From NCBI RefSeq assembly GCF_900188375.1, contig NZ_FZOO01000003.1, positions 1 through 64,000 of the forward strand: 64,000 bases of DNA. Direction: 5' to 3'. The position numbers and the translations under genes were made by a program. The notes under the pieces were generated by a model that made no database searches, was not told the DNA's origin, and saw only the letters and a list, made by a program, of their open reading frames with translations. Positions 1-64,000 of the stretch are shown in pieces. The stretch is from Geodermatophilus pulveris. GTDB taxonomy: Bacteria > Actinomycetota > Actinomycetes > Mycobacteriales > Geodermatophilaceae. Every line of letters starts with the position of its first letter. Position 1 is the stretch's first letter.

Positions 1-123
1 GCCGGTGTCCAGACCACTGGCCCCCTCGGTGGCCGGCACCACGCGCAGGGGCAACTCACCCCCGGGGTGGCGCAGGGACACGTCGGGGTCGCCGGTCGCC
101 GATGCACGCGCAGTCTCAGTCAT
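1..123 (-). CDS. Citrate synthase, N-terminal fragment (cut by window start)
   Basis: The first 41 codons of a minus-strand gene start at an ATG at 123 and run off the window. The peptide contains SLRHPGGELPLRVV followed by PATEGASGLDTG. This resembles the N-terminal beta-strand region of type II citrate synthases, where a short LR-(H/Y)-PGG segment precedes a V-x-(A/G)-TEG-x-x-G-(I/L) motif. Citrate synthase condenses acetyl-CoA with oxaloacetate, and lying next to fumarase would fit a TCA-cycle neighbourhood. The active-site residues lie outside the window, so the call rests on this motif alone. Confidence 0.6.
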   Translation of the reverse strand, partial: MTETARASATGDPDVSLRHPGGELPLRVVPATEGASGLDTG

Positions 124-213
124 CGGTAGGGACGCTACTGCTGTCGCGGGTGCCCGACCACGCGCGCTGACCCGGCGGGGCGGACCGGGTGCCCGGCCCG
201 CCCCCCACCCGGT

Positions 214-1647
214 TCAGGGGTGGGTCATCGAGAGGACGTCGAGGGCCTCGTCGAGCTGCTGCTCGGTGAGCTTCCCCTGCTCGACGTAGCCGCGCTCCAC
301 CACCACCTGGCGGATCGTCTTCTGCTCGGCCAGCGACTGCTTGGCCACCTTGGCCGCCTCCTCGTACCCGATGTACTTGTTCAGCGGCGTCACGACCGAC
401 GGCGAGGACTCCGCGTAGGTCCGGCACCGGTCGACGTCGGCGACGATCCCGTCGACGCAGCGGTCGGCCAGGATCCGGCTGACGTTGGCCAGCAGCCGGA
501 CCGACTCGAGCACGTTGCGGGCCATCAGCGGCAGCGTCACGTTGAGCTCGAAGTTCCCGGTGGTGCCGGCGAAGGTGACCGCGGCGTCGTTGCCGATCAC
601 CTGGGCGGCGACCTGGATGGTCGCCTCCGGGATCACCGGGTTCACCTTGCCCGGCATGATCGAGCTGCCCGGCTGCAGGTCGGGCAGCTGGATCTCGGCC
701 AGGCCGGTGCGCGGGCCCGAGCCCATCCAGCGCAGGTCGTTGGCGATCTTCACCAGGCCGACGGCGATCGTCCTGAGCTGGCCGGAGGCCTCCACGAGCC
801 CGTCGCGCGAGCTCTGCGCCTCGAAGTGGTCGCGGGCCTCCGACAGCGGCAGGTCCAGCTCGGCGGCCAGCCGCTCGATGATCGCGGCGGCGAACCCGGG
901 CGGCGTGTTGATGCCCGTGCCGACCGCGGTGCCGCCCAGCGGCAGCTCCCCGATCCGCGGCAGCGAGGCCTGCAGCCGCTCCACGCCGTAGCGCACCGCC
1001 GCGGCGTACCCGCCGAACTCCTGCCCCAGGGTGACCGGGGTGGCGTCCATGAGGTGGGTGCGCCCGCTCTTGACGACCTCGGCGAACTCCCCGGCCTTGC
1101 GCGACAGCGAGGCCTCCAGGTGCTGCAGCGCCGGGATCAGCGTGCGGACGATCGCCCGGGTCGCGGCGATGTGGATGGCCGACGGGAAGACGTCGTTGGA
1201 CGACTGCGAGGCGTTGACGTGGTCGTTCGGGTGCACCGGCGAGCCCAGCGCCTCGGTGGCGAGGGTCGCGATCACCTCGTTGGTGTTCATGTTGCTCGAC
1301 GTCCCCGAGCCGGTCTGGAAGACGTCGATGGGGAAGTGGTCGTCCCACTCGCCGCGGGCCACGGCCGCGGCGGCGGTGCCGATGGCGTCGGCGGTCTCCT
1401 GCGGCAGGACGCCGAGGGAGGCGTTCACCGCGGCGGCCGCGCCCTTGACGGCGGCCAGGGCGGCGATCAGCTCCCGCTCGATGGGCGTGCCGGAGATGGG
1501 GAAGTTCTCGACGGCGCGCTGCGTCTGCGCCCGCCACTTCGCCCAGGCGGGGACCCGGACCTCGCCCATGGAGTCGTGCTCGATGCGGAAGTCCGTGCCG
1601 TCCTGCGGGGCGGCCTGGTCCGCGAGGGGCGTGTTGTCAGGGGGCAT
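214..1647 (-). CDS. fumC: Class II fumarate hydratase
   Basis: A 477-aa protein that interconverts fumarate and L-malate in the TCA cycle as a cytosolic homotetramer. The superfamily signature [11 protein letters not shown] lies at residues 327-337 and carries the flexible-loop catalytic serine. [10 protein letters not shown] lies at about 112-121, and [17 protein letters not shown] around 196-212 supplies the substrate-site histidine. Length fits the family. I chose the ATG at 1647 because GGGAG sits about 8 nt upstream; the frame stays open to 1752 but that extension is Pro/Gly/Ser-rich and unlike fumarase. It is oriented like glpX, with a divergent DUF1707 gene between them, as I recall for mycobacterial fum-glpX. 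Confidence 0.95.
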
Positions 1648-1774
1648 CGCTGCGGCTCCCGGTGTGGTGGTCGGTGACAGTGCTCCGGACCAGGACCCTA
1701 GAGGCCCGCTTGACCCCGGCCAGCCGCCGCCCGGGGAGGCTCCGCGGACCACGCACGGCGGCCACCGGCTCGGC

Positions 1775-1780
1775 TACGGT
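1775..1780 (+). promoter_or_regulatory. Probable -10 element of a leaderless transcript (TACGGT)
   Basis: TACGGT ends exactly 6 nt before the GTG at 1787, and no Shine-Dalgarno sequence lies in between. A sigma-A type -10 hexamer normally sits 6-7 nt before the transcription start, so the mRNA would begin at the start codon. The same geometry recurs at several genes here. Confidence 0.45.
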
Positions 1781-1786
1781 CGCCGC

Positions 1787-2422
1787 GTGGAGCCCGACGC
1801 CGCCCCCGACCGGCCCGTCGTCCGCGCCTCGGACGCCGACCGCGAGGCCACCGTGAGCCGGCTGCAGCAGGCGGTCGCCCAGGGGCGGATCGACCTCACC
1901 GAGTTCGGCGAGCGGGTGGAGGCCGCCTACGTCGCGGGCACCCTCGACGACCTGGCCGCGCTCGTCGCCGACCTGCCGCCGGACGCCCCGGCGCCGCTGG
2001 AGATCGTCGGGTCGCGCGTCCCCGAGGAGGTGAGCAGCACGTTCGGGGACGTCGAGCTCGCCGGCCCGAACGCCCCGCACCGGGTGTCGACGGTGTTCGG
2101 CGACGTGCGGCTGGACCTGCGGGGCCTGCGCACCGACGCCGACCGCGTCGAGGTCACCCTGAGCGCGGTGTTCGGCGACATCGACGTGGTGGTCGCGGAG
2201 GGCGTGGACGCCGAGCTGCGCGGCCGGACCGTCTTCGGGGACCGCAAGACCGACCTCGCCGCAGTCCCGCGGCTGGCCGGCACGCCGCGGATCGTCGTCC
2301 ACGCGCGCACCGTCTTCGGCGACCTGCGGCTGCGCAGCCTGGCGCCGGGGGAGTCGGCCAGCCGCTGGCGCGCGATGGTCGACCGCCTCGCGCAGCGGCA
2401 CCTGCCCCCGCCGGTCAGCTGA
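1787..2422 (+). CDS. DUF1707 / LiaF-like C-terminal domain protein
   Basis: A 211-aa protein. Residues about 10-60 ([17 protein letters not shown] to [13 protein letters not shown]) match the actinobacterial DUF1707 domain, a short helical module. The rest is a beta-repeat region in which FGD recurs at residues 86, 104, 129, 150 and 177, each in a hydrophobic-polar strand pattern like the LiaF-like domain linked to cell-envelope stress. No transmembrane segment is visible, so it is probably cytosolic or peripheral. The GTG at 1787 is preceded by TACGGT at 6 nt. The 3' end overlaps the convergent glpX gene by 8 bp. The biochemical role is unknown. Confidence 0.85.
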
Positions 2423-3473
2423 CCGCGTCGGGCCGGTCCAGGGGCGCGGCGGCGTAGGCGCGCAGCTTCTCCAGCGAGTGCAGGCTCTCGATCGAGCGGA
2501 TGGTGCCCGAGCGCGAGCGCATGACCAGCGACTGGGTGGTGCACCCGCCGGCCCGGTACTGCACGCCGCGCAGCAGCTCGCCGTCGGTGATGCCGGTGGC
2601 CACGAAGAAGACGTCGCCGCGGACCAGGTCGTCGATGTGCAGCACCCGGTCGAGGTCGTGGCCGGCGTCGATGGCCTTCTGCCGCTCCTCGTCGTCCTTG
2701 GGCCACAGCCGGCCCTGCAGTGCACCGCCCATGCACTTGAGCGCGCAGGCGGTGATGATCCCCTCGGGCGTGCCGCCGATGCCCATGAGCATGTCGACGC
2801 CGGTGCCCTCGCGGGCCGCGGCGATCGCGCCGGCCACGTCGCCGTCGGTGATGAACTTGATCCGCGCGCCGGCCTCCCGCACCTCCTGCACCAGCTGTTC
2901 GTGGCGGGGCCGGTCGAGGATGCAGACGGTCACGTCGCCGGTCGAGCTGCGCTTGGCCCGGGCCACCCGGCGGATGTTCTCCCCGACCGGCGCGGTGATG
3001 TCGACGACGTCGGCGGCGGCCGGGCCGACGGCGATCTTCTCCATGTAGAAGACCGCCGAGGGGTCGTACATGGCCCCGCGGTCGGCCACGGCCATGACCG
3101 CGATGGCGTTGGGCATGCCCTTGGCCATCAGGGTGGTGCCGTCGACCGGGTCGACGGCGACGTCGCACTCGGGGCCCTGGCCGTCGCCGACCTGCTCGCC
3201 GTTGTAGAGCATCGGCGCCTGGTCCTTCTCGCCCTCGCCGATGACGACGACGCCGCGCATGCTCACCGTCCCGATGAGGGCGCGCATCGCGTCCACGGCG
3301 GCCCCGTCGCCGCCGTTCTTGTCCCCGCGGCCGACCCAGCGCCCGGCGGCCATGGCCCCGGCCTCGGTGACGCGGACCAGCTCGAGGGCCAGGTTGCGGT
3401 CCGGCCGGGGCCGGTCGGGCCGCAGACCGCTCCCGCCGTGGGTAGCGGAGCCTTCGGGCACGGGCAGGGACAC
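2415..3473 (-). CDS. glpX: Class II fructose-1,6-bisphosphatase
   Basis: A 352-aa gluconeogenic phosphatase of the GlpX family that hydrolyses fructose-1,6-bisphosphate with divalent metals. GEGEKD at residues 79-84 and DPVDGTT at 108-114 are the metal/phosphate motifs; GGTPEGII and the C-terminal [14 protein letters not shown] segment are also typical. The GTG at 3473 is chosen because AGGAGG lies 5 nt upstream; an in-frame ATG at 3575 would add a low-complexity Pro/Ala leader. GlpX is the sole essential FBPase in many actinobacteria. The gene overlaps the convergent DUF1707 gene by 8 bp and diverges from the DUF4245 gene. Confidence 0.95.
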
Positions 3474-3584
3474 GCGGACCTCCTGGAGGAGGACCCCGTC
3501 CCCCCACCCCGCACGAGCTGGGGCGGGGCCCGGGACGGGGCCGTGGGCGGCGGGGTGGGCGGTCAGTGCTGTCATCCTAGGGGG

Positions 3585-4178
3585 GTGAGCTCCGCCGGCC
3601 CGACCAGTCAGCCGCCCCCGCAGGCGCCCTCCCCGGCGGTCGAGCGGGCCAACCGGATGAGCGCGTCGAACATGCTGCGCTCGCTGGTCCCCCTGGTGGT
3701 GATCTGCCTGGCCCTGGTGGGCTGGATGACCTTCCAGCAGTCCGGGGTGGACACCGTCCGCGAGGTCGACCCGGCCAGCACCGTGCAGCTGGCCGCCGCC
3801 CGCGCGGACTACCCGGTGCCCGTCCCGGCCGACCTGCCGGAGGGCTACCGCCCGACCAGCGCGCGCACCGACGCCGGCGGCGTGCAGTCCGGTGACCCGG
3901 TCACCCTGGAGATCGGCTACCTCACCCCGTCGGCGGAGTACGCGGGCTTCGTCGTCAGCGACGACGCGCGGGCCGACGCTGTCGACGACGTCCTGGGCGG
4001 CGCGCAGCAGAGCGGCACCCTCGACCTCGGCGGCCAGTCCTGGACCCGGGGGACGACGGACCGCGGCGAGACGGTGCTGTCCCGCGCGGCCGACGGCGTC
4101 ACGGTGCTGGTCACCGGCTCTGCGACCGAGGAGGAGCTGGCGACCCTCGCGGCGGCGGTGCGGCCCTACGCGGGCTGA
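3585..4178 (+). CDS. DUF4245-type membrane-anchored protein
   Basis: A 197-aa protein with a short Pro/Ser-rich cytoplasmic start, one transmembrane helix (about residues 32-50, [18 protein letters not shown]) and an extracytoplasmic domain. The segment [20 protein letters not shown] is the kind of sequence that begins the DUF4245 domain. The family is actinobacterial with no established function. Its position between glpX and xseB/xseA matches Rv1100 of M. tuberculosis as I recall it. The GTG at 3585 follows a G run; later starts inside the leader are possible. It converges with xseB, leaving only 3 bp between the stop codons. Confidence 0.82.
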
Positions 4179-4181
4179 TCG

Positions 4182-4400
4182 CTACTCCGGCTGGTCACCC
4201 GGCGTCGCGGCGGCGAGCCGCTCACGGGCCCGGTCCAGCCAGTGCCGGCACAGCTCGGCCAGCTGCTCACCCCGCTCCCACAGGCCCAGGGACTCCTCGA
4301 GCGTGAGCCCGCCGGCCTCCAGCCGACGGACGACGTCGGCCAGCTCCTCGCGGGCCTGCTCGTAGGTGGTCGCCGGCTGGTCCTCCGGGGTCTGGCTCAT
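4182..4400 (-). CDS. xseB: Exodeoxyribonuclease VII small subunit
   Basis: A 72-aa protein that packs helically against XseA and is needed for exonuclease VII activity. The family core is clear: [20 protein letters not shown], then [20 protein letters not shown], ending in a helical [11 protein letters not shown]. The ATG at 4400 overlaps the xseA stop codon by 4 nt (ATGA), so the two subunits are probably translationally coupled. The acidic tail (GDQPE) is usual for the family. Confidence 0.95.
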
Positions 4401-5617
4401 GGCCGTGCATCCTCCCTGGCGACCCGCACCGGCAGCCGCCCGCCCGCCACCCGGACCGCCAGCCGCTCGCCGTCGGCCACCTCGCCGGGGTCGCGCACCA
4501 GGGACCCGTCGGCCCGCTGGACGACGGCGTAGCCGCGCTGCAGCGTCGCGGCGGGGGAGAGCGCGGCGACCCGGGCGCGGGCGTGCTCGAGGTCGCGCTC
4601 GGCGCCCTCCAGCCGGTGCACGAGGGTGCGCCGGGCGCGGCTGCGCAGCTGCTCGACGTCGTCGGCCCGGCCGTGCAGCAGCCGCTGCGGGTCGGTCAGG
4701 ACCGGGCGGCTGCGCACCCCCTCCAGCCACCGCTCCTGCTGCTCCAGCCGGGCGGCGAGCAGGTGCCGGGCGCGGGCGCGCAGCCCGTCGACCAGCCGGC
4801 GCTGCTCGCCGATCTCGGGCACCACGCGGTGCGCGGCGTCGGTGGGGGTGGCGGCCCGGACGTCGGCGGCGTGGTCGACCAGCGTCGTGTCGGTCTCGTG
4901 CCCGACGGCGGTGACCACCGGGGTGCGGCAGGCGGCGATCGCGCGGACCAGTCCCTCGTCGGAGAAGGGCAGCAGGTCCTCGACCGAGCCTCCGCCGCGG
5001 GCGACCACGATGACCTCGACCTGCGGGTCGCGGTCCAGCCGCTGCAGGCCCTCGATCACTGAGGCGGCCGCGCTGGGGCCCTGCACCAGGCTGTGGTGGA
5101 CGGCGAAGCGGACGGCCGGCCAGCGGCGGCGGGCGGTGACCAGGACGTCGCGCTCGGCGGCGCTGTCCCGCCCGGTGACCACGCCGACGACGGCCGGGGC
5201 GAAGGGCAGCGGGCGCTTGCGGGCGGCGTCGAAGAGGCCCTCGGCGGCCAGCAGCCGGCGGATCCGCTCGATGCGGGCCAGCAGCTCGCCGAGGCCGACC
5301 GCGCGGATCTCGGTGGCCCGCAGCGAGAACGACCCGCGGGCGACGTAGTAGTCCGGCCGGGCCCGCACGACCACCCGGGCGCCCTCGGCGAGCTCCAGCC
5401 CGGGGCGGTCGGCGACGTCCCGGGCGCAGGTGACCGGCACCGACAGGTCGGCGGCCGGGTCGCGCAGGGTGAGGAACACCGTCGCCGCCCCGCGGCGGGA
5501 CAGCTGGGCGACCTGACCCTCCACCCAGACCTCGCCCAGCCGGCCGATCCACTCGGCGACCTTGCGAGCCACCGTGCGCACCGGCCAGGGGGCGTCCGGG
5601 GTGGAGGGCGCGGTCAC
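4397..5617 (-). CDS. xseA: Exodeoxyribonuclease VII large subunit
   Basis: A 406-aa catalytic subunit of the ssDNA exonuclease that degrades from both ends to oligonucleotides. An N-terminal OB-fold occupies about residues 10-105 ([20 protein letters not shown]). The nuclease domain shows [13 protein letters not shown] at 145-157, [11 protein letters not shown] at 206-216 and [18 protein letters not shown] at 238-255. A long helical region follows, and the conserved tail [18 protein letters not shown] is present. The start is GTG at 5617 with only a weak upstream GGGA. It forms an operon with xseB by a 4-nt overlap. Confidence 0.95.
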
Positions 5618-5676
5618 GTCCCGAGCGTGTCAGACGGCACCGACGGCGCCCGCGGGGAGGCGGGCGGCCCCGTCCC

Positions 5677-5701
5677 GGGTCCCGCCCCGAGCGTGCGAGG
5701 G
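5677..5701. repeat. Dispersed intergenic repeat, copy A
   Basis: One of three similar 25-bp noncoding segments (others at 7279 and 7335). They share the core GAGCNTGCGA preceded by GGRTCCCG and are followed by a G-rich stretch and a GGGTCC-like tail. This copy lies between xseA and the upstream lipid-droplet-type gene. Confidence 0.5.
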
Positions 5702-5723
5702 GTGGGGAGGACGGGGTCCTCTC

Positions 5724-7145
5724 TCAGGCGCCGCGCGGGGCCAGCGGGCTGGACTCGGCCGCCTGGCGCTCCAGCTTCTCCAGCCGGTTGCGCAGCATCC
5801 GCAGGTACGGGTCGCGGGCGCGGGTGGCCTCCTCGTAGGCGACCAGGTCCTGCACGGTGGCGAGCTGGTAGCCGCGCAGCCGGCCACGCAGCTGGGCGAT
5901 CGTGAAGGCGTCGTAGCCCGCGACCGGCGCGGCACCGGCCGCCTGCCCGCCGGTGGCGGCGTCGTCCCCGGCGCCGGCCTGGTCGTCCACCTGGGCGCCG
6001 GCCGCGGTGACCAGCTCCTCGCCGCTGCCGGTGGCGTCGCGGTCGTCGGCGGCGCTCGGCGTGGTGTCGGTGGACGGGCGGGTGTCGGCGTCGCTGACGC
6101 CACTGCCGGCCGCCTCGTCGACCCCGGTGTCCTGCCGGTCGTCCTGGGCGGGCCCGCCCGGGGCCTCCTCCGCGGCGCCCTCCGGAGCGGCGACGCCCTC
6201 GTCGGTCACCGTGCCCTCGACGGTGGCCACCCGCCCGTCGGGGGTGAGCACGTCGACGTCGGTGGCCACGTCCGGGGTCACGTCGGCGGCGCTCTCCGCG
6301 TCACCGACGAGCAGGTCGGTGTCCGGGGTCCCGGCGTCCGGCGCGTCGGCGCCGACGTCCGGGCCGCCGGCCTCCTCGCCCACCGGCGAGCCGCCGGGGT
6401 CGCTGGGCGCGGGCGCGTCCGCCGGGTCCCCGGAGAGGAGGTCGGTGTCCACGCCGCCGGGGTCCATGGGCGCCGGGGGCGGCGTCCCCAGGTCCTCGGC
6501 CGCCGTGGCCTCGGCCCCTCCGGCGTCCGTGTCCCGCAGGGCGGGCGGCGGGGTCGTCGGGCTCTCGGCGATCTCGTCGGTGTCCACGGCGCCGGCCCCG
6601 GCCGCGGCGCCGTCGGCCTCCAGCAGCGCGGTCTCCAGCGCGTCCTCGGTGGACAGGCCGGGCTCGGCGCTGCCCAGGTCGAGCCCGGCGGCGGCCACCT
6701 CGTCGGTGATGTCCGCGAGGGCCTCCACGACCTCCTCGGGCGACGGCTCGGCCGGCAGGCCGGACACCTCGTCGTCGACCAGCGCGGCGGCGTCCAGGGC
6801 CACCTCCTCGTCGTCGACCGGCACGGAGGCCCGGTCGAAGGGAGTGTCGCGGTCGAACCCGGGGGCGCGGTCGAAGGCGGAGCCGCGCCCGGCCGGCGCG
6901 GGCAGGTCCTCGTCGAAGGTCGCCATCCCCGGCTCGGCCTCGCCGCGGAGCCCGGTGAGCACCTCGTCGCCCCGGGCGACCAGGCCCGAGTAGTGCTGCT
7001 GCAGCCGCATCGTGGCCTGCATCGCCAGCCCGATCACGCGGACCGGCAGACCGGTGAGGGTCCGCGGCAGGGCGACGACGTCGTCGATGACGGTGGCGGT
7101 CAGGCCCACGACGGCGCGGACGGCCTGGGGGATCTCACGGGACAT
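5724..7145 (-). CDS. Lipid-droplet-associated-type protein (Rv1109c position)
   Basis: A 473-aa protein. The N-terminal 65 residues are helical and amphipathic ([40 protein letters not shown]). Next comes a long disordered Asp/Ala/Gly/Pro/Thr-rich linker of roughly 330 residues with repeated PDxDTD-like pieces. The C-terminal 60 residues are conserved: [20 protein letters not shown], then [20 protein letters not shown] and a coiled [11 protein letters not shown]. Both ends resemble actinobacterial proteins annotated as lipid-droplet associated, and the place between xseA and ispH is that of Rv1109c. The linker is much longer than in the mycobacterial protein. ATG 7145 has a GGTGGGG ribosome site. 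Function is inferred only. Confidence 0.7.
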
Positions 7146-7278
7146 GGCCCCACCCTGCCCCGAATCGACGCGCCCGACACGCGTGCGGCGGCGCACACCC
7201 CGCCGATGGTGGTACACGTCTCGCCCGCCGTCCGGCCGCCGGGTGAACCTGCTCACAACGGGGGCCGGCCTCCCCGCA

Positions 7279-7303
7279 GGATCCCGCCGCGAGCCTGCGA
7301 GGG
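7279..7303. repeat. Dispersed intergenic repeat, copy B
   Basis: Second copy of the GAGCNTGCGA repeat. It differs from copy A at a few positions in the 25-bp core and is followed by a G-rich run. It lies in the divergent region upstream of ispH. Confidence 0.5.
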
Positions 7304-7334
7304 GCGAGGGGCGGGGGGCAGTCGGCCCTCTGCA

Positions 7335-7359
7335 GGGTCCCGGTGTGAGCTTGCGAACG
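7335..7359. repeat. Dispersed intergenic repeat, copy C
   Basis: Third, most divergent copy (GGGTCCCGGTGTGAGCTTGC), only 31 bp after copy B and in the same orientation. It ends about 25 bp before the ispH -10 element. Confidence 0.45.
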
Positions 7360-7383
7360 CCGGGGGGCAGAGGGTCCTTCTCC

Positions 7384-7389
7384 TACCAT
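7384..7389 (+). promoter_or_regulatory. Probable -10 element for leaderless ispH (TACCAT)
   Basis: TACCAT ends exactly 6 nt before the ispH ATG at 7396. This places the transcription start at or next to the start codon; no separate Shine-Dalgarno sequence is visible. Confidence 0.45.
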
Positions 7390-7395
7390 GGGGCC

Positions 7396-8367
7396 ATGGC
7401 TGATCAGCGCGGACGCGTCCTGCTGGCCGATCCCCGGGGCTACTGCGCCGGCGTGGACCGGGCGGTGGTCGCCGTCGAGCGCGCCCTGGAGATCCACGGC
7501 GCACCGGTGTACGTCCGCAAGCAGATCGTCCACAACAAGCACGTGGTGGCGACGCTCGAGCGGCGCGGGGCGGTCTTCGTCGACGAGACCGACGAGGTTC
7601 CCGAGGGTTCGGTCGTCGTCTTCAGCGCGCACGGCGTCTCCCCGGTCGTGCACGAGGAGGCGGCCGCCCGGCAGCTGCGCACGATCGACGCGACCTGCCC
7701 GCTGGTGACCAAGGTGCACCAGGAGGCCCGGCGGTTCGCCCGTGACGACTACGACATCCTGCTCATCGGCCACCGCGGCCACGAGGAGGTCGAGGGCACC
7801 GCCGGCGAGGCCCCGGAGCGCATCCAGCTCGTCGACGGTGCCGACGACGTGGCCACCGTCCGGGTGCGCGACCCGGAGAAGGTGGTGTGGCTGTCGCAGA
7901 CCACGCTGTCGGTCGACGAGACGCTGGCGACGGTCGACCAGCTGCGCCACCGCTTCCCGGGGCTGCAGTCGCCCCCGAGCGACGACATCTGCTACGCCAC
8001 GCAGAACCGGCAGCAGGCCGTCAAGCAGATGGCCGCCGAGTGCGACCTCGTCGTCGTCGTGGGCTCGACGAACTCCTCGAACTCCGTCCGGCTGGTCGAG
8101 GTGGCGCTGGAGTCCGGCGCCCGCGCCGCCCACCTGGTCGACTTCGCCGCCGAGATCGACCCGGCCTGGCTCGACGGCGTCGGCACCGTCGGGGTCACCA
8201 GCGGCGCGTCGGTGCCCGAGGTGCTGGTCAGCGAGGTGCTCGACTGGCTCGCCGAGCGCGGCTACCCCGACGTGGAGACGGTCAAGGCCGCCGAGGAGCG
8301 CCTGGTGTTCGCGCTGCCCCGCGAGCTGCGCACGGACCGGCCCCGGCCGGCCGCCGACCCCGCCTAG
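7396..8367 (+). CDS. ispH: 4-hydroxy-3-methylbut-2-enyl diphosphate reductase
   Basis: A 323-aa [4Fe-4S] enzyme for the last MEP-pathway step, reducing HMBPP to IPP and DMAPP. The three cluster cysteines are C17 (GYCAG), C101 (DATCPLVTK) and C199 ([11 protein letters not shown]). The substrate-site segments VHNKHVV (44-51), FSAHGVS (76-82), [10 protein letters not shown] (125-134) and [15 protein letters not shown] are intact. ATG 7396 gives an N-terminus of normal length and has a leaderless-type -10 element. It converges with the DUF6542 gene across a strong hairpin. Confidence 0.97.
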
Positions 8368-8374
8368 CAGCACC

Positions 8375-8430
8375 CCCCGTACGACGACGGCCCCCTCCCG
8401 GACTCGGGAGGGGGCCGTCGTCGTACGGGG
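8375..8430. terminator. Bidirectional terminator: perfect 26-bp stem, 4-nt loop
   Basis: Bases 8375-8400 and 8405-8430 are perfect reverse complements around the loop GACT. The hairpin fills the gap between the convergent ispH stop (8367) and the DUF6542 gene stop (8434). It lacks a U tract, as usual in high-GC actinobacteria, and should work on both strands. Confidence 0.85.
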
Positions 8431-8433
8431 CCT

Positions 8434-9225
8434 TCAGCGACGGGCGGCCCAGCGGATGAGCGCGACCACCGCGGCGGCGACGGTGGCGATCACCATCGCG
8501 GGGAACCCGCGGATGAGCAGGGTGGCCACCGTCGGGAGGTTCACCGACGCCGACGGGGCCAGCACGGTGTTCAGCACGGCCACGGCCACGTAGACCAGCG
8601 GCGGGGCGACCAGCGTGGTGAGCAGGTCTTGTCGGCGCACCGCGGCCGCGGCGGCGGCGCTGGTCACGGTGAGCAGCACCAGCGTGCCCGGGCCGAGGCC
8701 GGTGCTGACCCAGGACTCGAGGGCGGCGCCGGCCAGCGTGACCAGGAAGACGGCCAGGACGGCGACCGAGCCGCGCAGCCGGCTGCCGCTGTCCGCCGCA
8801 CCGCGACCGGCCGGCCGCGGTGCCCCGGACCGCGGGTGGGCCGACCGGGGGGTGCGGGCGTCGGGCTCGTCGCGGTCGCGTGCGTCCCGCGGGCGGTCGT
8901 CGCGGGGCCGCCCGCGCTCGGCCGCGGGCGGGACGGGGCGGCTGCGCCCGGCGTCCGGGGCCGGTCGCGCCGCCCGCTCGACGGGCCGGCGCGGGGGCGC
9001 GGCGGCCGGGCGGCCGTCGCGCGCGAGGTCCCGGTCACGGGCGGCGCGTCCGGTGTCCCGGGGGAGCGGCGGCAGGCCGGCCGGCCGCATCCGCGGGGGC
9101 GGCGGGGGCACCGGCGGGCGGCCGATCCGCGCGACCTGGTCGGCCGCCCCGGAGCGGGCGCCGGTGCGCCGGTCGGCCCGCGCCCCGGGCTCGCGCCAGG
9201 TGTCGGCGCTGTTCACCGTGGCCAT
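8434..9225 (-). CDS. DUF6542-type membrane protein
   Basis: A 263-aa protein. The first 160 residues are highly charged and disordered (Arg/Pro/Asp-rich, with RDDRPRDARDRDEPDA). The last 95 form about four transmembrane helices, including SVAVLAVFLVTLAGAALESW and APPLVYVAVAVLNTVL. This layout and the position beside ispH fit Rv1111c and the actinobacterial DUF6542 family, whose function is unknown. The ATG at 9225 is chosen because the upstream extension is low complexity. In M. tuberculosis ychF follows directly; here RmuC and more than 22 kb intervene. Confidence 0.75.
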   Translation of the reverse strand: MATVNSADTWREPGARADRRTGARSGAADQVARIGRPPVPPPPPRMRPAGLPPLPRDTGRAARDRDLARDGRPAAAPPRRPVERAARPAPDAGRSRPVPPAAERGRPRDDRPRDARDRDEPDARTPRSAHPRSGAPRPAGRGAADSGSRLRGSVAVLAVFLVTLAGAALESWVSTGLGPGTLVLLTVTSAAAAAAVRRQDLLTTLVAPPLVYVAVAVLNTVLAPSASVNLPTVATLLIRGFPAMVIATVAAAVVALIRWAARR

Positions 9226-9441
9226 GGCGGCCCCCGTCCCCTCGTGGTGGACCCCGGTGCGCGGCGGTCCCTGTCGCGGCAACGGTAGCGACGGCCGGGC
9301 CGGCGGCGGGGCAGGACGACGCCGACGCGGGGTGTGCAGAAGTGCCAAAAGCGCAGCCCGGGCCGCACACCGGGCGGGGACGGCGGGGTGCGTGTGACGG
9401 GGCGGTACGGGAGCGGCGACCGGGACGACGCCCGCCGTCGG

Positions 9442-10548
9442 TCAGCCGCTGGTGCCGTCGCGCTCCACCGGCGGGGGCCCGGGCGCGCCCGCCGGCGCGG
9501 GCAGCTGGGTGGGCCGGGGCAGCTCGGCCGGCCGCAGCGTGCGCACCGTCGCCTCGACCGGCTCGGGCGTGGGCACCGGGGCCTCGGCGACCCCCAGGTC
9601 GTCGAACCGGCGGGCGGCGACCAGCACCGAGCTCTCGTAGGAGCCGACCGTCTCGTTGTAGCGGGTCAGCGTCGAGGACAGCGCCGACCCCAGCCGGGTG
9701 AGGTGCCCGGACAGCGTCGTCAGCCGGGCGTGCAGCCGGCGGCCCACCTCGAGCACCTGGTCGGCGTCACGCGCCAGCCGTTCCTGCCGCCACGAGTGGG
9801 CGACGGTGCGCAGCAGCGCCAGCAGCGTGCTGGGGGTGGCCAGCACCACGTCGCGGGCGAACCCGTACTCCAGCAGGCCGGGCTCGGCCTCCAGCGCGGT
9901 GGTGAGGAACCCGTCGGAGGGCACGAACAGCACGGTGAACGGCGCCGCGGGGCGGAACGCCGTCGGGTACCGGCGGGCGGAGAGGGCGTCGACGTGGGTG
10001 CGCAGCTGGCGGGCGTGCGCGGCCACCCGCTCGGCGCGCACGCCGACGTCCTCGGCCTGCACCGCCTCGATGTAGCCGGTGAACGGCACCTTGGCGTCGA
10101 CGACCACCTGGCGGCCGTCGGACAGCGTCACCACGAGGTCCGGGCGCACCCCGGCACCCGCGTCGTTGGTGCCGGAGGGCTGCTCGACGAAGTCGCAGTG
10201 CTCGAGCAGGCCGGCCACCTCCACCACCCGGCGCAGCTGCACCTCGCCCCAGCGGCCGCGCACGTGCGGGGTGCGCAGCGCGGTGACCAGCGCGGCGGTC
10301 TCCTGCCGCAGCAGCGCCGAGGTCTGCCCCACGGTGCCCATCTGCTCCCGCAGCTCCCCGTGGGCGGTGGCGCGGTCCCGCTCGATGCCGGCCAGCAGCC
10401 GGTGCAGGTGGTCCAGCGACTCGTGCACCGGCTCCAGGCCGTCGTCGGCCGGCCGGGTGCGGGTGACCAGGGCGACGACGCCCAGGGTGACCGCGGTGGC
10501 CAGCAGCGCGCCGACGAGCAGACCGGTGAGCAGGGAGGCGGCGTCCAC
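9442..10548 (-). CDS. rmuC: DNA recombination protein RmuC
   Basis: A 368-aa protein with one N-terminal transmembrane helix (ASLLTGLLVGALLATAVTLG), a coiled-coil region (about 40-95) and the RmuC nuclease-like core. Typical segments are RGRWGEVQLRRVVEVAGL, RPDLVVTLSDGRQVVVDAK, PFTVLFVPSDGFLTTALE and VVLATPSTLLALLRTVA. RmuC is linked to limiting inversions at short repeats and belongs to the PD-(D/E)XK-like nucleases; the D...DAK pattern is visible. The GTG at 10548 is preferred because it puts the membrane helix at the N-terminus; the frame stays open to 10644. The C-terminal tail is Pro-rich. Confidence 0.9.
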   Translation of the reverse strand: MDAASLLTGLLVGALLATAVTLGVVALVTRTRPADDGLEPVHESLDHLHRLLAGIERDRATAHGELREQMGTVGQTSALLRQETAALVTALRTPHVRGRWGEVQLRRVVEVAGLLEHCDFVEQPSGTNDAGAGVRPDLVVTLSDGRQVVVDAKVPFTGYIEAVQAEDVGVRAERVAAHARQLRTHVDALSARRYPTAFRPAAPFTVLFVPSDGFLTTALEAEPGLLEYGFARDVVLATPSTLLALLRTVAHSWRQERLARDADQVLEVGRRLHARLTTLSGHLTRLGSALSSTLTRYNETVGSYESSVLVAARRFDDLGVAEAPVPTPEPVEATVRTLRPAELPRPTQLPAPAGAPGPPPVERDGTSG

Positions 10549-10610
10549 GAGCGAGGAGCCTGCCGGATGGGACCGACACTCCCCGGGAGGCACCGCGGTG
10601 GCGGAGGCAC

Positions 10611-10660
10611 AGGAAGCAACACCCCCGTCTCCGGGCGGTGCCACGTGGGTGTTGCCTCCT
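10611..10660. terminator. Probable terminator of the ogt operon
   Basis: A 14-bp inverted repeat with one mismatch (10611-10624 with 10647-10660) encloses a 22-nt GC-rich loop. It lies immediately downstream of the minus-strand ogt stop at 10671 and before rmuC. Confidence 0.55.
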
Positions 10661-10670
10661 CTGCCTGGGC

Positions 10671-11189
10671 TCAGGCGGGGACGGGGGCGTGCGCCGCCTC
10701 GTGGTCGAGCAGCCAGCGCTTGACCGGCGTCCCCCAGCGGAAGCCGCCGAGCCCGCCGTCGGAGCCGAGCACCCGGTGGCAGGGGACGAACAGGGCCGCG
10801 GCGTTGCGCGCGCAGGCGTTGGCCGCCGCCCGGACCGCGGCGGGGCGCCCGCAGCGGGCGGCGAAGGCGGCGTAGCTGTCCGGCGTGCCGGCCGGGACGG
10901 TGCGCAGCACCTGCCAGGCGTCCTCGAGGAAGGGGCCGGAGCGCTGCCGCACCGGGACGCCGTCGATGGCGGCCACGTCCCCGGCGACGAACGCGGCGAC
11001 CGCGTCGAGCACGGGCAGGTGCCCGGCCGGCTGCACCGACGGCGGGCGCAGCGAGCGGTGGACGACGGGCAGCAGCTCGCCGACGTCGGCGGTCCAGCCG
11101 CTGGCGAGCACGGCGCCGTCGCGGTCGACGACCACGGTGAACGGCCCGGGCGGGGTGTCGAGGGTCGCGGTGCGGGCGGACGGGATCAC
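10671..11189 (-). CDS. ogt: Methylated-DNA--protein-cysteine methyltransferase
   Basis: A 172-aa suicide protein that moves O6-alkyl groups from guanine to its own cysteine. The acceptor motif PCHRV lies at residues 136-140 with C137. The helix-turn-helix before it (SYAAFAARCGRPAAVRAAAN, then ACARN with the Asn/Arg finger) and the following LGSDGGLGGFRWGTPVKRWLL are canonical. The GTG start at 11189 overlaps the stop of the upstream Ada-AlkA gene by 4 nt, so the two repair proteins are probably co-expressed. Confidence 0.93.
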   Translation of the reverse strand: MIPSARTATLDTPPGPFTVVVDRDGAVLASGWTADVGELLPVVHRSLRPPSVQPAGHLPVLDAVAAFVAGDVAAIDGVPVRQRSGPFLEDAWQVLRTVPAGTPDSYAAFAARCGRPAAVRAAANACARNAAALFVPCHRVLGSDGGLGGFRWGTPVKRWLLDHEAAHAPVPA

Positions 11190-12700
11190 GAGGCGCTCCG
11201 ATCGGGGGTGGGGGCGAGCGGTCGGGTGGTCGGGGCGGGTGGGCGGGAGAAGAGGAGAGGCGCGGCCACGGCCCACAGGTGCATGACGGCGTAGGACCGC
11301 CACGGCCGCCAGCGGGTCGCGGCCTCGGCGTCGGAGCTGCCGAGGGCGGCCAGCGAGCGGCGCAGCGCCAGGTCGCCGGGCAGCCACACGTCGGGGTCGC
11401 CCAGCCCGCGCATGGCGACCACCGCGGCCGTCCACGGGCCGATGCCGCGGACGGCCTGCAGCGCCCGGCCGGCCTCGGCGCGGTCGGCGCCGGGGTCCAG
11501 CGTCACCGCGCCGGAGTCCAGCGCCTCGGCCAGCGCGTGCACGGTGCGCCGGCGCGCGCCGGTGAGGCCCACGGCGGCCAGGTCGGCGTCGGCCAGGGCG
11601 GCCGGCCGGGGGAAGGCGTGGGTCAGCGTGCCGACCGGCTCGGGCATCGGCGTGCCGGCGGCGCGCAGCAGGCGGGCGGTGAGCGTGCGGGCGCCGGCCA
11701 CGGACACCTGCTGGCCCAGGACCGCGCGGACGGCGAGCTCGTCGGCGTCCGGCGCGGCGGGCACCCGGCGGCCGGGCGCGGCGGCGACCAGCGCGCCGAG
11801 CGCGGGGTCGGCCCCGAGGACGCCGTCGACCGCGGCCGGGTCGGCGTCGAGGTCCAGCATCCGGCGGCAGCGGGCCACCGCCGTCCCGAGGTCACGCAGG
11901 GCGGTGAGCTGCAGCCGCGCGGTCACCGCCGGGCCACCGTCCGCGGCGGGGGACAGCTGCACCACGCCGGGGCCGTGCGGCAGGTCGAGCACGCGGGCGA
12001 ACGTCGTGCCGTCCCACTCCTCCAGGCCGGGGACGGCGTGCCCGCCGAGGAACAGCAGCACCTCGGCGGCCTCGTACGGGGCCCGGGCGGCCAGCCGCAG
12101 GGTGAGCCGGCCGGGCGTGCCCAGGGGAGCGGCGGCGCGGGTGCGGCGCAGCCCGGTCGGGGTGGTCGCGAAGACCTCGCGGACGGTGTCGTTGAACTGC
12201 CGGATGCTGGCGAAGCCCGCGGCGAAGGCGACGTCGGACACCGGCAGGTCGGTGGTCTCCAGCAGCAGCCGGGCGGTCTGCGCGCGCTGGGCGCGGGCCA
12301 GCGCCAGCGGGCCGACCCCGAGCTCGCCGACCAGCAGCCGGTGCAGCTGGCGCTCGGAGTAGCCCAGCCGCGCGGCCAGCCCCGGGACGCCGGAGCGCTC
12401 GACCTCGCCGTCGCCGATCAGCCGCATGGCGCGGGCGACGACGTCGGCGCGCACGTCCCACTCCGGCGAGCCGGGGACGGCGTCCGGCCGGCAGCGGCGG
12501 CAGGCCCGGTAGCCCGCACCCTGCGCGGCCGCGGCGGTGGAGTAGAAGCTCACGTTGCCCGGCAGCGGCGTGCGGGCCGGGCAGGACGGGCGGCAGTAGA
12601 TGCCGGTGGTGGCGACCGCGGTGACGAACCAGCCGTCGAAGCGCGCGTCGCGGCTGGCCACCGCCCGGTAGCAGCGCTCGGGGTCCAGCGACGAGGTCAC
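11186..12700 (-). CDS. Ada-type regulator fused to AlkA-type DNA glycosylase
   Basis: A 504-aa fusion. Residues 1-75 are the Ada zinc domain that accepts methyl groups from DNA methylphosphotriesters, with Zn cysteines C36, C40, C67 and C70. Residues about 85-185 hold an AraC-type HTH (LAARLGYSERQLHRLLVGEL, AFAAGFASIRQFNDTVREVF). Residues about 195-310 resemble the AlkA N-terminal domain. Residues about 320-490 are a HhH-GPD glycosylase (LGQQVSVAGARTL; VRGIGPWTAAVVAMRGLGDP; catalytic Asp in VWLPGD). It excises 3-methyladenine-type lesions and probably activates its own operon on methylation. The start is GTG 12700. The O6-methylguanine transferase domain of E. coli Ada is supplied instead by the coupled ogt. 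Confidence 0.92.
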   Translation of the reverse strand: MTSSLDPERCYRAVASRDARFDGWFVTAVATTGIYCRPSCPARTPLPGNVSFYSTAAAAQGAGYRACRRCRPDAVPGSPEWDVRADVVARAMRLIGDGEVERSGVPGLAARLGYSERQLHRLLVGELGVGPLALARAQRAQTARLLLETTDLPVSDVAFAAGFASIRQFNDTVREVFATTPTGLRRTRAAAPLGTPGRLTLRLAARAPYEAAEVLLFLGGHAVPGLEEWDGTTFARVLDLPHGPGVVQLSPAADGGPAVTARLQLTALRDLGTAVARCRRMLDLDADPAAVDGVLGADPALGALVAAAPGRRVPAAPDADELAVRAVLGQQVSVAGARTLTARLLRAAGTPMPEPVGTLTHAFPRPAALADADLAAVGLTGARRRTVHALAEALDSGAVTLDPGADRAEAGRALQAVRGIGPWTAAVVAMRGLGDPDVWLPGDLALRRSLAALGSSDAEAATRWRPWRSYAVMHLWAVAAPLLFSRPPAPTTRPLAPTPDRSAS

Positions 12701-12833
12701 GCACCGAGCATGACAGCGCCGGGGGGCCCCGACTGGCGGTTTCCGGACACGGCCGCCCGGTCCGGCCCGGTCAGCCGCCGCCCGGAGCAGCTCCGCCCGG
12801 CGCCGGCGGCTCCACGAGCAGGTCCAGCCGGGC

Positions 12834-13877
12834 TCATCCGTGCTCGACGGCGCGGTCCGGCCCGACTGCCGCCGTGGGGTGACCCGCCCGGCGCCGCCAC
12901 GCGGTGGCGACCGCGAGCAGGAGCAACCCGCCGGCGGCCCACAGCGCCAGGACGGTCAGCGGCCGCCCGGCGCCGGTGCCGTCGAACCCGGACACCGCCC
13001 GCAGGGCGGCCACGACCGCGCCCGGCGGCAGTGCCTGGCCCAGCTCGCTCCAGCCGGCGGGCAGCAGCTCCGGGGCGCTCGCCGCCGCCGACAGCGGGTT
13101 GCCCAGGACGACGACCGTCAGCTCGGCGAGGACCAGCCCGACCCGGCCGGCGACGGCGGCGACCCCGAGCACGCCGAGCGAGGTGGCGGCCAGGCCGAGC
13201 GACACCACGGCCGCCTCGGCCGGCCAGTCCCCGCCCAGGGCCCCGAGCCACCCGTGCAGGACGGCGACGGCGGTCGGCCCGCCGAGCAGGGCGAGGACGA
13301 CTGCACCCGCGGCGCGGCGGGCCGGCCCGCGGACGCGGACGGCCAGCACCGCCCCGGACACGGCGCCGATGATCGACAGCGGGAGCGCGCCGGCGGCCAG
13401 GCCGGCACCGCGCGGGTCGTCGGCCGGCGGTGCCGCGACGTCCTCGACCGGCACGCTGCTGCCGGAGGCCCCCTGCGCGACCTGGACCAGCAGCTGCGCG
13501 ACGGCGGGCCCGCCCTGGGTGGCGACGACGACGCCCGGCCCGTCCGGGCCGAGCACGAGGGCACCGGCGGCCTCGCGGTCGCGGACGAGTTGCCGCGCCT
13601 GCCCGGCGTCGGCCGCCGGCGTGACGGCGAAGGCGCCGGGCTGGGCCTGCGCGAGCGCGGCGCGGACCTGCTCGACGGCCGGGGGCGGTCCGACCACGGC
13701 GACGGGGAGGTCACGGGGCCGGCTCTGGGTGGCCGGCCAGGCGAAGGCGGCCAGCAGCACGGCCAGGGCCGCGGTGAGCCCGGCGGCCAGGCCGAGGACG
13801 GTGCGCCACGGGGTGCGGCCGGGAGGGGGGGCGGGGTGGCCGGGGCCGGCCGGCCGCTCGGGGGCGAGGGTGCTCAC
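12834..13877 (-). CDS. Multi-pass membrane protein, YhgE/ABC-2-permease-like
   Basis: A 347-aa protein. The layout is one N-terminal transmembrane helix (about residues 30-50, VLGLAAGLTAALAVLLAAFA), an extracytoplasmic domain of about 130 residues (RDLPVAVVGPPPAVEQVRAA, LVLGPDGPGVVVATQGGP), then five or so helices. This is the architecture of YhgE/Pip and DUF3533-type proteins related to ABC-2 permeases. No ATPase gene is adjacent. GTG 13877 has a near-perfect GAGGAGG site 6 nt upstream. It lies 20 nt downstream of the universal stress gene on the same strand and probably shares its promoter and the TetR control upstream. Substrate unknown. Confidence 0.65.
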   Translation of the reverse strand: MSTLAPERPAGPGHPAPPPGRTPWRTVLGLAAGLTAALAVLLAAFAWPATQSRPRDLPVAVVGPPPAVEQVRAALAQAQPGAFAVTPAADAGQARQLVRDREAAGALVLGPDGPGVVVATQGGPAVAQLLVQVAQGASGSSVPVEDVAAPPADDPRGAGLAAGALPLSIIGAVSGAVLAVRVRGPARRAAGAVVLALLGGPTAVAVLHGWLGALGGDWPAEAAVVSLGLAATSLGVLGVAAVAGRVGLVLAELTVVVLGNPLSAAASAPELLPAGWSELGQALPPGAVVAALRAVSGFDGTGAGRPLTVLALWAAGGLLLLAVATAWRRRAGHPTAAVGPDRAVEHG

Positions 13878-13897
13878 GGTGTCCTCCTCGGGGGGCG

Positions 13898-14395
13898 TCA
13901 GGCGGCGCGGCCGCGGACGACCACGACCGGGCACGAGGCGGAGTGCAGGACGGCGGAGGCGACCGAGCCGAGCAGCAGCTCGCGCAGCTCGCCGCGGCCG
14001 CGCGAGCCGACGACGAGCAGGTCGGCGCCGGTGGAGGCGGTGCTGAGGACGGTCTCGGGGCGGCCGTGCACGGCGTGCCAGCGCACGTCGAGCCCCTCGC
14101 GGCCGTCGACCAGGGGCCGGCGGGTGCGTTCGAGCTCCTCGCGCACCGCGGCCTCGAAGTCGGTGAACGGCGGGACGTAGCCCGGCGCCCACGTCCGCGG
14201 GGTGGGCGCGGTGGTGATGGACCAGGCGCGGACGACGTGCAGCGGGGCGCCGCGGCGCGCGGCGTCGTCGGCCGCCCAGCGCACCACGGCGCGGGAGGCC
14301 GGCGACCCGTCGTCCCCGACGACGACGCCACCGGCGGGGACGAGGTGCTCGAGCACCGTGGCGGCGGACGGGAGGACCGGCGTGGAGGTGGTCAT
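13898..14395 (-). CDS. Universal stress protein (UspA family)
   Basis: A single-domain 165-aa Usp. The N-terminal strand VVVGDDGSPASRAVVRWAAD (24-43) has the conserved Asp. The ATP-binding motif runs from GSRGRG (130-135) to LLLGSVASAVLHSASCPVVV, fitting the G-x2-G-x9-G-(S/T) pattern of ATP-binding Usps. It starts at ATG 14395 and diverges from the TetR gene. The shared 98-bp region carries two identical 13-bp sites, so the TetR protein probably represses it. The membrane-protein gene follows on the same strand. Confidence 0.88.
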   Translation of the reverse strand: MTTSTPVLPSAATVLEHLVPAGGVVVGDDGSPASRAVVRWAADDAARRGAPLHVVRAWSITTAPTPRTWAPGYVPPFTDFEAAVREELERTRRPLVDGREGLDVRWHAVHGRPETVLSTASTGADLLVVGSRGRGELRELLLGSVASAVLHSASCPVVVVRGRAA

Positions 14396-14411
14396 GACAG
14401 CTCCTGTAAAT

Positions 14412-14478
14412 CGGACGACCGTTCAGCAACCACGACGATCCTCCTCCCCCCCTCCCTGGTCAAGACGGACGACCGTTC
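14412..14478. promoter_or_regulatory. Paired operator-like sites between usp and tetR
   Basis: The 13-bp sequence CGGACGACCGTTC occurs twice in the same orientation, at 14412-14424 and 14466-14478. The first lies 16 bp before the usp start. The second ends 2 bp before TATTGT (14481-14486), the likely -10 of the TetR gene. A regulator bound there would control both genes. Confidence 0.6.
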
Positions 14479-14493
14479 TCTATTGTGGGACAG

Positions 14494-15108
14494 GTGCCCC
14501 GCGTGACCGCCGACCACCTGGAGTCCCGGCGCCGGGAGATCGTCCTGGCGGCGCTCCGCTGCTTCGCCCGCGAGGGCTTCCACGCCACGTCCGTCCGGGA
14601 CGTGGTGCGCGAGTCGGGCCTGTCCGCCGGCGCGGTCTACAGCTACTTCCCGAGCAAGGCCGAGCTCGTCGCCGGCGCGGTGGCGCCCATCCTGGAGGCG
14701 CTGACCGGCGTGCTCGACGCCGTCGTCCTCGACGGCGTCCGGTCCGTGGGGGAGGACCGGACGCCGACCGAGGCCGTCGCGGAGGTGCTCCGGCGGATCT
14801 ACCCGATCGCGGTCGGCGGCGAGGTCGACTACACGCGGGTCGCCGTGACCGCCTGGGCCGAGGGCCTGCGCGACCCCGCCGTGCGCGCCATCGCCGAGCG
14901 GACCTACGGCACCGTGCGCGGCCGGCTGACCGACCGGGTCACCCGGTGGCGGGACGCCGGGCACCTCCCGGCCGACGTCGACGCCGGGGCGCTGGGGCAG
15001 GTGCTGCTGTCCACGCTCCTCGGGTTCGTGCTGCAGCACGCGCTGCTCGGCGACGTCGACCTGGACCGCTACGCGACCGCCGTGGCCCTGCTGCTGCCGC
15101 GCGGCTGA
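14494..15108 (+). CDS. TetR/AcrR-family transcriptional regulator
   Basis: A 204-aa regulator. The N-terminal HTH is classic: IVLAALRCFAREGFHATSVR, DVVRESGLSAGAVYSYFPSK, AELVAGAV. The C-terminal half is helical ligand-binding sequence with no recognisable ligand specificity. GTG 14494 is chosen because TATTGT ends 7 nt upstream and could drive a leaderless message; the GTG at 14485 is the alternative. It is divergent from the usp/membrane-protein pair and most likely autoregulates while repressing that pair through the repeated CGGACGACCGTTC sites. It ends 3 bp before the convergent amidase stop. Confidence 0.88.
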   Translation: MPRVTADHLESRRREIVLAALRCFAREGFHATSVRDVVRESGLSAGAVYSYFPSKAELVAGAVAPILEALTGVLDAVVLDGVRSVGEDRTPTEAVAEVLRRIYPIAVGGEVDYTRVAVTAWAEGLRDPAVRAIAERTYGTVRGRLTDRVTRWRDAGHLPADVDAGALGQVLLSTLLGFVLQHALLGDVDLDRYATAVALLLPRG

Positions 15109-15111
15109 GCG

Positions 15112-16821
15112 TCACTCCCCGACGGTGGGCAGGTAGCCCGGCGCCCGGCGGGCGTCGACCTCCGTCTCGAAGGCGTACGCCAGGTCCAGGACGTCGGCGT
15201 CGTCCCAGCGGGTGCCGATGAAGTTGACCCCCACCGGCAGCGCCTCCTGCGGCCCGGCGAACCCGGCCGGCACCGTGACGTTCGGGTACCCGGACACCGC
15301 GGCCGGCGTGGAGGAGGCGTAGACGAACGCGTCCGCCTCCCCGTCGAGGTACTCGTAGCGGGTGACCCAGCCGGGGGTGTTGGTCAGCGCCATCACCGCG
15401 TCCAGGTCGTCCTCGTGCCCGGGGCCCTGCGCGAGGGCCTCGTCGATGGCGGCCCGCGCCAGCCGGCGGATCTCCTCGCGGGTCGCCCGGACGGCCGGGT
15501 CCTCCTCCGGCACGGTGGCCGCCTGCGCCTGCTCGAACAGCTCCTGGCCGAAGTAGGCGAGCTCCACCGGGTCCTGCTCGTTGAACGCGATCAGGCCGGC
15601 GAGGTCCTCGGGGTGGTCACCGGGCGTGGCGGCCAGGTAGGCGTTGAGGTCCCGCTTGAACTCCGCCAGCAGCGCCGGGAGCTCACCCGCGCCGATCTCC
15701 TCCTGGTACGCCAGCTGCAGCGGCACCGGGGTGGCCCCGGCGGCCTCGACGGCCTTGACGGCGTTGGCGAACACCGCCTCGGTGCCGTCGTCGACGGCCT
15801 CGGCCTGCTCGGGGGTCAGCGTCCACACGCCGATCCGGGCGCCGTCGAGCGCGTGCGCGTCCAGGTCGGCGAAGTCGGCATCCAGGTCGCCGGGGATCTC
15901 GGCCGTGGCGGCGTCCGCCTCGTCCTCGCCGGCCACGACCTCCAGCAGCAGCGCGGCGTCGACCGCGTGCCGGGCCATCGGGCCGGCGGTGTCCTGCTCG
16001 GCGGAGATCGGCACGATGCCGTCCCGGCTGACCAGGCCGACGGTGGGCTTGTGCCCGACGATGCCGGTGCTGCCGGCGGGGCAGACGACGGACCCGTCGG
16101 TCTCGGTGCCGATGGACACCTGCGCCAGCGAGGCGGCCACGCCGGCAGCCGAGCCGGTGGACGAGCCGCAGGCGTTGCGGTCGAGCACGTAGGGGTTGGC
16201 GGTCTGCCCGCCCACCCCGCTCCACCCGCTGGTGGAGGCGGCCCCGCGGAAGTTGGCCCACTCCGAGAGGTTGGCCTTGCCGATCACGATGGCGCCGGCC
16301 TCCCGCAGCGTGCGGGTGATGGTGGCGTCGTCGGGCCGGCTGCCCAGCATGGCCCGCGAGCCGGCGGTGGTGGGCAGGTCGGCGGTGTCGACGTTGTCCT
16401 TGAGCAGCACCGGGATGCCCTCCAGGGCGCTGCGCGCGCCGTGCCCACCGCGCACCCGGTCGCTGGCGGCGGCCTCGTCCAGCGCGTGCGGGTTCACCGC
16501 GAGCACCGCGCCCAGCTCCCCGTCGACGGCGGCGATGCGGTCCAGGTAGGCGCGCACCAGCTCGACGGCGCTCAGCTCCCCGCCGTCCATCCGCTCCTGC
16601 AGCTCCGGGATGGTGAGCGCGTCGAGGTCCAGCCCGCGCAGCGGCAGGGTGCCCGAGCCGGCGGCGTCCACCGAGGGTGCGGTGGCCGGCGCGCCGGTGT
16701 CGGCCGAGGCGGCGACGGCCGGGACGACCATCGCCCCGGCCAGGACGGCGGTCAGGGCCACCCGGCCGGTCAGCGGGCGGATCGGGTTGCGGCGGGCGGG
16801 GGGCATGGCACTCGACGGCAT
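15112..16821 (-). CDS. Secreted amidase (amidase signature family)
   Basis: A 569-aa protein with an N-terminal Sec-type signal (RRNPIRP, hydrophobic LTAVLAGAMVVPAVAASA, cleavage near residue 41). The amidase-signature fold follows, with the Ser-cisSer-Lys triad in place: K141 in VLLKDN, serines 220/221 in CGSSTGSAAG and nucleophile S244 in ETDGSV. Family members hydrolyse carboxamides or small peptides; the substrate cannot be told. Length fits exported members such as peptide amidases. The ORF converges with the TetR gene and lies upstream of a second exported hydrolase on the same strand. Confidence 0.9.
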   Translation of the reverse strand: MPSSAMPPARRNPIRPLTGRVALTAVLAGAMVVPAVAASADTGAPATAPSVDAAGSGTLPLRGLDLDALTIPELQERMDGGELSAVELVRAYLDRIAAVDGELGAVLAVNPHALDEAAASDRVRGGHGARSALEGIPVLLKDNVDTADLPTTAGSRAMLGSRPDDATITRTLREAGAIVIGKANLSEWANFRGAASTSGWSGVGGQTANPYVLDRNACGSSTGSAAGVAASLAQVSIGTETDGSVVCPAGSTGIVGHKPTVGLVSRDGIVPISAEQDTAGPMARHAVDAALLLEVVAGEDEADAATAEIPGDLDADFADLDAHALDGARIGVWTLTPEQAEAVDDGTEAVFANAVKAVEAAGATPVPLQLAYQEEIGAGELPALLAEFKRDLNAYLAATPGDHPEDLAGLIAFNEQDPVELAYFGQELFEQAQAATVPEEDPAVRATREEIRRLARAAIDEALAQGPGHEDDLDAVMALTNTPGWVTRYEYLDGEADAFVYASSTPAAVSGYPNVTVPAGFAGPQEALPVGVNFIGTRWDDADVLDLAYAFETEVDARRAPGYLPTVGE

Positions 16822-16970
16822 GGCGCTCCTCGACAGGGCGGACGTGACCCACGGATGCTGGACCGCCGCGCGTGACCGTGGCGTGACGGAGCGGTGCGTC
16901 CGCCCGACACCCCGCCCGCCCGCAGCGTCCCGTCACCGGGCCGGGACGCTGCGTGCAGACCGGTAGCCGG

Positions 16971-18053
16971 TCAGCCGGTCGCCTCGGGCGGTGCCTCGTT
17001 GCCCGGGACGAACCGGCGCTCGAAGGTGAACACGTCGGGGTCGGCCGGGTCGATCGTGGCCTCGATCCAGTGCAGGTTCGGGGTGCCGAAGGTCTCCACG
17101 CGGGTGAAGTCGGGGACGCCGGAGGTCTCGCCGGCCTCCAGCGCGAGCGGCCCGTCGATGCGCTGGAAGTGGCTGTCGCCGTGCACCAGCACCACCGGCC
17201 TGCCGAAGGCGGTGACCTCCTCGCGCAGCGCGGCCAGCAGCCCGGCGTAGGCGTCGTCCCACAGCGGCGGCCGCTCGGCGGCGACGTCGGCCTCCCAGAA
17301 CGTCTGCGCGTACGGGTCGGGGTTGGCGTGCCAGACCAGCATGACGCCCGGGGCGCCGGTGCGCTCCGCCTCGTCGAAGGTCTCGGCCAGCCAGGCCAGC
17401 GCGGCCTCCTGCCGGGCCGGGGTCTCCTCCGCCAGCTCCGGCGCCAGGCCGACCTGCTCGTAGCCCTCGAGACTGCCGACCACGTGCAGCGTCGCGACCG
17501 GCACGCCGGCGACCGTGGTGCGCCGGTTCTCCGGGTACTCCTCGCTCTGCACGTCCAGCGGGATCCGCTCGCCGCCGAGGGAGCGGTCGTCCGGGAAGAA
17601 GGTCTCCCGGACGGCGTCCAGGGCCACCAGCGGGTCGGTGTAGCCGAGGTTCTCCGCGCCGAAGCCCTCCACGTAGGCCGGGCAGTCGGTCCACTCGTTG
17701 TCGCCCGGGGTGTAGAGGACCGGGGTGTCCAGCGCGTTCAGCCGGTCGACGTGGTACTGCAGCACCTCGCGGCTGCACCGGAACTGCGGCACCGGGGCGT
17801 AGGTGGTGTCCCCGTCGTGGACGACGAGGTCGAGGTGGGCAGCGTCGATGTCGGCCAGCATCCGCTCGGCGTCGTCGACCTGGTCGGCGTCGTACAGGTA
17901 GTCGCCGATCAGCCCGAGCGTGACCGGGCCGCTGCCACCGCCGTCCGGCCGGTCGGACGGCCCGGCGGCCACCGCCGGTGCGGTCGCTGCGGTGAGGGCA
18001 CCGGCGGCCAGCAGGCACACCGCTCGTGCTCGGGCGCTACGGGGGACGGTCAC
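16971..18053 (-). CDS. Secreted calcineurin-like phosphoesterase
   Basis: A 360-aa protein with a signal peptide (RSARARAVCLLAAGALTAAT, then APAVAA). The metallophosphoesterase motif ladder is partly recognisable: LGLIGDYLYDADQ, LVVHDGDTTYAP, YTPGDNEWTDCP, LVWHANP and VVLVHGDSHFQ. These supply the Asp, Asn and His metal ligands in the expected order. GTG 18053 is supported by CCGGAGG 7 nt upstream. Similar secreted proteins are annotated as hypothetical metallophosphoesterases; substrate unknown. It does not overlap its neighbours and may be a single-gene transcript. Confidence 0.75.
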   Translation of the reverse strand: MTVPRSARARAVCLLAAGALTAATAPAVAAGPSDRPDGGGSGPVTLGLIGDYLYDADQVDDAERMLADIDAAHLDLVVHDGDTTYAPVPQFRCSREVLQYHVDRLNALDTPVLYTPGDNEWTDCPAYVEGFGAENLGYTDPLVALDAVRETFFPDDRSLGGERIPLDVQSEEYPENRRTTVAGVPVATLHVVGSLEGYEQVGLAPELAEETPARQEAALAWLAETFDEAERTGAPGVMLVWHANPDPYAQTFWEADVAAERPPLWDDAYAGLLAALREEVTAFGRPVVLVHGDSHFQRIDGPLALEAGETSGVPDFTRVETFGTPNLHWIEATIDPADPDVFTFERRFVPGNEAPPEATG

Positions 18054-18206
18054 GGCGGGGCCTCCGGGGGACGCGGGACGGCGGGCAGCCGCACCCGACA
18101 CCCGCCGCGTGAACCCGCGGGGGACGCCGCGGTCCCCGTCGGGGAACTCGCGGGGACGGGGACGCGGCGGCCCGGCCGGTCGTCACCGCGCGTGCGCGGC
18201 GCCGGG

Positions 18207-18506
18207 CTAGGCGGGACGGCCGTCGTCGCGGACGACCCGCAGGTGCGGGCCGGTGCAGATGTCGGCACGGGGGTCCGCCAGCAGGGGCAGCCCGGCCAGC
18301 CGGCGGACCCGGTTCTCCGGGACGTCGAGCGCGCGGGCCAGCGCGGCCGCCAGGCGCTCGCTGACCATGCCGGAGTGCCGGCCGTCGGCGATGCGGGTGA
18401 TGGTCTCCGGTGCGATCGCCCACTGGGCCCTCCGCGATGCCGCCTGAGCGGTCGAGGACAGCTCCAGCAGGCGCCGTCGCACCAGCTGCTGCAGGTCGTC
18501 AGCCAC
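18207..18506 (-). CDS. Small helix-turn-helix protein, possible cluster regulator
   Basis: A 99-aa protein from GTG 18506. The segment AIAPETITRIADGRHSGMVS followed by ERLAAALARALDVPENRVRR has the spacing of an XRE-like HTH: a recognition helix, then a helix of the LA.AL.V....V type. It lies 66 nt downstream of the epimerase gene on the same strand, so it could be the last gene of the ten-enzyme operon. A pathway-specific role is inference from position only. Confidence 0.6.
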   Translation of the reverse strand: MADDLQQLVRRRLLELSSTAQAASRRAQWAIAPETITRIADGRHSGMVSERLAAALARALDVPENRVRRLAGLPLLADPRADICTGPHLRVVRDDGRPA

Positions 18507-18572
18507 CCGGCGAGGCTAGAGCGGACCCGGCCGCCAGGGGGCGGCGTCGCGCTGCCGCGTGCGGGACGGCGC

Positions 18573-19469
18573 TCAGAGCGGCTGCTGCGCCCGCCAGGCG
18601 ACCCAGGCGCTGTGCACCACCGCTCGCAGGTCGCGGCGGGCGCGGAAACCCAGCTCCCGGGCGGTCCGGTCGGCCGCGGCCACCCGCCCCGGCGTCGCGG
18701 TGCCCGGCCCGGCATCCCCGGGGGCGGTGCCGGCGCCGGTGACCTCGCCGACCAGCCGCAGCACCTCCCCGTCGCCGGCCGGCTCGCCGCGGCCCACGTC
18801 GAAGGTGCCCCCGAGGGAGCCGGCGGCCAGCGCGCGCACGGCGGCCAGGTGCGCGTCCGCGACGTCGGCGACGTGCACCAGGTCCAGCCCGGCAGCGGGC
18901 GGCACCGGCTGCCGGCCCTCGTCGACGGCCCGGAAGACCGCCGCGAGCGGGCCGGCCGGGTCCCGGTCGCCGAGCTCCGGCGCGCCGGCGCCGGCTGCGT
19001 CCCGGCAGCGCAGGACGACGGCGGCCGATCCCCACGCGGCGCCGTCCTGCACCGCCCACTCCGCGGCCAGCGCCGCCCGGCCGTAGGACGACACCGGAGC
19101 GCCGTCGGCGTCCGGCCGGGCGGCCGCGGTCGAGGACAGCACGAGGCGCGCGACGCCCTTGGCGCGGCAGCTCTCCAGCAGCGCGACGGTGCCCTCGACG
19201 TTCTCCGTCCACCACGGCAGCGGGTCGGCGGCCGGCTCCCCGGCCCGCCCGGCCAGGTGGACGACGCCGCGGACGGCGTGCTCGCGCAGCACCCGGCGTA
19301 CCAGCCCGCGGTCGCGGACCGACCCGACGACCAACGGCACCGAGACCAGCCGCCCGGGGTCGCCGGTGGACAGGTCGTCGAGGACGACGACCCGCTCGCC
19401 GGCCGCGGCCATCGCCCGCACGACGTGCGCCCCGACGTACCCGGCGCCGCCGGTGACCAGCCAGGTCAC
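18573..19469 (-). CDS. NAD-dependent sugar epimerase/dehydratase
   Basis: A 298-aa extended-SDR protein similar to UDP-glucose 4-epimerases. The NAD motif TGGAGYVGAHV is at residues 6-16, and VVVLDDLSTG follows the second strand. VVHLAGRAGEP and LVLSSTAAARPD fit the family. The expected catalytic YxxxK region reads SYGRAALAAEW, with Tyr present but Ala in place of Lys, so catalytic competence is doubtful. GTG 19469 overlaps the upstream PIG-L stop by 4 nt. In the operon it could change a nucleotide-sugar donor for the GT4 enzyme, or bind without turning over. Confidence 0.8.
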   Translation of the reverse strand: MTWLVTGGAGYVGAHVVRAMAAAGERVVVLDDLSTGDPGRLVSVPLVVGSVRDRGLVRRVLREHAVRGVVHLAGRAGEPAADPLPWWTENVEGTVALLESCRAKGVARLVLSSTAAARPDADGAPVSSYGRAALAAEWAVQDGAAWGSAAVVLRCRDAAGAGAPELGDRDPAGPLAAVFRAVDEGRQPVPPAAGLDLVHVADVADAHLAAVRALAAGSLGGTFDVGRGEPAGDGEVLRLVGEVTGAGTAPGDAGPGTATPGRVAAADRTARELGFRARRDLRAVVHSAWVAWRAQQPL

Positions 19470-20179
19470 CGGACCGCCCCCGGCACCGCCGCCCGCGCCC
19501 GGTCCCCGGCCAGCAGCACCTCGGGCAGCCCGGCCAGCGCCGCGCGCATCGCCTCCGGGCCGCCGAACTGGAAGCCGAGCTGGGTGGCGTAGCAGGCGCA
19601 CGCGTCGGCACGCCGGTCGAGGTCCTGCGGGAGGCGGACCTCGGCCAGCCCGCCGGGCAGCCCGGGGCCGGGCACGGCGCCCGGTTCGCGCAGCACGTAG
19701 GGGCTGTCCCGCCACCACAGCACCGGCCGGTCCAGCGCGGCCACCGCCCGCAGCACCTGCAGGTGGTCGACGTGCCCGCCGAGGGCCTGCGGGGCCAGCC
19801 ACAGGTCGGCGTCCTGCCCGGCCAGCTCGGCGGCCAGCTCTCGCCAGACGTCGTCCGCCGGGTGCACGCCGGCGAACAGGTCGGCGGCGCTGGTGTAGCC
19901 GCGGTGCGGCGCCTCGGGCAGCCCCAGGTGCACCGGGGTGGCGCCCAGCACGGCCATCGCGGCGGTGTCCTCTGCCCGGCGCAGCGCCATGTAGTCGACG
20001 TCGGCGGCCAGTCCCTTGTCCAGCTGGCAGGCCAGGGCGAACCCTGCCGGGTCCGGCACGCTCGCGGTGAAGCAGGTGAGCACGGTGACCTCGTGTCCGG
20101 CACCGGCCAGCGCGGCCAGCGTGCCGCCGGCGGAGAACGCGGCGTCGTCCAGGTGCGGGCTGACCGCCAGCACCCGCAT
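19466..20179 (-). CDS. PIG-L family LmbE-like deacetylase
   Basis: A 237-aa zinc deacetylase of the family that includes MshB (mycothiol) and LmbE. The metal motif is SPHLDDAAFSAGG near the N-terminus (AHPDDE equivalent), with the downstream ligand region LGGHVDHLQVLRAV. Such enzymes remove N-acetyl groups from GlcNAc-type substrates. ATG 20179 gives the usual MRVLAVSPHLDD start and shares one base with the upstream GT stop; a GTG at 20182 would give a 4-nt overlap. Coupling to a glycosyltransferase suggests glycosylation followed by deacetylation, as in mycothiol synthesis. Confidence 0.85.
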   Translation of the reverse strand: MRVLAVSPHLDDAAFSAGGTLAALAGAGHEVTVLTCFTASVPDPAGFALACQLDKGLAADVDYMALRRAEDTAAMAVLGATPVHLGLPEAPHRGYTSAADLFAGVHPADDVWRELAAELAGQDADLWLAPQALGGHVDHLQVLRAVAALDRPVLWWRDSPYVLREPGAVPGPGLPGGLAEVRLPQDLDRRADACACYATQLGFQFGGPEAMRAALAGLPEVLLAGDRARAAVPGAVR

Positions 20180-21387
20180 CACAGCAGGTGCGCGGCGGCG
20201 CGGAAGCGGCAGGAGAGGTCGACCCCGGCCGGCATCGACCAGCCGGCGGCCGGGGTGGTGCCCGCCACCTCGCCGTGGACGGCGTCGATGGCGGCGGCGA
20301 GCACCGGCCAGGAGTACAGCCGGCGCACCTCCTCCAGCGCGGTGCTCGCCAGCCGGGTGCGCAGGTCGCCGTCGGCCAGCAGCCGGCCCAGCGCCGCGCG
20401 CAGCCCGGCCACGTCGCCCGGTGCGTGCAGCAGACCGTTCTGCTCGTGCCGCAGGCAGTCGACGACGCCGACGCTGTCGGTGCTCACCGTCGGCAGCCCG
20501 CTGGCCATCGCCTCCAGCAGGGTGTTGCTGAACCCCTCGCTGTAGGTGGGGCTGACGAACACGTCGGCCGAGCGGTAGACCTCCGGGGCCTCCTCGGGCG
20601 GGACGTAGCCGAGGAACGTCGTCCGCGCGTCGGCTCGGGCCCGGGCCTCGTCGAGGTCCGGGCCGATGCCGGAGACGACCAGCCGGACGCCGTCGGGCAG
20701 CGCCTCGAGCAGGTCCAGCACGCCCTTGCGCCGGTCGACCCGGCCGTGGAACAGCAGCACCGGCGGCTCGCGCAGCGCGCCCAGCGGCCGCTCGCCCGGG
20801 GTGAACCGCCGGGTGTCGGTCGCGCCGGGGACGATCGTGAACCGCGCCGGGTCGCAGCCGAGGTTGCCGACCACCTCGTCGCGGAAGCTGGCGCTGCCGA
20901 TGAGCACCGCCGACGAGGAGTCCACGACGGTGCGCATCGCGTGCGCGTGGGTGGCGCAGCAGGTGCCCACCCAGTGCCCGTCGCCGCCCTGGATGCTCAC
21001 CACCGCCGGCAGCCCGGTCTCCCGCGCGGCGGCCAGCACCGCCAGCCCTGGCGGGTAGCCGTACTGGGCGTGCAGCACGTCGAAGGGGCGCTCGGCGTGC
21101 AGGTCCAGCACCGTCCGGACGATCTCCGCGATGTCGCCCTCCCAGTCGGCGGGGACGACCGTCTCCCCGCGGCTGGGCAGCGCGTGCACCTCCACGCCGC
21201 CGGGCACCCGGTCGGGCGGGGGCGGGCCGCCGCCGTAGACGCGGGTGCCGGCCTCGTCGTCCCGGTACTGGCTGACCAGCACCACCTCGTGGCCGAGGGC
21301 CACCAGCTCGCGCAGCAGGTTCTCCGCGTAGACGCTCATCCCGCTCACCGCCGGCCAGTAGCGCCGGCTGACGAAGCAGATCCTCAC
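20179..21387 (-). CDS. GT4 family glycosyltransferase
   Basis: A 402-aa GT-B enzyme. The N-terminal acceptor domain begins MRICFVSRRYWPAVSGMSVY, and the donor domain has LLFHGRVDRRKGVLDLLEAL, then VSPTYSEGFSNTLLEAMASG containing the E-x7-E motif that binds the nucleotide sugar. MshA-like and other retaining transferases share this layout. The mid-region GGDGHWVGTCCATHAH is unusual for the family, with two adjacent cysteines and several histidines. GTG 21387 overlaps the upstream TIM-barrel gene stop by 4 nt. The acceptor may be the cyclitol made by the first enzyme of the operon (inference). Confidence 0.88.
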   Translation of the reverse strand: MRICFVSRRYWPAVSGMSVYAENLLRELVALGHEVVLVSQYRDDEAGTRVYGGGPPPPDRVPGGVEVHALPSRGETVVPADWEGDIAEIVRTVLDLHAERPFDVLHAQYGYPPGLAVLAAARETGLPAVVSIQGGDGHWVGTCCATHAHAMRTVVDSSSAVLIGSASFRDEVVGNLGCDPARFTIVPGATDTRRFTPGERPLGALREPPVLLFHGRVDRRKGVLDLLEALPDGVRLVVSGIGPDLDEARARADARTTFLGYVPPEEAPEVYRSADVFVSPTYSEGFSNTLLEAMASGLPTVSTDSVGVVDCLRHEQNGLLHAPGDVAGLRAALGRLLADGDLRTRLASTALEEVRRLYSWPVLAAAIDAVHGEVAGTTPAAGWSMPAGVDLSCRFRAAAHLL

Positions 21388-22211
21388 GCCGCCTCCGCCG
21401 CGCGCAGGGTGGCCATCGCCCGCGGCACCATCTCGTGCGCCCGGTGCCCGTCGCGGGACAGCTCCAGGGTGACCAGCCGCTCGTGGCCCACGTCGCGCAG
21501 CGCGCGCAGCACCGCGGGCAGGTCGACGTCGCCCTCGTCGAGGGGCAGGTGGTCGTGCACGCCGCGGCGCATGCCCTCGACGGCGACCGTGCCCAGGTGC
21601 GGGGCGAACGCGCGCACCGCCTCGTGCGGCTCGTACCGCCCGGCGACCACGCAGTGCCCGGTGTCGAGGGCCAGGGAGATCCCGGGCGCCTCGGCGGCCA
21701 GCCGGGCCCAGCCGTCGCAGTCCTCGACCAGCATCCCGGGCTCGGGCTCGACGGCGAGCGAGCAGGCGCGCCCGCCGTGCGAGTCGACCAGGGCGCGCAC
21801 GCCGTCGACCACCCAGCCCCAGGCCTCGGCGCGGTCGACCCCGGGCTTCGGCACGCCGGCCCAGAAGCTCACCGCCTCCGCGCCGAGCACGTCCGCCAGG
21901 TCGCAGGCCAGCCGCAGGTAGGCCAGCCGCCGCGCCCGGCCCTCGGCCGACGCGGTGACCAGCGTCGGCTCGTGCTTGGCCCGCGGGTCGAGCAGGTACC
22001 GGGCGCCGGTCTCCACGACCACGCCCAGGCCCAGCTCGTCGCAGCGCGCCCGCGCCTTCTCGGCCTGGGCGAAGGCGTCGGGGGCGAACGGGTCGAGGTG
22101 GACGACGTCCAGGGTCAGGGCCACGCCCGCGTAGCCGCAGTCGGCGAGGAACGGCAGCGCGTCCATGAGCCGGTGCGAGGTCAGCCCGTTGGTGTTGTAC
22201 GCGTACCTCAC
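21384..22211 (-). CDS. Xylose-isomerase-like TIM-barrel protein
   Basis: A 275-aa sugar-phosphate isomerase/epimerase fold. The N-terminus VRYAYNTNGLTSHRLMDALP and GYAGVALTLDVVHLDP are characteristic. Metal-ligand candidates follow along the barrel: Glu in SLAVEPEPG, Asp/His in LALDTGHCV, His in GVHDHLPL and Glu in LVTLELSRDGH. Members isomerise or epimerise sugars, inositol derivatives or related compounds with a divalent metal. GTG 22211 overlaps the YcaO stop by 4 nt. With a cyclase and an MocA-type oxidoreductase in the same operon, inosose- or cyclitol-level isomerisation is a reasonable guess. Confidence 0.82.
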   Translation of the reverse strand: MRYAYNTNGLTSHRLMDALPFLADCGYAGVALTLDVVHLDPFAPDAFAQAEKARARCDELGLGVVVETGARYLLDPRAKHEPTLVTASAEGRARRLAYLRLACDLADVLGAEAVSFWAGVPKPGVDRAEAWGWVVDGVRALVDSHGGRACSLAVEPEPGMLVEDCDGWARLAAEAPGISLALDTGHCVVAGRYEPHEAVRAFAPHLGTVAVEGMRRGVHDHLPLDEGDVDLPAVLRALRDVGHERLVTLELSRDGHRAHEMVPRAMATLRAAEAA

Positions 22212-23680
22212 CGGGCCAGCACCTCCGCGACCGTGTGCCGGCCGGGCTCCCGGTAGAGGGCGTAGAGGGCGCCCACCCGGCGGTCGGCGCCGGCCCGGTC
22301 GAACCAGGCCGGACCGCCCAGGCGTTCCTCGGCCCCGGGCGTCAGGTGCACGCGCGCCCAGCCGCCGGGGTCGGCGCCCACGACCGCGAGACCCTCGTCG
22401 TGCTCGATCAGCCGGCGCACCCCGCGCTCGCCGATCCGCCCGTAGGACATCGTCTCCACCTCCAGCCCCGGCACCAGCACCTTGGCCGCCACCGCGTCGC
22501 CCACCGACGGCTGCAGCTCGACCAGCACGTCGTGCCCGGCGGCCTGCACCGCGCCGAGCACGGTGGCCGGCAGGTCGCCGCCGTCTCCCGAGCCGGACCA
22601 GGCCGGCAGGTCGGTCAGCGCGACGGTCGACCGGCGGGACAGCACGGTGTCCTGGAGCAGGTCGACCAGCGCGGCGGTGCCCATCCGGGTCCAGGCGAGC
22701 ATCGCCTCCAGCGCGCGGTCCTCCTCGACCAGCCGCTCGGGCGGGTGCCCGCCGCGCCAGTGGTCCAGGTAGCCCGGCGGCGTGGCCGGCAGGACGACGT
22801 CGAACGGGCCGTGCATGAACGCCTTGCGGCTGCGCGCCGAGGCGAACTCGTGCAGCGCCTTGCGGACGGCGGTGTCCCGGTCGGGGTGCGCGGCCTCCCC
22901 GCACGCGGTGGCCATGACCGGCACCGGCTCGGAGAGGTCCCGCGAGCAGCCGACGGCGTACAGGTCGACGACGCCGAACTCCGTCGCCGCGAGCTTCACC
23001 ACGACGTCGATGCCCGCGGCGTCGAGCCGGTCCAGCAGCGATAGCGCGTCGGGGTCGCGCAGCCCGGCCAGGTCGACGACGACGCCGCGGTCCATCGCGC
23101 GGAAGGAGGTGGCGTTGCCGTCGCGCTGCAGCACCTCCAGCAGCGCGTGCGCCACGGCCCGGTCGGCGTCGAAGGCCGCGCCCTGACCGTTGGTGACGAC
23201 CGTGGTCAGCCAGCCGCCGGGCGGTGGGTCCCCGGGCAGGTCGTCGGGGGCCGACGCGACCAGCTCCGCGGGCACCAGCACCGTCTCGCCGTCGCGCTGC
23301 CGGGTCATCGGCAGCCACTGCAGCGGCCGGTCGTCGTCGTGGGCGCTGCCGGCCTCCAGGCACAGGGTGCGCGGGTCGGCCACCCGGTCGCGGCCGTGCC
23401 GGCGGGTCATCTCCGCGTACGAGCCCTGCTCGCGCTGCACCCCCTGGTGGGCGCGCAGCGACAGCGCCATCTCCGCCATCTCGCCGAGCGCCCCGGTGCG
23501 CGCCTCCTCGCGGGTGGCGCCGTAGCCGAGGCCGCTGCCGCCGGGGTGCGCCGGCGACGGCGTCAGGACGGCGCTGTGCAGCGGCACGTCGAGGACGTCG
23601 AGGCCCTCGATGGCGAACTCGTCGACCGGCGCAGGGAAGGAGTCGAGGTACCGCTGCGAGGCGGTGAGGGTGCCCGTCAC
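22208..23680 (-). CDS. YcaO-like protein
   Basis: A 490-aa protein with the YcaO ATP-binding layout: EEARTGALGEMAEMALS (58-74), the hallmark TNGQGAAFDADRAVAHALLE (163-182) followed by VLQRD, and KALHEFASARSRKAF. YcaO enzymes activate an amide oxygen with ATP, giving azolines, thioamides, amidines or ribosomal-protein thiomethylation. The C-terminus lacks the PxPxP of azoline-forming members. No precursor peptide, E1-like partner, TfuA or dehydrogenase is nearby. GTG 23680 has GGAGG 9 nt upstream and follows a 55-bp gap, the only real gap among the ten enzyme genes. A non-peptide amide or carboxylate substrate is possible. Confidence 0.85.
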   Translation of the reverse strand: MTGTLTASQRYLDSFPAPVDEFAIEGLDVLDVPLHSAVLTPSPAHPGGSGLGYGATREEARTGALGEMAEMALSLRAHQGVQREQGSYAEMTRRHGRDRVADPRTLCLEAGSAHDDDRPLQWLPMTRQRDGETVLVPAELVASAPDDLPGDPPPGGWLTTVVTNGQGAAFDADRAVAHALLEVLQRDGNATSFRAMDRGVVVDLAGLRDPDALSLLDRLDAAGIDVVVKLAATEFGVVDLYAVGCSRDLSEPVPVMATACGEAAHPDRDTAVRKALHEFASARSRKAFMHGPFDVVLPATPPGYLDHWRGGHPPERLVEEDRALEAMLAWTRMGTAALVDLLQDTVLSRRSTVALTDLPAWSGSGDGGDLPATVLGAVQAAGHDVLVELQPSVGDAVAAKVLVPGLEVETMSYGRIGERGVRRLIEHDEGLAVVGADPGGWARVHLTPGAEERLGGPAWFDRAGADRRVGALYALYREPGRHTVAEVLAR

Positions 23681-23735
23681 AGTGTTGTCCTCCGTCCGCT
23701 CCCGGCCGGCGGAGCCGGCGTGGTCATCGAGCCGC

Positions 23736-24695
23736 TCACAGGTCGGCCAGCGGGACGGGGGCGGCGTCCGGCGGCCCGGACAGCAGCCGCTGCACCAGGT
23801 GCACGACGTGGTCGGTGGTGACCCCCGGGACCATCTCGAACGGCGTCGCGACGACCCCGAAGTCGAGCTCGGCGACGACCGCGAGCATCTCGCGCAGCTC
23901 GCCGTGCGACAGCGGGATCTGCGCGTGGAACGCCTTGTGCGCGCTCAGCGCGACCGGGTCGCCGGCGTCGTCGAGGTCCACCTTGAGCGAGTCGCCGCAG
24001 AACAGGATGCCGCGGCGGGAGTCGTGCAGCACCGAGTGCCCGGGGAAGTGCCCGCCGGTGCGGTGCAGGGTGAGGTCGGGGGCCAGGGTCAGGACGTCGT
24101 CGGCCGGCCAGGTGACCCGGAAGGCCTTGGTCCAGGGCAGGTCGTGCACGTTGACGCAGACCACCCGCGGCTCCAGCTCCGCCTGCAGCTGCCACAGCGC
24201 GCCGTAGCCGTGCACGTGGGATGACGCCAGCACCGGGAAGCCGCCGTGCGCGTCGGCCATCCGGCGCAGCTCGGCGAGCATGTCGGCCGTGTACCAGGGC
24301 GCGCACTCGAAGCCGACCAGGCCGATGTCGGTCTCCACCACCCAGCCGCGGCTGTCCAGGCCGAAGCGCGGCTCGGTGCCGAACTCGGTGACGCCGTCCA
24401 CCGGCGCGGGCCGCCAGAAGCCGGTGACCAGCTCGTCGGCCTGCTTGTCGGTGACGAACTCGAAGCCGTCCTCGGGCAGCGCGTTGCGCACGTCGGCGCA
24501 GACCGGGCACACCTGCGGGCCGGGGGCCGGCCAGCGCTGCCAGTGCCCGCAGTTGGTGCAGGCGTAGGCGGGCAGGTCCGGCAGCAGGCCGCGGTAGGGG
24601 TTGGTGTCCACCTGGCTGGACCCGTGGCGGGCGCCGGGGTCGGCGGCGGGGTCGGTGGCCCGGTCGATGGCGCCGGGCACGTCGGGCGAGGTCAC
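23736..24695 (-). CDS. Metallo-beta-lactamase-fold protein with N-terminal zinc ribbon
   Basis: A 319-aa protein. After a polar leader, residues 46-66 form a rubredoxin-like CxxC-x13-CxxC zinc ribbon (ACTNCGHW ... VCPVCAD). The rest has an MBL-like layout: GLVGFECAPWYTADM, ASSHVHGYGALWQ where HxHxDH is expected, then TGGHFPGHSVLHD and ILFCGDSLKVD. The second His and Asp motifs are good, but the first motif has lost its Asp-His, so metal binding must differ from classical members. GTG 24695 overlaps the upstream oxidoreductase stop by 4 nt. It could be a hydrolase or redox-type enzyme of the pathway. Confidence 0.75.
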   Translation of the reverse strand: MTSPDVPGAIDRATDPAADPGARHGSSQVDTNPYRGLLPDLPAYACTNCGHWQRWPAPGPQVCPVCADVRNALPEDGFEFVTDKQADELVTGFWRPAPVDGVTEFGTEPRFGLDSRGWVVETDIGLVGFECAPWYTADMLAELRRMADAHGGFPVLASSHVHGYGALWQLQAELEPRVVCVNVHDLPWTKAFRVTWPADDVLTLAPDLTLHRTGGHFPGHSVLHDSRRGILFCGDSLKVDLDDAGDPVALSAHKAFHAQIPLSHGELREMLAVVAELDFGVVATPFEMVPGVTTDHVVHLVQRLLSGPPDAAPVPLADL

Positions 24696-25684
24696 GCGGG
24701 GCCTCCGGAGAGAGCGGTGAGGAGCAGGCGGTGCAGGGCGAGGTCGCGGGCGGGGTCGTACGGCCACCGCGCGCGGCCCGCGACCGCGGCGGTGAAGGCG
24801 GCGAACTGCGCCTGGAACGGCGAGGTGCCGGCGAACGGCACGTCCACCGGCCCGGGGCGGTACAGCGTGAGCGAGCCTCCCGCCGTCTGGCCCATCGTGT
24901 CGACGGCGACCGCCATCCCGCGGGTGCCGACCACCTCCAGCCGGCGGCGGGGCAGCGCGTCGGGGGTGTTGAAGGCGACGTGCAGGCCGACCAGCACCCC
25001 GCCGGCGGTGGTGCCGGTGAGCAGCGCGCCGTCGTCGACGCCGTAGTCGTGCACCCGGGTCTGCAGCCGCGCGGACAGCTCGACCACGTCCTCGCCGAGC
25101 AGCACGCCGGCCAGGTCCAGGCCGTGCGGGGCCAGGTCGATCGCCGCACCCCCGCCGGCGCGGACCGGGTCGACCCGCCAGTTGTCGTGCGGGCGGCCGT
25201 CCGGCGTCCAGTCGGCGGGCAGCCAGCAGCAGTAGACGACCCGGACGGCGGTGACGGTGCCCAGCTCGGGCACCAGCTCGCGCAGCCGCACGTGCGCGGG
25301 GTGCCAGCGCTGGTCGTACGCCGTCCCGAGCAGGACGCCGGCGTCGCGGGCGGCGGTCACCACGGCCCGGGCGTCGGCGACGTCGGCGGCCAGCGGCTTC
25401 TCGCAGAGCACCGCCTTCCCGGCCGCGGCAGCGGCCTCGACCAGCGGGCGGTGCGCGGCGTTGGGGACGGCGACGTAGACGGCGTCCAGCCCGGGCGTGG
25501 CGAGGAACCCGGCGAGGTCGGTGCTCCGGTGGGCGCCCTCGACCGGCATCCGGGCCAGCGCGGCCGGGTCGCGGTCGTGCAGCGCGACGACCCGCGCGCC
25601 CGGGTCGCTGAGCAGCGCGGGCAGCGCGTGGTCGCGGGCCACCCAGCCGCAGCCGGCGATGCCCCACCCGACGGTGCCGCTCAC
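24692..25684 (-). CDS. Gfo/Idh/MocA family oxidoreductase
   Basis: A 330-aa NAD(P)-dependent dehydrogenase. The Rossmann motif GIAGCGWVARDHALPAL begins at residue 8. EKP at 95-97 supplies the conserved catalytic/cofactor Lys in VLCEKPLAADV. DQRWHPAH and AIDLAPHGLDLAGVLLGED match the C-terminal active-site His region (H in the GGxxxDxxxH-type motif). Relatives oxidise myo-inositol, glucose-type sugars or 3-keto derivatives. GTG 25684 overlaps the methyltransferase stop by 4 nt. With an inositol-phosphate-synthase homologue at the head of the operon, an inosose-forming step is plausible. Confidence 0.85.
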   Translation of the reverse strand: MSGTVGWGIAGCGWVARDHALPALLSDPGARVVALHDRDPAALARMPVEGAHRSTDLAGFLATPGLDAVYVAVPNAAHRPLVEAAAAAGKAVLCEKPLAADVADARAVVTAARDAGVLLGTAYDQRWHPAHVRLRELVPELGTVTAVRVVYCCWLPADWTPDGRPHDNWRVDPVRAGGGAAIDLAPHGLDLAGVLLGEDVVELSARLQTRVHDYGVDDGALLTGTTAGGVLVGLHVAFNTPDALPRRRLEVVGTRGMAVAVDTMGQTAGGSLTLYRPGPVDVPFAGTSPFQAQFAAFTAAVAGRARWPYDPARDLALHRLLLTALSGGPA

Positions 25685-26706
25685 CAGGCGTCCGGGAGGT
25701 CGACCAGCAGCCGGCGGCGGGCGGCGTCGGGCGGCAGCGGGTCCGGCCAGCGGGCCGGCAGGTACCCCGAGCGCGGGCCGTACTCGGCGGCGTAGCGCCC
25801 GCTGGGCCAGCGCAGCCCGCCGCCGGCGTACAGCGGGTTGGGCCGCAGCGGCCCCAGCGGCTCGCCGAGGTCCACCGGGGCCGGGGCCAGCGGGTCGCCG
25901 GCCACCAGCGCGACCGCCTCGCTGCCGTGCAGGGCGGCGGCGGGGGCCGGTCGCGGCGGGCGGCCGGCCAGCAGCGCGCCGGTGAGCTCGGCGTCGTCGT
26001 AGAGCAGGTCGGTGCCGAGCACCGCGGCGTAGCCCTCCGGCGTCAGGGGCTGCCCGTGCGGGTCGGCGACGTGCGCGTGGCCGACGACGACGGTGCCGCC
26101 GTCCCCGGCCAGCGCCCGCATCGCCGCGGCCGCGGCCGGCTTGTCCCGCAGGAAGTAGAAGGCGTCGTGGCACAGCACGTACGCAGGCCGGGGCACGCCC
26201 AGCTCGGGGGTGGCGGTGACGTCGGCGCAGACGTAGCGGGCGGCGGGGCAGACGAAGCGGCGGGCCAGCCAGAGCTTCGCCCAGACGACGTCGACGCCGG
26301 TGAGGTCGGTGCAGCCGCGGCGGGCCAGCTCGCGCAGGTGCGTGCCCGTGCCGCAGGCGACGTCGACCACCGGCCGCGCGCCGGGCCAGTGCTGCTGCAG
26401 CAGCGCCAGCCCGGCGAGGTGGGTGGGGTCGGACCAGCGGTGCGCGAAGTAGTCCGCGACCCGGCCCATGCCGAGCAGCGCCATCGCCTCGCGCAGGGTC
26501 GTCGCGGCCGGCACGCGGGCCAGCTGCTCGGCCGGCGGGGGCGGCTCGGTCCACCAGTCGTCGGCGTCGGCCAGCAGCAGCACGCGGGCGCGGTCGACCT
26601 CCCCGTGCGCCAGCAGGCCGGCCACCTCCGCGCGCAGCTCGTCGCGCCCGGCGCGGGCGAACGGGATGCCGTCGACCACCGGGACCGCGGGTGCAGCAGT
26701 ACTCAC
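25681..26706 (-). CDS. Class I SAM-dependent methyltransferase
   Basis: A 341-aa protein with an N-terminal helical extension (about 1-105), a SAM-binding core with motif I VVDVACGTGTHL at 113-124, then LTGVDVVWAKLWLARRF, YVCADVTATPELG and YVLCHDAFYFL. The C-terminal 120 residues (from about 220) are Pro-rich, with LYAGGGLRWPSGRYAAEYGP, and match nothing I know. GTG 26706 overlaps the upstream HD-like gene by 4 nt. Substrate unknown; O- or N-methylation of the pathway product is the simplest reading. Confidence 0.8.
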   Translation of the reverse strand: MSTAAPAVPVVDGIPFARAGRDELRAEVAGLLAHGEVDRARVLLLADADDWWTEPPPPAEQLARVPAATTLREAMALLGMGRVADYFAHRWSDPTHLAGLALLQQHWPGARPVVDVACGTGTHLRELARRGCTDLTGVDVVWAKLWLARRFVCPAARYVCADVTATPELGVPRPAYVLCHDAFYFLRDKPAAAAAMRALAGDGGTVVVGHAHVADPHGQPLTPEGYAAVLGTDLLYDDAELTGALLAGRPPRPAPAAALHGSEAVALVAGDPLAPAPVDLGEPLGPLRPNPLYAGGGLRWPSGRYAAEYGPRSGYLPARWPDPLPPDAARRRLLVDLPDAW

Positions 26707-27602
26707 AGGCCGGCCGCCGCCAGCACGTCGAGGTGGAAGGCCTGCACCGGCCCGGCGTGCACCAGCTCCAGGTCGTCCAGGGCCTGCGAGGCGGTGAACG
26801 CCGCGGCCCGGGCGTGGTGGTGCACCTGGAGCACCCGGTCGAGCACGTCGGCGGCGTGGAAGGCCTGCGACTCCGGCGCCCCGGCGTCGGCGCGCAGCCG
26901 CAGCACCGCCCGCAGGCGCTGCGCCAGCGCCCCGGGCAACGCGGCGAGCTCGCGGGCCTCCAGTGTCGCGACCACCCGGTCCAGCGCGGACCCGAGCAGC
27001 ACCTCGCCGGCGAACCCGGCGTCGGGCAGCTCGACGTTGTGCAGGTGGTGGGCGATCCCGACGAGGAACGGCGCGACCGGGTCGGCGCCGAACACCGGCG
27101 CGAGGAGGACCCCGTACACCGCCACGGTGAGGCAGTGGTCGCCGTGGCTCTCCGGCGGCTCGACCACCACCCGCGCCCGCCCGGGGGCGGTGGCCCCGGC
27201 GCGCGGCTGCGCGTTGAGCCGCGCGGCCAGCGGCGGCGGCTCCGGCGCCGGGACGGCGAGCGGCAGCGCCTCGCGCAGCACCGAGCGCAGCCCGGGGTCG
27301 AGCGGGCCGGCGACCTCGTCGAACCCGCGGCGCAGCACGCCGCGCGCCTCGTCGTCGGCCAGGCCGGCCGTGCGCAGCACCGCACCGTCGATGCCCGCCA
27401 GCCGCGCCCGGGCCACGGCGGCGGCGGTCTCCGAGACCGCGACGGCGGCCGGGTCCTCGCCGGCGACCAGCCGCCCCCAGCTTCGGGCGAAGGCCTGCTC
27501 GGCGAGGGACCCGGGCGCGCCGGCGACGCGGACCCGCTTGGCGTCGCCGACCTCGGTCAGCAGCGGGCGGAGCCGGGCGAGGGCGGGGGAGCCCCCCGTC
27601 AC
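26703..27602 (-). CDS. HD-domain-like protein
   Basis: A 299-aa helical protein I do not recognise as a named family. Residues 150-200 carry an HD-like pattern: H153 and H156 in ESHGDHCLTVAVYG, then H185/H186 and H188 in GIAHHLHNVELPDAGFAGEV. The paired HH is where HD phosphohydrolases have HD, with an Asp a few residues later. A last histidine-rich stretch, VLQVHHHARA, could complete a metal site. GTG 27602 overlaps the upstream cyclase stop by 4 nt, so it is an integral member of the operon. It could dephosphorylate the cyclised sugar phosphate, or be an oxygenase-type HD enzyme; neither is shown. Confidence 0.6.
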   Translation of the reverse strand: MTGGSPALARLRPLLTEVGDAKRVRVAGAPGSLAEQAFARSWGRLVAGEDPAAVAVSETAAAVARARLAGIDGAVLRTAGLADDEARGVLRRGFDEVAGPLDPGLRSVLREALPLAVPAPEPPPLAARLNAQPRAGATAPGRARVVVEPPESHGDHCLTVAVYGVLLAPVFGADPVAPFLVGIAHHLHNVELPDAGFAGEVLLGSALDRVVATLEARELAALPGALAQRLRAVLRLRADAGAPESQAFHAADVLDRVLQVHHHARAAAFTASQALDDLELVHAGPVQAFHLDVLAAAGL

Positions 27603-28819
27603 CGGCCGGTCGCGCCGGTGGTCACCCAGTCCAGCAGCACCCGCTCCTGGCGGTGCAGGGCGTGCTCGGGGGTGCTGCCGTCGGGCGTCATCGGGGCCTT
27701 GAAGAACCAGCCCAGCTGGGTCTGCACCCCGCCCTGCCCGCGCTGCTGGGCCAGGTCGGTCAGCCGGGCCAGCTCGATGGCCAGCGGGGCGGCCAGGATC
27801 GAGTCGCGGCACAGGAAGTCGACCTTGACCTGCATGCGCTGGCCGAGGAAACCGACCAGGTCGATGGCGTCCCAGGCCTCCTTCTGGTCCCCGCGCGGGC
27901 GGTAGTAGTCGATCCGCACGACGTGGTCCTCGACGGGGTAACCGAGGATGGAGTCCAGCACGCTGCCCTTGGTCTGCAGCTTGCTCTGCAGCGAGGCCGG
28001 GTCGTCCAGCGCCAGGCCGTCGCGGTTGCCCAGGATGTTGGTCGAGTACCAGCCCTCGACGGTGAGCGCACGGCTGCGGAAGGCCGGGGCGAGCACCGTC
28101 TTCATCATCGTCTGGCCGGTCTTGCCGTCCTTGCCGGCGACCGGTACCCCGTGCCGCTCGGCCAGCTCGACCAGCGCCGGGACGTCGGCGGCCAGCGACG
28201 GCGTGAAGTTGACGTACCCGACACCCTCGGCGATCGCCGCGTAGGCGTACACCATCGACGGCGTGATCGAGCGGTCGTCGGCGTCCAGCCCGGCCTCGAA
28301 GGCCTCGGTGGACTGCAGCGCCGGCGCCGCCGGGTCCGGCCAGCGCTCCGTGGAGGCCAGGTTCACCAGCACCAGCCCGTCGAGCCGCTCCTCCTCGCGG
28401 AAGCGGACCAGGTCGGCGCGGACGGCATCGACCTGGGCGCGGCGGGTCTCGGCGAGGACCACGTTGCCGCCGGTCACGTTGCGGCAGAAGTCGGCGTCGC
28501 CGGCCGCCGGCCACGGCGTCACCGACGACAGGTACGGCCCGGCCTGCGCCAGCTGGTGGTGGTCCAGGACCCCGTGCTGCTCGGCGGCCTTGCGCAGGTC
28601 GCTGCCGTCGAGGTCCCAGCCGCCGACGACGAGGTCGGTGTACTCGACCATCCCGGTCGCCGCCTCGACGGGCCGGCCGTCGACCGCCAGCCCCGCGAGC
28701 GGCAGCCCCGCGGTGTCACCCCCGGCGCGCAGCAGGTCCAGACCCGCGACCGCGGTCGTCGCGACCGCTCCGCCCAGGCCGACCACGGCCATCCCCACCC
28801 GTCGTGGTGCACCGGACAA
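27599..28819 (-). CDS. Inositol-3-phosphate synthase family protein
   Basis: A 406-aa NAD-dependent cyclase homologue, first gene of the operon. The nucleotide motif GLGGAVATT is at 14-22. NLASTE at 153-158 and GKDGKTGQTMMK at 229-240 correspond to the NxxSTE and S/GxDxKxGQTxxK motifs that hold NAD and the catalytic lysine. QTKGSVLDSILGY, VVRIDYYRPRGDQKEAWDAI and VDFLCRDSILAAPLAIELAR also fit. MIPS converts glucose-6-phosphate to inositol-3-phosphate by oxidation, aldol cyclisation and reduction. The start is set at TTG 28819 because GAGGGGG precedes it by 5 nt and the first beta-strand (RRVGMAVVG) must be included; GTG or ATG a few codons later are alternatives. Confidence 0.85.
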   Translation of the reverse strand: MSGAPRRVGMAVVGLGGAVATTAVAGLDLLRAGGDTAGLPLAGLAVDGRPVEAATGMVEYTDLVVGGWDLDGSDLRKAAEQHGVLDHHQLAQAGPYLSSVTPWPAAGDADFCRNVTGGNVVLAETRRAQVDAVRADLVRFREEERLDGLVLVNLASTERWPDPAAPALQSTEAFEAGLDADDRSITPSMVYAYAAIAEGVGYVNFTPSLAADVPALVELAERHGVPVAGKDGKTGQTMMKTVLAPAFRSRALTVEGWYSTNILGNRDGLALDDPASLQSKLQTKGSVLDSILGYPVEDHVVRIDYYRPRGDQKEAWDAIDLVGFLGQRMQVKVDFLCRDSILAAPLAIELARLTDLAQQRGQGGVQTQLGWFFKAPMTPDGSTPEHALHRQERVLLDWVTTGATGR

Positions 28820-28944
28820 CGTGTCCCCCTCGAGTTCGGCTGCACGGCCGGGAGGCGCCGTGGTGTGGCGCACGGGCGCGTGCAGAAAGACACTGGAACC
28901 ACTCCAGCGACAGGTGCCACTCCACCACCAGGGCCCCCGCCGTG

Positions 28945-28960
28945 TCCACCGATCGGTGGA
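28945..28960. promoter_or_regulatory. 16-bp perfect palindrome in the divergent promoter region
   Basis: TCCACCGATCGGTGGA reads identically on both strands. It lies about 125 bp upstream of the cyclase start and 57 bp upstream of the ABC ATPase ATG, so a dimeric regulator bound there could control both directions. Nearby, TGGAGTGG occurs twice on the minus strand 18 bp apart (28905-28930 region). Confidence 0.5.
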
Positions 28961-29017
28961 ACGGGGACCGGCGGATCGGCGGTGCCGCGGGATCCTGTGG
29001 GGAGGGAGGGTCACCCC

Positions 29018-29941
29018 ATGCAGAAGGACTCCCTCCTCCCCACCACCCGCGCGCTCGCGGCGGATCCCCGGGAGGAGCCACCGGATCCCGGCCCCGTGAT
29101 CTCGATCCGGGGCCTGGTCAAGCGCTACGGCGGGCGGGCCGTCGTCGACGGCGTGGACCTCGAGGTCCGCCGCGGCGAGGTGTTCGCGCTGCTCGGCCCC
29201 AACGGGGCGGGCAAGACGACGACCGTCGAGGTCCTGGCCGGCGTGCGCCGCCGCGACGCCGGCGAGGTGCAGGTGCTCGGCGTCGACCCCGCCGTCGGCG
29301 ACCGCGCCTGGCGCGACCGGGTCGGCGTCGTCGCCCAGACCACCGGCGCGGGCAACGCGCTGACCGTCCGGGAGACCGTCGACCACTTCGCCGCCTACCA
29401 CGCGACCCCCGTCCCGGGCGGCGAGCTGCTCGACCTGGTCGGCCTCGGCGCGACCGCCCGCACCCGCGTGGACAAGCTGTCCGGCGGGCAGCGCCGGCGG
29501 CTGGAGGTCGCCCTCGGCGTGCAGGGCCGCCCGGAGCTGCTGTTCCTCGACGAGCCGACGACCGGCCTGGACCCGGTCGCGCGGCGGCAGTCCTGGGCCC
29601 TGGTGGAGTCGCTGCGGGCCGCGGGCACCACCGTGCTGCTCACCACCCACTACCTGGACGAGGCCGCACACCTCGCCGACCGGGTCGGCGTCATCACGGC
29701 CGGCCGGCTGGTGGAGGTCGCCCCGCCGGCCGAGCTCGGCGGGGAGCTGCGCCGGGAGGCGACGGTCCGCTGGACCGAGGACGGCGTCCCCCGCGAGGTG
29801 CGCACGTACCGCCCGGCCGCGGTGCTGCGCGACCTGCTCGCCGCCGCGCCCGGCGAGCTGCCCGACCTGACCGTCACCCGCCCCGGCCTGGAGGACGTCT
29901 ACCTCCGCCTGGTCGGCGTCCCCGAGGAGGCCGTGCGATGA
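29018..29941 (+). CDS. ABC transporter ATP-binding protein (ABC-2 type exporter)
   Basis: A 307-aa ATPase. Walker A is LGPNGAGKTTT, the signature LSGGQRRRLEVALG and Walker B LLFLDEPTTGLDP, followed by the H-loop TTHYLDEAAHL. The C-terminal region ending LTVTRPGLEDVYLRLVG is typical of DrrA/CcmA-type drug and lipid exporters. ATG 29018 follows GGGAGGGAGGG. It overlaps the permease by 4 nt (ATGA) and heads a four-gene unit with a histidine kinase and response regulator, diverging from the ten-enzyme operon. Export of, or resistance to, that pathway's product is possible. Confidence 0.92.
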   Translation: MQKDSLLPTTRALAADPREEPPDPGPVISIRGLVKRYGGRAVVDGVDLEVRRGEVFALLGPNGAGKTTTVEVLAGVRRRDAGEVQVLGVDPAVGDRAWRDRVGVVAQTTGAGNALTVRETVDHFAAYHATPVPGGELLDLVGLGATARTRVDKLSGGQRRRLEVALGVQGRPELLFLDEPTTGLDPVARRQSWALVESLRAAGTTVLLTTHYLDEAAHLADRVGVITAGRLVEVAPPAELGGELRREATVRWTEDGVPREVRTYRPAAVLRDLLAAAPGELPDLTVTRPGLEDVYLRLVGVPEEAVR

Positions 29942-30759
29942 CCGCTCCCGTCCTGACCCGGCCGGCCCCGCCGTCGTGGACCCGCATCGCGCGCGCCCGG
30001 GTGCTCCTGGAGCTGCGGCTGTTCCTGCGCGAGCCGCAGCAGGTGGTGTTCTCCTTCGCCTACCCGGTGCTGATGATGGTCGTCTTCGGCTCGGTGTTCG
30101 GCGCCAACGAGGTCTCGCCCGGCGTCTCGTTCAGCCAGTACTTCCTGGCCGGCATCGCGGCCACCGGCATCATGCTGACCAGCTTCCAGGCGGTCGGCAT
30201 GGGCATCGCCGAGGAGCGCGACCGGGGCGACCTCGCCCGGCTGCAGGTGCTCGGCACCCCGCCGCTGGCCTACGCCGGCGGCAAGGCCGGGCAGGTGCTG
30301 CTGTCGACGGCGGCCCAGCTGGCGCTGCTGCTCGCGGTGGCCGCGCTGGTCTACGACGTGCCGCTGCCCGACGACCCCGGCCGGTGGGCCACCTTCGCCT
30401 GGGTGTCGCTGGGCGGGGCGCTGGCCGGCACGGTGCTCGGCATCGCGGTGTCCTCGGGCGTCGGCAGCGCCCGGGCGGCCGCGGCCGGCATCCCCGCCCT
30501 CGCGATCGTCCTGCAGTTCTTCTCCGGCGTCTTCTTCGTCTTCACCGAGCTGCCGGCGTGGATGCAGCAGGTCGCGGCGGTCTTCCCGCTGAAGTGGATG
30601 ACCCAGGGGATGCGCTCGGTGTTCCTGCCCGAGCAGGCGGCCGCCGCCGAGGTCGCCGGCGCGTGGGAGCACGGGCGGACCGCCCTGGTGCTGCTGGCGT
30701 GGGTGGTCGTGGGGACCGTGCTCGCCGCCCGGACCTTCCGCTGGCGGCGCGGCGCGTGA
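29938..30759 (+). CDS. ABC-2 type permease
   Basis: A 273-aa membrane protein with six predicted helices: VVFSFAYPVLMMVVFGSVFG, YFLAGIAATGIMLTSFQAVG, LLSTAAQLALLLAVAALVY, WVSLGGALAGTVLGIAV, IPALAIVLQFFSGVFFVF and LVLLAWVVVGTVLAA. The loop EERDRGDLARLQVLGTPP is the cytosolic coupling segment of ABC-2 permeases, and VFPLKWMTQGMRSVF is the conserved late segment. It pairs with the ATPase upstream and overlaps the kinase by 4 nt (GTGA). Confidence 0.92.
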   Translation: MTAPVLTRPAPPSWTRIARARVLLELRLFLREPQQVVFSFAYPVLMMVVFGSVFGANEVSPGVSFSQYFLAGIAATGIMLTSFQAVGMGIAEERDRGDLARLQVLGTPPLAYAGGKAGQVLLSTAAQLALLLAVAALVYDVPLPDDPGRWATFAWVSLGGALAGTVLGIAVSSGVGSARAAAAGIPALAIVLQFFSGVFFVFTELPAWMQQVAAVFPLKWMTQGMRSVFLPEQAAAAEVAGAWEHGRTALVLLAWVVVGTVLAARTFRWRRGA

Positions 30760-31994
30760 TCGGTCGCGGCCGGCTCACCGCCGCCGTCCTGCCCGCCCGG
30801 GGTGGGGACGGCGGCGGTGCGCCGCTGTCCGGCCGCGACTGGCGGGCCACGGTGCTCGGCATGCACCTGGTGTCCGCCGCGGTGTGGGCGCTGGCCGTCG
30901 TGACCGCGCTGGCCGGCGACATCGCCCCCGGCGGGCGCGCGGTCGTGCTGGGGACCCTGGGCGTGCTGGCCGCCGGCTACGCCGTCGCGGGCGCACCGGC
31001 CATCGCCGGGGAGCACCCGGCCCGGGCGGTCGGCTACCTGGTCGTGCTGGTCGGCTGCTTCGCCGTCCTGGCCTGGCAGGCGCCCTCGCTGCTGTTCCTG
31101 CTGTTCCTCGCCTACCCGCAGGTGTGGTTCCTCGTCGAGTCCCCGCGCCCCGGCGTCCTGTGGACCGTGCTGCTGGCGGCGGCGAGCCTGGCCGGACCCC
31201 TGGCCGCCGCCCGCGACGGCGGTGACGCCCGGCAGGCCCTGCTGTCGGCCGGCGTCGGGATGGTGTTCAGCGTCGCGCTGGGCATCTGGGTCAGCCGCGT
31301 GCTGCAGCAGAGCCGGCAGCGGGCCGAGCTGATCGAGCAGCTGGAGGCCACCCGCGCGGAGCTGGCCGCCGCCGAGCGGGAGCGCGGGGTGCTCGCCGAG
31401 CGGGAGCGGCTGGCCCGCGAGGTGCACGACACCCTGGCGCAGGGCTACACGAGCATCGTCGTCCTGGCGCAGACCGCGGCCGACCGGCTCGACGGCGACC
31501 CCGCCGGCGCGCGGGAGCGGCTGGCGCTGATCGAGGAGGTCGCCCGGGACAACCTCGCGGAGGCGCGTGCCGTGGTCGCGGCGTTCCAGCCGGTCGCCCT
31601 CGACGACGGCACGCTGGTGGAGGCGCTCGAGCAGCTGGCCGCCCGGTTCACCCGCGAGACCGGTCTGCCGGTGCGGGTGGACACCGCGGCCCTCGGCGAG
31701 GGGCCGCCGCTGCGGCGGGACGAGGAGATCGTGCTGCTGCGCGGCGCGCAGGAGGCGCTGACCAACGTGCGGCGGCACGCCGGCGCCACCGACGTGGTGG
31801 TGCGGCTGGCGCGGGAGGCCGGGCAGGTGTCGGTGCACGTGGTGGACGACGGCGTCGGCTTCGACGTGGCCGCGGCCCGGGGCGCCGGCCTGGACGGCCT
31901 GCGCGGCCGGGTGCAGCAGGTGGGGGGCGCGGTGGACGTGAGCTCGGCACCAGGGGAGGGGACGTCGGTGGTCGTGCGGGTGCCGGCGCCGTGA
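30756..31994 (+). CDS. NarL-type sensor histidine kinase
   Basis: A 412-aa kinase. Four to six N-terminal transmembrane helices lie at residues about 25-165 with short loops and no evident periplasmic ligand domain. A coiled linker rich in Glu/Arg precedes the HisKA_3 dimerisation helix with the phospho-acceptor H224 in REVHDTLAQGYTSI. A short HATPase follows (QEALTNVRRHAGATDVVV, VVDDGVGFD, GLDGLRGRVQQVGG). Such membrane-only sensors next to ABC-2 exporters often sense envelope-active compounds. GTG 30756 overlaps the permease stop by 4 nt. Confidence 0.92.
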   Translation: MIGRGRLTAAVLPARGGDGGGAPLSGRDWRATVLGMHLVSAAVWALAVVTALAGDIAPGGRAVVLGTLGVLAAGYAVAGAPAIAGEHPARAVGYLVVLVGCFAVLAWQAPSLLFLLFLAYPQVWFLVESPRPGVLWTVLLAAASLAGPLAAARDGGDARQALLSAGVGMVFSVALGIWVSRVLQQSRQRAELIEQLEATRAELAAAERERGVLAERERLAREVHDTLAQGYTSIVVLAQTAADRLDGDPAGARERLALIEEVARDNLAEARAVVAAFQPVALDDGTLVEALEQLAARFTRETGLPVRVDTAALGEGPPLRRDEEIVLLRGAQEALTNVRRHAGATDVVVRLAREAGQVSVHVVDDGVGFDVAAARGAGLDGLRGRVQQVGGAVDVSSAPGEGTSVVVRVPAP

Positions 31995-32073
31995 TGGCCG
32001 CGAGGGCGACGGCCGAGCGAGCATCGCAGCGAGCGCCAGCGAGCGAGGAGCGGGACGAGGACGGGGTCGAGCC

Positions 32074-32706
32074 GTGATCAGGGTCCTGGTCGTCGACGAC
32101 CACCCGGTGGTGCGCGGCGGGCTGGTCGGCTGGCTGGACGCGCAGGAGGACCTGACGGTGGTCGGGGAGGCCGCCGACGGGCAGGAGGCGCTGGCGCTGG
32201 TCGCCGCGGCCGGCCCCGACGTCGTCCTCATGGACCTGCGGATGCCGCGGATGGACGGCGTGACCGCCACCGGGCGGATCGCCGCCGCGCACCCCGCCGT
32301 CCGGGTGCTGGTGCTGACCACCTACGACACCGACGCCGACATCGTGCGGGCCGTCGCCGCCGGGGCGACCGGCTACCTGCTCAAGGACGCGCCGCTGCCC
32401 CAGCTGGCCGACGCCGTGCGCGCCGCCGCCCGGGGCGAGACGGTGCTCGCCCCGCCGGTGGCCGCCCGGCTGGTGTCGCACCTGCGGGCGCCGGCGGCCG
32501 AGGCGCCGAGCGCGCGCGAGCTGGAGGTGCTCGCCGGGGTGGCCCGCGGGCTGACCAACGCCGAGATCGGCCGGGAGCTGTTCATCGGCGAGGCCACGGT
32601 GAAGACCCACCTGCTGCGGGTGTTCGCCAAGCTCGGCGTGGACGACCGCACGCGGGCGGTGATGGTCGCCGTGCAGCGCGGTCTGCTGCCCCCGCCGGGC
32701 GGCTGA
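32074..32706 (+). CDS. NarL/FixJ-family response regulator
   Basis: A 210-aa regulator. The receiver domain has the acidic pocket VVDDHPVV, phospho-acceptor D54 in VLMDLRMPRMDG, Thr in VLTTYDTD and Lys in YLLKDAPL. The LuxR-type HTH is LEVLAGVARGLTNAEIGREL followed by [20 protein letters not shown]. The partner is the kinase just upstream. A 79-bp spacer separates them, unlike the overlapping genes before it, and contains repeated GCGAGC words. GTG 32074 has a GGGG-type ribosome site. Confidence 0.93.
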   Translation: MIRVLVVDDHPVVRGGLVGWLDAQEDLTVVGEAADGQEALALVAAAGPDVVLMDLRMPRMDGVTATGRIAAAHPAVRVLVLTTYDTDADIVRAVAAGATGYLLKDAPLPQLADAVRAAARGETVLAPPVAARLVSHLRAPAAEAPSARELEVLAGVARGLTNAEIGRELFIGEATVKTHLLRVFAKLGVDDRTRAVMVAVQRGLLPPPGG

Positions 32707-32748
32707 CCGCGGCATCGGGTGTCGCCGACCTCCTGCGGTGTTCCCGTC

Positions 32749-32778
32749 GCTCCCGCGGTGGTTCAGCACCGCGGGAGC
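32749..32778. terminator. Hairpin terminator downstream of the response regulator
   Basis: A perfect 12-bp stem (GCTCCCGCGGTG at 32749-32760 with its complement at 32767-32778) has a 6-nt loop, GTTCAG. It lies 43 bp after the response-regulator stop and well before the ychF promoter region, closing the ABC/two-component unit. Confidence 0.75.
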
Positions 32779-32864
32779 GGTGCAGCGGCCGCAGGAGTGC
32801 GCTTCCCACCGAGGCGGCCGCCGGTCGAGGGCTCGGCTGTGCGTGGTCCGTAGGCTGGATGTCC

Positions 32865-33938
32865 GTGAGCCTCACCATCGGCATCGTCGGGCTGCCCAAC
32901 GTGGGCAAGTCGACGCTGTTCAACGCGCTGACCAAGAACGACGTCCTGGCGGCGAACTACCCGTTCGCGACCATCGAGCCGAACGTGGGCGTGGTGGGCG
33001 TGCCCGACCCCCGGCTCGGCACGCTGGCCGAGCTGTTCTCCTCGCAGAAGACGATCCCGGCGACGGTGTCCTTCGTCGACATCGCCGGCATCGTGCGCGG
33101 CGCCAGCGAGGGGCAGGGGCTGGGCAACAAGTTCCTGGCCAACATCCGCGAGTCCGACGCGATCTGCCAGGTCATCCGGGTGTTCACCGACCCCGACGTG
33201 GTGCACGTCGAGGGCAAGGTCAGCCCGGCCGACGACATCTCCACGATCGACACCGAGCTGGTGCTCGCGGACCTGCAGACCCTGGAGCGGGCGATCCCGC
33301 GGCTGGAGAAGGAGGCGCGCAAGGACAAGGAGCGCGCCGCCCTCCTCGCCGCCGCCCAGGCCGCGCAGCAGGTGCTCGACGAGGGCCGGACGCTGTTCTC
33401 CGCCGGGGTCGACCCCGGGCCGCTGCGCGAGCTGACCCTGCTGACCACCAAGCCGTTCCTCTACGTCTTCAACGTCGACGCCGACGAACTGGCCAACGAG
33501 GAGCTCATCGCCGAGCTGCGCGCCCTGGTCGCGCCGGCCGAGGCGATCCTGCTCGACGCGAAGACCGAGGCCGAGCTCGCCGAGCTGCCCGCCGAGGAGG
33601 CCGCCGAGCTGCTCGCGTCGATCGGGCAGAACGAGCCGGGCCTGGACCAGCTGGCGAGGGTCGGCTTCCGCACCCTGGGCCTGCAGACCTACCTGACCGC
33701 CGGCCCCAAGGAGGCCCGCGCCTGGACCATCCCGGTCGGCGCGACCGCCCCGCAGGCCGCCGGTGTCATCCACACCGACTTCCAGCGCGGCTTCATCAAG
33801 GCCGAGATCGTCTCCTACGACCAGCTGGTGGAGGCCGGGTCGATGGCGGAAGCCAAGTCCCGCGGCTGGGTGCGCATCGAGGGCAAGGACTACGTCATGC
33901 AGGACGGCGACGTCGTGGAGTTCCGCTTCAACGTGTAG
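32865..33938 (+). CDS. ychF: Redox-regulated ATPase/GTPase YchF (OLA1 family)
   Basis: A 357-aa conserved P-loop protein of the Obg-related class that prefers ATP and binds ribosomes. G1 is GLPNVGKSTLFNALT, followed by AANYPFATIEPNVGVV, G3 DIAGIVRGASEGQGLGNKFL and, in the G4 position, a NVDADE-type segment. A coiled-coil insert and the TGS domain end with RGFIKAEIVSYD and KDYVMQDGDVVEFRFNV. GTG 32865 gives the standard (M)SLTIGIVGLPNVGKS start, with TAGGCT ending 8 nt upstream; ATG 32859 is the alternative. The last codons form the attachment site of the following island. Confidence 0.96.
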   Translation: MSLTIGIVGLPNVGKSTLFNALTKNDVLAANYPFATIEPNVGVVGVPDPRLGTLAELFSSQKTIPATVSFVDIAGIVRGASEGQGLGNKFLANIRESDAICQVIRVFTDPDVVHVEGKVSPADDISTIDTELVLADLQTLERAIPRLEKEARKDKERAALLAAAQAAQQVLDEGRTLFSAGVDPGPLRELTLLTTKPFLYVFNVDADELANEELIAELRALVAPAEAILLDAKTEAELAELPAEEAAELLASIGQNEPGLDQLARVGFRTLGLQTYLTAGPKEARAWTIPVGATAPQAAGVIHTDFQRGFIKAEIVSYDQLVEAGSMAEAKSRGWVRIEGKDYVMQDGDVVEFRFNV

Positions 33939-33939
33939 C
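33921..33939. repeat. attL: left attachment core in the 3' end of ychF
   Basis: TTCCGCTTCAACGTGTAGC covers the last five codons of ychF, its stop and one further base. The same 19 bp recur at 44224-44242 with one T-to-C change at a codon-first position. The integrase gene ends 18 bp further on. This is the arrangement expected when a tyrosine recombinase inserts DNA at the 3' end of a coding gene and restores its reading frame. Confidence 0.82.
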
Positions 33940-33956
33940 GACGCGCAAACCGCAGC

Positions 33957-35111
33957 TCAGCGGCCTGCCGACCCCCGCCAGTCCACGTCCAGTCCACACG
34001 ATTCTGCGAGCAAGGTCTGCGCTGCCGCCCGCGTGCGGTCCTCGGCGCTCGGCCACAGGTGCGAGTAGGTCGACAGGGTGGTCGTCGCCGACGCGTGCCC
34101 GAGGGCCCGCTGCACGGTGACGACGTCGCAGCCGGAGGCGATCAGGCCCGAGGCGTAGAAGTGCCGGAGGTCGTGGAGTCGCAGCCCGGTGATCCCGGCA
34201 GCGGCAGTGGCGGTGGGCCACCGGTGGCCGACGGTGTTCTGGTGAGGCGGGTCCTGGCCGGCTCCGGTGAACGGCCAGCCACCGTCCGGGCAGTACGTGG
34301 CGACGTGCGCCGCCAGCATCTCGACCAGTCCGGGCGCGAGGAAGACGACCCGCTCGCTGCCGTACTTGGGCAACCGGACCTCGACCGCACCGCGGCCGGC
34401 ACGCTGCACCTGGCGTGCCACGGTCAGGGTGCGGCGCAGGAAGTCGACGTCCTCGACCCGGGGGCCGGCGGCCTCGCCGAGCCGGAGGCCGGCGAACGCG
34501 CAGAGCGCGACGAAGGGGCGGAAGGCGTCCTCGGCGGCCTCGAGGACGGTGCCGACCTGGGCCGCGGTGGGCAGCGTCATGGCGGCGCCGGTCCGCCGGC
34601 GACGGGGGAGTGCGACACCGACGCTGGGATCGCTCGGGATCAGCTTGTCCGCAACGGCGCCGCGGATGACGGCGCGCACGTTGTTGACCCGGGTGTGCAC
34701 GGTCCCGGGCGCCAGTCCGCGGTTGACCATGCCCTTCACCCAGCCCTCGACGTGGGATCGGCGCAGCGACCGCAGCGGCACGTCGGCGAAGGGCACGGAG
34801 TCCGCGGCGAGCTTCATGGCAAGGACCGTGCTCGGGGCCCAGACCTGCCGGCTGGACCAGTCGGCGTAGAACTCCGCGACGGTGAGACGGCCGGCGCCAG
34901 GGTCGACGTACGTGCCCCGCGTGATGTGCGCGGTCCGGTCGTCCAGCCAGCGCTGCGCGTCGCGCTTGAGCGCAAAGGCATTCATCACCTGACGGCCCGA
35001 TGGGTCACGGAACTGGGGCCGGTAGCGCAGACCCTCGCCGTCCAGCTCCGTGGGCACCAGGCGGCCGGTGGCCGGGTCCCGGCGACGCCATCGGTCCTGG
35101 ATGCTCGCCAT
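33957..35111 (-). CDS. Tyrosine recombinase (site-specific integrase)
   Basis: A 384-aa phage/ICE-type integrase. An N-terminal AP2-like arm-binding region (about 25-70, RPQFRDPSGRQVM) precedes a SAM-like core-binding domain (about 75-165). The catalytic domain has R210 (CAFAGLRLGEAAG), K249 (LPKYGSER), H313/R316 (RLHDLRHFYASG), H339 (ALGHASATTTL) and nucleophile Y349 (STYSHLW), so it looks active. ATG 35111 is chosen because GGAGGGCGGAG precedes it; an ATG at 35126 would include that site. No excisionase gene is evident nearby. It is transcribed toward attL. Confidence 0.93.
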   Translation of the reverse strand: MASIQDRWRRRDPATGRLVPTELDGEGLRYRPQFRDPSGRQVMNAFALKRDAQRWLDDRTAHITRGTYVDPGAGRLTVAEFYADWSSRQVWAPSTVLAMKLAADSVPFADVPLRSLRRSHVEGWVKGMVNRGLAPGTVHTRVNNVRAVIRGAVADKLIPSDPSVGVALPRRRRTGAAMTLPTAAQVGTVLEAAEDAFRPFVALCAFAGLRLGEAAGPRVEDVDFLRRTLTVARQVQRAGRGAVEVRLPKYGSERVVFLAPGLVEMLAAHVATYCPDGGWPFTGAGQDPPHQNTVGHRWPTATAAAGITGLRLHDLRHFYASGLIASGCDVVTVQRALGHASATTTLSTYSHLWPSAEDRTRAAAQTLLAESCGLDVDWRGSAGR

Positions 35112-35253
35112 GGCTCCGCCCTCCAATCCGCATGGACCTCACCGGGACCGACGCGGCCGAACGTGGTCCGAGGGCCTGACAATGCGCGCCCTGGCGCCGA
35201 CGCCGTCCGCGGAGTTCGACCGCGCGCCGCGCCCGGCCCGGCGGGCAGTCCGG

Positions 35254-35679
35254 TCAGCTTGACGCGACCTCGGGAAGCAGCGTGAACGCCACGACTCGGG
35301 TCGGGCGGACGACCGTGAGATGGCGCCGGTCGAAGGTGGCGATCCGAGCGATGGGCAGGCGCTCGGCGATGGCGACGACCGAGGCATCGGTCCCGCCAAG
35401 CCGGAGGTCCGCATACCGCTCAGCCGGGTCGGCCATGCGTGCGACGTCGGCAGCGGTCAGCTCTGCGAGTTGCAGCCCCGCGGACCGGAAGTCGCCGAGG
35501 AACCGGACCTCAGCATCGGGTCCGCCCCACTCGTCGAGGAGGTGGCACGCCTCCGCCAGCACGGTGGGTGGAACCAGCAGCGCCTCGTCGAGGGTCTCGA
35601 GCAATCGCGCCCCAGCGTCGTGGTTGGTGTCGGCGGTCCGGGCAGCGGCGACGAGGACGTTCGTGTCGACGAGGATCAC
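35254..35679 (-). CDS. PIN-domain toxin (VapC type)
   Basis: A 141-aa PIN-domain ribonuclease. The acidic metal site is intact: D5 (MILVDTNVLV), E43 (LAEACHLL), D98 (GGTDASVVAIAERL) and D117 (IATFDRRHLTVV). VapC toxins cleave tRNA or rRNA when not neutralised by the cognate antitoxin. GTG 35679 overlaps the upstream antitoxin-like gene by 4 nt, the standard coupling of such pairs. Location inside an integrated island fits a stabilisation role. Confidence 0.88.
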   Translation of the reverse strand: MILVDTNVLVAAARTADTNHDAGARLLETLDEALLVPPTVLAEACHLLDEWGGPDAEVRFLGDFRSAGLQLAELTAADVARMADPAERYADLRLGGTDASVVAIAERLPIARIATFDRRHLTVVRPTRVVAFTLLPEVASS

Positions 35680-35936
35680 TCGCGGCTGAAGCCTCGCTGC
35701 AGGTACTCGTCAATGCGGATGGACAGGTCCGCGGGACCACCGTGCACCGGACCGATGAGGTCGAGCTTCGCCCGGGGAGGCCGGGCAGCATCTTCGCCGC
35801 TCGACTGCTTGGACTCCTCGTACGCGCGCACCACATGCAGGCGCTGGCCGGGCCGCACGCCGTGACGGCGCAGCTCGGCGAGCAGCTCGGCTGCATCCTC
35901 GGGGACCGTCAGGTCCCAGCAGTCGGCGGAAGTCAT
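35676..35936 (-). CDS. Probable VapB-type antitoxin
   Basis: An 86-aa protein from ATG 35936. The N-terminal half (LTVPEDAAELLAELRRHGVR, then PGQRLHVV) reads like an AbrB/Phd-type DNA-binding antitoxin with a strand-helix start. The C-terminal half (RAKLDLIGPVHGGPADLSIR, then IDEYLQRGFSRE) is the usual antitoxin tail ending in EYLxRGF. The 4-nt overlap with the PIN toxin supports the pairing. It lies upstream of the toxin, as expected for autoregulated TA operons. Confidence 0.8.
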   Translation of the reverse strand: MTSADCWDLTVPEDAAELLAELRRHGVRPGQRLHVVRAYEESKQSSGEDAARPPRAKLDLIGPVHGGPADLSIRIDEYLQRGFSRE

Positions 35937-36637
35937 GATCACAGGGTGTCGGATCCTCGGACAACGAACCCCGGTCGCGGAGCCGCTCCCTCTGCGTAGG
36001 TATGCCGGCTGGCGGGGGTCGCCGGAAGGGCGCTGCGCGGCCCTCCGGGTGGGCCCCCGGCCCACCCTTCCCCCGACTCACCCCAGCCGGCCCGGAAGCG
36101 GTTAGCGGGAGCTGGCTGGGAAGTGAGCACCCGTCGCACCCCGGCAGTTCCGCTTGGGATCGTCGTGCGGGACAGGGCTGCGGATCGGCGGGCGAGCCGT
36201 GATGCGAATCGCCCATCGCGGCCCAGTCAAGGGACACCGCGACGGTGCGATGCCGCCGTCCTCGTCCCCGCCTGTCATAGTCGCTCGAGCGTCAGTCCCA
36301 CCGCGGCGAACCGACCCCCATCCAGGTCGGCCGACGATGGATGGTCGAGCGGACTGGCTCCTGGCTCAACGACTTGCGCTGATTCCGCCGCACCGAACGC
36401 CGTCAAGCCCGCTTCGACGCACCTCGCGTTGCCTGCTGCAATTGTCACTTTCCGTGCGCCATGCCGCGCCGCCTGGCGCCTTCCCCATGGGATGACCGGC
36501 CAGAGTTGCAACGGATCCGCCGACCTGCTGGCAGAGGCTCAGGTCCGGCAGGGCGCCTCGACCTCGAACACCGGCGGAAGGAGTCGCAGTTCCTGCTCAG
36601 TGAAGTCGCGGTCCGCTGCCCTGCAGATGTCGTCGTA
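35937..36637. other. Gene-poor stretch of the island
   Basis: About 700 bp between the antitoxin start and the WD40 remnant. Open frames exist on both strands, but their translations have no recognisable domain and irregular composition. A minus-strand frame at 36275-36511 looks somewhat protein-like but has no clear start signal. I see no RNA gene. The composition is less GC-biased than the flanking chromosome. Confidence 0.4.
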
Positions 36638-37105
36638 TCAGCCTTGTGCGGTGATCGCAATAGTCTGCGGTAACTGGTCGTCGGTTCCGTCGACGTGCAT
36701 CCACACTTCGGCTGCGCGGAGATCGAACGCGGTGGCGGAGTGCAGTGCCATGGATCCAGCCGCTGCGTTCCGGGACAGGTGCCAGGAGTGGAGGTTCTCG
36801 CCTGCGCCCGATCCGACGGTCAGTAGGTACCCGTCAGGAGTGGATGCAACTACTCCCTCACCGTCCGGCGCGATGATCCGGTTGAGCATCCGCCGCTCAT
36901 CTGTGTCCCAGACCTGCACAGTGGCGTCTGCGGCTGCGAGTGCGAGCCGGGCGCCTGACTCGTCCATGATCGCGTCCTGCGATCCGCTACTCACTGACAC
37001 GGGAAGAGTGGATACGTGGCGCCTCTCCCGGGTGCTCCATGTCTCGATAACGCCACTCGGGGTAGCGAACGCGACCTCATCGTGTTGGGGTCGGATGCCC
37101 ATCAT
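36638..37105 (-). pseudogene. WD40-repeat protein, C-terminal remnant
   Basis: Up to 155 residues from a possible ATG at 37105. Two WD40-like blades are visible: VAFATPSGVIETWSTRERRH and GARLALAAADATVQVWDTDE, with a weaker third around YLLTVGSGAGENLHSWHL. WD40 propellers need about seven blades, so this is the tail of a larger scaffold protein. The N-terminal part is missing where the XRE promoter region begins, which suggests truncation by an insertion or rearrangement. It ends at 36638 with ITAQG. It may still be expressed but cannot form a full propeller. Confidence 0.55.
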
Positions 37106-37138
37106 CTGTGCCGCTGGACGTCCAGAAGACGCCGCGAG

Positions 37139-37178
37139 GTCAAGAGTACTTGACTTCTTGTCCGATAAACCATACTTT
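37139..37178 (+). promoter_or_regulatory. Sigma-A promoter with operator-like inverted repeat for the XRE gene
   Basis: TTGACT (37150-37155) and TACTTT (37173-37178) are separated by 17 bp, a near-consensus housekeeping promoter. The inverted repeat GTCAAG-AGTA-CTTGAC (37139-37154) overlaps the -35 box and is a good autoregulatory operator candidate for the XRE protein that starts 6 nt after the -10 box. Confidence 0.7.
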
Positions 37179-37184
37179 GCAGGT

Positions 37185-37436
37185 GTGGGGCGGGCGTCAG
37201 CGAATGGGCGACGCAACGCGGTGCGCCGGGCTCGGCTGCTGGCCGAGCTGACCCAGGCCGAGCTGGCTGCCAGTGCCGAGGTCACCCGGCAGACGATCGT
37301 GGCGGTGGAGGCCGGAAACTACGCGCCCTCGGTGTATCTGGCGCTGGCCATCGCCGAGCGGTTGGGCAGCACTGTGGAGGAACTGTTCGGGCAGCCGGCG
37401 ACCACCAGCGCCGGCGACGTCCAGGGGGATGGGTGA
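37185..37436 (+). CDS. XRE-family transcriptional regulator
   Basis: An 83-aa regulator. It carries the compact HTH typical of small XRE proteins: NAVRRARLLAELTQAELAAS, AEVTRQTIVAVEAGNYAPSV, then YLALAIAERLGSTVEELFG. GTG 37185 starts 6 nt after TACTTT, so the message is probably leaderless. Its stop overlaps the following membrane-protein gene by 4 nt (GTGA). XRE/small-membrane-protein pairs are common in actinobacteria and Firmicutes; the membrane protein may modulate the regulator. Confidence 0.88.
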   Translation: MGRASANGRRNAVRRARLLAELTQAELAASAEVTRQTIVAVEAGNYAPSVYLALAIAERLGSTVEELFGQPATTSAGDVQGDG

Positions 37437-37957
37437 GAGTGGTGAATGCAGATGGCGCAGATGGCTGGTTCGTGCGGGCCGCCGCGGTCATCGGCGACCT
37501 GAGCAACCCCTTCTACCGGGAGGAACGCCAGCGCGACGTCTGGAACGAGGCCTCCGCCGTCGCCCTGCAGGTCCTGCTGTGGATGAGCTGGCTGGCCGCC
37601 ACCGCGGCGGTGTGGATCATCGGCGCCCCCGCCGTGCCCTACGCCTGGGCCATGATCGCGATCATCGCGATCGCCGTCTGGATCGCGGTCCTCTACGCCC
37701 GCAGCCTCGGCGTGGACGCGACCGATTCGCGGTGGATCCGGTGGCCGCGGATGATCCCCTACCTGGCGTTGCTGGGACTGTTCTCGGTGGGTCTGCTACT
37801 GGCCTCCGAGGACCTACTACAGGCGGCCGAGAGCTACCCGTCCCTCATCAGGGGATTCGTCCAGGGGGCTGTCGTCGGAGCGCCGCTCGGGCTAGCGGCT
37901 CTCGTGGTGGGACTGCTGCTGGACCTCAAGCGGTCCCGAGCCCGCAAGAGAAGGTGA
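37433..37957 (+). CDS. Small membrane protein paired with XRE regulator
   Basis: A 174-aa protein with four likely transmembrane helices: VALQVLLWMSWLAATAAVWI, YAWAMIAIIAIAVWIAVLYA, MIPYLALLGLFSVGLLLA and GAVVGAPLGLAALVVGLLLD, with a basic tail (KRSRARKRR). The family is not recognised. The GTG start overlaps the XRE stop by 4 nt, so the pair is coupled and controlled by the promoter at 37139-37178. The short N-terminal part (LSNPFYREERQRDVWNEA) would be cytosolic. A regulatory or stress-sensing role is inferred from the pairing only. Confidence 0.72.
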   Translation: MRVVNADGADGWFVRAAAVIGDLSNPFYREERQRDVWNEASAVALQVLLWMSWLAATAAVWIIGAPAVPYAWAMIAIIAIAVWIAVLYARSLGVDATDSRWIRWPRMIPYLALLGLFSVGLLLASEDLLQAAESYPSLIRGFVQGAVVGAPLGLAALVVGLLLDLKRSRARKRR

Positions 37958-38060
37958 GCGACGAGCTCGGGGATGTGGCGCCGCAGACCTCATGTCCCCG
38001 GAGGGCGTCGGCGAGCGCCAGCGAACCCGGCTCGCCCACCGCGGTGGACAGGGGCGACCG

Positions 38061-38302
38061 CTACGGGATCAGCGCAGGTGCGGGATCACCTCCCTGGCTG
38101 GGCAGCGGGTTGATCATCCGGAAGAACAGGCGCGCGATCGGCTGGTCAAGCACCGGACGATCGTGAAGGCGAGCGGCAGGTCGGGGTCGTAGCGGCCGGT
38201 TCTCAGGGCGTTGACGGTCTGACGGGACACGTCGAGCCGGTCGGCGAGGTGGGCCTGGCTCCACCGACGGGCGGCGCGTAGTTCGCGCAGAAGCTTGCGC
38301 AT
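38061..38302 (-). pseudogene. XRE-family regulator with a frameshift
   Basis: The minus-strand frame from ATG 38302 reads MRKLLRELRAARRWSQAHLA, DRLDVSRQTVNALRTGRYDP, DLPLAFTIVR, an almost perfect small XRE protein. It then shifts into unrelated RCLTSRSRACSSG and stops at 38114. In the neighbouring frame the expected tail continues as VLDQPIARLFFRMINPLPSQ down to 38061. One missing base near 38151-38156 explains this. It could be decay, a sequencing error at a G/C run, or, less likely, programmed frameshifting. Confidence 0.7.
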
Positions 38303-38681
38303 CAGGCCTTCCCGGCGTGGACGGCTCGCACTCCCAGCGAGGCCAGCACTTCACCGGCCGAGCTGAGCGACATGCCTCTGCTGGGGCTCCACCAGTTGGG
38401 CCGCGGCCAGCAGCCCGGCGACCAGCAGCAGCACCCGCACAGCAAGGCCCACGGCCAGCGCCTGCAGCTGGAGCAGGCGCTGGTACTCATCAGCGCGCCG
38501 CAGGCTGCGGACCTCCGCCCACCTGCCCAGGCCCCCGGCGGCGAGCACCAACACCCCTCACACCAGGGTTCCGGCGTTCGGCCTCGGATCGGGGAAGACG
38601 CTCATCGCCACCAGCGCCCCCCCCCATGACCACCCCGACCGGCAGCGCATCCCGCCACGCGGCCCCAGGTGCGCTGCACAT
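38302..38681 (-). pseudogene. Decayed small membrane protein upstream of the broken XRE gene
   Basis: Pieces of one membrane protein lie in different minus-strand frames: RDALPVGVVMGGG, then ALVAMSVFPDPRPNAGTLV after a frameshift at a G9 run, then an in-frame TGA, then LVLAAGGLGRWAEVRSLRRA, DEYQRLLQLQALAVGLAVRV and LLLVAGLLAAAQLVEPQQ. A further shift leads into GMSLSSAGEVLASLGVRAVH ending at 38302. The DE-Q-L-QLQA segment between two helices and the position before an XRE gene match known membrane/XRE pairs. One stop and two frameshifts make it a pseudogene. Confidence 0.6.
38617..38625. repeat. C9/G9 homopolymer tract at a frameshift point
   Basis: Nine consecutive Cs (Gs on the coding minus strand) lie exactly where the reading frame of the decayed membrane protein changes. 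A tract of 8 or 11 would join the two frames. Such tracts slip during replication and are also error-prone in sequencing. Confidence 0.6.
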
Positions 38682-38742
38682 CGCTGCGGCTGTCCGTGTT
38701 GGATCCAGGTCCTGACATCACCCGCAGGGGCCGCCGACCTCC

Positions 38743-38994
38743 CTACTCCGTGCGGTAGGTGAGGAGAGCAGCGTCTGGCCCGAGGCGGCGGGCTCCAACG
38801 TGAGTCGCCGCTATGGCTTGTTGCGTCCCGCTCGTTGCTTGGGCGACCGAGTCCCGTTGCCACACGCGTCCCGACGCGCCGTACTCGTGGAAGTCCTCGT
38901 GCAGCAGAGACAGGAGCTGCTGCGGGTCGTTGCGCACGTGCGGTTCGAGTAGGAGCCACTCCAGCCTGACGACCTCGGCCAGTTCCTCGTCCAT
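38743..38994 (-). pseudogene. DUF4440/NTF2-like protein, truncated
   Basis: An 83-aa frame from ATG 38994: MDEELAEVVRLEWLLLEPHV, RNDPQQLLSLLHEDFHEYGA, SGRVWQRDSVAQ, ending in LGPDAALLTYRTE. This is the first two thirds of a DUF4440-type NTF2-like fold, which normally continues with a SSLW-x-x-x-xGxWR-x-x-FHQGT segment. The stop at 38743 removes those last strands. It is therefore probably nonfunctional, though a natural short variant cannot be excluded. No ligand or partner is suggested by context. Confidence 0.6.
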
Positions 38995-39286
38995 GACGAG
39001 CACGCTAGGAGCGGCTTCGCAAGGTCGCGGCGGTGTCCCGGTGGCCGAACCCGCTACGGCCACGTCGGCGCGGTTCGCGTCCCCGTGGCGCCAGCGTCCG
39101 CTCCAGCCGAGCCCAGCATGACGACGTTCGCTCACACGCTCCTGCAAGGGGCTGCGCAGCCGAGCGGTGCGGACCCCAGGTCGGCTGTCTGCGGGTCCAG
39201 GGTGCATCTGCCGACTGGGCTCCGGGTGCGGTGGGGGTCGCCTGGGTGGTGTCGGTCCAGGGGCGCGGCCTCACTGTCGGGTCCGC

Positions 39287-39292
39287 TAGCGT
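39287..39292 (+). promoter_or_regulatory. Probable -10 element of the island two-component operon (TAGCGT)
   Basis: TAGCGT ends 8 nt before the kinase GTG at 39301, with no Shine-Dalgarno between. The identical hexamer precedes the ABC ATPase at 41298-41303, 6 nt before its GTG, so both genes may be read from leaderless messages. Confidence 0.4.
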
Positions 39293-39300
39293 GGCGGTTC

Positions 39301-40581
39301 GTGACGGACCTGGAGCGTCCTGACGACGGCTGGGAGCGGCCCGGGCCCGCGCTCGCGCAGCGGCGTACCGACGTCCGCGTCGGTCTTGCCCTGGCCGTGG
39401 CGACCGTGGCGAGTGTCGAGCTCGCGCGCAGCGCCGGCCTCGCGCTGCCGACGTCGCCCGGGCTCGCGGAGCAGGTGGTGTGGGCGCTGGCCGTGTCGCT
39501 GCCGCTGTGCGTTCGCCGCGTGCACCCCCTCGGCGTCCTCGTCGTGGTCGCGGTGGTGTTCATCGCGCTGCAGGCGCGAGGTGTGATCGAGGGCTTCATG
39601 ACGTCGGTGTGTCTCTTCACCGCCCTGTACACGGCCGGCGCCTGGGCCCAGGACCGCCGCGCGGCGAACGCGGTGCGCCTCGTCGTCGTGGTCTCGATGT
39701 TCGCCTGGCTCGTGATCTCGCTGACCGCGACGCCCTGGCAGGAGCTGCTGGCCGACGACGGCGAGCGCTCGGGATCGATCGACCCCCGGGTCGCCAACCT
39801 GCTCTACGGCGTGGGGCTCAACGTCTTCTACTTCGTCGGGGCCTGGCGCTTCGGGGACGCGGCCTGGCGCGACGCGCGCAGTCGCGCCGAGCTCGAACAG
39901 CGCAACGAGGAGCTGCGGCGCGAGCGGGAGGAGCGGGCCCGCCGTGCGGTGCTCGACGAACGTGTCCGCATCGCGCGGGAGTTGCACGACGTGGTCGCTC
40001 ACCACGTCAGCACGATGGGTGTGCAGGCAGGCGCGGCGCGGCGCGTCCTCGACGTCGATCCGGCGGCCGCCCGCCGGGCGATCGGCGCGGTCGAGGCCAG
40101 CAGCCGCACGGCCGTGGAGGAGATGCGCCGGCTGGTCGGCGTCCTCCGCGAGGGGGACGGCGCCGTGGAGCCGCCGCCCGATCTCGGCCGCCTCGATGAG
40201 CTGGTCCGCGCCGGGCGTCCGGGCCTGGAGGTGGACGCCCGCGTGCTCGGCGAGCCCCGCCCGCTGCCACCCTCGGCGTCGGTGAGCGCGTACCGGGTGG
40301 TGCAGGAGGCGCTGACCAACGTCGTCCGGCACTCCGGCGCGTGCCGCGCGTCGGTGCGGCTGCGCTGGCTCGACGACGCCCTGGAGGTCGAGGTCGTCGA
40401 CGACGGCCGCGGCGGCGCGGGCGACGCCGGCGGCCACGGGGGTGGCCTCGGCCTCGTCGGCATGCGCGAGCGCGTCGACCTGCACGGTGGTCAGCTGGAC
40501 GTCGGTACGCGGCCGGAGGGCGGATGGCGCGTGCGGGCGCGGTTTCCGCTCAACGGCGCAGGAACGGCCGCGGCGCCGTGA
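39301..40581 (+). CDS. NarL-type sensor histidine kinase (DesK-like layout)
   Basis: A 426-aa kinase. Four or five transmembrane helices occupy about residues 22-190 ([64 protein letters not shown]). A coiled Glu/Arg linker leads to the HisKA_3 helix with H229 in [15 protein letters not shown]. The HATPase has [22 protein letters not shown] and [19 protein letters not shown] 39301 is supported by the -10 TAGCGT and by the overlap arrangement downstream. It overlaps its response regulator by 4 nt, and both are followed by a NatAB-like transporter. Confidence 0.93.
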
Positions 40582-41249
40582 CCGTGCGGGTGCTGCTCGT
40601 CGATGACCAGGACCTCGTGCGCGCCGGGTTCGGCATGATCCTCGGGGTCGAGCCCGACCTCCAGGTCGTCGGTGAGGCGGCCGACGGGGCCGGCGCCGTC
40701 CGCGCGGCACGCGAGCTCGCGCCGGACGTCGTCCTCATGGACGTGCAGATGCCCGGCACCGACGGCCTCACCGCCACGCGCGAGGTCGTGGCCACGACGG
40801 ACTCCGCGGTGGTCATCCTCACGACCTTCGACCGCGACGACTACCTGTTCGCGGCGCTGGAGGCCGGCGCGTCGGGCTTCCTCCTGAAGAACGCCGTCCC
40901 GGAGGACCTCGTCGCCGCCGTCCGGCTCGTCGCCGCCGGGGAAGCCCTGCTCGCGCCCGCGGTGACGCGGCGGGTCATCGAGCGGTTCGCGCAGCGGCCC
41001 GGCCGCGCCGCCCGGCCCGACCTGCTCGCCGGGCTCACCGAGCGCGAGCGCGAGGTGCTCACACTGGTGGCGCGCGGGGAGTCCAACGCCGAGATCGCCC
41101 AGCGGCTCGTGCTGGGCGAGGCGACGGTGAAGACCCACGTGTCCCGGGTGCTCGCGAAACTCGGTCTCCGCGACCGGGTGCAGGCCGTCGTGCACGCCTA
41201 CGAGACCGGCCTGGTGCAGCCGGGGGAGTTCCCTCCGCCGCGAGGCTGA
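40578..41249 (+). CDS. NarL/FixJ-family response regulator
   Basis: A 223-aa regulator coupled to the preceding kinase by a GTGA overlap. The receiver has [17 protein letters not shown], phospho-acceptor D55 in [25 protein letters not shown] and the Lys in [12 protein letters not shown]. The LuxR-type HTH is [20 protein letters not shown] followed by [16 protein letters not shown]. It probably controls the transporter genes that begin 60 bp downstream. Confidence 0.94.
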
Positions 41250-41309
41250 CAGCGCCGATCCGCCCCGCGGCGGACGCGCGGGGTGTGTGCCGTTCCCTAG
41301 CGTCGAGGC

Positions 41310-42209
41310 GTGCTGGAGCTCAGGGGAGTGACCAAGCGCTTCGGGTCCACAACGGCGCTGGACGACGTGTCGTTCGCCGTCCGGCCGGGGCGCATGACGG
41401 GGTTCGTGGGCGCCAACGGCGCCGGCAAGACGACCGCGATGCGCGTCGTCCTCGGCGTCGTCCCCGAGGACGCCGGTCACGTGCTGTGGCGGGGGAGCCC
41501 GCTCGACCTCACCTCACGCAGCAGCTTCGGCTACATGCCGGAGGAGCGCGGGCTCTATCCGAAGATGACGCTGCTGGAGCAGCTCGCCTTCTTCGCCCGC
41601 CTACACGGCCTCGGCTCGGAGGAGGGCCGGCGCCGGGGACGCGAACTACTCCAGGAGCTCGGCCTCGGCGACCGTGAGGGCGACCGGCTGGAGTCGCTGT
41701 CGCTCGGCAACCAGCAGCGCGTGCAGATCGCGGCGGCGCTCGTGCACGAGCCGGAGCTGCTCGTGCTCGACGAGCCCTTCAGCGGACTGGACCCCCTCGC
41801 GGTCGACGCGATGGCCGCGATGCTCCGCCGCCGTGCGGCTGCCGGTGTGCCCGTGCTGTTCTCCAGCCACCAGCTCGACCTGGTCGAGCGGCTCTGCGAC
41901 GACCTCGTCGTCCTCGACCACGGCCGGGTGGTCGCGGCCGGGCCGGCCGACGACATCCGCCGGGACCGCACCCCCCTGCGCTACCGCGTGGTCGTCGAGC
42001 CCGACGCCGGCTTCCTGCGCGAAGAAGGACTGCGGGTCCTCGACGTCGACGGCGCCCGGGCGCTCATCGAGCTCGAGCCCGAGGCCGCCGGCGACCTCGT
42101 CGCGGCCGAGCAGCGCCTGCTCGCCCGGCTCACCCGGGCCGGCGCCGTCCGCGAGTTCCGGCCCGTCGTCCCCACGCTGTCCGAGATCTTCCGGGAGGTC
42201 GTCCGATGA
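41310..42209 (+). CDS. ABC transporter ATP-binding protein (NatA-like)
   Basis: A 299-aa ATPase. Walker A is VGANGAGKTTAM, Walker B LLVLDEPFSGLDPL and the H-loop LFSSHQLDLVERL. The signature is LSLGNQQRVQIAAALV, a natural variant of LSGGQ seen in NatA-type sodium-exporter ATPases. The C-terminal 80 residues form a DUF4162-like domain ending VVPTLSEIFREVV. GTG 41310 has TAGCGT 6 nt upstream. It is coupled by ATGA to the permease. NatA/NatB pairs export Na+ or toxic compounds; control by the adjacent two-component system is likely. Confidence 0.93.
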   Translation: MLELRGVTKRFGSTTALDDVSFAVRPGRMTGFVGANGAGKTTAMRVVLGVVPEDAGHVLWRGSPLDLTSRSSFGYMPEERGLYPKMTLLEQLAFFARLHGLGSEEGRRRGRELLQELGLGDREGDRLESLSLGNQQRVQIAAALVHEPELLVLDEPFSGLDPLAVDAMAAMLRRRAAAGVPVLFSSHQLDLVERLCDDLVVLDHGRVVAAGPADDIRRDRTPLRYRVVVEPDAGFLREEGLRVLDVDGARALIELEPEAAGDLVAAEQRLLARLTRAGAVREFRPVVPTLSEIFREVVR

Positions 42210-43477
42210 CCACCACCACGCCGGCGCGGTCCGCGACGGCGACGCCGGCCGGGCCGTCGCGCGACAAGCCGCGCCGCGCGCTCGGCCTCGCCGCGGCGGC
42301 GCGGGTGATCGCCGGCCGGGAGGTCGCGGTCACGCTGAGGGACCGCGGCTTCATCGTCTCGACGCTCGTGACGCTGGTGATCGTCGCCGGAGCCACCGCG
42401 CTGCCCGCGATCCTCTCCGGCGGTACGGAGACGAGGACCGTCGCGGTCGTGGACGACGCCGGCGCCGCTCTCGTCCAGGCCGCCGACGAGCTCGCCGCCG
42501 CGGACGCCCCGCCCGGTGACGAACCCGTGGTCAGCCTCGACGTGCTCCGGACCGGCGGGGTCGCGGCCGCGGAGGAAGCCATCCGCGAGGACGAGGCCGA
42601 CCTCGCCGTGCTGACCGCCGCCGACGACGTCGAGCTCGTGGCTCTCGACGGCGTCCCCAGCGACGCCGCGGACGTCCTCTCTCGGGCAGCGTCCGTCCAG
42701 CGCGCGGCGGCGGTCGCCGACGAGCTGGGCGCCACCGACGCGCAGGTCGCTGCGCTGCAACCGGTCTCGCTGGAGCAGCGGCGCCTCGGCGGCGGGCTGG
42801 ACCCGACCATCGCCTCGGTGGTGGCGACCGCGTTCGGCTTCCTGTTCTCCTTCACCGTCTTCGGCTACGGGATGATGATCGCCCAGCGCGTGACCGAGGA
42901 GAAGCAGAGCCGCGTCGTGGAGCTGCTCGTCGCCGCCGTGCCGATGCGGGCGATGCTGGTCGGCAAGGTGCTCGGGGTCGGCGCGCTGGCCCTCGGACAG
43001 GTCGTGCTGACCGTGGGGATCGCCGCCATCGGGGCGTCCCTCTCGGGGCAGGGCCAGCTGTTCCAGCTGCTCGCCCGCAGCAGCGGCTGGTTCCTCGTCT
43101 TCTTCCTCTTCGGCTTTGCGCTCCTGGCGTGCCTGTTCGCCGCGGCCGGCGCCATGGCGCCGCGGCAGGAGGACCTGCAGCAGACGGTGAACCCGCTGTC
43201 GCTCGCGATGATGCTGCCCTTCTTCGCCTCGGTGTTCATCACCGACCGCGGGCCGCTGCTGACCACGCTGTCGTACGTGCCGCTGACCTCGCCGCTCACC
43301 ATGCCGCGTCGACTGCTCATCGACGACGCCGCCTGGTGGGAGCCGGTGCTGTCGCTCGGCGTGCTCGCCGTCAGCGTCGCCGCCCTCGTGGTGCTGGGCG
43401 CCCGCCTCTACGAGCGAAGCCTGCTGCGGACCGGCAGCGCCATCACGTGGCGGTCGGCGCTCAGGCGCAACGCCTGA
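42206..43477 (+). CDS. ABC transporter permease (NatB-like)
   Basis: A 423-aa permease. After a Thr/Ala-rich leader the conserved segment VIAGREVAVTLRDRGFIVST precedes helix 1 (LVTLVIVAGATALPAI). A large extracytoplasmic domain of about 140 residues follows, then five helices (AFGFLFSFTVFGYGMMIAQ, VLTVGIAAIGASL, WFLVFFLFGFALLACLFAAA, LAMMLPFFASVFI, VLSLGVLAVSVAALVVLGA). VTEEKQSRVVELLVAAVPMR is the hallmark of NatB/YhaP-type permeases. It overlaps the ATPase by 4 nt. Confidence 0.93.
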   Translation: MTTTTPARSATATPAGPSRDKPRRALGLAAAARVIAGREVAVTLRDRGFIVSTLVTLVIVAGATALPAILSGGTETRTVAVVDDAGAALVQAADELAAADAPPGDEPVVSLDVLRTGGVAAAEEAIREDEADLAVLTAADDVELVALDGVPSDAADVLSRAASVQRAAAVADELGATDAQVAALQPVSLEQRRLGGGLDPTIASVVATAFGFLFSFTVFGYGMMIAQRVTEEKQSRVVELLVAAVPMRAMLVGKVLGVGALALGQVVLTVGIAAIGASLSGQGQLFQLLARSSGWFLVFFLFGFALLACLFAAAGAMAPRQEDLQQTVNPLSLAMMLPFFASVFITDRGPLLTTLSYVPLTSPLTMPRRLLIDDAAWWEPVLSLGVLAVSVAALVVLGARLYERSLLRTGSAITWRSALRRNA

Positions 43478-43554
43478 CGCCGTCGAGCAAGACGACGACA
43501 TGAGGTACCTCGGCCGCACCGAGGTCGAGGTTGACGACGAGGATGGAGACGGTC

Positions 43555-43806
43555 GTGCCTCAGCCGGCGAAGCCGACGACGAAGCGGAGCCACCGGTACT
43601 ACACGTTCTGGCGGTTCGTCACCGCCGGGCTGCTGCTGTTGATCGCCTGGGACGTACGTCGTCCCGGGAACGTCAACTGGAACGACGACGCGTGGTGGCC
43701 GCTGCCCGCCGTGATCGGCGTGGTGTACGGGCTGGCCGGCGTGCGGTCTCTGGCGCTGTGGGTGCGGGAGCGCAAGGCCGCCGACACGGGGGAGGGGACG
43801 GCGTGA
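43555..43806 (+). CDS. Small two-helix membrane protein, unknown
   Basis: An 83-aa protein with two transmembrane segments, FVTAGLLLLIAWDV and PAVIGVVYGLAGVRSLAL, linked by a Trp/Asn-rich loop (PGNVNWNDDAWWPL), and a basic/acidic tail. I do not recognise the family. GTG 43555 has GGAGA 7 nt upstream; ATG 43543 and TTG 43531 are in frame and possible. It follows the NatB-like permease by 77 bp on the same strand and may belong to that unit. Confidence 0.6.
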   Translation: MPQPAKPTTKRSHRYYTFWRFVTAGLLLLIAWDVRRPGNVNWNDDAWWPLPAVIGVVYGLAGVRSLALWVRERKAADTGEGTA

Positions 43807-44028
43807 GCACCATCCGCGAGTTGCTGCTACAGGCGCGCAGCAAACCCGGGGGACGTTCCGCGGGCGCTTCAGCGAGAGCATCGCCGCAGGCGAGGATCGG
43901 CCGGCGGTCGCCCGCTGGCGGTCGACCCGAACCTTGCGCGGTCCACACGGTCACGGACACAGGATGGCCGGGTTGTCGCTCAGGGGATCTGGCCTGCGGG
44001 ACAACCCGGCAACCGCCGACAGCGGGAG

Positions 44029-44154
44029 TCAGCGCCGCGTGCCCGTGCCTCCTGCTGTCGTGTGGCGACTGTTGCCTCCTCGGGCCCGGTCTCGTTGCAG
44101 GGCGCGGTAGACCGAAGAGCGGGCGACGCCGAAGAGGTCGATGGCCCATACCAG
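44029..44154 (-). pseudogene. Serine recombinase, C-terminal HTH remnant
   Basis: The minus-strand frame reads LVWAIDLFGVARSSVYRALQ followed by RDRARGGNSRHTTAGGTGTR and a stop at 44029. AIDLFGVARSSVYRALQRD matches the C-terminal Hin-type HTH of resolvases and invertases (xxLFGVSRxTVYRxLxR). A stop lies just upstream and no catalytic serine domain is present, so only the last 40 residues survive. It lies 70 bp inside attR. Confidence 0.65.
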
Positions 44155-44223
44155 TCAACGGTAGAAGCGCAGGTCGACCATGGTCCTCAGTCATGTTCAG
44201 ATCGCTCCATCACGCAGGGGACG

Positions 44224-44242
44224 TTCCGCCTCAACGTGTAGC
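44224..44242. repeat. attR: right attachment core, ychF 3'-end copy
   Basis: TTCCGCCTCAACGTGTAGC matches the ychF 3' end at 33921-33939 in 18 of 19 positions. It would encode FRLNV and a stop, against FRFNV in ychF. It marks the far end of the island; the sequence after it should be the original downstream flank of ychF. Confidence 0.8.
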
Positions 44243-44283
44243 TGGCGGCATTCGCGCAGGTCAGCGCGGAGCCTCGGCGCGGG

Positions 44284-45549
44284 TCAGCCGAGGACACCTG
44301 GCAGTGCGCCGGTCAGCGACCGGGAACGAGGGGCGGGCACGGGCGGCCGCGCCGCTGCGGGGATGCGCCGAGTGCCCTCTCCCGTGGCACCGGCCGGTCG
44401 GCGACGTGCCACTGCCGTGAGGACAGCGAGGAGGAGCAGCGCGGCGGTGGCCGCGGCCGCGGCGGCCGGCAGGCCCGTCTGCAGGATGACCAGGGGGAGC
44501 ACCGCTGTGCCGGCGGCCGAGCCCAGCGCCCGACCGGCGGTGACGGATGCCAGGGCGCCGGTCACCCGGTACGGTTCGCGAGCCGCGGCGGCACTGTCCA
44601 GCAGGCCCTCCAGGAGGGTCATGCACAGTCCGGACAGCAGCTGGGCGGCGCACAGCAACGGGATGGACAGCGGGGCGACCACCCAGCCGGCCGCCATGCC
44701 TGCGGCGGCGAGGACGTAGCGGAGTCCCGGCGACCCCGGCCGCCGCTGCAGCGCCGAGGCGGCGGGAGCGGCCAGTAGGGAGCCCGCGACGAAGGCGACG
44801 GCCGCGGCCGCCACGGCGGTGCGGCCGTGCGCCTGCTCGGACAGGGCCACGTACAGCAGTGTCGGAGCCGAGCCGAGGAGCATCAGCAGCCCACCGAGGA
44901 CCGAGAGCCCGGACGGCGCGGCTCCACGGGCCTTCCCGGGCACGGCGGCGGCACGCGGGACCCACGACCCCCCGGCCACCAGCACCGTGGGCACGAGGCC
45001 CAGCACGTAGGCGACCACGGCCGCAGACAGCACGGCGTCCTCGACTGCCGGGCCCGTCGGCAGCAGGGCGGCCAGGGCCACTCCGGCGGCCTCGACCGCG
45101 GCGATCGCGGTGCCGTACCACGTGAGCGCAGCTGCCCCCGGCCGGACGGCGGTCACCTCGGCGCGCATGCCGGCGTAGCCGGTCCAGGCGGAGACGTTCA
45201 TCGCCGCGATGCACAGTGCGAGCGGCAGCACCGGCGCGCCGGACAGCACGAGGACCGCAAGACCACCGCGCAGGACCATCTCCGCGCCCGCGGCCGTCCG
45301 CAGCAGCCGCCGGCCGTCGAGGCGGACGGCGACCCAGCCGGCCACCGGCGCGGACAACGCGACGCCGACGAGCATGGCGGCGCTGCAGACGCCCACAGCG
45401 GCCAGCCCGTGCTCGTCGGCGACGCGGAGCACCAGCAGGGTCCAGGCGACCGAGAGGCACAGGGAGTCGACCAGGCCTGCTGCCACCAGCGCACCGAGCC
45501 GCCGCCGGCCGCCCGGGTGGCCCGGCGGCCGGCTGTCGGTGCCCGGCAT
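44284..45549 (-). CDS. MFS transporter
   Basis: A 421-aa major-facilitator protein with about 12 hydrophobic segments, for example ALVAAGLVDSLCLSVAWTLL, SAAMLVGVALSAPVAGWVAV, LGGLLMLLGSAPTLLYVALS and LCAAQLLSGLCMTLLEGLLD. The motif-A-like loop after helix 2 reads VAVRLDGRRLLRTAAGAE. ATG 45549 shares one base with the stop of the upstream decarboxylase (TGATG), so it is translated with it. The pairing suggests it exports the amine made by the decarboxylase. The tail is basic and Pro-rich. It begins the chromosomal flank beyond attR. Confidence 0.82.
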   Translation of the reverse strand: MPGTDSRPPGHPGGRRRLGALVAAGLVDSLCLSVAWTLLVLRVADEHGLAAVGVCSAAMLVGVALSAPVAGWVAVRLDGRRLLRTAAGAEMVLRGGLAVLVLSGAPVLPLALCIAAMNVSAWTGYAGMRAEVTAVRPGAAALTWYGTAIAAVEAAGVALAALLPTGPAVEDAVLSAAVVAYVLGLVPTVLVAGGSWVPRAAAVPGKARGAAPSGLSVLGGLLMLLGSAPTLLYVALSEQAHGRTAVAAAAVAFVAGSLLAAPAASALQRRPGSPGLRYVLAAAGMAAGWVVAPLSIPLLCAAQLLSGLCMTLLEGLLDSAAAAREPYRVTGALASVTAGRALGSAAGTAVLPLVILQTGLPAAAAAATAALLLLAVLTAVARRRPAGATGEGTRRIPAAARPPVPAPRSRSLTGALPGVLG

Positions 45550-46736
45550 CAGCGTTCGATGAAGTAGGTCGCAGGCGGCGGGAAGCCGTTGAACGACGAG
45601 GCGTAGCTCAGCGTGTAGGCGCCCGCCGAGGCGATGAACACGCGATCGCCCTCGGACATGGTCACCGGCAGCGGGGCGCCGTAGAACATCGTGTCCGAGC
45701 TGTCGCAGCTCGGGCCCGTGACCGTGTAGGGCACCTGCTCGACCACACCGTGATCGGCGCGCGAGCTCCACAGCGGGAACCGCCACTGACCGACGGTCTG
45801 CTGGGTCTCCATCAGGCCGTTGTAGGCACCGACGTCGAGATAGAGCCACTCCTCGCCGGCGCGCTCCTCGCGGCCGAGCACGCTGGCCACCATGACCGCG
45901 GTCTCGGCGACCATGTGCCGCCCGGGTTCGGCGACGATCAGCAACGGCTCGTAGGGCAGGAGCTCGTCGAGCGCCGACTCGATGACGTCGCCGATCTGCT
46001 CGATGGAGGGGACCGCGTCGCCGTAGCGCGCCGGGAATCCGCCACCCAGGTCGAGCATCTCCAGCCGGATGCCGTCCTGCTGCAGGTTGCGCATGATGCG
46101 GCCGGCGGAGGCGATGGCCTGTCGCCAGGCCGAGGTCGCGGCGCACTGGGACCCGACGTGGAAGGTCAGACCGTAGGGCTGCAGGCCGAGGCGCTTGGCC
46201 TCCTGGAGCAGCGCACGCGCGTGGTGGGCCTCGGCGCCGAACTTGCGGGAGAGCGGGAAGACGCTCCCGCTGTCGTCGACCCGGATCCGGATGTAGACGG
46301 CGCTGCCCGGAGCGACGCGGGCGATCTTGTGCAGCTCGCCCTCGGAGTCCGCCGCGAAGCGCCACAGCCCCGCCTCGGCCGCCTGGGCGATGTGGGCTGC
46401 CGGCTTCACGGTGTTGCTGTAGAGCACGTCCGCGGGGTCGACGCCGACGGCCTGCAGCATGCGCAGCTCGCCGATGGAGGCGACCTCGAAGCCGGCGCCC
46501 TGCGCGGACGCGGTCCGCAGGATCTCCGGAGCGGAGTTGCACTTGACCGCGTAGTGCGCCCGCACGCGGGGCAGAGCCCGCGCGAACCGCTGGAAGCGGT
46601 CGGCGACCATGCGCAGGTCACCGGCCAGGAACGGCGTGGGCAGCTCGATCGCGGCGAGGACCTCCGGCGTGAGCCCCTCGGGCCAGGTCGGTGGGGTCTC
46701 CAGGATCGGGCCCAGCCCGGTCAGGGACGCGGTCAT
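45549..46736 (-). CDS. Fold-type III PLP-dependent ornithine/lysine-type decarboxylase
   Basis: A 395-aa enzyme of the alanine-racemase fold. The PLP lysine is K65 in VRAHYAVKCNSAPEIL. Further signatures are DSEGELHKIARVAPGSAVYI, FHVGSQCAATSAWRQAI, the glycine-rich phosphate loop LDLGGGFPARY, and VAEPGRHMVAETAVMV. The active-site C344 lies in TGPSCDSSDTM, contributed to the partner subunit in dimeric ornithine decarboxylases. The product would be putrescine or cadaverine, though related siderophore or toxin decarboxylases cannot be excluded. ATG 46736 has an AGGAG site 8 nt upstream. It is coupled to an MFS exporter and diverges from the GGDEF-EAL gene. Confidence 0.9.
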   Translation of the reverse strand: MTASLTGLGPILETPPTWPEGLTPEVLAAIELPTPFLAGDLRMVADRFQRFARALPRVRAHYAVKCNSAPEILRTASAQGAGFEVASIGELRMLQAVGVDPADVLYSNTVKPAAHIAQAAEAGLWRFAADSEGELHKIARVAPGSAVYIRIRVDDSGSVFPLSRKFGAEAHHARALLQEAKRLGLQPYGLTFHVGSQCAATSAWRQAIASAGRIMRNLQQDGIRLEMLDLGGGFPARYGDAVPSIEQIGDVIESALDELLPYEPLLIVAEPGRHMVAETAVMVASVLGREERAGEEWLYLDVGAYNGLMETQQTVGQWRFPLWSSRADHGVVEQVPYTVTGPSCDSSDTMFYGAPLPVTMSEGDRVFIASAGAYTLSYASSFNGFPPPATYFIER

Positions 46737-46814
46737 CTCGGTGTCTCCTCGGTACGTGGGACGCGGCTGCGCCCGAGGAGGTCGTCGGCCGGATCCGGCG
46801 ACGCGTTGAGGTCC

Positions 46815-46832
46815 CTCCCCCCGAAGGGGGAG
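46815..46832 (+). promoter_or_regulatory. Short hairpin upstream of the GGDEF-EAL gene
   Basis: CTCCCCC and GGGGGAG form a 7-bp stem around the loop CGAA, about 50 bp before the GTG at 46882. It could be a 5'-UTR hairpin of that gene, or the end of a minus-strand leader for the decarboxylase. I cannot distinguish these. Confidence 0.35.
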
Positions 46833-46881
46833 ATCGCCGCGACACCGTCAGGTTGTCGCCCATCCGGTCGATACCGGTCGC

Positions 46882-49680
46882 GTGACCACGACTCCGGCTC
46901 ACCGGCGGCCCCGCCTCCTGGCGGTGGCCGTCCTCATCGTTGCCCTCCTGTGGGGCGTCGGGCTCGTCAGCCTGCCGGCGGCCACGGCCCTGCACCTGTC
47001 CAACGTCGGGCTGACGGTGTTCTCGCTGGCGGCCGGTGCCGCCGCGGTGGTCCGCGCCCGCAGGCACGCCGGCCGCGTCCGCCTCTTCTGGCGTCGTCTC
47101 GGCGCCGCGTCGCTGGCGTGGGGCGGTGGCATGGCGGCGTGGAGCTGGTACGAGTCGCTGCGCGGGCTGGAGGTGCCGTTCCCCTCCGTCGCCGACGTCG
47201 GGTTCCTGGCGTCCCCGCTGCTGGCCGGGTGGGCGCTGCTCACCCTGCCCCTGGCCGCGCCCACGCGTGCCGGGCGCGTCCGCACGGTCCTGGACGGGCT
47301 CGTCGTGGCCAGCTCGCTGCTGCTGGTCAGCTGGATGCTCGTCCTGGACTCCATCGTCCAGGCGGGAGGGGACGTCACGAGCCAGGCGATCTCCCTGGCC
47401 TACCCGGTGAGTGACATCGTGCTGATCACCACGGTGGTCTACACGTGGATGCGTGCCCGTTCCCGCGGTGCGGGCCTGCTGGTCCCGCTGCCCCTCATCG
47501 GCGTGGGCCTGGTGGCTCTGGCGGTGGCCGACTCCGGCTTCGTGTACCTCACCACGGCGGGGGTCTACAGCTCCGGCAACTGGATCGACCTGGGCTGGGG
47601 CGCCGGGTTCTGCCTGCTGCTGCTGGCTGCCCTGCGACCCGGGGAGGACGCCGGCGACGTCGAGATGGAGGAGGTCGTCACCCGTCCACTGGGCAACCTG
47701 CTGCCCTACGCCGCGGTCGGCGTCGCGCTGCTCACCTCGTCGCTGGAGGTCCTCCGCGGCGGGACGACCGACACCGTCCACTTCTGGCTCCGCACGGCGA
47801 TCATGGTGCTGCTGGTCGCCCGGCAGATCCTGACGTTGCTGGAGAACCACTCGCTCACGCAGGACCTGGAACGGCGCGTCGAGGCGCGCACCGCCGAGGT
47901 GCGGGCCAGCGGCGAGCGGTTCGCCGCCCTGGTGCAGCACAGCTCGGACCTGGTGACCGTGGTCGACCGCTCCGGCACCGTGCTCTACCAGAGCCGGTCG
48001 AGTGAGGCCCTGCTCGGCTTCGACGCCGACGCGATGGTCGGCCGGCTGCTGACCGACTTCGTGGTCCCGGCGCACGCGGCTGACCTGGCCGCTGTCCTGC
48101 GCGGTGTCGCCGGCGACGCCGACCGGGTGCAGACGGTCCAGAGCACCTGGCGGCACGCGAGCGGCCGGGAGTGCCACATGGAGATCACCCTGACCAACCT
48201 CCTGGCCAACGCGGCGGTCGGTGGTCTGGTGCTCAACACGCGCGACGTCACCGACCGGATCACCCTCGAGCGGCAGCTGACCCACCAGGCCTTCACCGAC
48301 TCGCTGACCGACCTGCCCAACCGGGCCCTGTTCAAGGACCGACTCCAGCACGCGCTCACCCGGGGGGCCGACTCGGCGCCGCCGATGGCCGTGTACTTCC
48401 TCGACCTGGACGGGTTCAAGGCGGTCAACGACACGCTGGGGCACAGCGCCGGTGACGACCTGCTCGTCGAGGTGGCTGCGCGCCTGCGCACGGTCGTCCG
48501 GCCGAGCGACACGGTGGCCCGCTTCGGCGGTGACGAGTTCGCCATCCTGGTGGACGACCTGCCGGAGGGCGAGGACGGCACTGCACTGGCCCAGCGCGTC
48601 TGCGACGCCATCGCGGCGCCGATCCTGCTCGACGGCAGCGAGGTGCACATCTCGGCGAGCATCGGCATCGCCCACCGGGAGGACCCCTCCATCGACGCCG
48701 AGCAGATGCTGCGCAACGCCGACCTGGCGATGTACCAGGCCAAGGCCGACGCCGGCGGCTTCGCGGTCTTCGTCCCGGAGATGCACGAGGGCCTGGTCGC
48801 CCGCATGCGCCTGGAGGCGGACCTCCGCAAGGCGCTGACCGACGACCAGTTCATCGTCCACTACCAGCCCATGGTCTCCATGCGCACCGGTGAGATCACC
48901 GGCGTGGAGGCGCTGGTGCGCTGGCAGCACCCGGAACGCGGATTGGTGCCGCCGAACGAGTTCATCCCGCTCGCCGAGGCGACCGGCCTCATCCGGCCGC
49001 TGGGGCTCTGGGTCCTGCGCGAGTCCTGCCGGCAGGCGGTGACCTGGGCGGCGGCGGGTGACTCGCGCCGGGGTCTGAAGCTGAGCGTCAACGTGTCGGC
49101 CCGCCAGCTGCAGCAGGACGACCTGGTCGAGCAGGTGGCCGGCATCCTGCGGGAGACCGGCCTGCCCGCCCAGCGGCTGACCCTCGAGATGACCGAGAGC
49201 GTGCTGCTGGAGAAGGGCGAGGAGACCCTGGCCACGCTCACCGCGCTGCGTGACCTGGGCATCCGCCTGGCCATCGACGACTTCGGCACCGGCTACTCCT
49301 CGCTGAGCTACCTGCACAGCTTCCCGGTCGACATCCTCAAGATCGACCGCAGCTTCGTCGAGCGGCTGTCCACCGGCGGTGACACCGCGCTGATCAGCAC
49401 CATCCTCCGGTTGGGGCAGACGATGAAGCTGGAGACCGTGGCCGAGGGGATCGAGCACCCGCAGGAGTTGCTGCTGCTGCGCCGCCAGGGCTGCACCACC
49501 GGACAGGGCTACCACTTCTCGCCCCCAGTGCCCGCGGCGCGGATCGAGGAGCTGCTCGCCGAAGCCAGCCCGGACGGCCGCCGGTCAGTCCCGGCGCCTC
49601 GTCCGGCGACCGTGCCCGGCGAGGATGCTCTGCCGGGTGACGGTGCCCTGGCGCTCGAGGCCGCGGCGGGGCGCATCTGA
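46882..49680 (+). CDS. Membrane-bound PAS-GGDEF-EAL protein
   Basis: A 932-aa c-di-GMP enzyme. The N-terminus has about nine membrane helices (residues 10-310), including the SGNWIDLGWGAGFCLLLLAA segment shared with the second GGDEF protein at 62.8 kb. A coiled linker and a PAS domain follow (RFAALVQHSSDLVTVVDRSG, LLGFDADAMVGR). The GGDEF domain has the intact motif RFGGDEF with GGDEF at 549-553. The EAL domain begins EALVRW with EAL at 676-678 and continues with TLEMTESVLLE and IDDFGTGYSSLSYLHSFPVD. Both catalytic motifs are intact, so bifunctional or conditional cyclase/phosphodiesterase activity is possible. GTG 46882 is the first plausible start. Confidence 0.95.
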   Translation: MTTTPAHRRPRLLAVAVLIVALLWGVGLVSLPAATALHLSNVGLTVFSLAAGAAAVVRARRHAGRVRLFWRRLGAASLAWGGGMAAWSWYESLRGLEVPFPSVADVGFLASPLLAGWALLTLPLAAPTRAGRVRTVLDGLVVASSLLLVSWMLVLDSIVQAGGDVTSQAISLAYPVSDIVLITTVVYTWMRARSRGAGLLVPLPLIGVGLVALAVADSGFVYLTTAGVYSSGNWIDLGWGAGFCLLLLAALRPGEDAGDVEMEEVVTRPLGNLLPYAAVGVALLTSSLEVLRGGTTDTVHFWLRTAIMVLLVARQILTLLENHSLTQDLERRVEARTAEVRASGERFAALVQHSSDLVTVVDRSGTVLYQSRSSEALLGFDADAMVGRLLTDFVVPAHAADLAAVLRGVAGDADRVQTVQSTWRHASGRECHMEITLTNLLANAAVGGLVLNTRDVTDRITLERQLTHQAFTDSLTDLPNRALFKDRLQHALTRGADSAPPMAVYFLDLDGFKAVNDTLGHSAGDDLLVEVAARLRTVVRPSDTVARFGGDEFAILVDDLPEGEDGTALAQRVCDAIAAPILLDGSEVHISASIGIAHREDPSIDAEQMLRNADLAMYQAKADAGGFAVFVPEMHEGLVARMRLEADLRKALTDDQFIVHYQPMVSMRTGEITGVEALVRWQHPERGLVPPNEFIPLAEATGLIRPLGLWVLRESCRQAVTWAAAGDSRRGLKLSVNVSARQLQQDDLVEQVAGILRETGLPAQRLTLEMTESVLLEKGEETLATLTALRDLGIRLAIDDFGTGYSSLSYLHSFPVDILKIDRSFVERLSTGGDTALISTILRLGQTMKLETVAEGIEHPQELLLLRRQGCTTGQGYHFSPPVPAARIEELLAEASPDGRRSVPAPRPATVPGEDALPGDGALALEAAAGRI

Positions 49681-50108
49681 GCGCTGTCGTCGCAGCCGGA
49701 GCAGACCGGACGCGTGACGTGTGTGACGGAGTGGTGCCCGGGGCTGTCCTGCGGACCAGGGACACCTGAGACCCGCAGTCGTCCGACCGTACGGGTGCGG
49801 GTCGGCGCAGAGCCGGACCTCCGACACGCATGGCCGGTGGAGCCGGCGCATGGGCCCCTGAGGCCATGGCGGACAGCAGGGAGACGACCACCGTCAGCGC
49901 ATGGGCACCTCATCGGAGTGGTTGTCCCCGCTGATGCCCGGTGCGCTCGGCACCCATCAGCTGCTGACGGGAGAACCGGACACCCGAGCTGCCAGCACCG
50001 GCCGCCCGGGGTGTGCGGACGAGTGAGCCGAGCCACGGGCAGTGTGCGAACCCGGTGGCCGGACGTGACCCTGTGCGGCCACCCCCACGACCGGACGCCC
50101 CTGACGGT
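49681..50108. other. Intergenic region without recognisable gene
   Basis: This 428-bp stretch between the GGDEF-EAL stop and the flavoprotein stop has open frames on both strands, but no domain-like translation, hairpin or RNA gene that I can support. Confidence 0.4.
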
Positions 50109-51293
50109 TCAGACCTTGCCGCGGAGGAGGCGGCGCCAGTAGATCTGCGGCAGGACGTGGCGGTCGAAGAACCAGGTCGAGCGGCGGGGCTTGAAGGGGT
50201 CCAGGCCAGGTACCGACGGGCTCGCTCGGCCGTCGCGGTCGACCTCGTTCAGCACCAACTTGCGCCGGCTCACGGTGATGGGCATGACCGTGTACCCGTC
50301 GTAGCGCTGCATCGGCCCGCCGTCGCTGGCAGCGGCCAGGTTCTGCGACAGCACGTCGACCTGTTTCCTCAGCGCCCCGCCCGACGGCCGGGTCGCGACG
50401 GCTGCAGCGTCCCCGATCGCCCAGATCGACTCGTGCCGGCGGGACAGCAGCGTCTGCGGATCGATGTCGACCAGTCCGGGGGTCGGGTCGGCGGCGAGGC
50501 CGCCGTCCGCGATCCAGCGCGGAGCCCGGTAGTGCGGGACGGCGTGGGCGAAGTCGACGTCCTCGACCACTCGCCGGCCGGTGCCGGTCGCGACCGTGAG
50601 GGCGTGGACGTCCCAGTCCACCTGCTCGATGCGGGCCTCGCGCAGCACCTCGATCCCGTAGTCCGCGAAGATGCGCTCGAGGACCTCGTCGGCCTCCGGC
50701 ACGCCCGTCGCGGTCGGCTCCGGCAGGACGAGCCGGACCGCGAAGTCGGCCAGGACGCCGGCGCGCCGCCAGTGGTCGCACGCCATGAGCAGCGGCTTGA
50801 GCGCGGTCGGACCGCAGGACGCCGGTTCCGGCGGAACGGTGAACACGACGGAACCGGCGCGCAGCGACGTCAGCCGCGGCCACACCAGCGGTGCGCTGCC
50901 GGGTACGTACGAGGAGGCGGCCCACCCGTCGGTGTACGCCGACTGCAGGCCCGGCGTGGCGTCCCAGTCCTCGACGAGACCGGGGCAGAGGACGAGCGTG
51001 GAGCAGTGCAGCGTGCGTCCCGCGCGCGTGCGCACGGTCATGGCGGCCGGGTCGACCGCCTCGACGCTGTCCCGGATCCAGGTGCACCCCGCGGGGACGA
51101 CGTCGGCCATCGGGCGTTCCAGAGCGGCCATCGTGGCCTCGCCGCCGCTGACGTAGTTGAGCAGCGGCTTGTACCGGTGCACCGGTTGAGGGGACACGAT
51201 GGTGACGTCCCGGGCGCCGTCGCGGACCAGCCGCGCTCCCAGGGAGATGCCGGCGTTGCCGCCACCGACGATCACGATCCCGCTGCGTTCCAC
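50109..51293 (-). CDS. FAD-dependent oxidoreductase, sulfide:quinone reductase-like
   Basis: A 394-aa flavoprotein. The first FAD motif is IVIVGGGNAGISLGARLVRD. PQPVHRYKPLLNYVSGGEA is the SQR-like segment after the second strand, and SIWAIGDAAAVATRPSGGA with RKQVDVLSQNL is the C-terminal FAD motif. Cysteines in STLVLCPGLVEDW and PPEPASCGPTALKPLLMACD lie where SQRs hold redox cysteines; the latter matches the VPxxPxxCGGAP-type region of type II SQR. GTG 51293 has AGGAG 4 nt upstream. Members oxidise sulfide to polysulfide at the membrane, but the third catalytic Cys is not certain, so an NDH-2-like role remains possible. Confidence 0.75.
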   Translation of the reverse strand: MERSGIVIVGGGNAGISLGARLVRDGARDVTIVSPQPVHRYKPLLNYVSGGEATMAALERPMADVVPAGCTWIRDSVEAVDPAAMTVRTRAGRTLHCSTLVLCPGLVEDWDATPGLQSAYTDGWAASSYVPGSAPLVWPRLTSLRAGSVVFTVPPEPASCGPTALKPLLMACDHWRRAGVLADFAVRLVLPEPTATGVPEADEVLERIFADYGIEVLREARIEQVDWDVHALTVATGTGRRVVEDVDFAHAVPHYRAPRWIADGGLAADPTPGLVDIDPQTLLSRRHESIWAIGDAAAVATRPSGGALRKQVDVLSQNLAAASDGGPMQRYDGYTVMPITVSRRKLVLNEVDRDGRASPSVPGLDPFKPRRSTWFFDRHVLPQIYWRRLLRGKV

Positions 51294-51324
51294 GTCGCTC
51301 CTGACTGGGTGCCGCGGACCTCCG

Positions 51325-51580
51325 TCACCGCCGCAGCTCGGCCACCGTGTCGAGCCTGCCGAGTCCGTGCGGGTTCCGCACGGCGGACGTGCGGCTGAGC
51401 CGGCCGTCCTCGACCACGCCGGGACGCGGGCTCCGCGGAGCGGGACAGCACCGCGGCGACCCGCTCCCGGGACGACGACCGGGCGCCGGCGGCCACGTGC
51501 TCGCGGGCCCGGTGCGTGATCTGCCGGACAGCCGCACCCGACCTGCCACCCGCCTCGGCGATCTGGCGGAACGGCACGCC
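51325..51580 (-). pseudogene. ECF sigma factor (SigJ/ECF41 type), decayed remnant
   Basis: The minus strand first reads GVPFRQIAEAGGRSGAAVRQ, ITHRAREHVAAG, a sigma region 4 of the SigJ kind (compare FxEIAxxVGRSPAAxRQLxxRAR), down to about 51413. Then, in another frame, VVEDGRLSRTSAVRNPHGLG matches the very C-terminus of the SnoaL-like domain of ECF41 factors (DGRIxxIxVVRNPDKL), ending at 51325. Region 2 and most of the SnoaL-like domain are missing. The hydrolase gene lies where the N-terminus should be. SigJ-type genes often neighbour oxidoreductases and hydrolases, as here. Confidence 0.65.
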
Positions 51581-51639
51581 GCTGTGGTGTGCTCCACACC
51601 CTCTCCCCCCTCCCGCTCCGCACCAGCGATGGAGACGCC

Positions 51640-52473
51640 GTGACCACTCCCACCACGCACCCGCCACGGACCGTCCAGGTCGGCGACATCTCCGTCGCCG
51701 TCCAGGAGTACGGCGAGGGCGAGCCGCTGCTGATCGTCAACGGGACCACCCAGTCCCTGGGCTTCTGGGCCGAGCTCGCGCCGGTCCTGGCCGCCCGCCA
51801 CCGGGTGGTCACCTACGACCTGCGGGGCATGGGCGGGTCCGAGCGGGGGTCGGGGGAGATCAGCGTCGCCTCGCTGGCCGCGGACGCCCGCGGGCTGATG
51901 GATGCACTGGAGATCGAGCGGGCGCACGTGCTCGGCTACTCCCTCGGCAGCGCCATCGCGCAGGAGCTCGTCCTCGCCGCCCCCCAGCGCGTCGCCTCGC
52001 TGGTCCTCTACTGCACCTGGGCCCGCACCGACGGCTTCCAGCGCGCCGTGCTCACCGGGCTCGCGTACCCGTGGCGCACCGGCGACATGGAGGCCGCGCT
52101 CGGCGCCCTCGGCATCGCCTTCTCGCCCCAGCTGCTCGACAGCCCGGCCTTCGGCGAGCTGGTGGAGCAGCTCCTCCCGCTGTTCCCCAGCACCGAGCAG
52201 CAGATCCGGACCACCGCCGAGCAGTGGGACGCCGATCTCGCGCACGACACCCTCGACCGGCTCGGCGGCATCACCGCGCCCACCCTCGTCATCGCCGGCG
52301 AGCAGGACCTGCTGACCCCGCCGTGGCACGGCCGGCAGGTGGCCGAGGCGATCCCCGGGGCGCAGCACCACCTGTTCACCGGCCCGGGGTCCAGCCACGC
52401 CCTCGGCGTCGAGCGCGCCGAGGAGTTCCTGCCCCTGGTGCAGACCTTCCTCGCCGAGCACCCGCTCACCTGA
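51640..52473 (+). CDS. Alpha/beta hydrolase
   Basis: A 277-aa hydrolase with a complete triad: S101 in GYSLGSAIAQEL, D223 in IAGEQDLLTPP and H253 in GSSHALGVERAEEF. The oxyanion region is IVNGTTQSLGFWAELAPVLA, followed by VVTYDLRGMGGSERG. GTG 51640 has GGAGA 5 nt upstream. It lies 83 bp before a Baeyer-Villiger monooxygenase on the same strand. A BVMO makes an ester or lactone from a ketone and a hydrolase opens it, so a joint ketone-degradation role is likely though not shown. Confidence 0.88.
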   Translation: MTTPTTHPPRTVQVGDISVAVQEYGEGEPLLIVNGTTQSLGFWAELAPVLAARHRVVTYDLRGMGGSERGSGEISVASLAADARGLMDALEIERAHVLGYSLGSAIAQELVLAAPQRVASLVLYCTWARTDGFQRAVLTGLAYPWRTGDMEAALGALGIAFSPQLLDSPAFGELVEQLLPLFPSTEQQIRTTAEQWDADLAHDTLDRLGGITAPTLVIAGEQDLLTPPWHGRQVAEAIPGAQHHLFTGPGSSHALGVERAEEFLPLVQTFLAEHPLT

Positions 52474-52556
52474 CCTGCGGCGGAGGCTCCGGAGGGCACC
52501 CCCGCCGGGGAGCTAGTGTGAGACGCGTCACTCCCCCTGGCACTGGAGGTCCCTTC

Positions 52557-54074
52557 GTGACGACGACCACCGAACGCGCCACCGCGCCGGAGCTGCACAC
52601 CGACGGGCCCGGCACCCGCCACGTCGACGTCCTCGTCGTCGGGGCGGGGGTCTCCGGGATCGGCGCCGCTCACCACCTGCAGGAACGGTTCCCCGACCGG
52701 TCCTTCGTCATCCTGGACGCGCAGGACAACCGCGGCGGCACCTGGTGGACCCACCGGTACCCGGGCGTGCGCTCGGACAGCGACCTGTTCACCTACGGCT
52801 ACCGGTTCAAGCCCTGGCGCGGCCCGTCGATCGCCGCGGGGGAGGAGATCCTCAACTACCTGGACGAGGTCATCGCCGACGACGACCTCGGCCGGCACAT
52901 CCGCTACCACCACCGGGTCACCTCGGCCAGCTGGTCCACCGAGGACCGGCGGTGGACGGTGGAGGTCACCCGCGGCGACACCGACGAGCAGCTGCGGTAC
53001 ACCACCGACTTCCTGTGGATGTGCCAGGGCTACTACAACCACACCAAGCCCTACCGGCCGCAGTGGGAGGGGCTCGACGACTTCCAGGGCCTCGTCGTCC
53101 ACCCCCAGCAGTGGCCGCAGGACCTCGACCTCGCCGGCAAGCGCGTCGTCGTGATCGGGTCCGGGTCCACGGCCGCGACCCTGATCCCGGCCATCGCGCA
53201 GGACGCCGAGCACGTGACGATGCTGCAGCGCTCACCGTCCTACTTCCTGGCCCCGCCCCTGACCCACGAGCTCGCCACCTGGCTGCGCGCCCTGGACATC
53301 CCGGAGGACTGGACCCACGAGATCCTCCGCCGCGCCTACGCCGCCGAGTTCAACGAGCTGGCGCGCATGTCGCACGAGGCGCCCGACGAGCTGCACACCT
53401 TCCTCATGGAGTCGATGAAGCCGCTGTTGCCCGAGGGCTTCGACATCGAGAAGCACTTCACCCCCCGGTACCGCCCGTGGCAGCAGCGCATCGCGATCGT
53501 CCCCGAGGGGGACCTGTTCACCGCGCTGCGGGAGGGGCGGGCATCCATCGTCACCGACACCATCGAGACGTTCACCTCGACGGGCATCCGGGTCAGCTCC
53601 GGGGAGGAGATCCCGGCCGACGTCGTCGTCACCGCCACCGGGTTCAACCTGTCGGCCTTCGGCGACATCCCGTTCGCCGTGGACGGCGAGCCGGTCGACT
53701 TCGCCGATCGCATCACCTGGCGGGGCATCATGATCAGCGGGATCCCGAACATGGCCTACGTGTTCGGCTACTTCCGGCACAGCTGGACGCTGCGGGCCGA
53801 CCTGGTCAGCGACCTGGTCTGCCGGCTGTTCGACACCATGGAGACGAAGGGCGCCACCACGGTCGTCCCGACGCTGCGGCCCGAGGACGCCGACATGCGG
53901 ATCCGGCCCTGGTCGGACCCGGAGAACTTCAACGCCGGCTACGTCATGCGCTCCCAGCACGTCCTGTTCAAGCAGGGCGACCGGGAGCCGTGGACCCACA
54001 TGCTGGAGCACGCGGAGGAGATGGAGCTCCTGCCCAAGGTCGACCTCGAGGACGGGACGCTGGTCTACCGCTGA
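52557..54074 (+). CDS. Baeyer-Villiger-type flavin monooxygenase
   Basis: A 505-aa class B monooxygenase using FAD and NADPH. The FAD motif GAGVSG is at 29-34. The BVMO fingerprint FxGxxxHxxxWP is exact at 176-187 (FQGLVVHPQQWP). The second Rossmann motif GSGSTA is at 201-206, and VVTATGFNLSAFGDIPFAV is the conserved late segment. PRDRGGTWWTHRYPGVRSD-type sequence after the first motif also fits. GTG 52557 has GGAGG 7 nt upstream. Ketone or aldehyde substrate unknown. It is followed by a small hairpin and the convergent PRC-barrel gene. Confidence 0.92.
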   Translation: MTTTTERATAPELHTDGPGTRHVDVLVVGAGVSGIGAAHHLQERFPDRSFVILDAQDNRGGTWWTHRYPGVRSDSDLFTYGYRFKPWRGPSIAAGEEILNYLDEVIADDDLGRHIRYHHRVTSASWSTEDRRWTVEVTRGDTDEQLRYTTDFLWMCQGYYNHTKPYRPQWEGLDDFQGLVVHPQQWPQDLDLAGKRVVVIGSGSTAATLIPAIAQDAEHVTMLQRSPSYFLAPPLTHELATWLRALDIPEDWTHEILRRAYAAEFNELARMSHEAPDELHTFLMESMKPLLPEGFDIEKHFTPRYRPWQQRIAIVPEGDLFTALREGRASIVTDTIETFTSTGIRVSSGEEIPADVVVTATGFNLSAFGDIPFAVDGEPVDFADRITWRGIMISGIPNMAYVFGYFRHSWTLRADLVSDLVCRLFDTMETKGATTVVPTLRPEDADMRIRPWSDPENFNAGYVMRSQHVLFKQGDREPWTHMLEHAEEMELLPKVDLEDGTLVYR

Positions 54075-54097
54075 GCCCGACCCCGGGACTCAGCGGT
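54067..54097. terminator. Hairpin at the monooxygenase/PRC-protein convergence
   Basis: ACCGCTGAG and CTCAGCGGT form a 9-bp stem with a 13-nt GC-rich loop. It starts within the monooxygenase stop region and ends 3 bp before the convergent gene's stop, so it could terminate both. A further copy of the right arm (CTCAGCGG) lies at about 54100. Confidence 0.5.
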
Positions 54098-54099
54098 AC

Positions 54100-55575
54100 T
54101 CAGCGGGACGCGGTGGGCCCGCCGTCCGGGGACTTGGCCGGCGGGACCAGCGGGTCCGGCAGCGGTGGGTCGGTCCGCTGCGGGGTGCGGGTGCCGGACG
54201 CAGGCCGGGACGGCGTCGCGACGGCGGGCCCACCGGCGACCGTCGCCGCACCGGCGTCCCGCCCGGCCCCGCGCCCCGTGAGCCGGTCGATCCGGTCCTG
54301 CAGCGGAGCGGGCGCGACGTCGCGGACCTGCGCCAGGACCTGCTGCACCTCCGGCCGGGCCACCACGCCGCCCGCGGCCCGCGCGATCTCCTCGTAGCGC
54401 GCCCGCCCGGCCCGCGCGCCGAGCACGTACCCGGTGCCGAGGCCCAGCACCAGCGACGTCCGGCGCACCGTCCGCCGCCAGCCCCGTCCCAGCCGCTCAC
54501 CGGTCCCGACGAGCACCTCGGGCACCGCCCCGACGGCGAGCGCGGCCTGCACCCCGGTCGTGAGGGCGCGGCCGACGCCCGCGCCCGCCTGCGGCAGGGC
54601 CGCCCCGACCGCCAGCAGCGCGGCGTCGGTGGCCCGCAGCGCCGTGCCCGTGCCGGTGCGGGCGGCCCGCCACGCCGCCTGACCCGCCGCCGACAGCACC
54701 GGGGTGAGCTGGGTGGCGACCGCGTCGGTGCGGGTGCGTGCCACCGTGGCGGCCTGGCGGGCGCGCTCCGCGGCGTCGACGGCGAGCCGGCCGGTCACCA
54801 CGGCGCCGATGGACGCCCCCTCGCGGGCCAGCCGGACCGAGTCCTGCAGCACCGGCCCGGCCGCGGCGGCGTACCGGCCCGCCCGGGCGCCGGCCGCACC
54901 GGCGAGGGCCCGGTACGGGGCCGGCGCGGGTGCGGGGGCCCGGCGCCGCCGGACGCGCCCCACCCAGGCCGGGCGCCGGCGCAGGCGCACGGTCACGACG
55001 ACGACGGCCGCCAGGCCGGCGAGCACCGCCAGGGCACCCGCCAGCCCACGGCCGCGCTGCGCGGAGGACGGCTGCGCGGAGGACGGCTGCGCGGAGGACG
55101 GCTGCGCGGGGGACGGCTGCGCGGAGGACGGCTGCGCGGGGGACGACTGCTCGGCGGGCGGCTGCTCGGTGTCCCGGGCCGGCTCGGGTGCCCCGGCGGT
55201 GTCCGGGGACGGTGCCGCCGGCCCGGCCCCGGCGGCCGGGAGGAGGCTGTCCGACGCGGCCGTCGAGTACTCGATGCCGTAGTGCCGGTAGAGCTCCGCC
55301 TCCTGGTCCTGGGACAGCTCGCGCGCGGCACCGAGACGCGGTGCGTCCTCGGCCTCCGCCCGGCTGACCGTGACCTGCACCCGGTCGCCCGCCGCGGTCG
55401 CGCCGAGCAGCGGGACGACCTCGGTGACCTCGCCGCGCTCGGCGTACATCCACTCCGGCGACCCGGTGGCCTCGTCGGCGAGCAGGGCGACGCACACGCC
55501 GATCTCGGCCCCGTCGCGGTCGACCACCGTCCGGCCGACCCAGTCCCTCGCCGCATCCCGATCGGGCAGTGTCAT
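54100..55575 (-). CDS. PRC-barrel protein with SSAQP repeats and a membrane region
   Basis: A 491-aa protein. Residues 1-100 form a PRC-barrel-like domain (RDWVGRTVVDRDGAEIGVCV, PEWMYAERGEVTEVVPLLGA). A Pro/Ala/Ser-rich linker follows, holding about six tandem SSAQP/SPAQP units (about 140-175). One transmembrane helix (ALAVLAGLAAVVVVTVRLRR) comes next, then a long Ala-rich helical part with LGLGTGYVLGARAGRARYEE, a YtxH-like segment, and a disordered tail. The repeat is encoded by a 15-bp tandem repeat, so its length may vary between strains. ATG 55575. Such proteins are often stress induced; function unknown. Confidence 0.75.
   Translation of the reverse strand: MTLPDRDAARDWVGRTVVDRDGAEIGVCVALLADEATGSPEWMYAERGEVTEVVPLLGATAAGDRVQVTVSRAEAEDAPRLGAARELSQDQEAELYRHYGIEYSTAASDSLLPAAGAGPAAPSPDTAGAPEPARDTEQPPAEQSSPAQPSSAQPSPAQPSSAQPSSAQPSSAQRGRGLAGALAVLAGLAAVVVVTVRLRRRPAWVGRVRRRRAPAPAPAPYRALAGAAGARAGRYAAAAGPVLQDSVRLAREGASIGAVVTGRLAVDAAERARQAATVARTRTDAVATQLTPVLSAAGQAAWRAARTGTGTALRATDAALLAVGAALPQAGAGVGRALTTGVQAALAVGAVPEVLVGTGERLGRGWRRTVRRTSLVLGLGTGYVLGARAGRARYEEIARAAGGVVARPEVQQVLAQVRDVAPAPLQDRIDRLTGRGAGRDAGAATVAGGPAVATPSRPASGTRTPQRTDPPLPDPLVPPAKSPDGGPTASR
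55056..55145. repeat. 15-bp tandem repeat, six units, coding
   Basis: Unit GCTGCGCGGAGGACG is repeated six times head to tail, two copies having one A-to-G change. A degenerate seventh follows. It encodes the SSAQP/SPAQP repeats of the PRC-barrel protein. The unit is a multiple of three, so expansion or contraction keeps the frame. Confidence 0.9.
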
Positions 55576-55813
55576 GGTGGCTCCCTGTGGTGAGCGGCCG
55601 GGCGACCCGGTCGCCGGGCCGACGGCCGTCGAGGGCAGCTACCCACCCGGTGCCCCGCCAACCGGTCCCGCCGGGCGGACCCGGGCCGGGAGCCGATCAC
55701 CGACGCCCGCAAGTCGCCGACGGGACGCAACCCGGCGATGCTGTGGCCCGGCCGACACCGGCGGAGACGCCGGTCCGGCCGCCAGGTGCTGCACACGCGA
55801 AGGGGAGTGAGCC

Positions 55814-57175
55814 TTGTCCAGGTCCCAGCAGGGAGCCGCGGTGCCCGCGTCGCGGACGTCCATCGTCAAGGTCGTCGGCGCCAGCCTCGTCGGGACCACC
55901 GTGGAGTGGTACGACTTCTTCCTCTACGGCTCGGCCGCCGCGCTGGTCTTCAACACGCTCTTCTTCCCCGAGTTCGACCCGCTGGTCGGCACCCTGCTCG
56001 CCTTCGCCACCTACGCCGTGGGCTTCGCCGCCCGGCCGATCGGCGGCGTGGTCTTCGGGCACTTCGGCGACAAGGTCGGCCGCAAGAAGATGCTGGTCAT
56101 CACCCTGATGCTGATGGGCGGGGCGACGTTCCTCATCGGCCTGCTGCCGACCTACGCCGCCATCGGCATCTGGGCGCCGATCCTGCTGATCCTGCTCCGG
56201 CTGGTGCAGGGCTTCGCCCTGGGCGGCGAGTGGGGCGGGGCGGTGCTGATGGCCGCCGAGTACGGCACCCCGGAGCGGCGCGGGTACTGGGCGTCCTGGC
56301 CGCAGGCCGGCGCGCCGGCGGGCAACCTGCTCGCCGTCGCCGTCCTCGCGCTGGTCTCGGCCTTCACGGACGACCAGCAGTTCCAGTCGTGGGGCTGGCG
56401 CATCCCGTTCCTGCTCAGCGCGGTGCTGGTGCTCGTGGGGCTGTGGATCCGGTTCTCCATCGAGGAGTCGCCGGTCTTCCAGGCCGCCCGCGAGCAGGCC
56501 GCGTCGGCCGAGGAGGCTCCCCGGCTGCCGGTGGTCCAGGTCCTGCGCGACTACCCCCGTGAGATCGTCCTGGCCATCGGTGCCCGCCTGGCGGAGAACA
56601 TCGGCTACTACATCTTCACGGCCTTCGCGCTCAGCTACGCCACCCAGCAGCTGGACGTCCCGCAGGGCACGGCGCTGAACGCCGCGCTGATCGCCTCGGC
56701 CATCCACTTCTTCGCCATCCCGGGGATGGGTGCGCTCTCCGACCGGTTCGGCCGCCGGCCCGTCTACCTGGTCGGGGCCGTGGGGGTCGGCGTGTGGGGG
56801 TTCGTCTTCTTCACCCTCTACGACTCGCGGTCCTTCGCGCTGCTCGCGCTCGCCGGCACCGTCGCGCTGGTCTTCCACGGGGCCATGTACGGGCCGCAGG
56901 CGTCCTTCTTCTCCGAGCTGTTCTCGACCCAGGTGCGCTACAGCGGGCTGTCGGTGGCCGGGCAGGTGTCCTCCATCGTGGCCGGCAGCCTGGCGCCGGT
57001 CATCGCCACGGCGCTGCTCATCGAGTACGGCAGCTCGGTGCCGATCTCGCTGTACCTGGCCGGTGCCGCCGTGCTCACGGTGCTCGCCGTCCTGCTCAGC
57101 CGGGAGACCGCGCGCAGCGACCTGACGCGGGACCCCGTCGCCGACCGGCGGCCGGTCGGCGCCGGCCGGCGCTGA
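55814..57175 (+). CDS. MHS-type MFS transporter
   Basis: A 453-aa metabolite:H+ symporter-like MFS protein (ProP/KgtP/ShiA group). Family marks are VGTTVEWYDFFLYGSAAALV, ARPIGGVVFGHFGDKVGRKK after helix 2, LVQGFALGGEWGGAVLMAAE, and IPGMGALSDRFGRRPVYLVG in the second half. Twelve helices are present. Substrates in the group include proline, betaine, shikimate and dicarboxylates; none can be chosen here. The start is TTG 55814 with AGGGGAG upstream. A 238-bp region before it holds nothing obvious. It converges with a small gene at 57189. Confidence 0.93.
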   Translation: MSRSQQGAAVPASRTSIVKVVGASLVGTTVEWYDFFLYGSAAALVFNTLFFPEFDPLVGTLLAFATYAVGFAARPIGGVVFGHFGDKVGRKKMLVITLMLMGGATFLIGLLPTYAAIGIWAPILLILLRLVQGFALGGEWGGAVLMAAEYGTPERRGYWASWPQAGAPAGNLLAVAVLALVSAFTDDQQFQSWGWRIPFLLSAVLVLVGLWIRFSIEESPVFQAAREQAASAEEAPRLPVVQVLRDYPREIVLAIGARLAENIGYYIFTAFALSYATQQLDVPQGTALNAALIASAIHFFAIPGMGALSDRFGRRPVYLVGAVGVGVWGFVFFTLYDSRSFALLALAGTVALVFHGAMYGPQASFFSELFSTQVRYSGLSVAGQVSSIVAGSLAPVIATALLIEYGSSVPISLYLAGAAVLTVLAVLLSRETARSDLTRDPVADRRPVGAGRR

Positions 57176-57188
57176 GCCGCTGCCGGCC

Positions 57189-57491
57189 TCAGGCCGCGAG
57201 CGGGTGGTGGTGGCAGCGCCCGCCGGCGGTGGCCCGTGCCGCGCAGGGCGCGCCGGCGCGGGTGCGGCCCCCGCTGTCGCCGCACCGGGCCGGCGCGGCC
57301 GGCGGCGCGGCGACCGGCTGCGGGAAGGGCAGGACGACGGCGTCGTGCTCCTCGGCCGGGGAGGCGGTGAGGCGGGTGAGGACGCCGGGGGCGGCCGGCG
57401 CGGGACGGGTGGCGCGGCGGTGCAGGACCGTCGCGACGGTCGACCCGGCGAGGAAGGCGACGAGGGCGGTGGCGACGTGGCTGGCGCGCAT
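57189..57491 (-). CDS. Small protein with N-terminal membrane helix
   Basis: A 100-aa protein from ATG 57491: MRASHVATALVAFLAGSTVA followed by TVLHRRATRP, a signal-anchor-like helix. A Pro/Ala-rich region then contains three cysteines and a His-rich end (GGRCHHHPLAA). I do not recognise it. Its placement between convergent and divergent real genes, with no other candidate on that stretch, supports it modestly. The Cys/His tail could bind metal (inference). Confidence 0.5.
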   Translation of the reverse strand: MRASHVATALVAFLAGSTVATVLHRRATRPAPAAPGVLTRLTASPAEEHDAVVLPFPQPVAAPPAAPARCGDSGGRTRAGAPCAARATAGGRCHHHPLAA

Positions 57492-57652
57492 GCCCGGCTC
57501 ATCGGCAGCCGCCGCGCCCGGTCGGGACCGCGGACGTCCCGCGCGCCCCGTGCGCCCCAGCAGTGCAGGTGGCGCCGACGTGACGTGCATCGCACGCAGG
57601 CAACCGGGGTAGCGCGTCGTGGGGGACACCTGCGACGAGGGAGGACCAAGCG

Positions 57653-58486
57653 ATGACCACCAAGGTGGAGAAGTCGATCCAGGTCGACGTACCGGTCAAC
57701 CAGGCCTACAACCAGTGGACGCAGTTCGAGGACTTCCCGCACTTCATGGGTGGGGTCCAGGAGGTCCGCCAGCTGACCGACCAGCGGCTGCACTGGGTCG
57801 CCGAGATCGCGGGTGTCCGGCGGGAGTGGGAGGCCGCCGTCCTGGAGCAGGAGCCCGACCGCAAGGTCGCCTGGGCCGCGACCAGCGGCGCGACCAACGC
57901 CGGCGCCGTGCGCTTCGAGTCGGCCGGGCCGATGTCGACGATCGTGTACCTCTCCCTGGAGTACGAGCCCGAGGGTGTCGTGGAGCAGGTCGGCGACAAG
58001 CTGGGCATCGTGGAGCGGCAGGTCACCTCCGACCTCGAGCGCTTCAAGCGGCTGATCGAGGACGAGGGCTACGCCACCGGCGCGTGGCGCGGCTCGGTGA
58101 ACGAGCACCTCGACGTCGGCACGCCCGGTGTCGGGGACGCGGTCGGCTCGCACGGGGACGACGGCAAGGCGGGGGTGTCCGGCAAGGCCGTCGCCGCCGG
58201 CGTGGCCGCCGTGGCCGGTGTCGTCGCGGCCGGCGCCGCCGTCGCCTCGTCGGGGGGCCAGCAGGAGGAGCGGCCCCGGCCGCCGCAGCCGCCGCAGCCG
58301 GAGGGCGTGCGCCAGCCCCAGACGGTCACCGTCGTCGAGCAGCCGCCGGCCGACGTCGTCCGCGACGACACGCTGACCGACGAGGCGAACCCCGCGGGCT
58401 ACACCGCGCCGTCCTCCACCGAGGGTGTGGAGCGCGGCGTGCGCGAGGGCGGGGACGACCCGATGATCGGCGGCGGCAGCCGCTGA
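57653..58486 (+). CDS. SRPBCC-family protein (polyketide cyclase/dehydrase-like)
   Basis: A 277-aa protein. Residues 1-145 match the SRPBCC fold: VEKSIQVDVPVNQAYNQWTQ, FEDFPHFMGGVQEVRQLTDQ, RLHWVAEIAGVRREWEA. The remainder is an Ala/Gly helix (AGVAAVAGVVAAGAAVASSG) that might insert in the membrane, then a disordered Pro/Gln/acidic tail. Similar proteins with a WTQFEDFPxFMxGV motif are common stress-associated actinobacterial proteins of unknown ligand. ATG 57653 follows GAGGGAGGA. Confidence 0.88.
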   Translation: MTTKVEKSIQVDVPVNQAYNQWTQFEDFPHFMGGVQEVRQLTDQRLHWVAEIAGVRREWEAAVLEQEPDRKVAWAATSGATNAGAVRFESAGPMSTIVYLSLEYEPEGVVEQVGDKLGIVERQVTSDLERFKRLIEDEGYATGAWRGSVNEHLDVGTPGVGDAVGSHGDDGKAGVSGKAVAAGVAAVAGVVAAGAAVASSGGQQEERPRPPQPPQPEGVRQPQTVTVVEQPPADVVRDDTLTDEANPAGYTAPSSTEGVERGVREGGDDPMIGGGSR

Positions 58487-58491
58487 GACCG

Positions 58492-58526
58492 GCGGCCGGT
58501 GGTGGCCGGATGCCCCCACCGGCCGC
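58492..58526. terminator. Bidirectional terminator hairpin
   Basis: A perfect 11-bp stem (GCGGCCGGTGG at 58492-58502 with 58516-58526) has a 13-nt loop. It fills the 40 bp between the convergent stops of the SRPBCC gene (58486) and the phosphatase gene (58527). Confidence 0.75.
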
Positions 58527-59033
58527 TCACCCGCCGGGCAGCGCGACGTCGAGGAGCGTCGCGGTGGCCGGGTCCAGCGCCGGGAACGGCGCGCCGAGGC
58601 CGAACACGGCCACCTGGCCGGTGCGGAAGCCGGTCTGCACCTGCCGCCGCAGGCCCGGGTCGCCGCGGCCGTCGTCGAGGATCCCCGCCAGCTCCCCGAC
58701 CGAGGGGCTGTGGCCGACCACGACCAGCGTCGCGACGTCCTGCGCGGTGTCGCGCACGACGGCGAGCAGGTCCTCGACGGTGTTGTCGTACACCCGTGGG
58801 TCGACGACCGGCTCGGCCGCGCCCGCCAGCGCCGCCCGCGCCCGCTCCCAGGTCTGCACCGTCCGTCGGGCGGGCGACAGGACGACGCGGTCGGGCACCA
58901 GTCCGGTCCCCGCGAGCCAGGAGCCGATCGCCGCGGCGTGCCGCTCCCCGCGCGCGGTCAGCGACCGCTCGGCGTCGACCGGGCCGCCCGCGGCCTCGGC
59001 GTGGCGGACCAGCAGGAGTCGGCGGGGCGGCAT
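58527..59033 (-). CDS. SixA-type histidine phosphatase
   Basis: A 168-aa protein of the histidine phosphatase superfamily. The catalytic motif LVRHAEA puts the nucleophile at H11, with SPARRTVQTWERAR and the second His in LVVVGHSPSVGELAGIL. Its short length and lack of an insert domain fit SixA-like phosphohistidine phosphatases. ATG 59033. It lies 23 bp downstream of the quinone oxidoreductase gene on the same strand and may be cotranscribed. Target unknown. Confidence 0.9.
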   Translation of the reverse strand: MPPRRLLLVRHAEAAGGPVDAERSLTARGERHAAAIGSWLAGTGLVPDRVVLSPARRTVQTWERARAALAGAAEPVVDPRVYDNTVEDLLAVVRDTAQDVATLVVVGHSPSVGELAGILDDGRGDPGLRRQVQTGFRTGQVAVFGLGAPFPALDPATATLLDVALPGG

Positions 59034-59056
59034 CGCAGGAGTGTGGCACCGGCCGC

Positions 59057-59923
59057 TCAGGGGACCAGCACGAGCTTGCCGACGACCTCCCGGTGGGCCA
59101 GGGGGGTGAGGGCCTCGGCGGCCCGCTCGGGCGGGAGGCCGGTGGGCTCCGGCGGCCGGAGCTCGCCGCGGGCGACCCGGCCGAGGACGCCGGTCAGCAG
59201 CGCGACCGCGTCCTCCGGCCGCGTCCGCGCCCAGTCGCCCCAGTCCACGCCGACGACGCCGCGGTTGCGCAGCAGCACGAGGTTCGCGGGCAGGCGGGGG
59301 ATCTCCCCGGCGGCGAACCCGAGCACGCAGTAGCGCCCGTACGCGGTCAGGGAGCGCAGCGCCGGCTCGGCCGGTGGCCCGCCGACCGGGTCGACGACGA
59401 CGTCCGCCCCGCCGCCGGTGACCTCCCGGACGCGGTCCTTGAGCGCGTCGTACCCGACGGCCACCTGGGCGCCCGCCGCACGCGCGGCAGTGCGTTCGGC
59501 CTCGGTGGAGGCGGCGGCGACCACGCGGGCGCCGGCGGCACGGCAGACGTCCACCGCCGCCAGGCCGATGCCCCCGCCGGCGCCCAGCACCAGGACCCAC
59601 TCGCCCGGCCGCACCCGCACCCGGTGCTCGAGGGCGAACGCGAGCGTGCTGTAGCTCTCGACCGCGGCGGCGGCCACGGGCGCGGCCACGCCGTCCGGCA
59701 GCGGTGCCACCGCCGCCACCCGGCCGGCCACCGCGGACCCCGGCGTGTGCGGCAGCGGCGGGCGCACCTGGTAGCGCCCTCGCACGACCAGCCCGTCGAC
59801 GAAGGAGACCGCGGCCGCCGCCACGGCGACGAGCACCTCGCCGGGACCGGGGGAGGGGTCGGGCTCCTCGACCACGGCCAGCCGGTCCACCGGCCCGAAC
59901 TCCCGGCACACGATGCGGCGCAC
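59057..59923 (-). CDS. Quinone oxidoreductase-like MDR protein
   Basis: A 288-aa medium-chain reductase of the zeta-crystallin/QOR type. The N-terminal GroES-like part reads VCREFGPVDRLAVVEEPDPS and PGPGEVLVAVAAAAVSFVDG. The NADPH-binding domain has VLVLGAGGGIGLAAVDVCRA and VVDPVGGPPAEPALRSLTAY. Zinc ligands of alcohol dehydrogenases are absent, as expected for QORs. It is about 30-40 residues shorter than most, the loss being in the GroES-like part after LPHTPGSAVAGRVAAVAPLP. GTG 59923 is the first codon of the family-like sequence. It diverges from the aldo/keto reductase gene. Confidence 0.88.
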   Translation of the reverse strand: MRRIVCREFGPVDRLAVVEEPDPSPGPGEVLVAVAAAAVSFVDGLVVRGRYQVRPPLPHTPGSAVAGRVAAVAPLPDGVAAPVAAAAVESYSTLAFALEHRVRVRPGEWVLVLGAGGGIGLAAVDVCRAAGARVVAAASTEAERTAARAAGAQVAVGYDALKDRVREVTGGGADVVVDPVGGPPAEPALRSLTAYGRYCVLGFAAGEIPRLPANLVLLRNRGVVGVDWGDWARTRPEDAVALLTGVLGRVARGELRPPEPTGLPPERAAEALTPLAHREVVGKLVLVP

Positions 59924-60004
59924 GCCCGCAGTAGACCAGCTCCGGTGGTGGCCGGCCGCCCCGTGCGGCACCGTGCGGGACGACACCGAGGACGGGAGCA
60001 CGCC

Positions 60005-61036
60005 GTGGAGTACCGCACGCTCGGCCGCAGCGGCTGCTCGGTCTCCGCCCTCGCCCTGGGCACCATGACCTTCGGCGCGGAGACCGACGAGGCCGGCGCG
60101 CACGAGCAGCTCGACGTCTTCGCCGAGGCCGGCGGCACGCTGGTCGACCTCGCCGACGTCTACTCCGCCGGCGCCGCCGAGGAGATCACCGGGCGCTGGC
60201 TGGCCGCCCGCCCGGCCGACGTCCGCGACCGGATCGTCCTGGCCACCAAGGGCCGCTTCCCGATGGGCACCGACCCCAACGCCCTCGGCGCCTCCCGCCG
60301 CCACCTGCGCCGCGCCCTCGACGACTCGCTGCGCCGGCTGGGGGTCGACCACGTCGACCTCTACCAGCTGCACGCCTGGGACCCGCTCACCCCGCTCGAG
60401 GAGACGCTGCGCTTCCTCGACGACGCGGTCTCCGCCGGGAAGATCGGCTACCCGGGGCTGTCGAACTTCACCGCCTGGCAGCTGCAGGCCGCCGTCGACC
60501 TGGCCGAGCACCGGCACCTGGCCGTCCCGGTCACCCTGCAGCCCAGCTACAGCCTGCTGGTGCGGGACGTCGAGTTCGAGATCGTCCCGGCCTGCCTGCA
60601 CAACGGGCTGGGCGTGCTGCCGTGGGGGCCGCTCGGCGGCGGCTGGCTGTCCGGCAAGTACACCCGCGACCAGCGGCCCGAGGGCGCCACCCGGCTCGGC
60701 GAGGACCCCGGCCGCGGCATCGAGGCCTACGACCGGGTCGGCGCCCGGCAGCGCACCTGGGACGTGCTCGAGGCCGTGCAGGACGTCGCCGAGCAGCGGG
60801 GCGCGTCGATGCCGCAGGTCGCCCTGGCCTGGCTGGCCGACCGGCCGGCCGTCACCTCGGTCATCCTCGGTGCCCGCACCACCGACCAGCTGCGGGACGA
60901 CCTCGGCGCCGTCGACGTGACGCTGGCGCCGGAGGACCTCGCCCGGCTCGACGCGGTCAGCGACCCCGGCCGGGCCGACTACCCGTACGGGGACGTCGGC
61001 GCCGAGCAGCGCAGCCGCGGGCCGGCCGGACCCTGA
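60005..61036 (+). CDS. Aldo/keto reductase
   Basis: A 343-aa NADPH-dependent reductase of the AKR superfamily. Tetrad residues are D48 and Y53 (LVDLADVYSAGAAEE), K82 (LATKGR) and H123 (LYQLHAWD). VTLQPSYSLLVRDVEFEIVP, GVLPWGPLGGGWLSGKY and SVILGARTTDQLRDDLGAV are typical of the AKR11/AKR12-like potassium-channel-beta group. GTG 60005 has GGGAG 7 nt upstream. It is divergent from the QOR gene; the shared 81-bp region could give joint redox control (inference). Confidence 0.93.
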   Translation: MEYRTLGRSGCSVSALALGTMTFGAETDEAGAHEQLDVFAEAGGTLVDLADVYSAGAAEEITGRWLAARPADVRDRIVLATKGRFPMGTDPNALGASRRHLRRALDDSLRRLGVDHVDLYQLHAWDPLTPLEETLRFLDDAVSAGKIGYPGLSNFTAWQLQAAVDLAEHRHLAVPVTLQPSYSLLVRDVEFEIVPACLHNGLGVLPWGPLGGGWLSGKYTRDQRPEGATRLGEDPGRGIEAYDRVGARQRTWDVLEAVQDVAEQRGASMPQVALAWLADRPAVTSVILGARTTDQLRDDLGAVDVTLAPEDLARLDAVSDPGRADYPYGDVGAEQRSRGPAGP

Positions 61037-61117
61037 CCCACCCCGGGTGCGAGGACCAGGGACGGATCCGGGTCCTCCCCGGTACCCCGGGCACCGCGGC
61101 GGCGGCAGGCTCGTGCC

Positions 61118-61423
61118 ATGACCAGCACACCCCCGCTCCCCGCCCCCACCCGTCCCGAACTGCGCCGCAGCGGCACCGACCGCATGCTCGGCGGCGTCTG
61201 CGGCGGCCTCGCCGAGTACAGCGGCATCGACGCCGTCCTCTGGCGGGTCGGTGCCGTCGCGCTGAGCCTCGCCGGCGGCGCCGGGGTCGTCGTCTACCTG
61301 CTGCTGTGGGTGCTGGTGCCCTCCGCGCCCCTGCCCGCGGGCCGCCGCCCCGGCGTGCTCGAACCGCTCGTCGACCGGGTGCACGCGGTGCTGACCGCCC
61401 GAGGGCCCGGCGGCGGGGCGTGA
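61118..61423 (+). CDS. PspC-domain protein
   Basis: A 101-aa membrane protein. The PspC core is LRRSGTDRMLGGVCGGLAEY followed by SGIDAVLWRVGAVALSLAGG and the helix VVVYLLLWVLVPSAP. PspC domains occur in envelope-stress proteins, and single-domain versions are common in actinobacteria. ATG 61118 gives the normal N-terminus. No other psp-type gene is adjacent. Confidence 0.88.
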   Translation: MTSTPPLPAPTRPELRRSGTDRMLGGVCGGLAEYSGIDAVLWRVGAVALSLAGGAGVVVYLLLWVLVPSAPLPAGRRPGVLEPLVDRVHAVLTARGPGGGA

Positions 61424-61524
61424 CCCGATCCGGGACGCCGTCCCCGCCGGGGAGCGGCACGGCGCCCGCGTGGGCCACGATGGCGCCCGAGCACCCGCCC
61501 CCCGACCCGCACGGGAGACCCGAC

Positions 61525-62142
61525 GTGACCGTCCCGCCCGCAGCGCAGCCCGCCCCCATGGTGGTGCCCGCCTTCTTCGTGAAGCAGCGGATCACCCTCA
61601 TGGTCAACCGCTACGAGGTCGTCGGCGCCAACCCCGACGGCTCCGAGGGGCCGCTGCTGGCCTTCGCCGAGCAGAAGCGGATGAAGCTCAAGGAGGAGGT
61701 CGTCTTCTACGCCGACCCCTCCAGGAGCCGCCCGGTGTTCCGCTTCAAGGCCCGCCAGCGCCTCGACGTCGCCGCGCAGCACGACGTCTACGACGAGTAC
61801 GGGACGGTCCTCGGCAGCTTCAGCAAGCAGTTCGGCGCGAGCCTGCTCCGGTCAACCTGGAACCTCTCGGTGCCCGGCCTCACCGCCGTCGGCCGGGAGC
61901 GCCGGCTGTCCGTCGCGCTGCTGCGCCGCGGCTGGGAGCTGCTGCCCTACGTCGGCGACGTGTGGGTGCCTTTCGTCTTCCACTTCGACTTCGTCGACAC
62001 CGCGACCGGGGCGCCGGTCATGGTGAGCGAGCGGCAGAAGGCGATCCGCGACCGCTACGCCGTGACCGTGCCCGACCCGCGGCTGGACTTCCGCGTGGCG
62101 GCGTCCATGGCCGTCGCGCTGGACGCGCTGCAGAGCCGCTGA
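61525..62142 (+). CDS. LURP-one-related / scramblase-like protein
   Basis: A 205-aa protein of the LOR (tubby-like) fold. Segments FFVKQRITLMVNRYEVVGAN, LLAFAEQKRMKLKEEVVFYA, VFRFKARQRLDVAAQHDVYD and FGASLLRSTWNLSVPG show the repeated beta-hairpins of LURP-one-related proteins. Bacterial members are soluble or peripheral and of unknown role. GTG 61525 is chosen for GGGAGA 8 nt upstream; an ATG at 61480 would add 15 residues. Confidence 0.78.
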   Translation: MTVPPAAQPAPMVVPAFFVKQRITLMVNRYEVVGANPDGSEGPLLAFAEQKRMKLKEEVVFYADPSRSRPVFRFKARQRLDVAAQHDVYDEYGTVLGSFSKQFGASLLRSTWNLSVPGLTAVGRERRLSVALLRRGWELLPYVGDVWVPFVFHFDFVDTATGAPVMVSERQKAIRDRYAVTVPDPRLDFRVAASMAVALDALQSR

Positions 62143-62254
62143 CGCGGGCGGCACCCGTTCGGCGGGTGTTCACCCCCGTGCCGCCGGGACGTGCGGGGCC
62201 GTTCGCCCGCACGCGATCGGCTGCGTCGCGCACGACGCGACGGGAGGAGCCGGC

Positions 62255-62710
62255 GTGACCGACGAGCGACGCGTCCTGGTCCTGGCCAACCAGACCCTCT
62301 GCGGTGACCGGCTGGTCGAGGTCGTCACCGAGCGGGTCGCCGCCGGGCCGCACGCCTTCCACGTCGTCGTGCCGGCGACGCCGGTGCGCGAGCAGGAGGG
62401 GCCGCCGGGCACCGGGGACGACGACGTGCTCACCGCACCCGTCCGGGCCTACGCGCTGGCCCAGCAGCGCCTGGACCGGGCCGTCGAGCAGATCCGGGCC
62501 GCGGGCGCGTCGGCGTCCGGCGAGGTCGGGGACGCCGACCCGCTGGTCGCCGCGGAGCTGGCTCTCGAGCACTTCCCCGCCGACGAGGTCCTCGTGCTCA
62601 CCCTGCCGCAGCGGTTCTCCCGCTGGCTGCGCGGCGGGCTGCCCTCGCGCGTCGGCAGGGCGTCGGGGCTGCCGGTCCAGCACGTCGTCGAGGAGGCCGT
62701 GATCGGCTGA
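62255..62710 (+). CDS. Usp-fold-like small protein, unknown
   Basis: A 151-aa protein from GTG 62255 with GGGAGGAG 7 nt upstream. The pattern VLVLANQTLCGDRLVEVVTE, HAFHVVVPATPV, DPLVAAELALEHFPADEVLV has the alternating strands and helices of a universal-stress-like alpha/beta fold and ends with SRVGRASGLPVQHVVEEAVI. The ATP-binding GxxG motif of UspA proteins is missing. Actinobacterial proteins of this kind are usually annotated as hypothetical. No obvious operon partner. Confidence 0.7.
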   Translation: MTDERRVLVLANQTLCGDRLVEVVTERVAAGPHAFHVVVPATPVREQEGPPGTGDDDVLTAPVRAYALAQQRLDRAVEQIRAAGASASGEVGDADPLVAAELALEHFPADEVLVLTLPQRFSRWLRGGLPSRVGRASGLPVQHVVEEAVIG

Positions 62711-62804
62711 CCCAGCGTCACTATGCGACCCCGTTCGGTGAGAGGCGTCCGGCCCTCGGCTCCACCGGCTGAAGGCGCCCGGCCGGGTGGCCGATGCTGT
62801 CCCC

Positions 62805-64000
62805 GTGGCCCAGGTAGTCGCGCGCGCCGCCCGGCCGCGCCGCACCCCGCGACCGGCCGACCGGTCGCTGCGGGTCGTCCGCGCGCCCGCGGCCGTGCTC
62901 GTGGCGGTGTACCTCGCGTCGCTGCTGGCCGTCGGGGTGGGGGACGACGGCGTGCTCGCCACCCTGGGGGTCGGCGGGAAGTGGTCGTTCCTCGTCGGGC
63001 TCACCGGGCTGCTGGTTCTGCGAGCGGTCGTCGTCCGCGACGACCGGGCCGTCTGGTTGCTGTTCGCCGCGGCGGTCGGGTCCTACGGGATCGGCTCGCT
63101 CGGCTATGCGCTGGCCGATGCCGCGCCCGGGCCGATCTCGCGGCCCGCCTGGTTCGACCTCGCCTTCCTGGGCTTCCACCCGCTGGCCTGCGCCGCGCTG
63201 TTCCGCCTCCTCCGGACGCGGGTGCGGCGGCTGACGTCGAGCACCTGGCTGGACGCCGTCGTGACCGGGCTGACCGCGGCGGCCCTGGCGGCGGCGCTCG
63301 CCATCGGCGACTTCCTGGTCACCGCGCTCGACGGTGCCCTGCTGATCGCCGTCTACCCGGTCGCCGACCTGTTGCTGCTGGTGTCCATCGCCGGCGCGCT
63401 CGTCGTCATCGGCCGGGGCGCCGGCGCGGTCTGGTGGTGGCTCACCGCCGGCACGGCGCTGTTCGTGCTGACCGACACCCTGTACGCCTACCAGGTCGTG
63501 AACGGGACCTACGTCGTCGGCGGCCTGCTCGACGTCGGCTGGGGGATGGCCTTCCTGTGCTACGGCCTGGCCGCCTGTCAGGTCCCCGCGCCCCAGGGAG
63601 GTGACCAGGTGCCGCGCGTGGGTGTGCTGGTCGTCCCCGCCCTGTGCGCGATGACCGCGCTGGGCCTGCTGCTGCACGGCTACCTGCGCGTCGGGGACCC
63701 GCTGGCCGGCGTCCTGGCATCCGGCGCCGTGGTCACCGCTCTCGCCCGGACCGCGCTGACCTTCCGCGAGGTGCGGGCCCTGGCCGACAGCCGCCACCAG
63801 GCGCGGACCGACGAGCTCACCGGCCTGGCCAACCGCCGGCAGGTCTTCGAGACCCTCGGCGCGGCCGGCGCGCGGATGGCCGCCGGCGGCTCCGTCGCGG
63901 TCCTCGTGCTGGACCTCGACCGGTTCAAGGAGATCAACGACTCGCTCGGCCACGCTGTCGGCGACGCCCTGCTGCGCGAGGTGGGGCCGCGGCTGGCCGG
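62805..64000 (+). CDS. Membrane-bound GGDEF protein, C-terminus beyond window
   Basis: The frame from GTG 62805 stays open to the window end (about 398 codons). The N-terminus has about nine helices ([52 protein letters not shown]). The part [20 protein letters not shown] closely parallels the GGDEF-EAL protein at 46.9 kb. The GGDEF domain begins [20 protein letters not shown], then [20 protein letters not shown]. The GGDEF motif itself lies outside the window, so activity cannot be judged. It is probably a diguanylate cyclase, possibly with an EAL domain further on. Confidence 0.85.

What the first reader, a model, noticed from the sequence alone, without database searches (positions are those of the whole stretch)
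18207..28819. Ten-enzyme overlapping operon for an unknown cyclitol/pseudosugar-type metabolite
Ten minus-strand enzyme genes run without interruption. Eight of the nine junctions share bases between stop and start (4-nt GTGA, or 1-4 nt at PIG-L); the only gap is 55 bp before the YcaO gene. The set is: inositol-phosphate-synthase homologue, HD-like protein, methyltransferase, Gfo/Idh oxidoreductase, MBL-fold protein with zinc ribbon, YcaO, TIM-barrel isomerase, GT4, PIG-L deacetylase, sugar epimerase; a small HTH gene follows. The overlaps are seen directly and the family calls come from motifs. That they make one product is inference. I know of no described pathway with this combination.
Basis: partly seen in the sequence, partly recalled or inferred. 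Interest (0 to 1): 0.88.

Follow-up and report, generated by a model that had tools for sequence, protein, structure and literature searches.

The report
Nine-gene inositol–YcaO operon, product unknown
Nine enzyme genes in this soil bacterium turn up in the same order in distantly related bacteria of three phyla, several of them genera known for resisting radiation, so they very probably build one undescribed small molecule from inositol and an amino sugar.

Summary
The overlapping gene row is real and most family calls hold. It is a nine-gene unit, not ten: INO1, atypical HD, methyltransferase, Gfo/Idh, zinc-ribbon MBL, YcaO, IolE-like TIM barrel, GT4, PIG-L. The epimerase and the small eleventh gene are local. 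All nine occur in the same order and strand in 35 of 47 distinct loci with enough flank; same-strand genes keep their order in 58 of 58 distinct loci (duplicates removed). Hosts are Actinomycetota (Geodermatophilaceae, Kineococcus, Actinomycetospora, Micromonospora, Rubrobacter), Pseudomonadota (Acidisphaera, Roseomonas, Methylobacterium) and Bacteroidota (Hymenobacter); the last three genera's copies are on plasmid records. Mycothiol-type MshA and INO1 lie elsewhere in the genome, so this is not the mycothiol locus. A related YcaO without the other genes sits, in two lineages, near an ABC importer and a polysaccharide-deacetylase-like gene; in 98 related genomes that deacetylase and the operon's HD gene never co-occur. 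Best reading: an aminoglucosyl-cyclitol pathway with a non-RiPP YcaO step, probably for stress protection. Product, YcaO substrate and stress role are inferred. Six paper searches showed no description in the rows listed.

The parts
27599..28819 (-). g1: myo-inositol-phosphate synthase homologue (406 aa, TTG start)
   Evidence: PF07994 221 bits and PF01658 117 bits; best solved relative 7nwr inositol-3-phosphate synthase, 293 bits; not the mycothiol INO1 type (40.5 against 638 bits)
26703..27602 (-). g2: atypical HD-fold protein (299 aa); the HD dyad reads HH
   Evidence: profile of 32 relatives matches HD-fold 1xx7 at E 0.011; H156, H185, H186, D252 among the invariant columns of 32 rows
25681..26706 (-). 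g3: SAM-dependent methyltransferase (341 aa)
   Evidence: PF13649 38.3 bits; missing in place in Hymenobacter L086 and Rubrobacteraceae L097
24692..25684 (-). g4: Gfo/Idh/MocA oxidoreductase (330 aa)
   Evidence: PF22725 and PF01408 over cut-off; best solved relatives are 1,5-anhydro-D-fructose reductases, with inositol and sugar dehydrogenases further down
23736..24695 (-). g5: metallo-beta-lactamase-fold protein with N-terminal zinc ribbon (319 aa)
   Evidence: PF00753 25.6 bits; C46, C49, C63, C66, H160, H162, H216, H220, D235 among the invariant columns of 36 rows; missing in both Methylobacterium loci
22208..23680 (-). g6: YcaO protein (490 aa)
   Evidence: PF02624 169 bits; only YcaO match in its genome; E67, E70, N164, E182, R186, D187, E278, R283 conserved in 25 of 25 operon and 7 of 7 importer-associated sequences aligned
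21384..22211 (-). g7: AP_endonuc_2 (xylose-isomerase-like) TIM barrel (275 aa), IolE-like
   Evidence: PF01261 102.5 bits; only solved relative found at E up to 0.01 is IolE, E 1e-5
20179..21387 (-). g8: GT4 glycosyltransferase (402 aa)
   Evidence: PF13692, PF00534, PF13579; MshA- and BshA-related but far below their cut-offs; nearest solved relative is 6kih Tll1590 (70 bits), then PimA (60) and MshA-type 3c4q (59)
19466..20179 (-). g9: PIG-L-family deacetylase (237 aa from ATG; 238 aa from GTG at 20182)
   Evidence: PF02585 56 bits; SPHLDD and HVDH motifs, their zinc role recalled
18573..19469 (-). g10: NAD-dependent sugar epimerase (298 aa); local addition, not part of the conserved unit
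   Evidence: PF01370 121 bits; relatives in 14 of 47 named loci by clustering, in 5 of them downstream of PIG-L on the same strand (L041, L042, L043, L044, L048)
   Evidence: no Pfam match at E up to 0.001; found near the operon in 5 of 47 named loci, all Geodermatophilus (L046, L049, L053, L054, L063)

Best explanation
The nine genes are one horizontally spread biosynthetic operon. INO1 makes inositol phosphate from glucose 6-phosphate; a Gfo/Idh oxidoreductase and an IolE-like TIM barrel oxidise and rearrange the cyclitol; the GT4 enzyme adds a GlcNAc-type sugar and the PIG-L enzyme deacetylates it, as MshA and MshB do for mycothiol; the methyltransferase, the HD protein, the zinc-ribbon MBL protein and a YcaO that has no precursor peptide finish it. 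The product is thus an aminoglucosyl-cyclitol, with YcaO doing an ATP-dependent late step on a sugar-type small molecule, and its likely use is protection against UV, drying or oxidation. Shown: the unit, its order, its spread and the family assignments. Inferred: every reaction, the product and its use. The operon as one pathway is about 95% likely; the glycosylated-cyclitol class about 65%; the stress role about 45%.
For: Same-strand order kept in 58 of 58 distinct loci and complete in 35 of 47 with enough flank. Same nine in five Rubrobacteraceae loci and Roseomonas (annotated); Methylobacterium lacks MBL and Hymenobacter lacks MT. In plasmid records, HD and YcaO hits are the same four. In 98 relatives all 24 HD-positive genomes are YcaO-positive. 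Protein distances correlate 0.67-0.96 in 20 sequences. INO1 is strongly similar to inositol-phosphate synthases; the TIM barrel is nearest IolE. No gene for a precursor peptide fits inside the overlapped operon. Importer-associated YcaO in two lineages near an ABC transporter and a deacetylase-like gene. Stress link: one paper's list of eight radiation-resistant bacterial genera includes Rubrobacter, Kineococcus, Methylobacterium and Hymenobacter (PMC4148983 introduction, read); repair genes near the operon in several lineages.
Against: No product, substrate or phenotype is known. HD has HH instead of the HD dyad and MBL lacks the D-H of HxHxDH, so their hydrolase roles are doubtful. None of the nine is an evident amide-forming enzyme, while known YcaO enzymes act on amides (recalled). 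GT4's nearest solved relative is not MshA. Seven of ten Actinomycetospora loci lack TIM, GT4 and PIG-L (one of them on a short contig), Kineococcus lacks INO1 and TIM in place, Methylobacterium lacks MBL, Hymenobacter and one Rubrobacteraceae contig lack MT, and two MAG contigs (L057, L077) lack YcaO, so not every step is needed everywhere or some genes lie elsewhere. In the Hymenobacter copy Gfo/Idh is annotated in two pieces and the GT4 match has no listed gene, so that copy may be partly broken. The stress link is at genus level: only 6 of 39 Rubrobacteraceae have the HD gene, and the same list names Deinococcus, Truepera, Acinetobacter and Chroococcidiopsis, in which no copy was seen; outside Actinomycetota only plasmid records and one scan with MBL were searched. 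The repair-gene link was noticed afterwards and has no measured base rate.
Confidence: 0.6

Rival explanations
1. A mycothiol- or bacillithiol-like low-molecular-weight thiol pathway: GlcN-inositol core, with YcaO and MBL replacing the cysteine ligase to install the sulfur.
For: INO1, GT4 and PIG-L repeat the first steps of mycothiol; GT4 is related to MshA and BshA; a bshB1 gene lies beside the Hymenobacter copy.
Against: No MshC or BshC homologue among the operon proteins; scores far below MshA, MshB and INO1 cut-offs; separate mycothiol-type MshA and INO1 in the same genome.
Confidence: 0.2
2. A RiPP (YcaO azoline, thioamide or amidine) cluster whose precursor peptide is encoded elsewhere, decorated with a sugar.
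For: YcaO scores 73.7 bits to the SagD-type model and 72.6 to the McrA-glycine thioamidation model.
Against: Both scores are far below the cut-offs (219 and 365); no precursor gene inside the operon and no TfuA or ThiF-type partner among its proteins; stand-alone YcaO relatives sit near ABC importers and deacetylase-like genes.
Confidence: 0.1
3. A variant surface-glycan or glycolipid pathway that builds an inositol-containing glycan precursor.
For: GT4 is also related to PimA (60 bits); some loci have an epimerase, Acidisphaera a GT2, Roseomonas mdoH next door.
Against: No flippase, polymerase or lipid-carrier enzyme among the nine; neighbours mostly differ between genera.
Confidence: 0.1

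Closest known systems
Mycothiol biosynthesis (INO1, MshA, MshB)
   Same: Inositol-phosphate synthase, GT4 and PIG-L deacetylase, which in mycothiol act in that order (recalled)
   Different: Different INO1 type, no MshC or MshD in the operon, other enzymes including YcaO and MBL; mycothiol-type MshA and INO1 lie elsewhere in the genome
YcaO proteins for thioamides and azolines (MJ1094, SagD-type)
   Same: YcaO domain; MJ1094 is the only solved relative found at E up to 0.001
   Different: No precursor peptide or partner protein in the operon; shares it with cyclitol and sugar enzymes; relatives near ABC importers
ebo cluster (EboA-E)
   Same: Enzyme cluster of unknown chemistry found in several phyla, with a TIM barrel protein (passages of PMC9235831 read)
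   Different: No EboA, UbiA, TatD or 3-dehydroquinate-synthase match among the ten proteins
Inositol catabolism (IolG, IolE)
   Same: Gfo/Idh oxidoreductase and IolE-like barrel
   Different: Gfo/Idh scores 86.8 bits against the IolG cut-off of 355; joined to synthesis (INO1) and glycosylation

Membership tests
Mycothiol pathway | MshA equivalog score (462.5 bits) | tested here: not met
   g8 scores 65.6 bits; another gene of this genome scores 627 bits
Mycothiol pathway | MshB or Mca equivalog score | tested here: not met
   g9 scores 18.9 and 23.8 bits against 224 and 277
Mycothiol pathway | mycothiol-type INO1 (638 bits) | tested here: not met
   g1 scores 40.5 bits; another gene scores 683 bits
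Mycothiol pathway | MshC cysteine ligase in the operon | tested here: not met
   no such match among the ten operon proteins; not searched for elsewhere in the genome
YcaO superfamily | YcaO domain with conserved acidic, Asn and Arg residues | tested here: met
   PF02624 169 bits; residues conserved; their ATP-binding role is recalled
YcaO-type RiPP cluster | precursor peptide gene inside the operon | tested here: not met
   genes overlap end to end; the only gap among the ten is 55 bp; a precursor elsewhere was not searched for
YcaO-type RiPP cluster | TfuA, ThiF or similar partner in the operon | tested here: not met
   no such Pfam match
ebo cluster | EboA-E family proteins | tested here: not met
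   no match in Pfam or NCBIfam
Aminocyclitol antibiotic cluster | PLP aminotransferase for the cyclitol (recalled as typical) | tested here: not met
   none among the ten proteins
HD phosphohydrolase | H...HD...D metal site | tested here: not met
   dyad position reads HH (H185, H186 invariant in A4), placed by the weak alignment
Metallo-beta-lactamase, two-metal site | HxHxDH motif | tested here: not met
   reads H-V-H-G-[Y/F]-G in the rows visible; H160, H162, G163 and G165 invariant
Inositol-phosphate synthase | catalytic activity | not testable with these tools
   similarity only

The most novel reading that the evidence does not exclude
A previously unknown class of small molecule, an aminoglucosyl-cyclitol finished by a YcaO that works on a carbohydrate rather than a peptide, made by a mobile operon shared among UV- and desiccation-hardy bacteria of three phyla, while related species carry only the YcaO with an importer and take the compound or its precursor up from producers.
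Probability: 0.35. Interest if true: 0.9.

Novelty: new variant of a known kind. Interest (0 to 1): 0.74.

Why it matters
Nine genes kept in order across Actinomycetota, Pseudomonadota and Bacteroidota, partly on plasmid records, are under strong shared selection, yet six searches of the held paper library aimed at this operon showed no description in the rows listed. If the reading holds, YcaO chemistry extends to sugars or cyclitols, and several genera known for radiation resistance share a metabolite that could be tested directly as a protectant.

Tried and rejected
Mycothiol locus: rejected, because mycothiol-type MshA and INO1 lie elsewhere in the genome. ebo cluster: considered because of INO1 and a TIM barrel, rejected. 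RiPP cluster: no precursor gene in the operon. Defence system: at E up to 1e-5 PADLOC gave only a methyltransferase match of 38 bits. Link to the UVA-absorbing compound of Methylobacterium: no gene for it was named in the passages I saw of two papers (listing); dropped. Repair-gene neighbourhood: kept only as a hint, because it was noticed afterwards, its base rate was not measured, and neighbours of many loci were judged by eye or not scanned.

Literature: sought this operon or its YcaO chemistry; some searches listed 20 of 60, 20 of 53 and 20 of 139 papers, so the unlisted ones were not seen. Searches were about ebo and Methylobacterium UVA compounds. I saw passages of PMC9235831, PMC8561711, PMC12573535 and PMC4148983 and read the introduction of the last; all other papers were seen as search listings with the start of the abstract.
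Full report
The observation. The window lies in a genome of Geodermatophilaceae, very probably Geodermatophilus: the closest relatives of the MBL protein come from that genus, and G005, given as same genus, has a contig of the length of the named Geodermatophilus locus L045. Eight of nine junctions overlap; the ninth is a 55-bp gap before YcaO. Pfam confirms eight families over their cut-offs, the MBL call narrowly, and leaves the HD call below its cut-off. A profile of 32 HD relatives matches HD-fold structures weakly (E 0.011), with HH where HD proteins have HD.

The unit is nine genes. A scan of genome contigs with the MBL protein gave 47 loci. In one search, 61 loci were tabulated; three (L103, L104, L105) have the contig lengths of L045, L040 and L055 and are removed here as duplicates. 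The test took only genes on the strand of the Gfo/Idh (or MBL) gene; these keep the order in 58 of 58 distinct loci. Left out by that rule are opposite-strand matches in three loci: INO1 at the contig edge of L074, and TIM relatives of 34-35% identity in the Kineococcus loci L059 and L061. Of 47 distinct loci with enough flank, 35 have all nine, 6 Actinomycetospora loci have only the first six, 2 Methylobacterium loci lack MBL, 1 Goekera locus lacks INO1, 1 Hymenobacter locus lacks MT, and 2 Kineococcus loci lack INO1 and TIM in place (L059 also MT). Outside that set, L057 and L077, both MAG contigs, lack YcaO between MBL and TIM, and the short Rubrobacteraceae contig L097 lacks MT. These loci were recruited by MBL, HD or YcaO, so presence of the recruiting gene is not independent evidence.

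The tenth and eleventh genes. The epimerase clusters in 14 of 47 named loci. It follows PIG-L on the same strand in 5 (three Modestobacter, L043 and L048) and lies on the other strand in 9 (seven Geodermatophilus, one Blastococcus, and a distant relative upstream in one Micromonospora). The small ORF g11 was found in 5 of 47 loci, all Geodermatophilus, and has no Pfam match. Flanking genes mostly differ between genera; some flanking families recur within Geodermatophilaceae, and clusters c11, c12 and c31 recur in Geodermatophilus and Actinomycetospora (they look like succinate dehydrogenase by eye).

Spread. In plasmid records, the HD protein hits four: Methylobacterium aquaticum, M. bullatum, Roseomonas haemaphysalidis and Hymenobacter volaticus; YcaO hits the same four. 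In the Hymenobacter copy Gfo/Idh is annotated in two pieces and the GT4 match lies where no gene is listed; it may be partly broken. In a draw of 396 Actinomycetota genomes HD occurs in 7: the window's genome and six of family f32. That family was identified as Rubrobacteraceae by a 100% match of a fetched piece of G170 to the Rubrobacter indicoceani plasmid NZ_CP031116.1. In the same draw YcaO hits 15 genomes at E up to 1e-10, of which 10 are strong (E below 1e-100): the same seven plus three Rubrobacteraceae without HD. HD occurs in 6 of 39 Rubrobacteraceae. Cross-phylum identities are high for some proteins (GT4 64% and INO1 64% between Hymenobacter and the window), and pairwise-distance correlations among the nine proteins run from 0.67 to 0.96 in 20 sequences. 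This fits a unit that moved as a block.

A second context of YcaO. Of 98 related genomes (the window's included), 32 have a YcaO match and 24 have HD; all 24 are in the 32. Of the other eight, seven match strongly and one weakly (57 bits). Four of those seven contexts were read (L098 to L101), plus three in Rubrobacteraceae (L129 to L131). A deacetylase-like gene lies near YcaO in all seven; its Pfam match (Polysacc_deac_1) is over the cut-off in L129, below it in L100 and L101, and absent in L098. Two ABC permeases lie near YcaO in six of seven (L130 starts inside YcaO), with a solute-binding protein: directly before YcaO on the same strand in L129 and L131, adjacent on the other strand in L098 and L099, beside it in L100, and about 7 kb away in L101, where the solute-binding match is cut by the end of the locus. 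The permeases and deacetylases of the two lineages are homologous; the L129 solute-binding protein did not match those of L098 to L101. That the transporter is of carbohydrate type is my reading, not a Pfam label. The deacetylase occurs in 9 of 98 relatives: all seven strong YcaO-without-HD genomes and two genomes without YcaO; in none of the 24 HD-positive ones (for many genomes not all first-look candidates were scored). In a YcaO tree the two importer groups fall in different places, one beside Rubrobacter operon sequences (support 0.85), one beside Actinomycetospora and Micromonospora operon sequences (0.98); the root is uncertain. I infer that this YcaO works on a carbohydrate-type compound that can also be taken up from outside; a degradative role is not excluded.

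How it may work. INO1 is closest to solved inositol-phosphate synthases 7nwr and 1u1i (293 and 182 bits; that these are Bacteroides and archaeal is recalled). The TIM barrel's only solved relative found is IolE. The Gfo/Idh enzyme is nearest 1,5-anhydro-D-fructose reductases, with inositol and sugar dehydrogenases further down. GT4 and PIG-L are related to the mycothiol and bacillithiol enzymes but far below their cut-offs; GT4's nearest solved relative is Tll1590, ahead of PimA and MshA. The same genome holds a mycothiol MshA (627 bits) and a mycothiol INO1 (683 bits) elsewhere. So the operon looks like a parallel aminoglucosyl-cyclitol pathway. YcaO keeps its conserved residues in 25 of 25 operon sequences aligned. 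No evident amide-forming enzyme is in the unit, so the YcaO substrate is the main unknown; the acetamide of a GlcNAc residue before deacetylation is one guess. The HD and MBL proteins are invariant at unusual positions, and I assign them no reaction with confidence.

Why stress. A genome paper on Rubrobacter radiotolerans lists Deinococcus, Truepera, Rubrobacter, Kineococcus, Methylobacterium, Acinetobacter, Hymenobacter and Chroococcidiopsis as radiation-resistant bacteria (introduction of PMC4148983); four of these eight genera have the operon, or most of it, here. Repair genes lie near the operon in several lineages: uvsE (within 10 kb) and two spore-photoproduct-lyase-type genes in Roseomonas, a spore-photoproduct-lyase-family gene in L092, an Fpg/Nei-family glycosylase directly downstream in L094 and L095 (over the Pfam cut-offs except one zinc-finger model in L094, below the NCBIfam equivalog ones), a uracil-DNA-glycosylase-family gene directly downstream in both Methylobacterium loci, Ada/AlkA and Ogt in one group of Geodermatophilus (seven loci and the window, where they lie at 11189-12700 and 10698-11177), Ku and LigD in Goekera, and an AlkZ-like glycosylase directly upstream in Actinomycetospora L062. 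Against this: the pattern was noticed afterwards, the base rate is unknown, the Geodermatophilus cases are one event, and for Modestobacter, the other Geodermatophilus group, most Blastococcus, Kineococcus, Micromonospora, the six-gene Actinomycetospora loci, Acidisphaera, Hymenobacter, G084 and two Rubrobacter loci (L093, L096) I saw none, partly by eye.

Literature. Six searches of the held library for this operon or its YcaO chemistry showed no description in the rows listed; three of the lists were capped at 20, and most subscription papers and all preprints are outside the library, so a description may exist.

Verdict.

Noticed in passing
L098, L099, L100, L101, L129, L131: A second recurring set: two ABC permeases with a solute-binding protein, YcaO and a polysaccharide-deacetylase-like gene, in two lineages of Actinomycetota; in 98 relatives the deacetylase never co-occurs with the nine-gene operon's HD gene.
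   Followed up: partly
L089, L092, L094, L095, L087, L088, L046, L055, L062: DNA-repair genes of different families lie near the operon in several lineages; base rate not measured.
   Followed up: partly
window 10698-12700, minus strand: Ada/AlkA-type and Ogt-type repair genes downstream of the operon on the same strand.
   Followed up: partly
L086:19392-20126: A bacillithiol deacetylase gene (bshB1) lies directly beside the operon, on the other strand, on the Hymenobacter volaticus plasmid.
   Followed up: no
L086:12957-14005 and L092:5925-6952: The Gfo/Idh gene appears in two pieces in the Hymenobacter copy (annotation) and in L092 (ORF calls).
   Followed up: no
L065, L069, L070, L071, L072, L078: Six Actinomycetospora loci keep only the first six genes, and one regulator family (cluster c19, in seven Actinomycetospora loci; IclR in L072) lies next to YcaO there; whether TIM, GT4 and PIG-L lie elsewhere is unknown.
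   Followed up: no
L090 and other plasmid hits: Distant relatives (26-30% identity in the rows listed) of the zinc-ribbon MBL protein are common on Pantoea, Cronobacter and Rhizobium plasmids; in the one annotated case read (Pantoea, L090) none of the other operon genes is near it.
   Followed up: no
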